A stretch of 44,044 nt of DNA from Leptolyngbya sp. 'hensonii' (lineage in GTDB: Bacteria; Cyanobacteriota; Cyanobacteriia; GCF-001939115): positions 1 through 44,044 of the forward strand of contig NZ_MQTZ01000013.1 in assembly GCF_001939115.1 (NCBI RefSeq), written 5' to 3'. Below the pieces are notes generated by a model. It worked only from the letters and a program-made list of their open reading frames with translations. It was not told the DNA's origin and made no database searches. Positions 1 through 44,044 of the stretch are shown piece by piece (within the stretch, counting starts at the first letter, position 1; each line of letters begins with the position of its first letter). Position numbers and translations under genes: made by a program.

Positions 1-53
1 AAGCTCAAAACCTTAAGCTCAAAACCTTAAGCTCAAAACCTTAAGCTCAAAAC
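1..53. repeat. 14-bp tandem repeat, cut by the window edge
   Basis: The unit AAGCTCAAAACCTT is present three times in a row (1-14, 15-28, 29-42), followed by a partial fourth copy that degenerates from about 53. The array probably extends left of the window. It lies about 290 bp upstream of glyQ. No function can be assigned from the sequence. The remaining stretch to 341 holds no gene and no promoter I can call with confidence. Confidence 0.85.
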
Positions 54-341
54 TTACCCGGTTCCTAAATCTCTCATCGAACTTACTAAGTTCATTTGAC
101 AGGTTATCTATCAGTCTTGACCTTCAAACTATTCTCTTGTCTAGGTTCTGGCAGTTTTGACTCGGTTCGCCTTGACGCCCCTCCTCTCGACCGCTTTACT
201 AACATATCCTTACCTCCCCTTAAGTGTCAAGAGGATTAAAGAAAAAAATTTCGGTTTTTGCGACCTGGTTCTTCCGATTCCTTCTGTCCTATGATCACAA
301 GGCGATTGCATAAAGGGTCCAGCGATTGAGGAGAGGAACTC

Positions 342-1232
342 GTGAACTTTCAGTCAGTAATTGCGACACTGCATCAATTTTGGGGAGAGCAAGGCTGTCT
401 GATTGTGCAGCCCTACGATACGGAAAAGGGAGCCGGGACAAAAAGCCCGCACACCTTCTTAAGGGCGATCGGTCCTGAACCCTGGTCAGTCGCCTATGTG
501 GAACCTTGCCGACGACCTGCCGATGGACGATATGGGGAAAACCCCAATCGCTACCAGCACTACTACCAGTACCAGGTTCTGATCAAACCCTCCCCAGACA
601 ATATTCAAGAGACCTATCTCAACTCTCTAAGAAGACTAGGCATTCAACCAGAAGACCACGATATCCGCTTTGTGGAAGACAACTGGGAAGATGCAGCAGT
701 TGGAGCCTGGGGTGTGGGCTGGGAAGTTTGGCTCGATGGCATGGAAATTACTCAATTTACCTATTTCCAGCAGTGCGGTGGTCTGGATTGCCGTCCGGTT
801 TCGATCGAAATCACTTACGGGTTAGAAAGACTGACCATGTACCTGCAGGGGAAAGACGCCATTGCCCAGATTCAGTGGAATGATCGCCTGACCTATGGAG
901 ATGTTCACCTGCAAGGAGAAATCGAACATTCCACCTACAACTTTGAGGCGTCTACTCCCGAAACCCTGTTTACACTATTTGGACTATACGAACAAGAAGC
1001 GAAGCAACTTCTGGATCGAAACCTAGTTCTCCCCAGTTTGGATTACGTCCTGAAGTGTTCCCACACCTTCAACCTGCTCGATGCCAGAGGCGTTATCTCC
1101 GTCACGGAGCGGACCCGTTACATTGGCAGAATTCGTGGATTAGCCCGTCAGGTTGCCCAGCTTTACCTAAAGCAGCGAGAAGAGTTGGGGTTCCCCCTAC
1201 TGGCTAACCAGAAAACGTTATCCGCTGTGTAA
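342..1232 (+). CDS. glyQ: glycine--tRNA ligase alpha subunit
   Basis: This is the alpha chain of the bacterial heterotetrameric glycyl-tRNA synthetase, which charges tRNA-Gly with glycine in the cytoplasm. The 296 residues match the usual length of about 290-300. The N-terminus ([21 protein letters not shown]) and the class II core, including the stretch around [20 protein letters not shown] and EITYGLERL, are diagnostic for GlyQ. Translation starts at GTG 342, preceded by a strong Shine-Dalgarno sequence, GGAGAGG, at 330-336. The beta-subunit gene glyS is not in this window, which is common in cyanobacteria, where the two subunits are usually unlinked. Identification is secure. Confidence 0.97.
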
Positions 1233-1364
1233 TTCCAAACACCTTGTAAATATTCCCAGCCTTGTTTAGAGACATGGGCTGCTGACTCGTCCTGTTGCAG
1301 ACATCGCAACCGGCAGATTTTTACTGAAAACAATTTAGAACCACAGAGATTTAGGGGCTGTTGC

Positions 1365-3656
1365 ATGACTCCAGCGGCTGGCATCATTCTATGTTTGGCT
1401 TACATTCTGGGCCTGGTTGCCACAGTCATTCCTCAAAAAATTTTGGGCTTTCCTGCAGGAGGAATAGGAGTACTGGCCCTTTGCCTTGGAATCGGAAGAA
1501 CCGTGCCCTACTTTCGCAGGAGAGGCGTATCAACCCGGCTGTGGGTATTTGCCGGAGTCATGGGTTTACTGGCCAGCCTCTATCTCACGATCCGAATCCC
1601 CCAACCCGCCGGGAACGATGTCCTGCGATCGATCTCGCAAGATGGGGAAAAACCTCATCTGGTCACCATCCGAGGCAATATTCTCAGTACGGCTCGACTC
1701 ACCCGTAGCCAGAAAGCCCAATTCTGGCTCCAGGCGAGCCATTTAGAGGAAAACCCATCTGGAGGCCCTCCAGGGAAGGCAGTCAGCGGGAAGCTCTATG
1801 TTACAGTTCCCCTGCTTCAGGCCACGGGCTTACGACCAGGACAGACTATTGCAGTTACCGGAACCTTATACCAACCGCAGGGTGCTACGAATCCAGGTGG
1901 ATTCAACTTTCAAGCCTATCTAGCCCAGGAAGGGGGATTTACCGGTTTAAAAGGGCAGCAAGTTCATTTACCTGCCGATCGCCCCCCCAGAAAATGGAGT
2001 TGGTGGGCCATCCAACAAAGAATTATCCGATCACAAGTGCGCTGGACAGGCAGTCCGGAAGGCCCCTTAATCAGCGCCATGGTCCTGGGCAGTCGCGTGG
2101 TGGATCTTCCCTACGACATTCGCGATCAGTTTGCTCAAGCAGGTTTAGCCCATGCCTTGGCCGCTTCAGGCTTTCAAGTTTCCCTCATTCTGGGTGTGTT
2201 ATTAAGCCTGACTCGTCGGCTACCCGTGAAAGCCCAGTTTGTTATAGGAGCAGGGGCGATCGGCATTTTCGTCAGCCTGACTGGTCTACAGCCCTCCGTT
2301 TTGAGAGCCGCCATCATGGGCATTGCTGCCCTGGTTGCTTTGACCCTGCAGCGCAAGATCAAACCGTTAGGCTCCCTGCTGCTTGCAGCCACCTTACTGT
2401 TATTATTCAACCCCCTTTGGATCTGGGATCTGGGATTTCAGTTCAGTTTTCTGGCCACCCTGGGGCTCCTAATCACAGTTCCCGTCTTAACCCAATGGTT
2501 GGACTGGATGCCACCCACCCTGACGGCCCTAATCGCTGTGCCAACCGCAGCCTATCTGTGGACCCTGCCCCTGCAACTCTATGCCTTCGGGATGATTTCC
2601 CCCTATACCATCCCCATCAACGTCATCACCACGCCCCTAATCGCCATCATCAGTCTCGGTGGTGTCATCAGCGCAGTGCTTGCAGTGCTCTGGCCCCCGA
2701 TCGGCAGTGCAGCAGCCGGTATGCTGTACTACCCCACCCACTGGTTAATCCAGATCGTGGACAGTAGCCGCCAGTTACCCGGAATCACGATCGCAGCCGG
2801 AACCATTTCATCCTTGCAAGTATGCGCTATTTACGGACTGATCCTTCTGGTATGGCTGCATTCCCGATGGCAAAAACGGTGGTGGGCAGCCGGAATCCTG
2901 GCGATCGGCCTGGTTGTCATCCCCGCCGTATGGACACAGACCCACTTACTGCAAGCAACCGTTCTGGCCACATCTGATCAGCCGATTCTAGTCGTACAGG
3001 ACAGGGGGAAAGTCACGTTAGTCAACAGCGGCAACGAGACCACCGCTGGTTTAACCGTGATGCCATTTTTGCAGCAGCAAGGCATCAACCAGATCACCTG
3101 GGCTGTAGCCCCAGGACAATGGCAGCAACCAGAAAGCGGCTGGCCCAAGATTCTGCAGCGAGTAGGAGTCCAGACCTTTTATACAGAGTCTCCGAGCAAT
3201 GGAAAAGCCCCATTTCAAGACATTTCCAGATTACTTCAGCCACGATCGGTCCATCAGCAATCCTTAGTCATCAGCCGTACCTACCAGGCCGGTGCCAATT
3301 CCATCAAGCTCCTGAGCTCCAAACCTCCAGTTCTAGAACTACGGATTTTGGGGCAAACCTGGATCTATGTCGGCAACATCGGCAAAGTCAAGGCCCAGAA
3401 AGATCTGACCCAGATCCAGCCAACCTCCCCTGTCGATGTCCTGTGGTGGACCGGGAAGCCCTTGCCCAAAGCTTTCCTACAGGCCATCAAGGCCAAAGTT
3501 GCGATCGCTTCAGCAAATTCAGTTGATCCGGCAACAGTTCAACTTTTGAACCAGACTCAAACGTCATTGTATTGGACAGGCCGGGATGGGGCCTTGCAAT
3601 GGACACCCAGCCAAGGATTCAAAGCAGTCCTGAGTTCTACAAATGACGTTTCCTGA
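1365..3656 (+). CDS. comEC: ComEC/Rec2-like DNA uptake channel protein
   Basis: This is a 763-residue polytopic membrane protein of the ComEC/Rec2 family, which moves single-stranded DNA across the inner membrane during natural transformation. Seen in order: two hydrophobic N-terminal segments (about 1-75), an OB-fold-like soluble part (about 95-190), the competence domain with many membrane helices (about 225-500, including the family-typical NPLWIWDLGFQFSFLATLGL near residue 350), and a C-terminal soluble domain (about 520-763). The C-terminal domain sits where ComEC has its metallo-beta-lactamase-like nuclease. Here, however, the DVGQGD start and the HxHxDH metal motif are not recognisable (it reads VLATSDQPILVVQ, later ITWAVAPGQW). 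Nuclease activity is therefore doubtful. ATG 1365 has no strong Shine-Dalgarno sequence. Confidence 0.9.
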   Translation: MTPAAGIILCLAYILGLVATVIPQKILGFPAGGIGVLALCLGIGRTVPYFRRRGVSTRLWVFAGVMGLLASLYLTIRIPQPAGNDVLRSISQDGEKPHLVTIRGNILSTARLTRSQKAQFWLQASHLEENPSGGPPGKAVSGKLYVTVPLLQATGLRPGQTIAVTGTLYQPQGATNPGGFNFQAYLAQEGGFTGLKGQQVHLPADRPPRKWSWWAIQQRIIRSQVRWTGSPEGPLISAMVLGSRVVDLPYDIRDQFAQAGLAHALAASGFQVSLILGVLLSLTRRLPVKAQFVIGAGAIGIFVSLTGLQPSVLRAAIMGIAALVALTLQRKIKPLGSLLLAATLLLLFNPLWIWDLGFQFSFLATLGLLITVPVLTQWLDWMPPTLTALIAVPTAAYLWTLPLQLYAFGMISPYTIPINVITTPLIAIISLGGVISAVLAVLWPPIGSAAAGMLYYPTHWLIQIVDSSRQLPGITIAAGTISSLQVCAIYGLILLVWLHSRWQKRWWAAGILAIGLVVIPAVWTQTHLLQATVLATSDQPILVVQDRGKVTLVNSGNETTAGLTVMPFLQQQGINQITWAVAPGQWQQPESGWPKILQRVGVQTFYTESPSNGKAPFQDISRLLQPRSVHQQSLVISRTYQAGANSIKLLSSKPPVLELRILGQTWIYVGNIGKVKAQKDLTQIQPTSPVDVLWWTGKPLPKAFLQAIKAKVAIASANSVDPATVQLLNQTQTSLYWTGRDGALQWTPSQGFKAVLSSTNDVS

Positions 3657-3689
3657 TCCAACGGTCAGCGATCGCATAGAATAATTGCT

Positions 3690-3774
3690 GGAGAGGTGGC
3701 AGAGCGGTTGAATGCGGCAGACTCGAAATCTGTTTAAGCGAAAGCTTACGGGGGTTCGAATCCCCCCCTCTCCG
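3690..3774 (+). tRNA. tRNA-Ser (anticodon CGA)
   Basis: The acceptor stem GGAGAGG (3690-3696) pairs with CCTCTCC (3767-3773), with discriminator G at 3774. The anticodon arm GCAGA-CTCGAAA-TCTGT gives anticodon CGA, reading UCG. A long variable arm (around TTTAAGCGAAAGCTTACG) identifies a class II serine tRNA, and the T-arm GGGGGTTCGAATCCCCC is canonical. CCA is not encoded. A HIP1 octamer and a TAGAAT box (3677-3682) lie just upstream and could be the -10 element. Confidence 0.96.
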
Positions 3775-4062
3775 TTCCCTAAAAGCCTTTACAGAAGTGG
3801 GCTTCAGGAATCAAAGAAATTGATAGGCCTAAAATAAAGCCCTGTTTAACCCTTGCCAACAGGGAGGGGACAACCACTGCCTATCTTTCTCCATAGCTAA
3901 GGTGATACCTTCCACAGATTCATGGCCTCTCCATCCCTGGATGAAACAGCTTTTTCATGATTCTCAGAGATTAAATAGTCAATCCACATCCAGATCACTG
4001 GCTGCTGTTGATCTGGTATAACCAGAGAATCAAATTGTATAAAGAAAAATATTGAAGCTGGT

Positions 4063-4440
4063 ATGACTGAAAATCCCAATATCAGACTGACCATCCACTT
4101 CAATGCCCCTGACCTGGACCTGGAAGAGCGCGACAAGCAGGCCCAACAGCTCATCACCGAACTGAAGGATCTAGATGAAGTGGACCGGGTCGATCGGATC
4201 CCAGATCCCAACCCCCCCAAAGACAACAAGACCCTGGGGGGGTTTGTGATTGGGTTACTCAAGGCAGAGGTGACGATCGGGAACGGGAAAAAGGTACTGG
4301 GCTTCCTGGGCGATCGGCTGGGGGGCAAGCCGATCGAACTCGCCGTCGAAGCCAACGGCAAGAAACTCTCAGTCAAAGCCCACAGCCGCGCCGAACTGGA
4401 AGCTGCGATCAAAGCGGCCCAGGACTTTATTGCATCCTAG
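4063..4440 (+). CDS. EACC1-like effector-associated protein
   Basis: This is a 125-residue soluble protein. It has a short N-terminal beta/alpha half (LTIHFNAPDLDLEERDKQAQ), an acidic/proline hinge (PDPNPPKDN), then a Gly-rich stretch (LGGFVIGLLKAEVTIGNG) and a final beta-beta-alpha part (PIELAVEANGKKLSVKAHSR). I recognise this layout as the effector-associated constant component 1 (EACC1) family. That family is described as a small invariant partner of caspase, trypsin, TIR and similar effectors in bacterial conflict systems; its molecular role is not established. The TAG stop abuts the GTG of the caspase gene directly, so the two are almost certainly translationally coupled. The Shine-Dalgarno sequence is weak. 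The family call rests on pattern memory and context, not on a profile search. Confidence 0.72.
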   Translation: MTENPNIRLTIHFNAPDLDLEERDKQAQQLITELKDLDEVDRVDRIPDPNPPKDNKTLGGFVIGLLKAEVTIGNGKKVLGFLGDRLGGKPIELAVEANGKKLSVKAHSRAELEAAIKAAQDFIAS

Positions 4441-6468
4441 GTGAGACCTGTGGCAAAGTTCGCCTTATTGATTGGGGTGAGTGAGTATGAGCCAGGGCTG
4501 CATCCCCTACCAGGAGCGGCGTTGGACATGGAGGCCATGCAGCGGGTCTTTATCCATCCCAAGATGGGCGAATTCCCCAAAGACTCTGTGATCAGCCTGA
4601 AGAACCCCCAGCGACAGGAGATGGAAGAGGCCATCTACCGGCTATTTGCCGATCGCCAGAAAGAGGATCTGCTCCTGTTCTATTTTTCTGGTCATGGCAT
4701 CAAAGATGAGACCGGCAGACTTTACCTGGCCACCCGTGGCACCCGCAAAGAGAACGGCAGCCTGGTCCCCCCTTCCGCCGTCGCCGCCACCTACCTGCAC
4801 GATCGGATCAACAGCAGCCGATCGCAGCGCCAGGTTCTGATCCTGGACTGTTGCTTCAGTGGCGCGATCGCCCACGGCATGACCGTGAAAGACGACGGCA
4901 CGATCGACCTGCAGGCCCAACTAGGCGGTAGGGGCCGCGCCATCCTCACCTCCTCAACAGCAGCAGAGTATTCCTTCGGAGCCGAGGGTGCAGACCCCGC
5001 CAGCCCCGGTCTTTCCGTTTACACCCGCTACCTAGTGGAGGGAATTGAGACAGGAGCCGCCGATCGGGATGGGGATGGGGCCATTGCCGTGGAAGAACTC
5101 CACGACTACGCCGCCCGACGGGTGAAGGAAGCGGCCCCAGCCATGACCCCCAAAATTTATCCAGTGGAGGAAGGATATCGGATCATCCTGGCCCGATCCC
5201 CCAAGGATGACCCCCGACTGAAATATCGCAAAGAGTTCCAGGCCCGAGTCGAAGCAGGCCAAGGCCAGATCTCCGGGTTTGCCCGCCGGTTACTGACCGG
5301 GAAGCGGCAGGAATGGGGGCTGCCAGAGGCTGAGGCCCAGGCGATCGAAGCCGAAGTGCTGCAACCCTACGAGGAGTACAAACGGAAACTGCAGGACTAT
5401 GAACAGGCCCTGGAAGACGAGATCGCCAAGGGATATCCCTTCTCTCCAGCCACCCAAAATGACCTGAAGGACTACCAGAAATATCTGGGCCTGCGGGATG
5501 GGGATATTGCAGCGATCGATGCCCGGTTGTTAGGCTCCCGACCAGTGCCCCCAGTTGCCCCAGATCCGGAACCAGCGCATCCGATCTTCAGCTTTGACGT
5601 GGTGCGGGTGAATGACCAGGGCCAGGAGATCGATCGGCAACGGCACCAGGCCGAGATATTTACCGAAGCCTTAGGCAACGGCGTGGACCTGGATCTGGTC
5701 AAAATTCCGGCAGGCCAGTTCATGATGGGGCAGACAGAGGCAGAGAAGCAGGAACTCCTGAAACAGGTGAGTGAGGCAGATTACCAGAAGTACTTTGCCA
5801 GAGAGTTGCCTCGCCATGAGGTTCATATCCTCCGCTTCTGGATGGGCAGATATCCCATCACCCAGGCCCAATGGCGCAGGGTAGCCGCCCTGCCCCAGGT
5901 GCAGCGGGAACTGCAGCCCGATCCCTCCCGCTTTAAGGGCGATCGTCTGCCGGTGGAACAGGTCAACTGGTGGGAGGCGGTGGAATTTTGCGATCGGCTC
6001 TCCCAGGCCACAGGCCATGCCTATCGCCTCCCCACAGAAGCCGAGTGGGAATATGCCTGTCGGGCCGGAACCACCAGTCCTTTTTATTTCGGGGCAACTA
6101 TCACCCCAGACCTGGCCAATTATGACGGCAATTACACCTATGGGGCAGGGCCAAAGGGAATTTATCGAGGGAAAACCACGGAGGTGGGGAGTTTTCCGCC
6201 TAACGCTTTTGGCCTCTATGACCTGCATGGCAATGTCTGGGAATGGTGTGCGGACCACTGGCATGACGGCTATGGGGCAAAACCAGACGCCTTAAAATTG
6301 AATGGAAATACCCCCTGGGAAACGGCTGAAACCAGCTCCCAGAGGGTCGCGCGGGGCGGTTCGTGGATCAACGGTCCGCGCGATTGCCGTGCCGCACTAC
6401 GCTACAGGTTTGCGCCAGGCGATCGCAACGACAATTGCGGTTTTCGGGTAGTTTGTGTTTCCGCGTGA
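4441..6468 (+). CDS. caspase-like protease fused to a DGR-diversified FGE/C-type-lectin-fold domain
   Basis: The protein has 675 residues and three parts. (1) A peptidase C14/caspase-like domain (about 5-250) carries the catalytic pair His85 (YFSGHG) and Cys138 (LDCCFSG). At 208-219 it has a canonical EF-hand loop, D-R-D-G-D-G-A-I-A-V-E-E. (2) A charged helical linker (about 255-365). (3) An FGE-sulfatase-like domain (about 415-675) with LPTEAEWEYACRAGT and GLYDLHGNVWEW. The first of the two redox cysteines of genuine FGE aligns with Asn644; Cys649 aligns with the second. This points to a ligand-binding C-type-lectin fold, not an enzyme. The last 39 codons form a DGR variable region. GTG 4441 abuts the EACC1-like stop. 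An in-frame GTG at 4450 with AGGTGAG just before it is an equally good start (672 aa). Inferred role: a calcium-sensitive death protease whose sensor tip can be rewritten. Confidence 0.92.
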   Translation: MRPVAKFALLIGVSEYEPGLHPLPGAALDMEAMQRVFIHPKMGEFPKDSVISLKNPQRQEMEEAIYRLFADRQKEDLLLFYFSGHGIKDETGRLYLATRGTRKENGSLVPPSAVAATYLHDRINSSRSQRQVLILDCCFSGAIAHGMTVKDDGTIDLQAQLGGRGRAILTSSTAAEYSFGAEGADPASPGLSVYTRYLVEGIETGAADRDGDGAIAVEELHDYAARRVKEAAPAMTPKIYPVEEGYRIILARSPKDDPRLKYRKEFQARVEAGQGQISGFARRLLTGKRQEWGLPEAEAQAIEAEVLQPYEEYKRKLQDYEQALEDEIAKGYPFSPATQNDLKDYQKYLGLRDGDIAAIDARLLGSRPVPPVAPDPEPAHPIFSFDVVRVNDQGQEIDRQRHQAEIFTEALGNGVDLDLVKIPAGQFMMGQTEAEKQELLKQVSEADYQKYFARELPRHEVHILRFWMGRYPITQAQWRRVAALPQVQRELQPDPSRFKGDRLPVEQVNWWEAVEFCDRLSQATGHAYRLPTEAEWEYACRAGTTSPFYFGATITPDLANYDGNYTYGAGPKGIYRGKTTEVGSFPPNAFGLYDLHGNVWEWCADHWHDGYGAKPDALKLNGNTPWETAETSSQRVARGGSWINGPRDCRAALRYRFAPGDRNDNCGFRVVCVSA

Positions 6469-6476
6469 GGACTCCC
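6350..6476 (+). repeat. DGR variable region (VR)
   Basis: These 127 bp cover the last 39 codons and the stop of the caspase/FGE gene plus 8 bp. They align without gaps to 6670-6796 (offset exactly 320). Substitutions relative to the template fall at 6373, 6374, 6382, 6398, 6403, 6408, 6409, 6410, 6419 and 6430. The template has A at each of these positions; the VR has G or T. Residues changed relative to the template reading are Gly645 and Asp648 (both from Asn), Leu653 (from Gln), Tyr655 and Phe657 (from Asn), Gly660 (from Asp) and Asp664 (from Asn); codon 656 changes silently. The eleventh difference (6470 G, template C) is not at an A. It lies at the 3' end, where DGRs carry the IMH site. 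Confidence 0.95.
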
Positions 6477-6669
6477 ATTGCCCTTTACCCTCTTGCCCTC
6501 TTGCCCTTTGCTCTATTCCCTTTACTCTGGGAGCGAGCGGAGCGAGCGATCAAATTATTTTTTCAATTCCTTGCCTGCCGTATCCCGACCAGGAAAAATG
6601 ACGTATGCTGAATCCACTCAGATTTCTCGCTCGTCGAGACCTGAGCTCGGGGCAGGCATACCGAACGGA

Positions 6670-6796
6670 CGCGGGGCGGTTCGTGGATCAACAATCCGCG
6701 CAATTGCCGTGCCGCACAACGCAACAGAAATGCGCCAGACGATCGCAACAACAATTGCGGTTTTCGGGTAGTTTGTGTTTCCGCGTGAGCACTCCC
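6670..6796 (+). repeat. DGR template region (TR)
   Basis: This is the downstream, non-coding partner of the variable region, in the same orientation. Read in the frame of the target gene it is open to the same TGA and is rich in Asn codons ([16 protein letters not shown], then DDRNNN), the usual look of a DGR template. It holds 28 adenines; 10 differ in the VR. Of the 99 other bases only one differs (6790 C). It has no start codon or Shine-Dalgarno sequence of its own and probably acts as RNA. In known DGRs such an RNA is copied by an error-prone reverse transcriptase that misincorporates opposite A. No such enzyme is encoded nearby. Confidence 0.94.
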
Positions 6797-7014
6797 CAAG
6801 GTCAGAACTGGTAGAAGGGATTCTATCGGGTGTACAGGGGGAGTCCAGACCTGTTCCGGCGAGGAAGGCAACGACCTCCAAAAATAAAGCAGGGTCGGTT
6901 AGCCTGGTAGGCGCAAGTCGAACGGTTGGCCGACCCAATCATTGAACATCCCCATCAGATAATGGAAAGATCCCAGCACTCTGTTTGTTGGGTTCCGCCA
7001 ACGCTTCACCGAAC
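6797..7014. other. TR-downstream spacer without a gene
   Basis: These 218 bp follow the template and hold no credible reading frame on either strand and no trace of a reverse transcriptase N-terminus. In the Bordetella phage DGR the spacer after TR is a functional part of the RNA used for cDNA priming, so this stretch may serve the same role (inference). Its right end carries an imperfect inverted repeat, GGTTC (6991-6995) with GAACC (7011-7015). That repeat overlaps the stop codon of the minus-strand gene and may terminate it. Confidence 0.45.
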
Positions 7015-7317
7015 CTACCGGGGCTGCCAGGTTAAAAACTCGACCTGGGGTAAAAGCGGGTCCTGGACGAGGGCAATCCCGGCCAAGCCCCACCGCTCTA
7101 ACAGGTGGCCCAGTTGGGTGCCCACGATCGTCTCCACTGCAAATCGAGATCCAACCTCTGGGGCATGGGTGTTCAGGTAGCTCAACGCCTCCGCATCCCC
7201 TTTAAACAGCAGCAGGTAGCTGGTCGGCTGCGGCTCACCCTGGGAACGGGCCGCCAGATAACGACCATCTTCTTTCGATCGCAGGACGTAATAGATTTGC
7301 GACAACATAGAGGTCAT
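7015..7317 (-). CDS. conserved small protein of unknown function
   Basis: This is a 100-residue soluble protein with the look of a conserved cyanobacterial family (IYYVLRSKEDGRYLAAR; SYLLLFKGDAEALSYLNTH; GTQLGHLLERWGL). I cannot name the family. It lacks a signal peptide and membrane segments. It starts at the ATG complementary to 7315-7317; a second ATG three codons on is possible. It lies between the DGR template and prfC, converging on the former and diverging from the latter. Codon use and HIP1 content resemble the neighbours. There is no similarity to Avd-type four-helix proteins that I can see, so I do not link it to the DGR. Confidence 0.75.
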   Translation of the reverse strand: MTSMLSQIYYVLRSKEDGRYLAARSQGEPQPTSYLLLFKGDAEALSYLNTHAPEVGSRFAVETIVGTQLGHLLERWGLAGIALVQDPLLPQVEFLTWQPR

Positions 7318-7462
7318 AAGGAACCGTATAACCCGCTACTCTGAATTATCGGCCAGGTTCACCCCTTGCGGAAGGGCGATCGAAGGCATCCCTTGCCCTC
7401 AAGCTCCGTTAAGCTAAACTTGAATTTTGGCCACCTTCGCGCCAGTCATATTCAGGTTCAGC

Positions 7463-9109
7463 ATGACGATCGAAACAGACAGTTCAGAGGGTCTTCTCCA
7501 AGCCGAGTTAGGGACTGAAATTGAGCGGCGGCGAAACTTTGCCATCATTTCTCACCCTGACGCCGGAAAAACTACCCTGACAGAAAAACTGCTGCTGTAT
7601 GGCGGGGCTATCCATGAAGCGGGAGCGGTTAAGGCCCGGCGGGCACAACGTCATGTCACTTCGGACTGGATGGCGATGGAGCAACAACGGGGGATCTCGA
7701 TTACCTCTACGGTGCTGCAGTTCGAGTATCGGGGCTGTCAGATCAATTTGCTGGATACCCCTGGCCACCAGGACTTCAGTGAAGACACCTACCGCACCCT
7801 GGCGGCGGCTGATAACGCAGTCATGCTGATAGATGCGGCGAAGGGTCTGGAGCCCCAAACCCGAAAGTTGTTTGAGGTCTGCCGGATGCGATCGCTGCCC
7901 ATTTTTACCTTTGTCAATAAGCTCGATCGGCCTGGACGGGAACCCCTGGAACTGCTGGATGAAATTGAACAGGAACTGGGGCTGCAAACCTATGCGGTCA
8001 ATTGGCCGATCGGCATGGGTGATCGCTTCCAGGGGGTGTTCGATCGGCAGGAGCGACAGATTCACCTGTTCGAGCGCAGTGCCCACGGCAGTCGAGAGGC
8101 GATCGATACCACGATCGACCTCGGGGATCCCCGCATCGAAGCCCTGCTGGAGACAGAACTGTATCACCAATTTAAAGATGATCTGGAGTTACTGGAAGGG
8201 CTGGGGCCAGAACTGGATCTGGAGGCTGTCCACCAGGGTAAAATGACTCCCATTTTCTTCGGCAGCGCCATGACCAACTTTGGGGTGGAGTTGTTCCTGA
8301 AAACCTTCCTGGACCACGCCCTCAAACCCGGCCCCCACAGCAGCAGCATCGGCGAGATTGCCCCCACCCATCCAGAATTCTCCGGGTTTGTCTTCAAGCT
8401 GCAGGCCAATATGGACCCCAAACACCGGGACCGGGTCGCCTTTATTCGGGTCTGTTCGGGCAAGTTCGAGAAGGATATGACAGTGAATCATGCCCGCACG
8501 GGTAAGCTTGTGCGGCTCTCCCGTCCGCAAAAGCTCTTTGCTCAAGAACGGGAGTCGATCGAGGCTGCCTACCCTGGCGATGTGATTGGTCTCAACAATC
8601 CGGGCGCTTTCGCGATCGGAGACACCATCTATGTGGGTCAGAAACTCGAATATGAAGGAATTCCCTACTTCTCCCCGGAACTGTTCGCTTATCTGAAAAA
8701 TCCCAACCCCTCCAAGTTCAAACAATTTCACAAAGGGGTGTCGGAACTGAGGGAAGAGGGAGCCGTGCAGATTATGTATTCGGTGGATGAGTCCAAACGG
8801 GACCCGATTCTGGCTGCCGTGGGCCAACTGCAATTCGATGTCGTGAGATTTCGGCTGGAGAATGAGTACGGGGTTGAGACGATCCTGGAGATGTTGCCCT
8901 ACAGTGTCGCCCGCTGGGTTACTGGGGGCTGGGACAAATTGAAGCAGGTGGGCCGCCTCTTTAATACCGTAACGGTAAGGGATATCATGGAGCGGCCCGT
9001 CTTACTGTTCAAAAACGAGTGGAATGTTCAACAGGTGCAGGCTGACCACCCGGAGTTGAAGCTGAGTGCGATCGCCCCGGTACCTGGAAGGATGCAAGAT
9101 GAAGGATAG
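7463..9109 (+). CDS. prfC: peptide chain release factor 3
   Basis: RF3 is a translational GTPase that removes RF1/RF2 from the ribosome after termination. From ATG 7463 the protein has 548 residues. G1 is SHPDAGKTT (residues 30-38), followed by the [10 protein letters not shown] switch I region, [16 protein letters not shown] (G3) and FVNKLDRPG (G4). The C-terminal half has the RF3-specific [17 protein letters not shown]. The frame stays open upstream to a TTG at 7427, which would add 12 residues ([12 protein letters not shown]). ATG 7463 fits the family N-terminus better. The next gene starts 3 bp after the stop. Confidence 0.95.
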
Positions 9110-9112
9110 AGT

Positions 9113-11596
9113 ATGACTTCCTCGACCGACCCTTCCCGTAACCATGATGATGATTTTGATCTGGAAACCATTCCAGAGGATCAATGGCTGGACTACGGTC
9201 TGACAGCGCTGAAAGAGGGAGACTATCTGACTGCCCTCTCTTACCTATCTGCGGTGCAACAGTCCCAGGCGGATCAGCCCGATGGCCTGAAGGCTGAGAT
9301 GGGCATGGTGGCAGCCTATGAGCGCCACGGTCAACCAGATCAGGCGATCGCCCTGTGCCGCAAGTTGACCCAAAGTCCTACCCGTAAAGTCAGGAAGTGG
9401 GCTGAGGAAACCCTGGCGGGTCTGGCCGATCGCTATCCCGATATCTTTCAATTAACCGTCAAGGTAGAGGAATCCTCCCAGTCGCCAGCAGAGGCAAACC
9501 TGACGGGGTTCGTGCCCCTGGAAGAAGCCCCAGCCAAAGCTAAGGGCAGCCCGACCCGAAAGACAGGCGCGAATCCACCCGTTTTTCGAGATGCCACCAA
9601 CGCCATCAACAAGACCCCATCCCCAACACCCACTAGCCGAGTGAATCAGGCTCCTATCCAGGCAGATCCGGCTCAAGCAATTTCCCAGGTCAGAACTCCT
9701 GACCCAGAATCAACCCAACCTGAACTCTCCCCCCCAGGCTCAAAAATTTACACCCCAGTCTGGAAACAGGCAGAACGAGCCAAACAGTGGCGACCCCTGG
9801 GTAAGGTTAATCTCATTCCTTTCTGGCTGATCCAACTGGGCACGGCGATCGTCCTGTTCTGGGTCATTTATATGACTTATACCGTCTCTGTGATCGTTGT
9901 CAACACGACCCTGGACATCCTGCCCTTTTTCTTGCCCTTCTGGTACCTGTACTACGTCAATCCAGTTCCCTACATCCTGGTTACCCTGGCTGTCCTATGG
10001 CTCGCTTCGCCCTGGCTCCTGGAAAGCATTTTGAAGCTGTTTTATGGGCTCAAACCCCTGCCTATGGCGAAGTTGTCAGCTCGCAGCCCCGAAGCCTCCC
10101 GGCTGCTGACTCGCTTTTTCCGGCAGAAAGGGCTGGCTTTACCAAGCTTAAGCGTTTTACCCACTGATTCTCCCCTGGCCCTGACCTATGGCTACCTGCC
10201 CCGTAATGCCCGGATTGTGGTGAGCCAGGGGCTGTTGGATCAACTCGCGGATGACGAAATTGCAGCTATTTACGCCACCCAATTAGGCCATATCATCCAG
10301 CGAGATGTGATCCTGATGCCGTTAATTGCCCTGGTGACGCAAATTCCTTATCTGATCTATGGACAGGCTGCCAAATTGGGGGATTACCTGGCAGAGAAAT
10401 GTCGGGATACCAAAGGAACCCTCTTCTATTACCCCCTGCTCCTGGTTTTCCATCTGATCCTGCTGGTTTCAACGGCTGGCTATGGACTGTACCGACTGCT
10501 GCGCTGGCCTGCCCTCTGGTTTTCCCGATCGCGCCTCTTCTACAGCGATCGTCTGGCTGTTGAAACTACCGGCAATCCCAATGGCCTGATTCGGGCACTG
10601 CTGAAAATTGCGATCGGTCAGGCAGAGGCTATTCAGAAGCAGGGAAAAACCGCCCTCGCAGTCGAAAGCCTGGAACTACTGACTCCCATGGGGCATCAGG
10701 TTGGACTGGAACTCGGCAGTCTTTATCGCCAAACCTCCGTGGAAACCGTCCTGAAGTGGGATCTGGTTAACCCTCACCGCCATTGGCTGGCTCTCAACCA
10801 TTCCCATCCCCTGACGGGCACCCGCCTCTGGCAACTGGCCAGCTACGCTCAACAATGGCGCTTAGAACCAGAGCTGGACCTGCAGACCCTGGGCAACCCC
10901 GTTGCGTTGAAAGAAATCCCTCTGGGAGAGCATTTCCAGATCTGGCAGACCCTGGCCCTGCAGGGAGCCCCATTTTTCGGCCTATTTTTGGGGTTGGCGA
11001 TCGGGGTCATTCTCTGGATTCTGGGCATCCTGGCCTCCCTGCTTGATCTCTGGCAGTTGAGCTGGCTGGTCGGAGATCCATGGTTGCTCGTAGGTTGTCT
11101 CCCGATCGGATTCAGTATTGGCACCCTGTTGCGGATCAATCCATTCTTCCGTGACATTCAGCCTAGCCGACTGCGAGGAACCAACACCAAATCCCTGCCT
11201 GAGCTGTTGTCTGATCCCAAAGCTCTCCCGATTCAGCACCAGCCGGTCCTATTTCAGGGCAAGCTTCTGGGACGACGTGGCATCGGTAACCGTCTGGGCC
11301 AGGATCTGATTCTGCAGACTGAATCAGGGTTGATTAAACTCCACCATGCTTCCACAGTCGGTCCCCTGGGTAGCTTATTCTCCCAGGCCACCCAACCTGT
11401 CAGCCTGGTGGGAGAGTCGGTGACTGCGATCGGCTGGTTTCGCCGGGGGGTCACTGCCTGGGTGGATCTGGAATCTCTCCGAACTCCACTGGGCAAGACC
11501 AGCTATAGCCATCATCCCCTTTGGTCCACTGTGATCGCCCTGGCCTTTGCCCTGCTGGGTGCCTATATTATCTGGGCTTACGCTGGTCGAGGGTGA
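9113..11596 (+). CDS. M48 peptidase-like membrane protein with a lost zinc site
   Basis: The 827 residues comprise a TPR-like helical N-terminus (about 20-115), a Pro/Thr-rich disordered linker (about 125-215), and two or three membrane helices (about 235-305). An M48/Ste24-like domain follows (about 315-600), then two more membrane helices (about 610-680) and a soluble tail ending in a final membrane helix. In the peptidase domain the expected HExxH is Thr389-Gln-Leu-Gly-His393 (context AIYATQLGHIIQRD). The third-ligand motif SRxxE..AD reads SRSRLFYSDR. Two of three zinc ligands and the catalytic Glu are therefore absent, and the protein is unlikely to be a peptidase. Start ATG 9113 lies 3 bp after prfC, suggesting co-transcription. 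Its biological role is unknown. Confidence 0.82.
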   Translation: MTSSTDPSRNHDDDFDLETIPEDQWLDYGLTALKEGDYLTALSYLSAVQQSQADQPDGLKAEMGMVAAYERHGQPDQAIALCRKLTQSPTRKVRKWAEETLAGLADRYPDIFQLTVKVEESSQSPAEANLTGFVPLEEAPAKAKGSPTRKTGANPPVFRDATNAINKTPSPTPTSRVNQAPIQADPAQAISQVRTPDPESTQPELSPPGSKIYTPVWKQAERAKQWRPLGKVNLIPFWLIQLGTAIVLFWVIYMTYTVSVIVVNTTLDILPFFLPFWYLYYVNPVPYILVTLAVLWLASPWLLESILKLFYGLKPLPMAKLSARSPEASRLLTRFFRQKGLALPSLSVLPTDSPLALTYGYLPRNARIVVSQGLLDQLADDEIAAIYATQLGHIIQRDVILMPLIALVTQIPYLIYGQAAKLGDYLAEKCRDTKGTLFYYPLLLVFHLILLVSTAGYGLYRLLRWPALWFSRSRLFYSDRLAVETTGNPNGLIRALLKIAIGQAEAIQKQGKTALAVESLELLTPMGHQVGLELGSLYRQTSVETVLKWDLVNPHRHWLALNHSHPLTGTRLWQLASYAQQWRLEPELDLQTLGNPVALKEIPLGEHFQIWQTLALQGAPFFGLFLGLAIGVILWILGILASLLDLWQLSWLVGDPWLLVGCLPIGFSIGTLLRINPFFRDIQPSRLRGTNTKSLPELLSDPKALPIQHQPVLFQGKLLGRRGIGNRLGQDLILQTESGLIKLHHASTVGPLGSLFSQATQPVSLVGESVTAIGWFRRGVTAWVDLESLRTPLGKTSYSHHPLWSTVIALAFALLGAYIIWAYAGRG

Positions 11597-11941
11597 TGTC
11601 GGTACTTTCCCCACCCCGATACCCTAATTCATCCAGACAAACCCGTTAGAGGCCGCTCAAGAATGTTAGTTTTCTTAATAAAGTTTCTTTAGATATCTTG
11701 ACCTAGTTATTTTCAGGATCTTCCTCTGCAAAGCGGTTATGGGCCTGCAACCGTGATACCTTAGTGAGTGGCATAGATATACTTGAGGCGTTTTGAAAGA
11801 GATATCCTTCAGGTTCCAGGCTTCCCTGGACGGCATGCAACGGGGAACTCTGATATCTTTTTGCGAATATCAAAATGTCTTTACAAGAAGAATGTCTTGA
11901 CAATAAGAAGTTTTCTGGAAAGTTTGCTGGAGGTATCTTTC
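11597..11941 (+). promoter_or_regulatory. upstream region and structured leader of the RRM gene
   Basis: These 345 bp hold no gene. Two compact hairpins are visible near the gene: TCCAGG-CTTC-CCTGGA at 11815-11830, and TGATAT/ATATCA at 11851-11856 and 11867-11872. A strong Shine-Dalgarno sequence GGAGGT (11929-11934) sits 7 nt before the ATG. TTGAC boxes occur at 11698 and 11897, but neither has a convincing -10 partner. Long leaders are known on cold-responsive cyanobacterial rbp genes, so a regulatory role is plausible but inferred. Confidence 0.45.
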
Positions 11942-12418
11942 ATGTCTATTCGCCTTTACGTGGGCAATTTGCCCAAAGAACTGGAACGGCAAGAATTAGC
12001 AGCCGTTTTTGCTGAGGAAGGGGATGCTGTCACAACCAAGGTAATCACCGATCGCAAGACGGGCAAATGTCGCGGATTTGGGTTTGTCACAGTTCCAACG
12101 GACGAGCATGCCGATCAGATCATTGAAAAATTCAATGGCTACATGCTGAAAGAAAGCCCTTTGAAGATTGAGAAGGCTTTACCTCGAGTCAAGGGGAAAG
12201 CCAATGGCGAAGAAGCTCAACCTGCTTCTGAAGGGGTCAGCAGCGCTCCCATTAGTAGTGCCCCTGGAAACAACCGTCGTAGTAAGACCAGTAACAACAA
12301 AACTCGTCGTAGTGGTTCTTCCCCAACCAGTGAGTCTGATACTGTCCAACCCGATCCCCGCTGGGCTCAGGAACTGGAAAAGCTGAAGCAAATGCTTGCA
12401 GCCCAAACCACCAACTGA
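11942..12418 (+). CDS. rbp: RRM-type RNA-binding protein (cyanobacterial Rbp family)
   Basis: This is a 158-residue protein with one N-terminal RNA recognition motif (about 1-82). RNP2 is LYVGNL at residues 5-10 and RNP1 is KCRGFGFV. The tail (about 85-158) is low in complexity, rich in Ser, Asn, Lys and Arg (NNRRSKTSNNKTRRSGSS), and ends in a short amphipathic helix (WAQELEKLKQML). Cyanobacterial Rbps bind RNA, often respond to cold, and some guide mRNAs to thylakoid membranes. The start is ATG 11942, next to GGAGGT; the same frame is open further upstream, but those codons do not resemble protein. The basic, non-glycine tail suggests the longer Rbp subclass. Which paralogue it is cannot be told. 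Confidence 0.93.
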   Translation: MSIRLYVGNLPKELERQELAAVFAEEGDAVTTKVITDRKTGKCRGFGFVTVPTDEHADQIIEKFNGYMLKESPLKIEKALPRVKGKANGEEAQPASEGVSSAPISSAPGNNRRSKTSNNKTRRSGSSPTSESDTVQPDPRWAQELEKLKQMLAAQTTN

Positions 12419-12466
12419 ATTCAGACAGATTGACCCGATTGACTCCTTTGATTGGGAAGTCAGCCT

Positions 12467-12524
12467 GTGAAGTGATGAAGAAATGAAATGGGATACCATT
12501 CATGCTTCATCCTTCACTGTTTTA
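12467..12524 (+). terminator. intrinsic terminator after the RRM gene
   Basis: A long imperfect stem runs from GTGAAGTGATGAAG (from 12467) to GCTTCATCCTTCAC (to 12517). The inner parts ATGAAATGG and CCATTCAT also pair. A T-rich run (TGTTTTA) follows. It lies 49 bp after the stop of the RRM gene. Confidence 0.72.
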
Positions 12525-13167
12525 TCTCTGTATTTTTGTGAACGGGCTTAATTAAGCTGCAAACCTGCTGGAAATCCAGACCGGATCAGGGCTGGTGATT
12601 TTCTCGACGTAGGTTGAAGTGCTGATTCGGGGGACGAGACCAGAGGCAACTACCCCCATCAGGCAAGTGGAAATACTGAGTCCGGCAAAACGCTATTTTA
12701 GATTCAGTAATCTTGACCAAGAAAACCTGCTGTGATCTTTGGCATCGTAGACATAACGCCCGATCCACTGATCATCCATATTCCTCCTCAGACGTAAGAA
12801 TTGCAGGTTCTTCTATGGTTTTTAAACACCAGGTTAAGGTTGGCTTTCCCCTCTGGCAATATCTGGAACAACCCCTCTTCTCTGCTGATTCCAGACTCAT
12901 CCTCAACCCCAAACGATTCTGGCAGGCTTATAGAATTCAACTTCTGGAGCGTTGTCTGACCCTCGATTTCAAATCTGAAGGTCACAGCCGAAGTTAGGAG
13001 CCCTGTAGAGTCCCACGATAGGCTGTCCTGGAGAGAGGTGGAGACGGCTTGCCTCTTTCAAGAATTGATAAAATTTCAGCCTGAACCTAATAAGTTATCC
13101 GGAATCGGTTAAGTCTCTCCGAAAATTTAGAAAATTTGAGTTCCTCTAACTGCTGCACTACTGCAAA
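12525..13167. other. long intergenic stretch
   Basis: Apart from the weak small reading frame at 12815-12997, I see no gene, tRNA or mobile element here. The sequence is more AT-rich than its surroundings, especially from 13060 to 13150, which probably holds the promoter of the RodZ-like gene. No clear -35/-10 pair can be called. Confidence 0.4.
12815..12997 (+). CDS. possible small protein, unrecognised
   Basis: This frame encodes 60 residues from ATG 12815: MVFKHQVKVGFPLWQYL, then LILNPKRFWQAYRIQLL. It has a sensible hydrophobic/charged pattern and a weak AGG 8 nt before the start. The frame is open upstream to 12713, but that extension is rich in unlikely residues. I do not recognise a family. 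It may be a spurious frame inside the intergenic region; conservation in relatives would decide. Confidence 0.3.
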   Translation: MVFKHQVKVGFPLWQYLEQPLFSADSRLILNPKRFWQAYRIQLLERCLTLDFKSEGHSRS

Positions 13168-13185
13168 GAGGAGAGGAGAGGAGAG
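13168..13185 (+). repeat. GAGAG microsatellite forming the ribosome binding site
   Basis: The sequence GAGGAGAGGAGAGGAGAG is about 3.6 copies of a 5-bp unit and ends 3 bp before ATG 13189. Every unit offers a GGAG/GAGG Shine-Dalgarno core. A change in copy number would shift spacing without touching the coding frame. Confidence 0.7.
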
Positions 13186-13188
13186 ATT

Positions 13189-14187
13189 ATGAACCTGCCA
13201 GTTTTACAGGATCTGGACCAACCAGAAAGCCAAAGTTTCCAGCCTCCACTGGAGAATGAACATTGTTCCGTTGAAAAGCTTGAGGTTATATTTTTCAGGA
13301 GCAACAGTTATCTCAAGGTCTTAGCAGACCTGCAGAACCAATTCGAAGATAAGGCCCAGGAAGTCCAGCTTTTGTTGGAGGCTACTGGTCGGGAAGCCAT
13401 CCGCACAACCATCCAGCAGCTCACAGTTAAGGCACAGACCGAAACGCTTCCCCAGCCGAGCCCGATCGAAGCGACCGAGGCCCAAGAAGAAACTCCGCCG
13501 CCGCAGGCTGACAATCAGGCTGACAATGTTTTAGCTGTAAATGCCCAAAGTCATTCTTCCGCGCCTATGGCTTCTAAGTGGCAGGGAAGAAGAGGCAAAA
13601 ACTCCGCTTTAACTGCAGCAGAATTAACAGCCCAGCGCGAAGACTATCTACGCCAGGTTGGGCAACTTTTATCAGAACGCCGACGTTCTCAAGGGATGTC
13701 TTTAGAAAAACTCCATGAGACTACCCGCATCTCCATGCATTACCTGAAAGCTCTGGAAACAGGTCAGGTCGGGAAATTACCGGAAGTGATCTATGTGCGC
13801 GGCTTCATCCGTCTGATTGCCAGAGCGTTGGGGCTAGATGGCGATCGACTGGTGACTGATCTTCCCATGCCCAATCCCAATGAAGGCGTTTTACCGTCCT
13901 GGCAGCCTGCTGCTCGACCCTCCCCGTCCAAGATGTACCTCAATCCCGTCCATCTGTATCTGGGCTACGCCACCCTGATGGCCGGTGCAGTCGGTGGCCT
14001 AAACTATCTGCAATCCTCTCACAGACTGGGATTAGTTCCCCAATCTCCTGCGCCTGAACAGCCTGATTCCCAAGCTGTTCATCACAAAGGAGGGCGTTGC
14101 CAGCTTGAACAAAACGCTCAAGGACCAAGGGCCATGGCCGGGCAGGGAATTGCACCCCCCGAAATGCTTTCAGTTCATGCCTTTTAG
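13189..14187 (+). CDS. RodZ-like helix-turn-helix membrane protein
   Basis: The protein has 332 residues. The N-terminal 85 residues are helical (LQNQFEDKAQEVQLLLEATG), followed by an acidic/proline linker. A RodZ-type HTH domain spans about 152-225 (LLSERRRSQGMSLEKLHETT, then LKALETGQVGKLPEVIYVRG and FIRLIARALGL). A single hydrophobic segment at about 258-275 (YLGYATLMAGAVGGLNYL) is followed by a short tail ending GIAPPEMLSVHAF. In RodZ the HTH domain contacts MreB and the protein shapes the cell; cyanobacterial relatives of this size are mostly uncharacterised. The order HTH then membrane helix fits RodZ, but the usual large C-terminal DUF4115 domain is absent. It converges with the kinase gene, leaving 30 bp between the stops. 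Confidence 0.82.
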   Translation: MNLPVLQDLDQPESQSFQPPLENEHCSVEKLEVIFFRSNSYLKVLADLQNQFEDKAQEVQLLLEATGREAIRTTIQQLTVKAQTETLPQPSPIEATEAQEETPPPQADNQADNVLAVNAQSHSSAPMASKWQGRRGKNSALTAAELTAQREDYLRQVGQLLSERRRSQGMSLEKLHETTRISMHYLKALETGQVGKLPEVIYVRGFIRLIARALGLDGDRLVTDLPMPNPNEGVLPSWQPAARPSPSKMYLNPVHLYLGYATLMAGAVGGLNYLQSSHRLGLVPQSPAPEQPDSQAVHHKGGRCQLEQNAQGPRAMAGQGIAPPEMLSVHAF

Positions 14188-14217
14188 GGAAGGAAGGGCT
14201 TCCAGGTTGCCTTTAGC

Positions 14218-16293
14218 CTATCCAGAAGAAGCTGGCATCGTCAGACCCAGCCGCTTCCCACGAACCATCACCTTGGAATACTGCACCGGAATCTCGATCA
14301 CAAACTCAGCCCCTTCGCCAGCTTGAGAAAAAACTCGAAACTGCCCCCGGTGATGATTGACGATCGTTTGATAGCTGACCGCCAATCCTAGTCCAGTTCC
14401 CTGACCAATATCCTTAGTCGTGAAAAAGGGGTCAAAAATCCGGGCATGAATCTCTGGAGAAATACCAGGACCATTGTCTGCTATCGCAATCTGCACCTGT
14501 TGTTCTTCGGTTTCAGGGTCAATCAACAAATGGGTACGAATGATGATCACCTTATCCGCCATCAGGCTTCGATTCAGGGCTTCGATCGCATTCATCAGTA
14601 AGTTCATAAACACCTGGTTTAACAATCGGGGATAGCATTCCACCAGGGGCAGGTGACCATACTGCCGCTCAACTCGAATCTCCCCGTGCAGGTGGTTCTG
14701 TAAAATGGCCAGGGTACTCTCTAGTCCCTCATGCAGATCAACCATCTTGCGATCGGCCTCATCCAGACGCGAGAAATTTCTCAGGGACTGGACAATCTCC
14801 CGAATCCGTTTGGTCCCCACTTGCATGGAATTAAGAATCCCAAACAGATCTTCGACCAGGAATTCCATCTCGATGTCTTCCATCAATTTCTGAATTTCCA
14901 GCGGCGGCTCAGGCAATTGCGCTTCATAAGCCTGCAGGAGTCGGAGCAAATCCTGCACGTAGCGCTGAATATAGGGCAGGTTTCCATAAATAAAACTGAC
15001 CGGGTTATTAATTTCATGGGCCACACCAGCAACCATTTGCCCCATGCTAGATAGCTTCTCACTCTGGATGAGTTGGGCCTGGGTCAGACGCAATTCTCGC
15101 AGAGTCTCAGCCAGATATTGAGCCTGGGCCGCACTTTCAGCAGCCTGTAACTGGGTTTTGGCATACAAATGGGCCTGTTGAATCGAAATGGCCAGTTGAT
15201 CAGCCACCGCCTGCACCAGCTTCAAGTCATCTGCAGACCAGTAGCGGGTGTGAGAACATTGATTCAGATACAGAATGGCCTGCAGGACTCCCCCTGTTTG
15301 CACAGGGACAACCAGGGAAGATTTGATCTGGGCTTGCTGGTATTCCGCATTGTTGGCACCAATGCGATCATCCTGCTCCACGTCAGAAATCACCACAGAA
15401 TGACCATGCTGGATTACCCACTGGGTAATGGGTCCGTGAGTATCAAAGTCATGAATCGAAGGCGGAAAAGGCTGCCGACAGACCTCATACAAATGCCGAC
15501 TCTGTAAAGCCAACCCCAGAGAACTATCCATCAGCTTGTCAGAGCATTGTCCCGTTGGTTTTACAGTCCTGATATCTTCCACCAGATGCACCAGGGCACG
15601 ATCGGCCTCTAAGCCTTCCATCAGATGGGCGATCGCCTGGGTCAAAATGGTTTCCAGGTCAAAGCTCTGGCGAGTCTGAGTCGTAATTTGATTCACCAGC
15701 GTTTCTCGCTGGGCCTGCCGCTGGGTCTTTTCATAAAGCTGGGCCTGTTGAATCCCAATTTCCAGTTGCTGGGCGATCGTCTGCATAAAGTCAATTTCAA
15801 CAGCAGACCAGGCATGGGGGTGATCCATTAGACAGGCAATATACCCAACCGAACTGCCCTGACCCGCAACAGGAATCAGCAGGTTTGTTGCAGTTCCCAG
15901 ACTCAACAAATGCTGCGGTTCCTGGCCTGGAGAGAGGAAAATCGGTTCAGATTCCAGCAAGGTGGGACTGAAACTATGACCGTTGACCACTAGGTGCCCC
16001 TGACTCACCGCAGTTGCAGCACAACCTAATTGCTCCAGAGATACAACCCCCAGCAAAGAAGGTCGATCCAAACGCAATATCCGTTCACAGACAACCTGGA
16101 GCTGTCTATTGTCCAGGGAAAACCAGAAAAAAGCACAACAATCGAGCTGGAGTAGGGCCGCAACTTCATCAACAGCCGTCTGGAGGACAATTCTTAATTC
16201 CAGCGAATTACGAATCCGATCGACCACGCGACGGAGCAGGGCACTTTGTTGATGAATGGGTAAATCCGGTGTCAACGATCGAGAGTGAGTCAA
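14218..16293 (-). CDS. GAF-GAF sensor histidine kinase
   Basis: This is a 691-residue soluble kinase with two GAF domains (about 20-190 and 210-385), a short coiled coil, a HisKA dimerisation domain with the phospho-acceptor His426 (VAGVAHEINNPVSFIYGN), and a HATPase_c domain (about 540-680). The N-box is NLLMNAIEAL, the G1 box ADNGPGIS, the F box FDPFFTTK and the G2 box GTGLGLAV. It has no membrane segments, so it is probably cytoplasmic. The first GAF has CC (DCCAFFWFSL), but I see no clear bilin-binding cysteine context. No response regulator gene is adjacent, so it is an orphan kinase. The HisKA segment resembles that of the kinase at 39588-41138, pointing to paralogues of one cyanobacterial family. 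Confidence 0.93.
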   Translation of the reverse strand: MTHSRSLTPDLPIHQQSALLRRVVDRIRNSLELRIVLQTAVDEVAALLQLDCCAFFWFSLDNRQLQVVCERILRLDRPSLLGVVSLEQLGCAATAVSQGHLVVNGHSFSPTLLESEPIFLSPGQEPQHLLSLGTATNLLIPVAGQGSSVGYIACLMDHPHAWSAVEIDFMQTIAQQLEIGIQQAQLYEKTQRQAQRETLVNQITTQTRQSFDLETILTQAIAHLMEGLEADRALVHLVEDIRTVKPTGQCSDKLMDSSLGLALQSRHLYEVCRQPFPPSIHDFDTHGPITQWVIQHGHSVVISDVEQDDRIGANNAEYQQAQIKSSLVVPVQTGGVLQAILYLNQCSHTRYWSADDLKLVQAVADQLAISIQQAHLYAKTQLQAAESAAQAQYLAETLRELRLTQAQLIQSEKLSSMGQMVAGVAHEINNPVSFIYGNLPYIQRYVQDLLRLLQAYEAQLPEPPLEIQKLMEDIEMEFLVEDLFGILNSMQVGTKRIREIVQSLRNFSRLDEADRKMVDLHEGLESTLAILQNHLHGEIRVERQYGHLPLVECYPRLLNQVFMNLLMNAIEALNRSLMADKVIIIRTHLLIDPETEEQQVQIAIADNGPGISPEIHARIFDPFFTTKDIGQGTGLGLAVSYQTIVNHHRGQFRVFSQAGEGAEFVIEIPVQYSKVMVRGKRLGLTMPASSG

Positions 16294-16471
16294 GGCTACA
16301 GCCAGAATAAATAGGTGAAAGAATAGGGGAGGAAGGGGAGGAAGAGATAAAATCTCCAGGGAGACTCGATGAATCGTTCCTAAAGATTTTGGATTAAGTT
16401 CTAAAAAAATATAAAGTTAAGAGACGTTAACCCATTATCACCTGACAGGGCAGTCACTTTAGTAGCACAGT

Positions 16472-17149
16472 ATGCAAACCATGCTTCTGTTGCAATTCAG
16501 CACCTCTCACTACTGCCGTAAGGCGCGGCTGGCACTGGGCTATAAACAGATTCCCTACCAGGTTCAAAACCTGGTTCCTGGACTCCATGCCCTAAAACTC
16601 AAACCCCTCACTGGTACCACCACCTTACCAGTACTCCTACCTCAGATTGCAGGCCAGCCCGCCGCGATCGGTGACTCCACCCGTATCTTTGACTTTTTGG
16701 AGTCCCACTGTCCCACCCCTGCGCTCTTCCCAACCGACCCGACCCTGCTCCGATCGGCCCGACTCTTGGAAGACTGGTTGGATGAAAGCATCGGCACCGC
16801 CACTCGATTTATCTACTATGACTTCCGGACCCAGGAGGGTCGATCGATTGATCCCTCCTTCACCAGTCAACTAGTGATTCGAGTCGTGCGATCGCAATAC
16901 AATATCAACTCAGCGACGGTAGCCTTGGCCTCCACCCGTCTGGCCCTGGCCCTGGAAGAACTCGCTTCCCGGTGGCAGGAACAGCCTTACCTGGTAGGCA
17001 CAAGCCTGACCCTGGCCGACCTAGCCGCCGCCGCTCTCCTCAGTCCACTGGCCTTGATCCCCGCTTATCGCCAGGGCCATCCCTGGCTATTCGAGCGGAT
17101 CAGTCAGGTCCATCATCAATGCCATGAACCTTTACCCCCTGGTCTGTAA
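16472..17149 (+). CDS. glutathione S-transferase family protein
   Basis: The 225 residues have a thioredoxin-fold N-terminal domain (about 4-85) beginning MLLLQFSTSHYCRKARLALG. It contains the S-x-x-C type active-site turn, and GDSTRIFDFLE is the usual glutathione gamma-glutamyl contact (E/D-S motif, here G-D-S). A helical C-terminal domain follows (about 95-215; GTSLTLADLAAAALLSPL is the conserved N-capping box region). The protein is probably cytosolic and thiol-related; the substrate cannot be told. ATG 16472 is the first start in the frame; there is no strong Shine-Dalgarno sequence. A small secreted protein follows 76 bp downstream. Confidence 0.87.
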   Translation: MQTMLLLQFSTSHYCRKARLALGYKQIPYQVQNLVPGLHALKLKPLTGTTTLPVLLPQIAGQPAAIGDSTRIFDFLESHCPTPALFPTDPTLLRSARLLEDWLDESIGTATRFIYYDFRTQEGRSIDPSFTSQLVIRVVRSQYNINSATVALASTRLALALEELASRWQEQPYLVGTSLTLADLAAAALLSPLALIPAYRQGHPWLFERISQVHHQCHEPLPPGL

Positions 17150-17225
17150 AACCCTGGACTTCATTTGTTCCCATTCCTAAATAACTGTAGGATCACGGTG
17201 TTAGCGATCGCGATCCAAGCTACCC

Positions 17226-17516
17226 ATGCACACCCGCATTTCTCCGCCTTTCCTCATCCTCTCACTCTTACTCTATTTCTCACCCATAACCCTGGCCCTG
17301 CCTCCCGTAGAGGATACGCCGGAGGAGGTTTTGCGGGCCGAAATTATCACAGAAGCTCGCTCACCGATCGATGGTCAGGCCCTGACGGCAGCCGAGTTCG
17401 CCGAATTAGAGGCCATGCTTCAGGTTGATGCCCAAACGATCGTATCCACCCGAATCAGGCAGCAGGTCTTCTTGCTCCGCATTCGGAGAGCCCTGCGCAC
17501 CCTGCTCCCCCTGTAA
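17226..17516 (+). CDS. small secreted protein of unknown function
   Basis: This 96-residue protein has an N-terminal signal peptide: basic start MHTR, hydrophobic core LILSLLLYFSPITLA, likely cut after ALA near residue 24. The mature part is an acidic helical segment (EEVLRAEIITEARSPIDGQA, LTAAEFAELEAMLQ) and a basic C-terminal helix (RQQVFLLRIRRALRTLLPL). I believe it belongs to a conserved cyanobacterial periplasmic/lumenal family but cannot name it. It follows the GST-like gene on the same strand and may share its transcript. Confidence 0.75.
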   Translation: MHTRISPPFLILSLLLYFSPITLALPPVEDTPEEVLRAEIITEARSPIDGQALTAAEFAELEAMLQVDAQTIVSTRIRQQVFLLRIRRALRTLLPL

Positions 17517-17639
17517 AAACCGGACGAAGCCTGAAGTAGAAACCTTCTGCAAAAAGACTCCACTAAAGGCAGAGACCGATTAATTGAGACTTTGGCAATG
17601 ATTTGGTAGGGTTTAGTACAGTTACTTAATTAAGCTTTA

Positions 17640-17655
17640 CATTCCAACCGGAATG
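17640..17655. promoter_or_regulatory. palindrome in the glgB upstream region
   Basis: CATTCC-AACC-GGAATG is a perfect 6-bp inverted repeat. It overlaps a second short palindrome (GCATTGAATGC), and the half site GGAATGCA recurs about 40 bp later. It lies about 160 bp before glgB and is a plausible operator. No known regulator is matched. The rest of 17517-17812 holds no gene. Confidence 0.35.
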
Positions 17656-17812
17656 CATTGAATGCCAGCTCAAAATAGGAATGCAACACTAACCCTGGTT
17701 AAGACCCTTTCTCCAGTGTCTGAACAGCCAGGATGGGTTTCATCCCGCCAGAGTAAATTGACGGCAGCTCTGTTTTCAATTCAATAACTTCACTTTAAGG
17801 ATAGGTAGGTTT

Positions 17813-20119
17813 ATGACCCTGACGATTGCCCCTGAGCAAATAGACCGAATTGTTGGGAATCTGCATCAAGACCCCTTTGAGGTTTTAGGTCCCCACCCGG
17901 TCACGCAGGATGGCAATACCGTTTGGGTTGTCCGCGCGTATCTGCCCAATGCCGATGCAGCCTGGGTGATTCGCCCTGAAGAACGCACAGAACAGGCCAT
18001 GCAGTCCGTTCACCACCCCCACTTTTTTGAATGCGTCATCGATACTCCAGAACTGGCAAACTACCAGCTCCGGATCAAAGAGGGGGAACATGAGCGCGTC
18101 ATTTATGACCCCTATGCATTTCAAACTCCTTTCCTGACTGATTTTGACATTCATCTCTTTTCCGAAGGCAATCACCATCGGATTTATGAAAAACTCGGGG
18201 CCCACCTCACAGAAGCCAATCATGTTAAGGGAGTTTACTTCGCGGTTTGGGCTCCCAATGCCCGCAATGTTTCTGTTCTGGGTGACTTCAACCACTGGGA
18301 TGGCCGCAAGCACCAGATGAGAAGAGGGCCAACGGGGGTCTGGGAATTGTTTATTCCTGGTGTTGGCGAAGGAGACAGCTATAAGTACGAAGTCAAAAAT
18401 GAGGCGGGGCACATCTATGAGAAGTCTGACCCCCATGGCTTTCAGCAGGAAGTTAGGCCCAAGACAGCCTCGATCGTCACCAATCTGGATTCCTATACCT
18501 GGAGCGACTGGGATTGGATGGAACAGCGTCGTCACCACGATAGCCTGACTCAGCCCATATCCGTTTACGAAGTCCATCTGGGTTCCTGGCTGCATGCGGC
18601 TTCAGCCGAACCAGCCAAACTAACCAATGGAGAACCGGAGCCAGTTGTGCCGGTGTCCGAGTTAAATCCAGGCGCACGGTTCCTTACCTATCGAGAACTG
18701 GCCGATCGCCTGATTCCTTACGTTAAAGATTTGGGCTTTACCCATGTCGAACTCTTGCCGATCGCAGAGCATCCCTTTGATGGATCCTGGGGATATCAGG
18801 TCATTGGCTACTATGCCTGTACCTCTCGCTATGGCACCCCCCAAGACTTCATGTACTTTGTTGATCAGTGCCACCAGAACGGCATCGGGGTCATCGTGGA
18901 CTGGGTACCTGGCCATTTCCCCAAGGATGGCCATGGGTTAGCCACCTTTGACGGAACGGCCCTCTACGAACACGCCGACCCCCGCAAGGGAGAGCACAAG
19001 GAATGGGGGACTCTGGTGTTCAACTACGGTCGCCATGAGGTCCGGAATTATCTGGTCGCCAATGCGCTCTTCTGGTTTGATAAGTACCACATTGATGGAA
19101 TTCGGGTGGATGCTGTTGCCTCCATGCTGTATCTGGATTACTGCCGCAAACCAGGGGAGTGGGTCACAAACCAGTATGGGGGGCGGGAAAATATTGAAGC
19201 TGCCGATTTCCTGCGTCAGGTCAATCACGTCATTTTCAGTTATTTCCCTGGCATCCTCTCGATCGCCGAAGAGTCTACGGCATGGCCGATGGTTTCGTGG
19301 CCAACCTATGTCGGTGGTTTGGGCTTCAACCTGAAGTGGAACATGGGCTGGATGCACGACATGCTGGACTACTTCCACATGGATCCCTGGTTCCGCCAGT
19401 TCCACCAGAACAATGTAACCTTCAGCATCATGTATGCCTTCAGTGAAAATTTCATGCTGGCCCTGTCCCATGATGAAGTTGTCCACGGCAAGAGCAATAT
19501 GCTCGGTAAAATGCCAGGGGATGAATGGCAAAAGTTTGCCAATCTACGCTGTCTGTTTACCTATATGTTTACCCACCCCGGCAAGAAAACCCTGTTCATG
19601 AGCATGGAATTCGGTCAGTGGAGTGAGTGGAATGTCTGGAGTGACCTGGATTGGCACTTGCTGCAATACGAGTCCCACCAGAAGCATTTGCAATTCATTC
19701 GGGATCTAAACCGCCTCTACCGGAGTGAACCCGCTCTCCATAACCAGGATTTCTCCTTTGACGGTTTTGAATGGATCGACTGCAGCGATAACCGCCATAG
19801 TGTCGTTAGCTTTATTCGGAAGGCCAAAGACTCGGAAAACTTCGTAATTACGGTATGCAATTTCACGCCCCAACCTCACTCCCATTATCGGATTGGGGTT
19901 CCAGAGGCAGGATTTTACACCGAAATGTTTAATAGCGATGCCCGTCAATATGGCGGCAGTAATATGGGGAATTTGGGTGGAAAATGGACCGATGAGTGGT
20001 CTTACCACAATCGACCTTATTCGATCGACCTTTGCTTACCTCCGCTTGGCGTCCTGATTTTGAAGCTCGATCGGCAGAAAACTTTAGAAGCGATGAAGCC
20101 CAAAGCTTTAGAAGAATAA
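17813..20119 (+). CDS. glgB: 1,4-alpha-glucan branching enzyme
   Basis: GlgB is a GH13 enzyme that makes alpha-1,6 branches in glycogen, the main carbon store of cyanobacteria. The 768 residues include two N-terminal carbohydrate-binding/E-set modules (about 10-110 and 120-225; FAVWAPNARNVSVLGDFNHW), a catalytic barrel (about 250-640) and a C-terminal beta domain. Catalytic residues seen are nucleophile Asp433 (GIRVDAVASM), acid/base Glu486 (SIAEEST) and Asp554 (LSHDEVVHGK). Length and motifs are complete, so it should be active. ATG 17813 follows AAGGATAGGTAGGTTT. It stands alone on the strand, after a 296-bp gap with a palindrome. Confidence 0.97.
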   Translation: MTLTIAPEQIDRIVGNLHQDPFEVLGPHPVTQDGNTVWVVRAYLPNADAAWVIRPEERTEQAMQSVHHPHFFECVIDTPELANYQLRIKEGEHERVIYDPYAFQTPFLTDFDIHLFSEGNHHRIYEKLGAHLTEANHVKGVYFAVWAPNARNVSVLGDFNHWDGRKHQMRRGPTGVWELFIPGVGEGDSYKYEVKNEAGHIYEKSDPHGFQQEVRPKTASIVTNLDSYTWSDWDWMEQRRHHDSLTQPISVYEVHLGSWLHAASAEPAKLTNGEPEPVVPVSELNPGARFLTYRELADRLIPYVKDLGFTHVELLPIAEHPFDGSWGYQVIGYYACTSRYGTPQDFMYFVDQCHQNGIGVIVDWVPGHFPKDGHGLATFDGTALYEHADPRKGEHKEWGTLVFNYGRHEVRNYLVANALFWFDKYHIDGIRVDAVASMLYLDYCRKPGEWVTNQYGGRENIEAADFLRQVNHVIFSYFPGILSIAEESTAWPMVSWPTYVGGLGFNLKWNMGWMHDMLDYFHMDPWFRQFHQNNVTFSIMYAFSENFMLALSHDEVVHGKSNMLGKMPGDEWQKFANLRCLFTYMFTHPGKKTLFMSMEFGQWSEWNVWSDLDWHLLQYESHQKHLQFIRDLNRLYRSEPALHNQDFSFDGFEWIDCSDNRHSVVSFIRKAKDSENFVITVCNFTPQPHSHYRIGVPEAGFYTEMFNSDARQYGGSNMGNLGGKWTDEWSYHNRPYSIDLCLPPLGVLILKLDRQKTLEAMKPKALEE

Positions 20120-20219
20120 CCCTTGACAGTATTTTTACTGATAGGGAAACTTCACCCTGATGAAGGCAGTTTATAGATGTGCAGCAGATGTGTAGACCCC
20201 GATCGGATTGAAATACCCT

Positions 20220-20317
20220 GAAATGAGGTGGGCTTGCCTCCTCCCCGACTGGGCCGTGACCCTACCAGTCCTCCGATCCTGGAGGAACCGTCGATCCTGA
20301 CCCGCCCACTTCATCTC
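20220..20317 (+). ncRNA. candidate structured RNA
   Basis: A near-perfect long-range stem (GAAATGAGGTGGGC at 20220-20233 with GCCCACTTCATCTC at 20304-20317; two imperfect positions) encloses two hairpins: GACTGG/CCAGTC (20247-20252 with 20265-20270) and CCTCC/GGAGG (20270-20274 with 20281-20285, sharing one base). This multi-arm layout is typical of a small RNA or a cis-element. It sits between glgB and the pentapeptide gene. I cannot match it to SRP RNA, 6S RNA, tmRNA, Yfr1 or any riboswitch I know. The rest of 20120-20627 has no gene that I can support. Confidence 0.42.
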
Positions 20318-20627
20318 CCATGACCCAATTCCAACGAATATCCGTCTTCCCTTTTAAGGATGATCTGGGAAAACTTGAGTATCTTTAGACCCTCGCAATA
20401 CATCCTGTTACAAAGGCTTCTTAAAGAGACTGAATCTAGGGTTTCAGTAATCTGAAGGTTACTGGAAGCAGCTTCGGACTGATATTCTAGAAGCAAGGAA
20501 GGTGAGCAAAACATCTTTACTCACGCTTTGTCAAGGGTATTTTGAGGGCTTCTACCCCCCCAAAACATTTCGAAGCGATGTCAGGCGACTCTACTGCAGG
20601 AGTCAGTTTTCTGAGGGGCGTAAATTT

Positions 20628-21569
20628 ATGAATGCCAGCGAACTTCTTAACCGCTATTCGGCAGGGGAAAGGGACTTTACGAGAGTCAGCCTATGGGGGG
20701 TTATTCTGCGAGAAGCAGACCTCCAGGGCATCAACCTGAGTCAGGCAGATCTCAGTGGTGCAAATCTCCATGGTGTTAACTTAAGCGGTGCTAATCTGAG
20801 TGAGGCCAATCTGACTGAAGTTGACCTGAGTGGGGCAGATCTGAGTAGTGCAAATCTATCCAAAGCTGATCTAGATAGCGCGAACCTACGCTGGACGATT
20901 CTAACCGGGGCCAATCTGGCTGAGGCCAGTCTGCATCGAGCCCTGCTGAGTAAAGCCCAATTGGCGGGCGCGAACTTGACGGAAGCAAATCTGAATGGTG
21001 CTAATCTCTGGGTCGCAAACCTAAGCAAGGCTGTCCTCAGTCGAGCCAGTTTGAAAGGGGCCAATCTGAACGAGGCAGACCTGACCGAGGCCAACCTTTG
21101 GGGAGCCAATCTCAATAGCGTCAGCCTGGTAGGTGCCCATCTACAGGGAACTAACCTGAGAGGAGCCTTTTTGTGTGAAGCCCTTTTAAGTGCTAATTTA
21201 AGAGGGGCCAACCTGAGTGGGGCCAATCTGAGTCGTGCGATCGTAACCCAGGCTAATTTACAGGAAGCCATTTTAAGTGAGGCCGACCTGAGTGGTGCAA
21301 ACTTAAGTTCAACTAACATGACTGCAGCCAAACTCAGGGGAGCCAACCTGAGTGAAGCTGATCTGAGCCAGACAGACTTAAGTGAAGCCGTGCTGGTTGA
21401 GGCAAACCTGGCAGGAGCCCGATTCAATAACACCAATTTAAGTCGAGCCTTATTACGAGGGGCCGATTTGCGTGGGACGGATTTGCGTCAGGCCCTGTTG
21501 GAAGATACCAACCTGAATGGGGTCAATCTGCGCGGCACAACCATGCCTGAGAAAAAAATCCGCCAGTAA
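20628..21569 (+). CDS. pentapeptide-repeat protein
   Basis: The 313 residues are almost entirely tandem A(D/N)LxX pentapeptides (for example LSQADLSGANLHGVNLSGAN) and form a right-handed quadrilateral beta-helix. The only non-repeat part is the N-terminal MNASELLNRYSAGERDFTRV, the usual cap of this cyanobacterial subfamily. No signal peptide or membrane helix is present, so it is cytoplasmic. Its function is unknown; such proteins are very common in cyanobacteria. The frame is open upstream to a GTG at 20502, but the sequence before ATG 20628 is not repeat-like and ATG 20628 matches the family N-terminus. The HAD gene follows 12 bp later. Confidence 0.93.
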   Translation: MNASELLNRYSAGERDFTRVSLWGVILREADLQGINLSQADLSGANLHGVNLSGANLSEANLTEVDLSGADLSSANLSKADLDSANLRWTILTGANLAEASLHRALLSKAQLAGANLTEANLNGANLWVANLSKAVLSRASLKGANLNEADLTEANLWGANLNSVSLVGAHLQGTNLRGAFLCEALLSANLRGANLSGANLSRAIVTQANLQEAILSEADLSGANLSSTNMTAAKLRGANLSEADLSQTDLSEAVLVEANLAGARFNNTNLSRALLRGADLRGTDLRQALLEDTNLNGVNLRGTTMPEKKIRQ

Positions 21570-21581
21570 GGTTTGTACGCT

Positions 21582-22325
21582 ATGGGTCGGCCACAAGTCA
21601 TTTTCCTGGATGCAGTGGGTACGCTCTTTGGGATCAGAGGCACTGTCGGCGGGATCTACAGCCGCATCGCAGCATCCTTTGGCGTCACCCTATCCCCAGC
21701 AGTTCTGGACCAGTCCTTTCGTCGTAGCTTTCAAGCTGCCGGTCTCCCTGCTTTTCCAGGCGTGGCAAGCCATGAAATCCCGACTCAAGAATTCCTGTGG
21801 TGGCAGGCGATCGCTTACCAAACTTTCGAGCAAGCTGATGCCCTGGCCCAGTTTTCTGACTTTGAAGCCTTCTTCAAGGAACTCTTTGCCCACTTCGCTA
21901 CAGCAGATCCCTGGATCGTTTATCCCGATGTCATTCCGGCGCTTCATTTTTGGCGTTCTCAGGGCATTGAATTGGGTATCCTGTCCAACTTTGACTCTCG
22001 CCTCTATGTCGTTCTGGAACACCTGAACCTGGCCCAATTCTTTACCTCGGTCACGATTTCCACCCAGGTTGGGGCGGCCAAACCCAGTCCAGAAATTTTC
22101 ACGATCGCCCTGGGACAACACCAATGTCCAGTGGAGGCCGCATGGCATATTGGAGACAGTCGCTCTGAAGATTACGAAGGTGCCCTTAAAGCTGGGCTAC
22201 AGGGGTTCTGGTTGCGTCGAACCAGTTCTCCCATACCAGACAGAGCCATCTCGATCGACCCAGAATTCCCCGAAATACCACCGCCTGCCTCCATCCGCGC
22301 CCTGACGGACATCACCTTTGCTTAA
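21582..22325 (+). CDS. HAD-superfamily hydrolase
   Basis: From ATG 21582 this is a 247-residue Rossmann-type HAD protein. Motif I is FLDAVGTL with nucleophile Asp10. The usual second Asp (DxD) is Val, as in the DAVGTL subfamily near HDHD3. A helical C1 cap follows (about 20-115), then motif II (LSNFD), the motif III lysine (AAKPSPEIF) and motif IV (HIGDSRSEDYEGAL). It probably acts on a small phosphorylated metabolite, but loss of the general acid may lower or alter activity. A TTG at 21573 would add three residues. The gene is likely co-transcribed with the pentapeptide gene and overlaps the tail of the minus-strand zinc-ribbon frame by 14 bp. Confidence 0.9.
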   Translation: MGRPQVIFLDAVGTLFGIRGTVGGIYSRIAASFGVTLSPAVLDQSFRRSFQAAGLPAFPGVASHEIPTQEFLWWQAIAYQTFEQADALAQFSDFEAFFKELFAHFATADPWIVYPDVIPALHFWRSQGIELGILSNFDSRLYVVLEHLNLAQFFTSVTISTQVGAAKPSPEIFTIALGQHQCPVEAAWHIGDSRSEDYEGALKAGLQGFWLRRTSSPIPDRAISIDPEFPEIPPPASIRALTDITFA

Positions 22326-22530
22326 ACTGCTGACCCTGCATGGGAACAACTGGAGCAGGCTGGAAAGTCGGTCGGTAAGGAATGCAAGAGCGGACCTGAC
22401 GACTTCCCCGCAAAACTTCCAGGGTAGCTCGACAATCTGGGCAGTTCCAGATTTCCACTGCAAAAGCAGGATCAAGAACCTCAGGCCGGGTTTTGGTCGA
22501 GAAACAGTTGGAACAGGTCGGTCTTGCCAT
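22312..22530 (-). CDS. small zinc-ribbon protein
   Basis: The 72 residues carry two CxxC knuckles (CSNC near residue 6 and CPDC near residue 30), as in a zinc ribbon. A basic tail follows (RQVRSCIPYRPTFQ). An AAGGG lies about 9 nt before the start on the minus strand. The frame converges on and slightly overlaps the HAD gene. The knuckle spacing and the start site support a real gene, but the protein is short and I cannot name its family. Confidence 0.55.
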   Translation of the reverse strand: MARPTCSNCFSTKTRPEVLDPAFAVEIWNCPDCRATLEVLRGSRQVRSCIPYRPTFQPAPVVPMQGQQFKQR

Positions 22531-22728
22531 AAAAACACACCCTTAAAGAAAAATAAAAAAGTTAATGCTTCAGAATTTATCCTTGAATCTCATTCCATAG
22601 AGAGAGACAAATCGCCTAAATCCCTCAGCCATTGTGGCTAAATCCATGGAGTCCGGCCTGATCCCCCGAATCCCAGATCGGGACTGGAATCCCTAGCCCG
22701 AAAATAGGATCCACTCCCTTAACTCATG

Positions 22729-22734
22729 TATAAT
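22729..22734 (+). promoter_or_regulatory. probable -10 box of rpmB
   Basis: TATAAT, immediately preceded by TG, lies 43 bp before the rpmB start. There is no good -35 hexamer at the proper distance (AGGATC), so this could be an extended -10 type promoter. Confidence 0.45.
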
Positions 22735-22777
22735 AAGGGTTTGCAATTTACAATTCAGGCGATCGTTGGAGCTGCTC

Positions 22778-23014
22778 ATGTCTCGCAAATGTCAACTCAC
22801 GGGTAAGAAGGCGAACAATGCCTACGCTGTTTCCCACTCCCATCGGCGGACCAAGCGCCTACAGGAAGCCAATCTCCAGTGGAAACGCATCTGGTGGCCT
22901 CAAGGCAATCGCTGGGTCAGATTGCGACTGTCCACCAAAGCAATTAAAACCCTGGAGCACAAGGGCCTGGAAGCAATGGCCAAAGAAGCTGGCATTAATT
23001 TGAATAAGTTTTAA
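22778..23014 (+). CDS. rpmB: 50S ribosomal protein L28
   Basis: L28 is a small basic protein of the large ribosomal subunit. The 78 residues start [27 protein letters not shown], with the family-typical C-x-x-T-G-K and S-H-S-H-R-R-T-K stretches, and end GINLNKF. ATG 22778 follows TTGGAG with 6-nt spacing; the ATG four codons earlier is not the family start. It is a single-gene unit in this window, with a TATAAT box upstream and a hairpin 160 bp downstream. Confidence 0.97.
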
Positions 23015-23174
23015 GGAAGTTTTGGCTAGAGGGTAGTTTCTCGTCTCCATCAACTACTCCTCAGCCTTCCTACAAACACGGGCTCTTCAGCATCGGGTTT
23101 GGCGGTTAAAACTACTATTAGGGAAGCAAGGCTACGGAAGCAAGGCCCGCTAATGCGGACTTTGCCGATTTGAT

Positions 23175-23196
23175 AAACCGGCCTGGGCCGGTTTTG
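23175..23196 (+). terminator. hairpin with T-run downstream of rpmB
   Basis: AAACCGGC-CTGG-GCCGGTTT, followed by TG and further T residues, is a GC-rich stem-loop of the intrinsic-terminator type. It lies 160 bp after rpmB. Confidence 0.6.
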
Positions 23197-23256
23197 TTCT
23201 GATAGCTGACGGCTAAAGTCGTCAGAACCATAGCTCAAAGCAGCCCACAAAAGCGA

Positions 23257-23315
23257 CCCCGGTTTCCCTTGAAGACTGCCTGGGCTCAGTGGTGAAGGTT
23301 AGAAGCCGGGGTTTT
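23257..23315. terminator. possible bidirectional terminator
   Basis: CCCCGGTTTC (23257-23266) pairs with GAAGCCGGGG (23302-23311, one G-T pair). TTTT follows on the plus strand and a T-rich CGCTTTTGTG on the minus strand. It lies between convergent rpmB and the small minus-strand gene. Related inverted repeats are widespread between cyanobacterial genes, so it could also be a dispersed repeat. Otherwise 23015-23339 is empty. Confidence 0.45.
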
Positions 23316-23339
23316 GCAGATTTTCGGACCAGATCGCAA

Positions 23340-23654
23340 CTACTTTTTCTTGCCAAATAACCCGCCCATAAAACCAGATTTCTTAGCGTTCTGGTTATTA
23401 ACCATCTGTTGCCATTCTGGCTGAGTTTGCTTCTCTACCCTGCCCATGAACTTGAATTTCTCTACATCATCAATCTGCAGAGTATAAAGCTTTTCCAGCA
23501 ACGTATCCGCTACGGTCGAGTAATCAACATCGACATTAGAGGGTCGGTTGATCACAATATTCAGTTGCTCCTTGGCCTGATGCACCTGAAGTGTAACGTT
23601 ATAAGGGCGGACTGCAAATTGCAGCAGTTCCACGATCTGATCATTGATAGCCAT
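23340..23654 (-). CDS. conserved small protein of unknown function
   Basis: The 104 residues form an alpha/beta-looking body (MAINDQIVELLQFAVRPYN, LQVHQAKEQLNIVINRP, YSTVADTLLEKLYTLQ) and end in a Lys-rich, Gly-rich tail (KKSGFMGGLFGKKK). I regard it as a member of a conserved cyanobacterial family without known function. The start ATG is complementary to 23652-23654, preceded on the minus strand by GGAGAC. No signal peptide is seen; the C-terminal GGLFGKKK may be a short membrane- or partner-binding tail. Confidence 0.78.
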   Translation of the reverse strand: MAINDQIVELLQFAVRPYNVTLQVHQAKEQLNIVINRPSNVDVDYSTVADTLLEKLYTLQIDDVEKFKFMGRVEKQTQPEWQQMVNNQNAKKSGFMGGLFGKKK

Positions 23655-23829
23655 CTTTAAGTCTCCAGGCTCACTGATTCTAAATATTGAAACGTCTCAT
23701 TCAATATTACGCGATGTCTCGCTGTCTGCACTGAACCGCCCCAGAGGTTCTCTAACCAGGTTTACCAAAATGGGAGAGATTGACAGGGGATTGCAAAGCC
23801 CCTGCGATTCATCTACGGGGATGTAGCAA

Positions 23830-23969
23830 GAGAGCATCCCAGTTTTGCAAGGTTGCCCTCATCCCCCAGCCCCTTCTCCCAAAGAGGGAGAAGGGGAGCC
23901 AGGTTCAAAGTCCCTCTCCCGTTCTGGGAGAGGGATTTAGGGAGAGGGCTACAAAAGTGGGATGCACTC
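23830..23969. mobile_element. MITE-like element, copy 1 (140 bp)
   Basis: The terminal inverted repeats are GAGAGCATCCCAGTTTTG on the left and, read inward from the right, GAGTGCATCCCACTTTTG: 18 bp with two mismatches. The element is bordered by a perfect 8-bp direct repeat TGTAGCAA (23822-23829 and 23970-23977), a target-site duplication. Inside are two hairpins with 5-nt loops: CCCCTTCTCCC/GGGAGAAGGGG and CCCTCTCCC/GGGAGAGGG. There is no coding capacity, so it depends on a transposase elsewhere. A second copy lies at 41357-41522. Confidence 0.88.
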
Positions 23970-23977
23970 TGTAGCAA

Positions 23978-24110
23978 TCCCCCAAGCCCGTTGGAGCGGT
24001 GAGCGGAAACGGACAACCTCTATTCAAATCAAGCCATTGGTTTGGACAAGTCGGCTGGTTGAAGGAGGAACCCCCTGGCTTTAGCGAAGCGGGGCCACGG
24101 GAAGGATGTC
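23978..24110 (+). mobile_element. probable IS200/IS605-type right-end relic
   Basis: The string of motifs GGAGCGGTGA, then TTTGGACAAGTCGGCTGGTTG, then GAGGAACCCCCTGGCTTTAGC and finally GGATGTC resembles the 3' end of cyanobacterial tnpB-bearing elements, the region that yields the omega-RNA. The terminal hairpin survives as CCC(C)TGGC with GCCA(C)GGG, but its loop is enlarged by GCGAAGCGGG-like bases. No tnpB reading frame remains. The adjacent MITE inserted just to its left. Identification is by memory of the motif, not by search. Confidence 0.42.
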
Positions 24111-24631
24111 AGCAGACTTGCTATCACGGACCTCTCTTTACTGAAGGGGTATCTACCTCAAACATTCTCTTTTAGCCCTTTTCCAAACCCCTTCAAGATT
24201 ACTTGAGGTTTGTGATCCAGATCTTAGTGATAAAGAATTCGCCTACCTTATAGTCAAAGCAACAACCTAGTAATAGGTGTTTACGATATCACTTTTGATC
24301 TGTTCTCGGTTGATGCATTAAATCTTGTCTTTGTTACTGGAAATGTCGATTTTGTCAAAGTTGTTGATAGCAATTTAGGGTGTCAGGGGTAAACTAACGT
24401 ATCGTTTCCCTCCCGGACCTGTATCTTGCTTCTATCATGCTTTAGACAAGTCCATCTGATTACAAGAGAACACAAATGCCCGCCGGGTTATTGATGGATA
24501 CCCTGTTCATATTTTTCATATTACTTAAGCGTTTGGAGATGAATCCGGTTAACAGTTAAATTTACCTGACCATCATCTACCAGTTCCAGAGTTTTTCTAC
24601 CAGCCTCCCCTATTTTTCGAGAAGTGCAGCC
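24111..24631 (+). promoter_or_regulatory. upstream region of the hps operon
   Basis: This 521-bp gap has no gene. It is AT-rich and holds short palindromes: ACCTA-GTAA-TAGGT at 24265-24278, and CTTCAAG/CTTGAGG around 24190-24210. In Nostoc the hps genes are switched on during hormogonium formation by a sigma-factor cascade, so the control sites should lie here. I cannot point to a specific promoter. Confidence 0.35.
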
Positions 24632-27600
24632 ATGGTTACCCGTGATTTTGAGAGATTGACCCAAGAAATCTTCAGACAGGCTCGTAAGCTGGCGAAATCC
24701 GTAACGAAGAGCTTCTTCCACTGGCTCCTCCGCAGCTTAATGATTTTGAACCGGCAGGCCCGTTATGATCAGTCCGGCTTCGTTCTGCCAGCAGTGGCGA
24801 TGGTATCTCTTGTGGTCGTCCTGCTAACCCTGACGATCACCGCAAGATCCTTCGATCGGGCCAAAGTCGCCACCAATGTCCGGGTGAATGAAGTGGTACT
24901 GCGCTCTACCATCCCAGCAGTGGACCGGGCCAGAGCCAAACTTCAGGCCCTGTTCTCCGATCCCCTGCTCCCCCGAGGCACCCCGTCTGACTTGGACTTC
25001 CGCAACGCCTTGAGCAAGGGAGACCAGTTGAAGAAGTACACCCTGGGAGACGAAGTTCCGCTCCGCCTGGTGTACGACATCGATTTTGGCAGTGGTAAGG
25101 ACAATGTCATCAAGCGTCTTTATGCCACTGATGCTTCCAAAAACCTGACTGAAAGCGACAGCAAGAAGGAAGAGATTACTGACTCTGCCTGGAAGTTCCC
25201 GATCGACACCGACAACGACGGAAAGTTCGACACCTTCACTTTATATAGTATTCAGTTCCGAACACCGCCCGATCGGACTCGCCCCAGAAGCCCGATGGAA
25301 GCCAGGGCTCTGCCTCAAGATAATTCCGTGCTGAACAGTGCCTGCGCCAACACCAGCGCCAGTGGTTCCGCCGCGTCTACAGGGGCCGGTGACTGGACCA
25401 GACAGGGATCCCAGTTGCGGAAGAGCTTCTTTGTCTATGTGGCGAATGTCCCAATCACGAAAGCTCAGGCCAGCGCTGAAAATACGAAGCTGGGCAAAAC
25501 CTATTACGAAGCCTTTGAGGGCAGCACTGCCTTTGCAGGGCTCGAACTCCAGCAAGACCGAGCCCAAATCCCACTCAACAATAACGCGGTCTGGGCCGAG
25601 GAAGACATCTCCCTGACCGTGTTGCCAGAAATCCGGATTAACGGTCGGGTCCACACGAACGGGAACCTGGGGGTAGGCGGAAACACGTCTGGTGCCACCT
25701 ACTTCTATCAGGTCAGCAGCCCCTACTCTTGTTTTTATGATCAGGAGAACTCCAAAATCACCGTCGGTGGCAACCTGACCGATAGCAGTGCCGACCAATA
25801 CACTGATCTAACAGATACCAGTGAAATTCACCGCTTCAATGGCACCAAGGAAGTGGCCGGGGTGAAACCTGCTCCTACCGGTCAGACTACCACTGAGGGG
25901 ATCACCTCTACCACCCGATCGGTCGCATCGGCCAGTGGTAAGGTTGCCTCCACCAACAGTGCCGCCTTCAACGAACGGCTTTCTCTCCTGATTCGGGCTG
26001 CCCTGAACGTCCACGATACAGATGGGGACAACACCGCCCTGCCCAAGGATCCGGAGACGAACAAGCCGATTCCAACCGTGGATAGTGTGAAGAAAACGGA
26101 CGAGTTTCCGGCTCAGGTGAAGCAAAACTTCGAGAAGAAACTCAACGATAAGAACAACAGTATTCCAGCCCGACAGCTTCTCTCCAATGAACTGGAAACT
26201 TATTTCCGAGAGCGGATTCGCCGGGTTCCCTATGCGGAAGTTGCGTCCACCAGTAAGACCGCCAGTGATGTTGCCATTTACAAGCTGGGGACCACCACGC
26301 CCTATGTCGATGACAAAACGAGCAATAACTTTGTCTTCGGTAAACCCATAACCAACCCCATTGCGCCTCCCAGCGAATGGATGTCCATTCATGAAACCCT
26401 GACCGCAGTAGACCTGAATGTAGATACCGCTAACAAGCTCCTCTATCCCCTGCAGACAGAGCCCAGCCTGCAACAGAATAACGGGGATCCAAAGGAATTC
26501 AACCTGGGCGATCGGGTGCTGGTCGGGAACCACCTGCCCCAGATCTGGGCCAAGTTCAAGACCGACCCGGCACCGCCATCGGGTGGCTTCAGCGATTTCG
26601 ATGCTGCCAATGGCTTCGTCAACCTAGGGGACAAGCAGCCGGTTTACATGAAGGATGCGACGGCGGCCAATAAAACCTCCAAACAGGTGGAATGGAGCAA
26701 AACCGATGGTACGGCTCAGGGCACCCAACGCCAACGCCAGAGCCAGATCGACATTCTGCCTGACCTGGGTTCAACCGAGCGGGGCGGATTCTGGGAAGTG
26801 GAAGCAGCCCGGATGCCGAAGCCTGATGAACCCGTGGGTGGTCTGCGGGTCATCACCGGAGCCGGGATTTTTGTCGATGACTTGAGCACTGGCCTGGAGC
26901 GCACCAAATCTTTCCTGCCTGCCCCCACCCTGACGGCCACGGTGACAGGCAACAAGGATGCTCTAGAACCCCCCAAATTCACCACAGCCAAAGTCACCTC
27001 CGGCAACGACAATATCGTGGTCTGGCCCGACTCCATGCCCATGACCGGTGGACCTGGCAAACTGGATCTCAAAGGGGACCTGCAGATGCGGTCTACGGTG
27101 GTTTACCACTATGCCGCCGATAGCACCAAGACGATTACCCCGCTGGATGGGGGTGTGGTAGATACCAAGCGCCTGCCAGTCGCTTGTATCAGTAGCTACT
27201 ATGACCCGACCAGTGCCGAGACGGGTCGGAACATGAAGACCTTTAATGGGTACTCCCTCCCAGATGTCAGCGGGGGGATGGACATCACCACCGACAACGC
27301 CACTTTTACCCTGGGAATGCTGGCCAATGGCAATAACCCAGATACGGATCCCAGTACTGCTGGTGTGCTCGATCGGCCCGACAACGCAACCGCTGACCCC
27401 CTGAAGAATGGGTCCAATGTGGTCATTGGCAGTGGTCTGGGGGCCAAGTCCAACAACGGGGTCGTCTATCCTGCACCCTACACCAACGCTGGCGGACGGG
27501 ATTCTGCCATCGGCACCTACCGGACCTACCTGGACCGGCAGGCCCGCCTCGTCTATCCTGATGGTCGGGTGGTGAACCAGGCCCTGCGGGATGCCCTCAA

Positions 27601-30600
27601 ACGCTACGACGATAGCACCACGGACAACGAACTGTTGCAGGATTACTCGGCCATTGACTCGGCCATCTGCTCCCTGAAAATCCTGCTGGATACAAGCTTT
27701 ACCCCTGCCGCTAGCCCCCCCATCCCCCACGGGGCGATTAAGGAAGCCACCCTGTTGAATGGCCGGGAAGTTCGTTCCCTCAATGCCCTGGCCTTCAATG
27801 CTCCCTACGGCAGCAAGACTGCTGGCCGCCCCCTGGCCTCCCAGCAACTCGACCTGCAGAATGCCCAGATTCGGGAAGACCGGAGCAAGCCAGCGACTGA
27901 TGCGGTGGGGATTAATACCCTGTTTGACCTGCCCCTAGAGCACCGCCAGCCCCTAGAGGTGCGGCTGACGGAGCTGGATATGAACCTGCTGCGCCGGACC
28001 AAGATTGGCACCCCAACCAATGCAACTGCCAATAGCTCCAGCAATAACCAGGAATACCTGCTACCCAACAGTGGCATTATCTACGCCACCCGGGATGACG
28101 CCCTGCCCGATGCCAGCTACTGCGATACCTCCGCAACGGCCCTGAAGCCCTATTGCTTCACCACAGATGCCAGTTCCCAGTCCCTCGTCAGTTCCACCGA
28201 CCTGCTCCTTGACCCCAGCCGCCGCCCCCATGGGCTCCGCCTGGTGAATGGGGCGGACCTCTCCCGGGAAAGCTTCTACCGCTTTGCGGAGAAGGGGATG
28301 ACCCTGGTCACCAACCTGCCCACCTATATCAAGGCAGAATCAGTTTCCTCCTCCTCTCCCCTGGATATTGATGGGGGCTTTAACCTGCACAAGGACCCCA
28401 CCCAGCGCACCACCAAGAACAGCCTCTCGATTCATCTCCTCAGTACCACCACCCTGCGGGAAGAATTTAAGGACTATCTGGTGGCCCAGATGACCACCGA
28501 CTGGACCAATTTCTACAACCGCAAAACCCTCAACCCCAGTTTCGCCTGCCGCACTAACCAGACCAATACCTGTGGCACTGGCGATCAGTGGCGGGCTGCC
28601 ACCATCATCTCGGATGCCCAGACCCTGCTCTCGGCCAACTTCATGGATGGCTTCCGGGACCAAGGGGACTATGACCTGCGGAACAACGCCTACAATGACC
28701 AACTGAATCAGTACCTGAGCCAAGGCTTCCTGCCCAACAACTTTCTGAGTAGCTCCCACTGGGTCTTCTCCACCAATATCCCAAACACCAGCAGCAACAC
28801 CAACCGCAACAACGACTACTATTTCTCTTCCACTGACCCAACCCTGCCCTATATCCCTCGGTTGATGCCCACGGCCACCTATCCACCCCCCTACATGAGT
28901 AGGCCCAATCCAGGAGCCACCTGGGCAGCCACCGATCGCTATCAGCCTTACAAGTATCGGAACTCCTACGTCAACAACGGGGTGACGCCGATTCAGCGGC
29001 GGATGAACTTCAGCGAATACCTGATGGAAACCTGTACCAGGGTTCCCGTCAGCGAATGTAAGGTCAGAGAATGGGATTCCACCAATAACGAGTGGAAACC
29101 AGGGGATTGGCTGGTGAATGATGCCGATCGGGCCTCCGATCCAGAAGTAATCGGGAAGCGGCTGAACGTGATCACGAAGGATCAGACCCCCGCCTCCGGA
29201 GCCGTGGCCATCTACTCCGGCACCACGGCTGTCCCTGCCATTCCCGAATGGCAGCGTTACCCCCGCCGGGTGGCCTTCCTGCGGGATAACCGGGAGAAAC
29301 TTTCGGATGGCAAGAAGAATCCGAATCGCTTCGGCCTGATTCTGGAAGGGGAATCCACCAAGCGCTGTAACGTAGTGCCTGTAGACAACACGAAGTTCAC
29401 GGAGTTTACGACCCTGCCCGTCACCATTGACGGCTACAACTTTGTCGATGTCACCGCGATTACCGATGCCAATGCGGCCACCACCTTACCTGATGAGGAT
29501 GAGTGCCGACCCATTCCAATTGGGATCAAGGGAGAGAACACCACGGCCAGCTATACCTTTAATAGCGCTATTCCGGCCATCTATGACGCTGCCACCCCCG
29601 CTCTGAATCCCTCCACCACCGGGATCATTCGACCCTTCCCGATCGGGAGCAACATCCGCGTCGGCAACACCATGTACTGTGCCCAGGGTCGCATCTGCTA
29701 TAGCAATACCTTCCTGGACACCATCACCTACGACCCAGACATCACCACAGCCACCAACTCCTCTGGCTTCGTGATTCCGGCTGGCAACCGGACTGCTGCC
29801 AACGGCTTCCGAGATCGGTCCAACAGCAACTTCCCCCGGATGGCGAACAAGGCCCTCTGGTTCTCGGTGGTAATGGATATCAACACCGCCAGCCAGTACA
29901 CGGGCGGCCCCACACCAACCCCGAAACCGGCCACCCCAACACCCACCTGGACGCCGACGCCGAAGCCGACGCCGAAGCCGACGCCAAAGCCAGCCACCCC
30001 AACACCCACGCCGAAACCGGCCACCCCAACGCCCACGCCGAAGCCCACCCCCACCCTCGGACCTGGTTCCTACCTCCCTGGCGAGACCCGGGTGGCCGCC
30101 GGTACTGGGCAATCGGGAACTCAACCCGCAGGACCCCATCCTGCCCTGGTTGCAGCCCGACCCACAGAATCCACCGGTTTAGGGGGCCTGGTGAACCGCT
30201 TCCTGTTCGGCGCACCGGCCCAGGCTACCGAGCCTCCGGCCAGCGTACCGGTCCCGGAAGCTGTTGTGGCCAATTTGCCAGATGACTCTTTCCTGATGGC
30301 AGCCACGCCCCCAGATTCCCCCGCCCCCTCGGTAGAGCCAGTACCTACCGCTGGCACCAACATGAACTTCTCCCAACTGGTAAATGGGCGCTATGACAAG
30401 CGGGGTCCAAGAGAATCTGGAGGGGCCAACAACAGCCGGGCCGGGAAGCTTCGCTCCCTGTACATCCATCGCATGCCCCTGTTGAGTGACAGTGATCCAA
30501 CCACCTGGACAGGGACTAAAGATGGCATTGACCTTGCGGGTCAACCAGTTCTGACGCCGGTGCTGCAAATTCACAATCCCAACGGGGATGCTAACGACTA

Positions 30601-31381
30601 TGGGGGTTGTAGCGGTGGCGTCTTCAGTGGCAACATGATGTTTGGGGAGGCGGTCAACTCCATCAGCAGTTGCGGCTCCTCCATCAACATGACCCAGTCC
30701 TGGGTGCAGGTTGCTTCTGAATCCATGTTCAACGTGGTCAGTGTGGCGGGTAGTTCTCCGGCCATGGCTGGAACCCCCGGCAGTGACACCAAGTACCGGG
30801 ATACCAAGTCAGGTGGAGGTTTGCAGAACTTCCCCCGCTTCCTGGAAGCCTGGAGTGACAATACAGGATCAATCCCAGCCCGAATTAGCGGCAGTCTGAT
30901 TCAGTCCAAAGCCAGTGCCTATGCTACTGCGCCCTTCCAACCTGTGGATGAATCCCAGCGAGCCTCGGCCTTCTTTACCGACACCACGACTCCGGCTCCG
31001 TCCTCTGATTACACCAATAACTACAGTAGCTTTGCAGGTGAACGGACCTACCGCTACCGGGGCGGCGTTGTCGGTGGGATTGCCTCCTACTACCTGGCAC
31101 CGAAACGGTACTGGGGTTATGATGTGGGTCTACTGTCCCAGTCCCCTGACCTGTTTGCCCAGCGATTTACCAAACCCTCCACCGATCGACCCACCGAGTT
31201 CTATCGGGAAGTCAGTCGGGAAGATGCCTGGGTCAAGATCCTCCTCTGCGCTGGTCAGCGGAAAGATCCCACCAGTGCCACCACAGACTACGAGTATGCT
31301 ATCGATACGGTGCTGCATCCCAAGAAGTTTGGTTTAACCCCTGGCAGCGAGTGCAGAGCCCTGGCTGACTATAAGGATTAG
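24632..31381 (+). CDS. hpsA: HpsA-like hormogonium polysaccharide protein
   Basis: This is a very large protein (2249 aa). It has a basic N-terminus and a single pilin-like membrane helix at about 46-72 (SGFVLPAVAMVSLVVVLLTL), followed by RSFDRAKVATNVRVNEVV. This start is characteristic of HpsA, needed for hormogonium polysaccharide and gliding in Nostoc. The long exported part is rich in Asn, Thr, Ser and Pro, resembling surface or minor-pilin-associated proteins (RINGRVHTNGNLGVGG is a recurring type of motif in pilus-tip-like proteins). A Pro-Thr-Lys stalk lies at about 1758-1810. Cysteines are sparse but clustered (for example CNVVPVDNTK, CSGGVFSGN). ATG 24632 follows GAGAAG. It heads a tight run of pseudopilin genes (11, 13 and 18 bp gaps). 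The family call is good; the exact biochemical role is unknown. Confidence 0.85.
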   Translation: MVTRDFERLTQEIFRQARKLAKSVTKSFFHWLLRSLMILNRQARYDQSGFVLPAVAMVSLVVVLLTLTITARSFDRAKVATNVRVNEVVLRSTIPAVDRARAKLQALFSDPLLPRGTPSDLDFRNALSKGDQLKKYTLGDEVPLRLVYDIDFGSGKDNVIKRLYATDASKNLTESDSKKEEITDSAWKFPIDTDNDGKFDTFTLYSIQFRTPPDRTRPRSPMEARALPQDNSVLNSACANTSASGSAASTGAGDWTRQGSQLRKSFFVYVANVPITKAQASAENTKLGKTYYEAFEGSTAFAGLELQQDRAQIPLNNNAVWAEEDISLTVLPEIRINGRVHTNGNLGVGGNTSGATYFYQVSSPYSCFYDQENSKITVGGNLTDSSADQYTDLTDTSEIHRFNGTKEVAGVKPAPTGQTTTEGITSTTRSVASASGKVASTNSAAFNERLSLLIRAALNVHDTDGDNTALPKDPETNKPIPTVDSVKKTDEFPAQVKQNFEKKLNDKNNSIPARQLLSNELETYFRERIRRVPYAEVASTSKTASDVAIYKLGTTTPYVDDKTSNNFVFGKPITNPIAPPSEWMSIHETLTAVDLNVDTANKLLYPLQTEPSLQQNNGDPKEFNLGDRVLVGNHLPQIWAKFKTDPAPPSGGFSDFDAANGFVNLGDKQPVYMKDATAANKTSKQVEWSKTDGTAQGTQRQRQSQIDILPDLGSTERGGFWEVEAARMPKPDEPVGGLRVITGAGIFVDDLSTGLERTKSFLPAPTLTATVTGNKDALEPPKFTTAKVTSGNDNIVVWPDSMPMTGGPGKLDLKGDLQMRSTVVYHYAADSTKTITPLDGGVVDTKRLPVACISSYYDPTSAETGRNMKTFNGYSLPDVSGGMDITTDNATFTLGMLANGNNPDTDPSTAGVLDRPDNATADPLKNGSNVVIGSGLGAKSNNGVVYPAPYTNAGGRDSAIGTYRTYLDRQARLVYPDGRVVNQALRDALKRYDDSTTDNELLQDYSAIDSAICSLKILLDTSFTPAASPPIPHGAIKEATLLNGREVRSLNALAFNAPYGSKTAGRPLASQQLDLQNAQIREDRSKPATDAVGINTLFDLPLEHRQPLEVRLTELDMNLLRRTKIGTPTNATANSSSNNQEYLLPNSGIIYATRDDALPDASYCDTSATALKPYCFTTDASSQSLVSSTDLLLDPSRRPHGLRLVNGADLSRESFYRFAEKGMTLVTNLPTYIKAESVSSSSPLDIDGGFNLHKDPTQRTTKNSLSIHLLSTTTLREEFKDYLVAQMTTDWTNFYNRKTLNPSFACRTNQTNTCGTGDQWRAATIISDAQTLLSANFMDGFRDQGDYDLRNNAYNDQLNQYLSQGFLPNNFLSSSHWVFSTNIPNTSSNTNRNNDYYFSSTDPTLPYIPRLMPTATYPPPYMSRPNPGATWAATDRYQPYKYRNSYVNNGVTPIQRRMNFSEYLMETCTRVPVSECKVREWDSTNNEWKPGDWLVNDADRASDPEVIGKRLNVITKDQTPASGAVAIYSGTTAVPAIPEWQRYPRRVAFLRDNREKLSDGKKNPNRFGLILEGESTKRCNVVPVDNTKFTEFTTLPVTIDGYNFVDVTAITDANAATTLPDEDECRPIPIGIKGENTTASYTFNSAIPAIYDAATPALNPSTTGIIRPFPIGSNIRVGNTMYCAQGRICYSNTFLDTITYDPDITTATNSSGFVIPAGNRTAANGFRDRSNSNFPRMANKALWFSVVMDINTASQYTGGPTPTPKPATPTPTWTPTPKPTPKPTPKPATPTPTPKPATPTPTPKPTPTLGPGSYLPGETRVAAGTGQSGTQPAGPHPALVAARPTESTGLGGLVNRFLFGAPAQATEPPASVPVPEAVVANLPDDSFLMAATPPDSPAPSVEPVPTAGTNMNFSQLVNGRYDKRGPRESGGANNSRAGKLRSLYIHRMPLLSDSDPTTWTGTKDGIDLAGQPVLTPVLQIHNPNGDANDYGGCSGGVFSGNMMFGEAVNSISSCGSSINMTQSWVQVASESMFNVVSVAGSSPAMAGTPGSDTKYRDTKSGGGLQNFPRFLEAWSDNTGSIPARISGSLIQSKASAYATAPFQPVDESQRASAFFTDTTTPAPSSDYTNNYSSFAGERTYRYRGGVVGGIASYYLAPKRYWGYDVGLLSQSPDLFAQRFTKPSTDRPTEFYREVSREDAWVKILLCAGQRKDPTSATTDYEYAIDTVLHPKKFGLTPGSECRALADYKD
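29905..30060 (+). repeat. Pro-Thr-Lys-Pro repeat tract inside hpsA
   Basis: Repeated codons for PTPKP/ATPTP units (for example PKPTPKPTPKPATPTP) form a degenerate tandem array of ccnacnccn codons. It encodes an extended stalk of about 50 residues between the large N-terminal part and the last 440 residues of the protein. Such arrays are prone to length change by slippage or recombination. Confidence 0.88.
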
Positions 31382-31392
31382 GAGGCATAACC

Positions 31393-32262
31393 ATGATGAT
31401 GCGTGGCTTGAAACAACTGCATCGCCGGAGCCGGAAATCTCGTATCCCGGCTCCTCCCAGAAAACCAGGGGCAGGCAATGGCTTCCATGCCGGGTTCTCC
31501 ATTCTGGAACCCCTGATCGCGATTCTCGTCGTCGCCATCCTGCTCTCTGCGATCGCCCCAATTCTGGCCTTCTCGGCTGCCACCCGCCTCCAGGCCAGGC
31601 GAGTGGAGCTGGCCACCCAGGCAGCCAGAGGGTATATTGACCTGGTGGAGAAAGACCCCCGGAAACGGCCTCCCTTTATCAGTGGCTTTGCACTGGCCCC
31701 CTCAGCCACCGGGGGAAACACCTTCCTGAGCCAGCTCCCTCCCCCAGACAACCTGGCCCTGAACTGTCCGGTTTCCGACGCTTACTGTCAACAACCCGTA
31801 GGTCTGTTTTGCATCAACTATGACAATAGACCGGGCTGTGATGCTAAAAGCTCGCGAGACATGATCATTCAGGCCCTGCGAACCACCACAAAAGCAACAC
31901 CCACCTCGACCACGGTAACGTTTCCGATGACGGATTATCCGGAAGACCCCTATAACCCCAACGTCAAGAGCACAGCGGATGACGACTATGCTAAAGGCTA
32001 TAGGATAGCCGTTCGGGTTTATCGAGCGGCTTCCTTCGATGGCCAGAATGTCAATGCGTTCAAAGACCGGGCTGGAGCCAAAAATCAGTCTGCCGTCACC
32101 CGGGGGGTGGGCAATGCCAAGCGCCAGTTGGTGGAACTGACCACGGAGGTTTATAACACTGACAGCAACAGCAACCCCGTGCCTGCGATTTCAGACCTGT
32201 GCAAACGTCTGACTCCCGGCACAGACTTAAAGAACGATCTGTCCAAATGTATCAGTAACTAG
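31393..32262 (+). CDS. hpsB: pseudopilin, HpsB-like
   Basis: The 289-residue protein has a type IV prepilin signal. A long basic leader of about 34 residues ends in G before FSILEPLIAILVVAILLSAI, with the conserved Glu at position 5 of the mature protein. The globular part contains several cysteines (NCPVSDAYCQQ, LFCINYDN, GCDAKS). Its position right after hpsA and its length fit HpsB, a pseudopilin thought to act with type IV pilus-like machinery in polysaccharide secretion. ATG 31393 follows GGAGG with 7-nt spacing. Processing would need PilD, not encoded here. Confidence 0.82.
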   Translation: MMMRGLKQLHRRSRKSRIPAPPRKPGAGNGFHAGFSILEPLIAILVVAILLSAIAPILAFSAATRLQARRVELATQAARGYIDLVEKDPRKRPPFISGFALAPSATGGNTFLSQLPPPDNLALNCPVSDAYCQQPVGLFCINYDNRPGCDAKSSRDMIIQALRTTTKATPTSTTVTFPMTDYPEDPYNPNVKSTADDDYAKGYRIAVRVYRAASFDGQNVNAFKDRAGAKNQSAVTRGVGNAKRQLVELTTEVYNTDSNSNPVPAISDLCKRLTPGTDLKNDLSKCISN

Positions 32263-32275
32263 TCAGGAGCCCGCC

Positions 32276-33436
32276 ATGGTGCCTTTTCTACTGAAACTCC
32301 TCCATGTGACCCGGCAGCGTCGTCGATCGGCCCCCCGAACTGCAGGCTTCACCCTGCTGGAACTGTTGATCGCCCTGGCTATGGGCTTAATCATTGTGAT
32401 GACGCTGCTGGGGTTTGTGAATAACGTGATCCAGACCGATCGACAGGAACAGGCTAAGTCCACCTCAGAACAGGAGGTTCAGTCTGCCCTCGACTTCATC
32501 GCCAGTGACCTGCGGGAAGCCGTCTACATCTACGATCAGGATGGTGTCACGCGCAACAAAGATACCTCATCCCCATTTGATGCCACAAAATCTGGGATCC
32601 GGGACCAGATCCCGCCCGTCGTTCCAACCACAGGTTGTGATGATGCCACGACCTGTTCCCCAGTCCTGGTATTCTGGAAACGGAGTCCTCGACCCAGTAC
32701 CCTACCAACGGTGAGTGCTAGTGGGACCGTTACCCTGAACCAGGATGATGCCTTTGTCTATTCTCTCGTAGCTTATTATCTGATTAACAAAAAAGATCCG
32801 GGTTGGCGGGGAACAGCCCGCATTGGCCGGTTCGTCTTGCGGGATGGGGTGAGAGATCCCGGTAAAGATCCTTCCGTAGAGCCCCCCTATGTCGAACTGG
32901 ATGCAGCCCAGACTGCCTGTGATACCTACCTGGCTACAGCCAAACCCCCTGATAATTGTCTGGCTCCACAACCGGGCTTTGCCTTGTTCGGATTGGACAA
33001 GGGTGAAACCAAAAACAGCATGAATAGCTGGACCAAGGGACCAGCAGCCTATTCCAACGGAGCAAACTGGTCCAATCCAGTAAGCGTTCTGGTTGACTTC
33101 ATTGATGCAGACAATCAGGCAGTCGATCCCAACGTTTGCAAGACCCTTTCTGCTACGGCCAGGTTGGTCAAGCCTGTCTTTAATGCCACCACTGATGGAA
33201 CCACAGCTGATTCTCAGACTACGGGCACCTACTATACCCAGTCCCGAGGGTTTTATGCCTGTGTCGATGCCGCTCAACAACTGGCTAAAGTCTACATTCG
33301 AGGAAATTCCCTCCCCCGCATTCGGAATAAGGATATTAAACCAGAAGCCGTTCAATATAATGCCAGTCGGGCCAGTTACTTTCCTGCTTCCAATACGCCC
33401 ACCATCCAGGCCCGTGGATTCCTGAACAACAACTAA
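32276..33436 (+). CDS. hpsC: pseudopilin, HpsC-like
   Basis: The 386-residue protein has a prepilin cleavage site G-FTLLELLIALAMGLIIVMTLLGF at about residues 24-48, Glu5 present. A helical stretch (EQEVQSALDFIASDLREAVY) typical of GspJ/PilW-like minor pilins follows, then a large globular domain. It is likely the HpsC pseudopilin of the hormogonium polysaccharide system. ATG 32276 follows CAGGAG. The gene lies 13 bp after hpsB, so the operon is continuous. The large C-terminal domain suggests a tip-type position in a pseudopilus (inference). Confidence 0.82.
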   Translation: MVPFLLKLLHVTRQRRRSAPRTAGFTLLELLIALAMGLIIVMTLLGFVNNVIQTDRQEQAKSTSEQEVQSALDFIASDLREAVYIYDQDGVTRNKDTSSPFDATKSGIRDQIPPVVPTTGCDDATTCSPVLVFWKRSPRPSTLPTVSASGTVTLNQDDAFVYSLVAYYLINKKDPGWRGTARIGRFVLRDGVRDPGKDPSVEPPYVELDAAQTACDTYLATAKPPDNCLAPQPGFALFGLDKGETKNSMNSWTKGPAAYSNGANWSNPVSVLVDFIDADNQAVDPNVCKTLSATARLVKPVFNATTDGTTADSQTTGTYYTQSRGFYACVDAAQQLAKVYIRGNSLPRIRNKDIKPEAVQYNASRASYFPASNTPTIQARGFLNNN

Positions 33437-33454
33437 CCTGGGAATATTTAGGAT

Positions 33455-34171
33455 ATGAGTCAGCATCTTCTGCTTCTGCTCAAGTCTCTGCAAGATCGAT
33501 CAGTCCGTTCTGACCGAGTCAAGGCCAATGCTCACCGTGGATTCACCTTGATCGAACTGCTGATTGTCGTCGTCATTATCGGGGTCATCGCTGCTGCCTC
33601 TGTTCCTGGATATTTGACCTTTATCAACCGTAGCCGGATCAACACCGTTCAGGACAATGTGCTCAGAGCCATTAAAGAAGCGCAAAGTAAGGCTCAAACC
33701 GAGAAGAACGCCTACAGCGTCAGCTTCCGGGAGAGAAGCGGCATTGTGGAGTACGCCGTCCATCGCTATGAAGTCAACCCTTACGGCAGCACGAATCCAG
33801 CCCTCTGGAAAAAATTGACCAATTCTGAGATTAAGCAGGGACAGGTCATTTTACGCACCAATATCAACACCGCAACATCAGTAGCCACTGCTGCATCCAC
33901 CGATGCGGCAAGTTGGCTGCAGAAAATGCAGAATACCCCCAACCCGTTGCTAGCAACAACCGTTAAAGACCAAAACTTTGGAACCATTACCTTCGACTCC
34001 AAAGGGGCTCTACCAGAAGCGAGCAACATTGGTGACCAGGGACTGAATGTTACCGTGGCCCTGCGCTCCCCCGGTGGGCTACCCAGTACCCAGACCAAAC
34101 GCTGTGTCATTCTCCAAACTATTATTGCCACCCTGCGACCGGAGCGGGAAGGAAAGTGCCTGTCCTGGTAA
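33455..34171 (+). CDS. GspH/FimT-like pseudopilin in the hps operon
   Basis: The 238-residue protein has a prepilin leader of 28 residues, then G-FTLIELLIVVVIIGVIAAASVPGY, Glu5 present. The mature part starts with the usual amphipathic helix (NRSRINTVQDNVLRAIKEAQ) and continues as a mostly beta globule of GspH/FimT type. It is the last gene of the run, 18 bp after the HpsC-like gene. In Nostoc a further pseudopilin gene follows hpsC; this may be its counterpart, but I do not assign the symbol. No glycosyltransferase genes follow, unlike the fuller Nostoc locus. Confidence 0.82.
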   Translation: MSQHLLLLLKSLQDRSVRSDRVKANAHRGFTLIELLIVVVIIGVIAAASVPGYLTFINRSRINTVQDNVLRAIKEAQSKAQTEKNAYSVSFRERSGIVEYAVHRYEVNPYGSTNPALWKKLTNSEIKQGQVILRTNINTATSVATAASTDAASWLQKMQNTPNPLLATTVKDQNFGTITFDSKGALPEASNIGDQGLNVTVALRSPGGLPSTQTKRCVILQTIIATLRPEREGKCLSW

Positions 34172-34197
34172 GTGAACAGGGAAGACTTCCCCAGGGT

Positions 34198-34980
34198 TCA
34201 CCTTTTTGCGATACTTTCCAGATGATGGGTAGCCGCAATTCGCACTTCGTTCACGGGCACTCCCTCCCATTCATACTGCAACAATTTCTCCAGGGCAGCC
34301 CTGGGGGTTGTTGGGTTGCGAGCCACAGCCAGGGGAATCAGGCAGTCTTCATCAGCCGGATCCTGATCGTCCGCCAACATTGCCAACACAGGAGCCGGAG
34401 TCTTGGGATGGTTAGCAACAGCTAACCGCACCTGCCAATCCTGATCCTGAGCCAACTGTTCTAGAACCCTAATGGGAATTTTGCTATTCTCGGCCATAAT
34501 TTTGCGAATCCCCGAGAAGGGACTTTGGGCCAGCACGGCTAATTGCTCAGGGGCCAGATCCTCACGTCTGGCAGACTCCATGTCTTCAGCCAGGGCTGGA
34601 TTTTCCATCAATTCAGCATTATAGCTATCGGCCAGTGCTTCTAGGACAGATCTCGGGGTGGCCGGATTCAGGGCAATACCCCTGCAAATATGCCAGTCTT
34701 CAGATCGCATCAGATTCTCCAGAATCCTTGCTGGTGTCTTTGGATTGCGGGCGACGATCGCAGCCAAATTTCTGAACGACTCGTCATACAGGACTACTTC
34801 AAGTGCCCCGAAGGGCGCATGGGGATGGGCAGCAATTAACGAATAGAGTTCCAGCTTAAGCGGGTCGTCGATCGTAACATCTGCCAATGCAGTCAGGATC
34901 GTTTCCAGCTCGGCGATCGGGGTTAGCGGATCCTCAACAGCCCTGATCCAGGCAGTTGCAGTTTCAGATGGGATAGACAT
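34198..34980 (-). CDS. LRV/HEAT-like helical repeat protein
   Basis: The 260 residues consist of short helical repeats of the leucine-rich-variant type. Units read like DWxVRLAVANHPKTPAPVLAML, NxxTPRxxLExL and NPKTPARILENLM, each about 24 residues. The Cys-rich 4Fe-4S N-terminus of the Azotobacter LRV protein is missing, so this is a plain repeat solenoid, probably a protein-binding scaffold. No signal peptide. The start ATG is complementary to 34978-34980. It converges with the hps operon, 26 bp from its last stop, and diverges from alaS. Confidence 0.85.
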   Translation of the reverse strand: MSIPSETATAWIRAVEDPLTPIAELETILTALADVTIDDPLKLELYSLIAAHPHAPFGALEVVLYDESFRNLAAIVARNPKTPARILENLMRSEDWHICRGIALNPATPRSVLEALADSYNAELMENPALAEDMESARREDLAPEQLAVLAQSPFSGIRKIMAENSKIPIRVLEQLAQDQDWQVRLAVANHPKTPAPVLAMLADDQDPADEDCLIPLAVARNPTTPRAALEKLLQYEWEGVPVNEVRIAATHHLESIAKR

Positions 34981-35119
34981 ACATCAGTCCATATCTGTTG
35001 CCGTTTAAAGTGGGTCTCCTCTAAAATGCCGATGCTGAGAAACCGATGCCAGCCACGCAAAGGGAGAGCCTACATCTTAGAATAAAGGTTTGAACCTTAA
35101 TCCTGAACGTACTGATCCC

Positions 35120-37750
35120 ATGCCTACTCCCCTGAGCGGCGCACAAATCCGGCAAAAATTCCTTGACTTCTATGCAGCCAGAGGCCATCAAGTCCTCTCC
35201 AGTGCCTCCCTGGTACCCGAAGACCCCACCGTTCTGCTCACGATCGCAGGCATGCTCCCGTTCAAACCCATTTTCCTGGGGCAGCGATCGCCGGAATTTC
35301 CCCGTGCTACCACCGCTCAGAAGTGCATTCGGACCAACGACATTGAAAATGTAGGCCGTACTGCCCGACACCATACCTTCTTCGAGATGCTGGGGAATTT
35401 CAGCTTTGGGGATTATTTCAAGGAACAGGCGATCGCTTGGGCCTGGGAACTCTCAACCGAGGTCTACGGCCTGCCCCCAGAAAGGCTGGTGGTCAGCGTC
35501 TTCGAAGACGATGAGGAAGCCTTCAGCCTCTGGCGCGACCACATTGGGATTCCGGCCCATCGGATTCAACGCATGGGCGAGAAGGACAACTTCTGGGTTT
35601 CCGGTCCCACCGGTCCCTGTGGTCCCTGTTCGGAGATTTACTACGACTTCCATCCCGAAAAAGGGGATGCCCAGCTTGACCTGGAAGACGACACCCGGTT
35701 CATTGAGTTCTACAACCTGGTGTTTATGCAATACAACCGGGACGTTGATGGCAAGCTGACGCCCCTGCAGAGCCAGAATATCGATACTGGCCTGGGCCTG
35801 GAGCGCATGGCCCAGATCCTGCAGCAGGTGCCCAATAATTACGAGACCGATCTGATCTTTCCGATCGTCAAAACAGCCGCAGAGCTAGCCGGGATTGACT
35901 ATGCCCAGGCAGACGATCGCACCAAAGTTTCCCTGAAGGTAATTGGGGACCACATCCGCTCCGTGGTTCACATGATTGCCGATGGCATTACTGCGTCCAA
36001 TATTGGCCGGGGCTATGTGCTGCGGCGGCTGTTGCGCCGGGTGGTCCGCCATGGGCGGCTGATTGGGATTACGGGTGAGTTCACCCCCCAAGTAGCCGAG
36101 ACGGCGATCGTCCTCTCAGAGGAGGCTTATCCCAATGTGCGCACCCGAGCAGAGGTGATTAAGGCCGAGCTGCAGCGGGAAGAATCCCGCTTCCTCAAAA
36201 CCCTGGAACGGGGAGAAAAACTGCTGACCGAAATTCTGGAGCGCGTTCCATCCGGGGGACAAATCTCTGGGCGAGATGCCTTCACCCTGTACGACACCTA
36301 TGGCTTCCCCCTGGAACTGACCCAGGAAATTGCAGCAGAGAAAGGGTTGACCGTGGATATTCCCGGCTATGAGACAGCCATGAAAGAGCAGCAGGAAATG
36401 GCTCAGGCGGCCCATGAAACGATCGATCTGACCGTCCAGGGCACCCTGGACCAACTGGCCGCCCAGGTTCATGAAACTGAATTCCTGGGCTATAGCCAGT
36501 TTGAAACACCTGCCGAGATCAGAGTATTGCTGGTGAAAGGCGAGCCTGTCGAAGCCGCCAGCGCTGGCACCGAGGTACAGGTGGTGCTGGATCAGACCCC
36601 CTTCTACGCTGAATCCGGGGGTCAGATCGGCGATCGGGGCTATCTCTCTGGGGATACGGTCGTGGTCCGAATTGAGGACGTGCAAAAAGAGGGGGCGATC
36701 TTCGTTCACTTTGGCCGGGTAGAACGGGGAACCCTGCAGGCGGGAGATCGGGTCAAGGCTCAGATCGATCGGGCCTGTCGGCGACGGGTCCAGGCCCACC
36801 ATACGGCTACCCACCTACTGCAGGCAGCCCTGAAGCAAATCGTGGACGATTCTGTATCCCAGGCCGGGTCCCTGGTTTCCTTCGATCGGCTACGGTTTGA
36901 CTTCAACTGTCCCCGTGCCCTCACCCCTGAGGAAATACAGCAGGTGGAAGATCAGGTCAATACCTGGATTGCTGAAGCTCATACGGCCCAGATCTCGATT
37001 TTGCCCCTGACTGAAGCCAAAGCGAAGGGAGCGATCGCCATGTTCGGCGAGAAGTATGCCGATGAAGTCCGGGTGCTGGATTTTCCGGGGGTTTCCATGG
37101 AACTCTGTGGGGGCACCCATGTCAGCAATACGGCAGAGATTGGTCTGTTCAAGATCATTGCTGAAGCTGGTGTGGCCTCCGGGATTCGTCGAATCGAGGC
37201 AATAGCCGGTCCAGCCGTCTTGGAATACCTAAATCTGCGAGATCGGGTGGTGCGGGAACTGGGCGATCGGTTCAAGGCCAAGCTAGAAGAGCTGCCCGAT
37301 CGGATCACCAGTCTCCAGCATGAACTGAAGACAGCCCAGAAGCAACTGGAAGCTCTGCGGGCTGAACTGGCCCTGAGTCAGGCCGATCAACTGTTAGCCA
37401 CAGCAGCCTCGATCGGGGATTTCAACCTGCTGGTGGCCCAGATGGAAGGTGTCGATGCTGAATCCCTCAAGACAGCAGCGGAACGGCTATTGCAAAAGCT
37501 GGGGGAGGGAGCGGTCGTTCTCGGTTCTGTATCGGAACCAGAGAAGGTGAGCCTGGTGGCGGCGTTCAGCCCCACCGTGACCCAGCGAGGTCTTCAGGCT
37601 GGCAAGTTCATTGGTGCGATCGCTAAATTCTGTGGCGGCGGCGGCGGCGGTCGCCCGAACCTGGCCCAGGCCGGGGGACGGGACAGCAGCAAGTTGCCAG
37701 AGGCCCTTGCCATTGCGGAGCAGCAGTTGCGGGAGTCGTTGGGTCCGTAA
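35120..37750 (+). CDS. alaS: alanine--tRNA ligase
   Basis: AlaRS charges tRNA-Ala. From ATG 35120 it has 876 residues, the normal length. Order: class II aminoacylation core ([44 protein letters not shown]), tRNA-recognition helices, and the editing domain with [12 protein letters not shown] and the zinc ligands in [11 protein letters not shown] coiled coil ([20 protein letters not shown]) and the C-Ala domain with [16 protein letters not shown] follow. The frame is open upstream to 35090 ([10 protein letters not shown]), but [17 protein letters not shown] is the family N-terminus. Complete and probably functional. Confidence 0.97.
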
Positions 37751-37878
37751 CCCTTAATATCCATTCATCAACTGTTTTTGCTGTCTGTTGCTATTCATCA
37801 CAAATCGCTCTGGATGCGAAGGGTCGAGGGGGTCCCAGTCTAAAATTTTTCCAGCCCCTCTCACCATCCTTGCAACCT

Positions 37879-39552
37879 ATGCCTTTCCAGCCCTCTCCTC
37901 AACTCTGGATCTATGACACTACCCTCCGAGACGGAGCCCAGCGGGAAGGGCTATCTCTCTCGATCGAAGACAAGCTGCGGATTGCCCGTCGTCTGGATCA
38001 ACTGGGAGTTCCATTTATTGAAGGCGGCTGGCCAGGGGCGAATCCGAAGGATGTCCAATTCTTCTGGCAGTTGCAGGAGGAACCCTTAACCCAGGCCGAA
38101 GTCGTGGCTTTCTGTTCCACCCGGCGGCCCAGACGATCGGCAGCGGAGGATCCCCTCTTACAACCGATTCTGGCAGCAGGGACGCGCTGGGTCACGATTT
38201 TCGGCAAATCCTGGGATCTGCATGTCACCGAGGGGCTGAAAACTACCCTGGAAGAGAATCTGGAGATGATCCGGGATACGATCGTTTACCTCCGGAGTCA
38301 AAACCGGCGTGTTATCTACGATGCCGAGCACTGGTTTGATGGCTACAAACAAAATCCCGCCTACGCGCTGGAAACCCTGGGGGCAGCGATCGAGGCCGGG
38401 GCCGAATGGCTGGTCTTTTGTGACACCAACGGGGGAACCTTACCCCATGAAGTCGCTCGCATGGTGGGAGAGGTTGCCAGCATTGTTCAGAGCAGGAGGT
38501 TCAAAACACCCCTGCCAGATCTGCAACAGCAATCCAGTTTCCCGTTGCTGGGAATCCATACTCACAATGATTCCGAGACAGCGGTCGCAAATGCCCTGGC
38601 AGCCGTGATGGAAGGGGCTCAAATGATCCAGGGGACCATCAATGGATATGGGGAACGGTGTGGCAACGCCAATCTCTGTTCATTGATTCCCAACTTACAG
38701 ATCAAGATGGGGTATCCCTGTATTCGAGAAGATCAACTAGCCAAGCTCACCGAAACCAGTCGCTTTGTGAGTGAAGTCGTCAACCTGGCTCCGAATGACC
38801 ATGCTGCTTTTGTCGGCCTGTCGGCCTTCGCCCACAAAGGGGGCATCCATGTCAGCGCTGTGGAGCGTAATCCCCTCACCTACGAGCACCTGCGGCCCGA
38901 ACAGGTCGGGAATCGCCGCCGGATTGTGGTATCTGAACAATCCGGGGTGAGCAACATTCTGGCCAAGGCTCGCAGTTTTGGCATTGAGCTAGATAAGGAA
39001 GACACCACCTGTCGGCAAATTCTGCAGCACTTGAAACAACTGGAAAGTGAAGGGTATCAATTTGAAGGTGCAGAAGCCAGTTTTGAGTTACTGATGCGGG
39101 AAGCCCTGGGTCAGCGTCATTCTCTGTTTGATCTCAAGGGTCTGCACGTCCATTACGATCTGGAATCAGGAACGGCTTTATTAGAACAAAATTCCCTGGC
39201 TACGGTGAAGCTAGCCGTTGATGGCCGCATGATCCTGGAAGCGGCAGAAGGCAATGGCCCCGTTTCAGCCATGGATGCCGCTCTGCGAAAAGCTCTTGTT
39301 AACTTCTATCCGGAGATTGACACCTTCCACCTGACGGATTATAAGGTGCGAATTCTGGATGGGACCGCCGGGACCTCTGCTAAGACCAGAGTGCTGATTG
39401 AGTCCAGTAATGGTTACCAGCGATGGACTACCGTAGGCGTCTCAGCGAACATTTTGGGGGCTTCCTACCAGGCCGTCGTAGAGGGTCTGGAATATGGGGT
39501 ACTCCTCCATCAGCAAGCAAAAGCTGCCCTGGCTGCTTCTTCTAATGGTTAA
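37879..39552 (+). CDS. cimA: (R)-citramalate synthase
   Basis: From ATG 37879 this is a 557-residue member of the LeuA/CimA acyltransferase family. It opens with LWIYDTTLRDGAQREGLSLS and IEGGWPGANPKDVQFF, hallmarks of the CimA clade and not of 2-isopropylmalate synthase. Metal ligands lie in DTTLRDG and in GIHTHNDSETAVAN (HTHND). The C-terminal regulatory domain (about 410-540) is the LeuA-dimer type that binds the feedback inhibitor. CimA condenses pyruvate and acetyl-CoA to citramalate, the threonine-independent route to isoleucine. A TTG at 37870 would add three residues. Downstream is a convergent kinase gene. Confidence 0.93.
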   Translation: MPFQPSPQLWIYDTTLRDGAQREGLSLSIEDKLRIARRLDQLGVPFIEGGWPGANPKDVQFFWQLQEEPLTQAEVVAFCSTRRPRRSAAEDPLLQPILAAGTRWVTIFGKSWDLHVTEGLKTTLEENLEMIRDTIVYLRSQNRRVIYDAEHWFDGYKQNPAYALETLGAAIEAGAEWLVFCDTNGGTLPHEVARMVGEVASIVQSRRFKTPLPDLQQQSSFPLLGIHTHNDSETAVANALAAVMEGAQMIQGTINGYGERCGNANLCSLIPNLQIKMGYPCIREDQLAKLTETSRFVSEVVNLAPNDHAAFVGLSAFAHKGGIHVSAVERNPLTYEHLRPEQVGNRRRIVVSEQSGVSNILAKARSFGIELDKEDTTCRQILQHLKQLESEGYQFEGAEASFELLMREALGQRHSLFDLKGLHVHYDLESGTALLEQNSLATVKLAVDGRMILEAAEGNGPVSAMDAALRKALVNFYPEIDTFHLTDYKVRILDGTAGTSAKTRVLIESSNGYQRWTTVGVSANILGASYQAVVEGLEYGVLLHQQAKAALAASSNG

Positions 39553-39587
39553 TTCTGGGTTTCAACCAGCTACCCCCGTAGCCAGGA

Positions 39588-41138
39588 TCACGTATCAGCA
39601 GCCTGTAGCTGTCGCACCGGAATTTCAATCACAAAGGCTGTACCTTGACCCGGTTCAGAAGTGCAGTACAACTTACCCCCATGTTTTTCTGTCACGATTT
39701 GATTGCTGATGGATAAGCCCAGGCCCGTACCCTTCCCTACCGCTTTGGTTGTAAAGAAGGGATCAAACAGCCGCGACTGAATCTCTGCAGAAATACCAGG
39801 ACCATTGTCCGCAATCTGGATGGCCACCCAATCGGGGTTGACCATTCTGGTGCGAATCGAGATCTGACCAGGGCGCTCTGCTATCTCCTCATCGCTCTGC
39901 CCCGGGTGAGACTCATCCAATGCATCAATGGCATTGCTGATCAGGTTCATGAACACCTGATTCAGTTGTCCCGCATAGCATTCCACCAATGGCAGAGACT
40001 CGTATTCCTTAATCACCTGAATCTCGGGATGTTCTGGCCTAGCCTTCAGCCGGTTCTGCAAGATGGTGAGGGTGCTATCCAGCCCTTGATGCAAATTTAC
40101 CTGCTTCACTTCCGCCTCATCCAGGCGCGAGAAGTTCCGCAAAGACAGGACAATCTCACGAATTCGATCGGTCCCGAGACGCATGGACTGCAGCAGTTTG
40201 ATCATATCCTGGGCCAAAAAGTTCAGATCGATCGCCTCGATCTCAGCCTCGATCTCCTGGGGAGGATTCGGATAGTGCTGCTGGTAAAGATTCACCAGTC
40301 CCAGTAGATCCTGAGCATAGTCATTCGCATGGGTCAAATTGCCATGAATAAAGTTGACCGGATTGTTAATTTCATGGGCAACCCCGGCAACCAATTGTCC
40401 CAGGGAGGACATTTTCTCCGTTTGAATCAACTGCAACTGGGATTGCTTCAACTGCTTCAGGGCATCTACCAGTTGGGCCGTATTTTCTTCTAACACTTGG
40501 TTTAACTGTTGCAACTTGAATTCGGCTTCTTCCCGTTCCTGCACTTCCTGTTTCAGCTCGTGAACCGTTTGCCTCAGTTGTCTGGTCCGTTGCTCCACCC
40601 GAATTTCCAGTTCCTCATTACTTTTTCGCAGTTCTTCTTCGATGCGTTTGCGATCGGTGATATCCCGCACAATCACCAGCACTTCATTGTCTCCACAAAC
40701 CACAATTCGCACTTCTTCCGTAAGCAGTTCATTTCCCACCTGAATGTCCTGCTCATAAACCTGAAATTGCCCCGTTTCCAGAGCTAAGCGGGTATGGTGC
40801 AGGCGCAACTCAGCCAGGTCGCGGGGAAAATAGGCGTAGATATCCCGGCCCACCATGTTTGCTTCAGACCCAAAGGTCTTAAAGGTCGTTGCAGAAAAGA
40901 AATCGAGATAGACTCCCTCTCCAGTCATCCGGATAATCAAATCAGGTAGGGCGCTGATTAAAGCCCGGTGTTTGTCCTCATTTCGCTGAGACTGGCGTTC
41001 CGTCTGCTGCAAAGCCGTTCTAAGGCGTTGCTCAGAGCGCCTCGACTCGCTCAACTGCCGTCGCAGAGCCATGATTTTTCGCTGCAAAGTTCCCAGAATT
41101 AGTTGAGGTGAATTAAATACTGAAGCTGGCGCAGTCAT
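39588..41138 (-). CDS. PAS-domain sensor histidine kinase
   Basis: The 516-residue soluble kinase has an N-terminal coiled coil (LQRKIMALRRQLSESRRSEQ), one PAS domain (about 55-170; ALISALPDLIIRMTGEGVYL) and a long signalling helix with a coiled coil (about 175-240). A HisKA domain carries phospho-acceptor His255 (AGVAHEINNPVNFIHGN). A HATPase_c domain (about 370-510) has NLISNAIDAL, ADNGPGIS, FDPFFTTKAVGKGTGLGLS. No membrane helix. From a TTG at 41171 it could be 11 residues longer; the ATG complementary to 41136-41138 is preferred and follows GAGAGG. There is no adjacent response regulator. Similarity to the kinase at 14218-16293 in the HisKA/ATPase part suggests paralogy. Confidence 0.93.
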   Translation of the reverse strand: MTAPASVFNSPQLILGTLQRKIMALRRQLSESRRSEQRLRTALQQTERQSQRNEDKHRALISALPDLIIRMTGEGVYLDFFSATTFKTFGSEANMVGRDIYAYFPRDLAELRLHHTRLALETGQFQVYEQDIQVGNELLTEEVRIVVCGDNEVLVIVRDITDRKRIEEELRKSNEELEIRVEQRTRQLRQTVHELKQEVQEREEAEFKLQQLNQVLEENTAQLVDALKQLKQSQLQLIQTEKMSSLGQLVAGVAHEINNPVNFIHGNLTHANDYAQDLLGLVNLYQQHYPNPPQEIEAEIEAIDLNFLAQDMIKLLQSMRLGTDRIREIVLSLRNFSRLDEAEVKQVNLHQGLDSTLTILQNRLKARPEHPEIQVIKEYESLPLVECYAGQLNQVFMNLISNAIDALDESHPGQSDEEIAERPGQISIRTRMVNPDWVAIQIADNGPGISAEIQSRLFDPFFTTKAVGKGTGLGLSISNQIVTEKHGGKLYCTSEPGQGTAFVIEIPVRQLQAADT

Positions 41139-41356
41139 ATCGTTTTCTGCCCTCTCAACACGAAATCCCAATACCCACCCATAGGTTCAATTTAGGCAAT
41201 TAATGTAAAAAAACTGTGTAGTCAGCTCTTGCACCCCTGCCTAAAGCAGTTTTCATACCAATGGACTCCAGTTAAATTCCCTCAGGATTGGCTGCAACTT
41301 ATAGCTTTGGTCAGAAACCTGAAGACAATTCCAACAGGTCAATTGCCGAGTCTAGT

Positions 41357-41522
41357 GAGAGCATCCCAGTTTTGCAAGGTTGCCCACCCAAGGGGAAGCC
41401 GCTGCGCGTCTAAATCCCCCAGCCCCTTCTCCCAAAGAGGGAGAAGGGGAGCCAGATTCAAAGTCCCTCTCCCGTTCTGGGAGAGGGATTTAGGGAGAGG
41501 GCTACAAAAGTGGGATGCACTC
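41357..41522. mobile_element. MITE-like element, copy 2 (166 bp)
   Basis: It has the same termini as copy 1 (GAGAGCATCCCAGTTTTG and CAAAAGTGGGATGCACTC) and a different perfect 8-bp target duplication, AGTCTAGT (41349-41356 and 41523-41530). The body is nearly identical to copy 1 (one substitution, GCCAGGTT versus GCCAGATT). This copy has 26 extra bases after GGTTGCC: 31 bp where copy 1 has CTCAT. It lies in the 625-bp gap between the PAS kinase and the PEP-CTERM gene. Confidence 0.88.
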
Positions 41523-41530
41523 AGTCTAGT

Positions 41531-41763
41531 GTTGCAACCATTCAAGCACAGGGACCATAACCCAAGCAGCGACAGTTACATTTGAAATTGATTAAAAAAG
41601 AATTTAAATCCATCCCTGACCTCAGTTCGTAATAAGCGCGGTTTTGGATGAGTACCAGATCAAGAGCAGAGGCGAGGCAACCCGATGGATGGGTGCTTCT
41701 CGTCACAATGTTTCTTGTCTGGATGCGGCCCAATCTTAATTTCTTAATTGGGAGATTTAGAGG
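41531..41763 (+). promoter_or_regulatory. upstream region of the PEP-CTERM gene
   Basis: No gene is visible. An imperfect hairpin runs from GAGGCAACCC (about 41674) to GGGTGCTTCTC (to 41701). It lies about 60 bp before the start codon, so it would be in the leader if transcription starts near 41640. I do not recognise a riboswitch. Confidence 0.3.
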
Positions 41764-42462
41764 ATGAAATTCGATAGAAATCGTTGGTTCACGAGCCTGA
41801 ACCTTTCCCTTGCTAGTACGGTGGTTACTGTGGCAGTGGTTACTTCTAGCTCTATCGCCCAGGCTACGACTTTTCGATTTGACAGTGATCCTTTTGCTGG
41901 AAGTACCGCGTTGACAACCCCTGGGCGGCAGGTTGTTGGCAATGAACTCTTTATTCCCACCTTTTCAATCGCGAATGATCAATTTTCCTTCGATCCAGAT
42001 GTTTTTGGACTAGGAGATTTATCCTTCTTCAATGGATTGGCGACAAATTTGCCCTCGGGGGGCTTAAATGTCATCGTTCTCCAGAATACTGATAATGACA
42101 ACGACCTGGCGACCCCGTTCAATGCAGGAACTGCTGCCAACCTGATTGCAGCGGAGATTGATATCCCCGGTGCAGGGCTCTTTGTTTACTTCAACAGTGG
42201 TCTTAATTTAACCCGACTGGTTTATTCCACGGATTTGAGTGACCCTACCGCCGATCTTAAAATTCTCGCCCGGATTGTTGAGCCAACGGGCCAGGCTGCA
42301 ATTGACACTCTCCCTCAGTTCACAGCGGCTAATTTTGAGGTGAGAAAGGTTCCGGAATCAAGTCCTGTGGGTGGGCTTGGTTTGGGGCTGGGGGCGATCG
42401 GCATTTTCGGCTACGGTCTCAATTATCGTCATAGGAGAACCCCAGGTAGATCTGCAAGCTGA
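41764..42462 (+). CDS. secreted protein with PEP-CTERM-type sorting signal
   Basis: The 232-residue protein has an N-terminal signal peptide (basic MKFDRNRW, core LASTVVTVAVVTSSS, likely cut after AQA near residue 35). Its beta-rich, cysteine-free body (TFRFDSDPFAG; ANLIAAEIDIPGAGLFVYFN) has a C-terminal tripartite signal: VPESSPVG, a hydrophobic helix LGLGLGAIGIFGYG and a basic RHRR tail. The signal has PES in place of PEP, still typical of cyanobacterial PEP-CTERM proteins that are anchored or released by an exosortase (not encoded here). ATG 41764 overlaps a GAGG, with GGGAG 14 bp before it. The sigma/anti-sigma pair follows. Confidence 0.85.
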   Translation: MKFDRNRWFTSLNLSLASTVVTVAVVTSSSIAQATTFRFDSDPFAGSTALTTPGRQVVGNELFIPTFSIANDQFSFDPDVFGLGDLSFFNGLATNLPSGGLNVIVLQNTDNDNDLATPFNAGTAANLIAAEIDIPGAGLFVYFNSGLNLTRLVYSTDLSDPTADLKILARIVEPTGQAAIDTLPQFTAANFEVRKVPESSPVGGLGLGLGAIGIFGYGLNYRHRRTPGRSAS

Positions 42463-42475
42463 AAGTTGATCTCTG

Positions 42476-42593
42476 GCCTGTTAAAGTGCTACTGAAGATT
42501 ATTCATTAAAGTCAACTTAGTTTTTTGTTGGGTAGGGGTATTCTTTGGGATGCCCCTCCTGCCTGTTTCTAGCCTGATAAAGTGCTGTTGAGG
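42476..42593 (+). repeat. 22-bp direct repeat before the ECF sigma gene
   Basis: The motif GCCTGTTAAAGTGCTACTGAAG (42476-42497, split here as GCCTGTTAAAGT-GCTACTGAAG) recurs as GCCTGATAAAGT-GCTGTTGAGG at 42572-42593. They are 96 bp apart and match at 18 of 22 positions. Both copies are in the same orientation; the second ends at a Shine-Dalgarno-like GAGGAG upstream of the sigma gene. Confidence 0.6.
42534..42557. terminator. hairpin between the PEP-CTERM and sigma genes
   Basis: AGGGGTATTC-TTTG-GGATGCCCCT is a 10-bp stem with two G-T pairs. It lies between the two direct-repeat copies. It may end the PEP-CTERM transcript, but no U-run follows, so its role as a terminator is uncertain. Confidence 0.4.
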
Positions 42594-42616
42594 AGCAATT
42601 TCTGCTTTTTGTGATC

Positions 42617-43207
42617 ATGCCGTCTGAGTTTTTTCCTGCGGACCCAGCGAGTCTAGCCACTCAAACTGATGCAGAGTTATTTCATGCCCTCAAACAGGGA
42701 CAAACGGCTGCTTTGGCGGTGTTCTACGATCGTTATGCAGATATTGTTTATGGACTGGCGCTTAAACTATTAACGAATCCTGAAGAAGCAGAGGATGTGA
42801 CCCAAGATGTGTTCTTGACGTTGCATCAAAAAAAGCTCTATGAGCCTACCAGAGGGGCTTTGATTACTTTCTTAACAACGATGGCACATTCACGGGCGAT
42901 CGAACGATTGCGTTCGCGTAGCACTAAGTTCAATGTTCTCAATCGCTGGCATCGAGAAACAGGCTCTCAAGCTTCTGATGTCAACCCTTTACAGCGAGCA
43001 ATGAGTGAGGAACAAGCAGAAATGGTGCGTCAGGCTCTGGCTCAATTATCTGACAATGAACAGGAAGTTCTAAAAATTGCATACTACGAAGGGCTGACCC
43101 AAGCCGAAATTGCTAACCGCTTAAATCTCCCTCTGGGAACTGTAAAAACTCGATCTCGCCAGGGATTGAGGAAATTGCGCCGAGCTTTGCACAATCTGAT
43201 CGATTAA
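42617..43207 (+). CDS. ECF-family RNA polymerase sigma factor
   Basis: From ATG 42617 it has 196 residues (GTG 42611 adds two). Region 2 (about 25-95) includes VFYDRYADIVYGLALKLLTN and EEAEDVTQDVFLTLHQK. Region 4 (about 130-190) has the HTH LTQAEIANRLNLPLGTVKTR followed by QGLRKLRRAL. It resembles SigK/RpoE-type ECF sigma factors. The anti-sigma gene starts 7 bp after the stop, so the two are co-expressed, and the factor should be held inactive at the membrane until a signal acts. Possible autoregulation and control of the upstream PEP-CTERM gene are inferred from position and the shared repeat. Confidence 0.94.
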   Translation: MPSEFFPADPASLATQTDAELFHALKQGQTAALAVFYDRYADIVYGLALKLLTNPEEAEDVTQDVFLTLHQKKLYEPTRGALITFLTTMAHSRAIERLRSRSTKFNVLNRWHRETGSQASDVNPLQRAMSEEQAEMVRQALAQLSDNEQEVLKIAYYEGLTQAEIANRLNLPLGTVKTRSRQGLRKLRRALHNLID

Positions 43208-43214
43208 TTGTCCC

Positions 43215-44015
43215 ATGACCAACCCTCCCCCCCCAGAAAATTGGGAAGACTTGATCGCAGGTTATGTCCTCAGTGACCTCAGTCCAGAGGAGGTCGCTGC
43301 AGTTCAACGTCTGCTGGAAGAACATCCCGAATTGGTGGGTGAAACTGAGCGCTTTCAGCAAGCCACCCGTCTGCTGGCTCTTTCTGGTAGCCCTGCCAAG
43401 GCACCCTCTCATCTACGGGCAAAAGTGCTGGCATCGGCGAATCGCTCCGTCCCTATCCCTTCCCAAACTTCTCCTAACCGTCAATTGAGCAGATGGGTTT
43501 CCTTCTCCCACTTGAGTATTGGATTTGCTAGCACCCTTGCTGCATCACTTGTAGTCTTTTTGGGTTGGGATAATTATCATTTGCGTCAGGAACTAGGGGA
43601 AAGCCAGCGCACCCTGAGGGAGGTTAGAAAAGAATTACTGAACAGCCAGACCATCCTGGCAACTTTGCCAAGAGCTATCGCAGGCGTCTTTCCCCTCCAG
43701 GGGACGAAAATTGCCAGTACAGCTTCTGGGAATGCAACCTTTACAGCTAAAAATTTGAATATTACAATCGCACTTCAGGGATTACCCGCTCTCCCTGAAC
43801 AAAAAATCTATCGGCTCTGGGCGCTGGTTGAGGACAGTCCAACACCAATTTTCTGTGGGCAGTTTAAACCTAACTCCCAGGGGGAAGTTACAAGAAGTTG
43901 GAGAACCCCTTCTCGAATAGCGAATTCTAACATCTCCGAGGTGTTTGTAACCGCAGAATTGGTGAAGTCGCCTCGATCTCCCCAGGGGCAGATCATTTTG
44001 CAACAGCCTCTGTAG
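43215..44015 (+). CDS. RskA-type anti-sigma factor
   Basis: The 266-residue single-pass membrane protein has a cytoplasmic N-terminal domain (about 1-90; ENWEDLIAGYVLSDLSPEEV, a zinc-free anti-sigma domain as in RskA/RslA relatives). A membrane helix follows at about 98-115 (IGFASTLAASLVVFLGW), then a coiled coil (LRQELGESQRTLREVRKEL) and a periplasmic anti-sigma-K domain (about 145-266; GLPALPEQKIYRLWALV, IFCGQF, SEVFVTAEL). It should bind the ECF factor encoded just upstream and release it after regulated proteolysis, the known RskA mechanism. ATG 43215 is preceded by a weak Shine-Dalgarno sequence. The gene is complete; 29 bp of window remain after it. Confidence 0.92.
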   Translation: MTNPPPPENWEDLIAGYVLSDLSPEEVAAVQRLLEEHPELVGETERFQQATRLLALSGSPAKAPSHLRAKVLASANRSVPIPSQTSPNRQLSRWVSFSHLSIGFASTLAASLVVFLGWDNYHLRQELGESQRTLREVRKELLNSQTILATLPRAIAGVFPLQGTKIASTASGNATFTAKNLNITIALQGLPALPEQKIYRLWALVEDSPTPIFCGQFKPNSQGEVTRSWRTPSRIANSNISEVFVTAELVKSPRSPQGQIILQQPL

Positions 44016-44044
44016 TTTTCTGGGAAAATTTACAAGCCTAGGAT

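Follow-up and report, generated by a model that had tools for sequence, protein, structure and literature searches.

The window analysed here, a stretch of 44,044 nucleotides corresponding to contig C13 of a 5.94-Mb draft genome in 77 contigs, carries a caspase-like gene whose 3′ end is found again, in altered form, a short distance downstream. A previous sequence-only reading had interpreted this repeat as the mark of a diversity-generating retroelement (DGR) acting on a conflict-system gene. The locus contains neither a reverse transcriptase (RT) nor an Avd gene. Genomes, loci and contigs of the host genome are labelled G, L and C, respectively.

The repeat pair and its target gene

Realignment of the variable repeat (VR, positions 6350-6476, + strand) with the template repeat (TR, 6670-6796, + strand, containing 28 A) resulted in a gap-free match of 127 bases with 11 mismatches, in full agreement with what had been read from the letters alone. 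The mismatches, given as TR coordinate and TR to VR base, were A6693G, A6694G, A6702G, A6718T, A6723T, A6728G, A6729T, A6730T, A6739G, A6750G and C6790G, that is, six A to G, four A to T and one C to G change. Mismatches affected 10 of the 28 template adenines vs one of the 99 other bases, exactly as had been counted before, and the A-bias test gave a hypergeometric probability of 5.9e-7 for at least 10 of the 11 mismatches falling at A (28 A in 127 bases), bearing out the claim of adenine-specific change. The score used in the VR search tolerated A mismatches without requiring them, and the similarity between both copies ended abruptly on both flanks. The VR had been described as the last 127 bp of the gene; its location at the 3′ end of the caspase-FGE gene was correct, but the gene stops at 6468 and the VR extends 8 bases beyond the stop codon. 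Codon comparison recovered the seven altered amino acids previously announced (N-G, N-D, Q-L, N-Y, N-F, D-G and N-D from TR to VR), together with one synonymous change (AGA/AGG). The TR contains 13 variable codons, allowing about 4e12 protein combinations, and one of these codons, AGA, is convertible to a stop.

The single mismatch outside adenines, C6790G, is not noise; it is the boundary mark of the pair, an IMH-like position at 6470 (+ strand) where the VR carries G and the TR carries C at 6790. In this genome and those of other cyanobacteria, the VR showed G and the TR another base at this position in 70 of 84 TR/VR pairs, with AGGACT and AGCACTC as the typical boundary letters of VR and TR, respectively, and in known DGRs the boundary base is the site of the IMH/IMH* difference (PMC12875486). 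This difference is present in the window; the hairpin after the VR, clear in most relatives, was not called there. In the portion of the window pair located 5′ of the boundary base, non-A mismatches amounted to 0/93 and A mismatches to 10/27.

The target gene (4441-6468, + strand), assigned by Pfam and PDB matches, encodes a caspase domain (Peptidase_C14, residues 6-231, Pfam E 2.5e-19) and an FGE-sulfatase/CLec domain (residues 418-671, Pfam E 1.4e-52) that extends up to the C-terminus. Its nearest solved structures are PvdO (5hha, E 1.3e-28) and TvpA (2y3c, E 6e-25), the latter being the DGR protein of Treponema, and, judged by sequence, the VR is located at the 3′ end of a gene for a ligand-binding CLec/FGE fold. 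Caspase-CLec DGR targets of cyanobacteria are already known (PMC7517822), and a role in antigen sensing within conflict systems has been suggested for the targets of DGRs from this clade (PMC10907252, PMC7159879). From the caspase and CLec domains and from this literature (PMC7159879, PMC10907252, PMC7517822) we may reasonably infer that the target is a conflict-system gene. Directly 5′ of it, the ORF list contains a small ORF of 125 aa (4063-4440, + strand) that gave no Pfam match even at E 10; it would resemble the EACC1-caspase two-gene layout (PMC7159879) by position only.

Templating of the window VR by any other TR of the genome was rejected, as the comparison with the other four TRs gave 23-35 non-A mismatches vs one with its own TR. 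The window VR fits its own TR only, and therefore the missing part of the locus is the enzyme and not the template. An assembly error as the source of the second copy is unlikely: the flanks differ, both copies are inside the 44-kb contig, and the same arrangement is present in many other assemblies, single-contig genomes included. Duplication may in general leave part of a gene repeated behind it, and the pair might have been generated without reverse transcription if the gene end had simply been duplicated in tandem and the binding loop had then come under selection. Nothing in the window favours this explanation beyond such general possibility, and it is hard to reconcile with adenine-only differences, with a boundary mark common to RT-linked DGRs, with the DGR RNA tail that immediately follows the copy, and with orthologues that have identical TRs and diverge at A sites (see below), so that we give it practically no credence. 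The DGR interpretation of the repeats was sustained by the A-specific mismatches and the position of the VR at the 3′ end of a CLec/FGE-fold gene, and also by the DGR-type RNA after the TR and by three intact RT-Avd loci in the genome. We consider it virtually certain that they constitute a real DGR pair.

RT and Avd genes outside the window

No trace of RT or Avd was observed in the window, where RT matches stayed at chance level (tblastn, E up to 10); with no DGR-type RT in the cassette, the locus works like a DGR but is incomplete. Inspection of the genome revealed three intact Avd-RT-TR loci (contigs C31, C69 and C33), each of them adjoined by A-biased VRs. Both RT (PF00078) and bAvd (PF22296) were identified by Pfam, so that the two proteins are encoded in the same genome as the window. 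The motif YVDD is present in the three RTs, two of which are 66% identical to the first, and the best PDB match was 8ub7 (E 2.4e-50), which we take to be the RT of the BPP-1 DGR. In PADLOC the RT matched many RT families and nothing specific. Scans of the genus and the order contained this genome only, with no close relative for comparison.

The fifth TR of the genome, on contig C20, is not accompanied by an intact RT, a 41-aa RT remnant being located at L030 15082-15204. This locus (L030:14071-16785), the second RT-less TR of the genome, has three VRs; one of them, immediately preceded by a stop and belonging to a gene fragment, showed 8 A and 0 non-A mismatches over 115 bases. Two FGE genes located far from any RT (L043 on contig C9 and L044 on contig C77) end in VRs of the C33 and C31 templates, respectively, with 15 A and 5-6 non-A mismatches, so that VRs separated from their TR do occur in this genome. 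In the C31 locus (L027:9665-10834, − strand) a single open frame runs across the TR, the RNA tail and the downstream CLec target, and the targets of C69 and C33 (L028:3494-8828 and L029:5496-10481) are placed beside AAA ATPase and VMAP-C genes, in the layout of a ternary conflict system.

The RNA tail and the compact cassettes

The region 6790-6937 (+ strand, 148 nt) was predicted to form a structured RNA tail corresponding to a DGR scaffold/primer region. It was matched with 140.4 bits (E 1.1e-29) by a covariance model, R1, built from 54 RT-linked tails of other organisms with this genome left out. R1 matched exactly five places in the whole genome, which are the five TRs, and the window tail scored second among these matches. 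In RT loci of other organisms, the TR and the conserved tail were found directly 3′ of the RT in 76 of 80 cases. RNAalifold analysis of the 54 RT-linked tails gave 38 pairs, 32 of them with double-sided changes, and the window tail itself folded with an MFE of −60.3 kcal/mol (z −3.84); as expected of a DGR, a structured RNA adjoins the TR. In the tails of 21 RT-less cassettes, 94.6% of the cells were paired vs 83.6% after shuffling, and 28 of 41 pairs showed double-sided changes vs 16.1 after shuffling; the structure was above all 500 shuffles, and slid controls were at most 46% paired. Rfam gave no match at the window tail at gathering cut-offs, and at a looser threshold RF02921 (RT-14) scored 46.4 bits there vs a cut-off of 48.1. 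Since the only matches above the RT-14 cut-off among the 16 loci scanned (L280:902-1048 and L330:4201-4347) correspond to RT-less cassettes, it is probable that this model misses part of the RT-linked RNAs of the same family. A TR 3′ end plus tail-like sequence was also observed on plasmids from laboratory strains of unicellular cyanobacteria, namely NC_010480.1 (95183-95303, Picosynechococcus PCC 7002) and NZ_CP016476.1 (32003-32123, PCC 7003). No DGR RT was detected in G083.

The spacer between VR and TR shows the same order in the window and in Nostocaceae cassettes: stop codon, GGACT, polypyrimidine tract, GC-rich element with T run, AT-rich part, GGGGCAGG leader and TR. The polypyrimidine tract (6472-6529, + strand; best 40 nt 88% pyrimidine) is a candidate target-side element. 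At least 85% pyrimidine in the best 40 nt was found after 32/37 RT-less VRs and 27/45 RT-linked VRs, vs 0% after TRs and 0.7% of random windows. A 40-60 nt tract of this kind (AGCCCTTTACACTCTTGCCCTTTTGCCC...) follows most other VRs too (L264-L363, C31, C69) and never TRs, usually with a GC hairpin and T run at its end. It may serve cyanobacterial DGRs in target recognition; no paper naming a post-VR polypyrimidine tract was found in the literature search. Next to it, the spacer alignment revealed a GC-rich GGGAGCGAGCGGAGCGAGCGATC element followed by an AT/T run (6529-6564, + strand), a candidate terminator position that occupies the same place as the hairpin and T run of other cassettes. The promoter/terminator scan of the window called no site on the + strand, with neither a terminator nor a clear promoter 5′ of the TR. 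The GGGGCAGG leader 5′ of the TR (6649-6656, + strand) is shared by the compact cassettes and the RT-linked locus of C69. In Nostoc punctiforme the RT-linked locus shows strong expression of its TR RNA (PMC12691664), and N. spumigena has a strong start site 199 nt past the DGR1 RT (PMC3610870), which makes it plausible that the cassette has its own promoter.

These elements conform to a compact layout consisting of VR, spacer of about 190 nt, TR and tail. We propose a lineage defined by this layout, by no RT within 2 kb and by a tail belonging to an RT-less clade, and the window presents these three features. The TR-VR distance was 312-330 in 21 of 23 compact cassettes, with 320 in the window, vs a median of 1743 in RT-linked loci, a gap of approximately the size of avd and RT together. 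When 173 tails were arranged in a tree, the window and 24 compact cassettes fell inside a clade of 51 tips (48 RT-less, support 0.79), and 87 of the 122 tails outside it were RT-linked. The changes between RT-linked and RT-less states were 24 vs at least 49 in shuffles, on a tree of about 150 sites with modest support and non-independent tips. The lineage is not purely RT-less, since L099 and L235 are RT-linked members, L348 has an RT fragment and L208 adjoins the clade. This last locus, from G245, is a compact cassette with a TR-VR distance of 358 and an RT about 600 nt 3′ of the tail, an alternative gene order. Caspase, protein kinase and TIR domains were identified in targets of RT-less cassettes, some of which have CLec alone, and the stripped-down RT-less design recurs in dozens of other cyanobacteria.

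The 190-nt spacer of the window aligned end to end with that of RT-less cassettes from about 20 other genomes, some of them single-contig. This alignment bears on the explanation that the species has an RT in cis that was lost from this strain or from its assembly, for which the draft state of the genome (77 contigs) and the coexistence of intact and RT-lacking variants in Thiohalocapsa (PMC10907252) might be invoked. The locus lies inside one gap-free 44-kb contig and its spacer is shared with RT-less cassettes of single-contig genomes, and a loss of this kind is very improbable in our view.

Regarding the abundance of these cassettes, R1 matches were found in 37 and the RT profile in 33 of 386 genomes of the phylum, and among Nostocaceae the tail RNA was present in more genomes (103/218) than the DGR RT, RT fragments included (59/218). 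The 147 listed Nostocaceae tails comprised 60 beside an intact RT, 6 beside an RT fragment and 81 beside neither. Those 81 RT-less tails were distributed into 24 from genomes with an intact RT elsewhere, 7 from genomes with a fragment only, and 50 from genomes with no RT detected, RT absence being based on up to 9 scored candidates per genome. The persistence of RT-less cassettes by itself thus needs no resident RT, as 50 of the 81 tails belong to genomes without a detected DGR RT. RT-less tails were somewhat more frequent in genomes with an intact RT (22/49 vs 47/169 in the others, P 0.035, kinship ignored), and the VR was kept in 16/26 cases with an intact RT in the genome vs 21/57 (P 0.056), with distant VRs missed by the 4.2-kb fetch around tails. 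Clean diverged pairs with no DGR RT detected in the genome scan were observed in G408, G492, G459, G521 and G231; no DGR RT was found in G103 and G231 with all candidates scored. Clean cassettes without a detectable RT could be due to a recent loss of the enzyme, to a replicon absent from the assembly, to an RT overlooked by the search or to a transiently present plasmid. DGR RTs of the same type occur on cyanobacterial plasmids from Anabaena, Fischerella, Nostoc, Acaryochloris and Microcystis.

Comparison of orthologous RT-less cassettes from G245, G103 and G231, in non-independent pairs, revealed identical TRs (136 or 129 bases) in genes encoding proteins 95%, 76% and 75% identical. Their VRs differed at 21/32, 15/28 and 17/28 template adenines vs 2/104, 2/101 and 0/101 other sites, and G245 has an intact RT at least 1.7 Mb from the cassette. 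The VRs of G492 and G459 differed at 16/27 template adenines vs 1/107 other sites, and the RT-less pair of G284, with a TR-VR distance of 319, showed 14/26 A and 0/103 non-A mismatches. From these patterns, being RT-less does not appear to mean being dead. Decaying RT-less pairs were also found in G042 (17/27 A, 15/102 non-A), G483 (15/27 A, 22/102 non-A) and G405 (15 A, 14 non-A). The pooled non-A mismatch rate was 3.1% in RT-linked pairs and 5.1%, 5.8% and 7.7% in RT-less pairs with an RT, a fragment or none in the genome, respectively; since these rates are above that of the RT-linked class, some RT-less members are decaying.

The clear decay of these three RT-less pairs would fit the idea that the window is a fossil cassette, derived from a complete DGR that lost Avd and RT, with a VR that is the frozen product of past activity and a tail surviving for want of time. 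The lack of any RT or Avd trace in the window, the RT fragment that is all that C20 of the same genome retains, and the RT-less Nostoc TR-VR that was called a remnant (PMC7517822) point in the same direction. The window pair, however, has 0/93 non-A mismatches and is as clean as active-looking RT-linked pairs, and its tail score (140 bits) is among those of RT-linked tails, with stems kept via double-sided changes. Three intact RTs in the genome and a compact RT-less form common to distant cyanobacteria also speak against a fossil, which we consider unlikely.

Probable action in trans and relation to known systems

The explanation that we favour, and regard as likely, is that the window contains a non-autonomous, RT-less DGR cassette served in trans. 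As the cassette has no RT or Avd of its own, any activity must be in trans, the enzymes involved probably being supplied by other loci of the genome. According to this proposal, the TR (6670-6796) and the tail (6790-6937) would probably be part of one transcript, whose tail would be recognised by an RT-Avd complex from another genomic locus. Copying of the TR by the complex would be error-prone at adenines, and the cDNA so produced would take the place of the VR, located 320 bp upstream at the end of the caspase-CLec gene. As many as 13 codons for the binding surface of the lectin fold could be altered in this way, in a target with a putative sensor role. Weighing against this proposal are the RT-less tails of genomes without a detected DGR RT, the raised non-A mismatch rate of the RT-less class and the failure of the scan to reveal a clear promoter 5′ of the TR. 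As for the present activity of the window cassette, judged from the single genome available in its order, we consider the chances even. The most interesting part of the locus, absent from the sequence-only reading, is that a cassette without RT or Avd belongs to a recurring RT-less lineage.

The cassette is similar to the cyanobacterial caspase- and kinase-CLec DGRs (Vallota-Eastman 2020, PMC7517822; RT clade 5E of PMC10907252) in the VR at the CLec 3′ end, the A-specific change, the caspase or kinase N-terminus, the kind of RT and the kind of host. Those DGRs were found via their RT, whereas the window locus has none; the one RT-less TR-VR described among them, all3226 in PCC 7120, is the pair that was termed a remnant (PMC7517822). 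In the degenerate loci of Thiohalocapsa PB-PSB1, diversification of targets in trans by a remote RT was likewise inferred (PMC10907252), but the VRs of that system correspond to the TR belonging to the complete locus, whereas the window keeps a private TR and tail and would borrow the enzyme only. The Bordetella phage BPP-1 DGR (PMC12875486, PMC3240598) shares the RT-Avd pair, the structured RNA after the TR and the IMH/IMH* difference. In that system RT-Avd is recruited, and cDNA synthesis primed, by the spacer located 3′ of the TR, and the TR-RNA is functional when expressed away from the operon (PMC12875486). BPP-1 differs in its avd-TR-RT order in cis, the cyanobacterial order being avd-RT-TR-tail and the compact form having neither gene. 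The Rfam RT-14 RNA (RF02921) spans the whole tail (1-144 of 144) and scores above the cut-off in the RT-less loci L280 and L330, the window falling just under it.

Caspase-CLec DGRs, one RT-less Nostoc TR-VR and trans action are each known singly. No description of a widespread RT-less DGR lineage was found in the searchable literature, outside which most subscription journals lie; nor did these papers mention its conserved layout, its covarying tail or the preferential divergence of its orthologues at adenines. A further possibility, which we put forward tentatively and regard as rather doubtful, is that RT-less cassettes constitute an old, self-standing 'satellite' DGR lineage, rewritten in RT-lacking genomes by transient (e.g., plasmid) or unrecognised RTs.

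DGR searches generally start from the RT, and for this reason a cassette made of target, template and tail is invisible to them; a survey states that it would itself miss remote targets (PMC8144416). If such cassettes are served in trans, one RT would diversify several templates and immune-type sensors at once, DGR repertoires would be larger than counted, and the tail RNA would be a portable tag for targeted mutagenesis.
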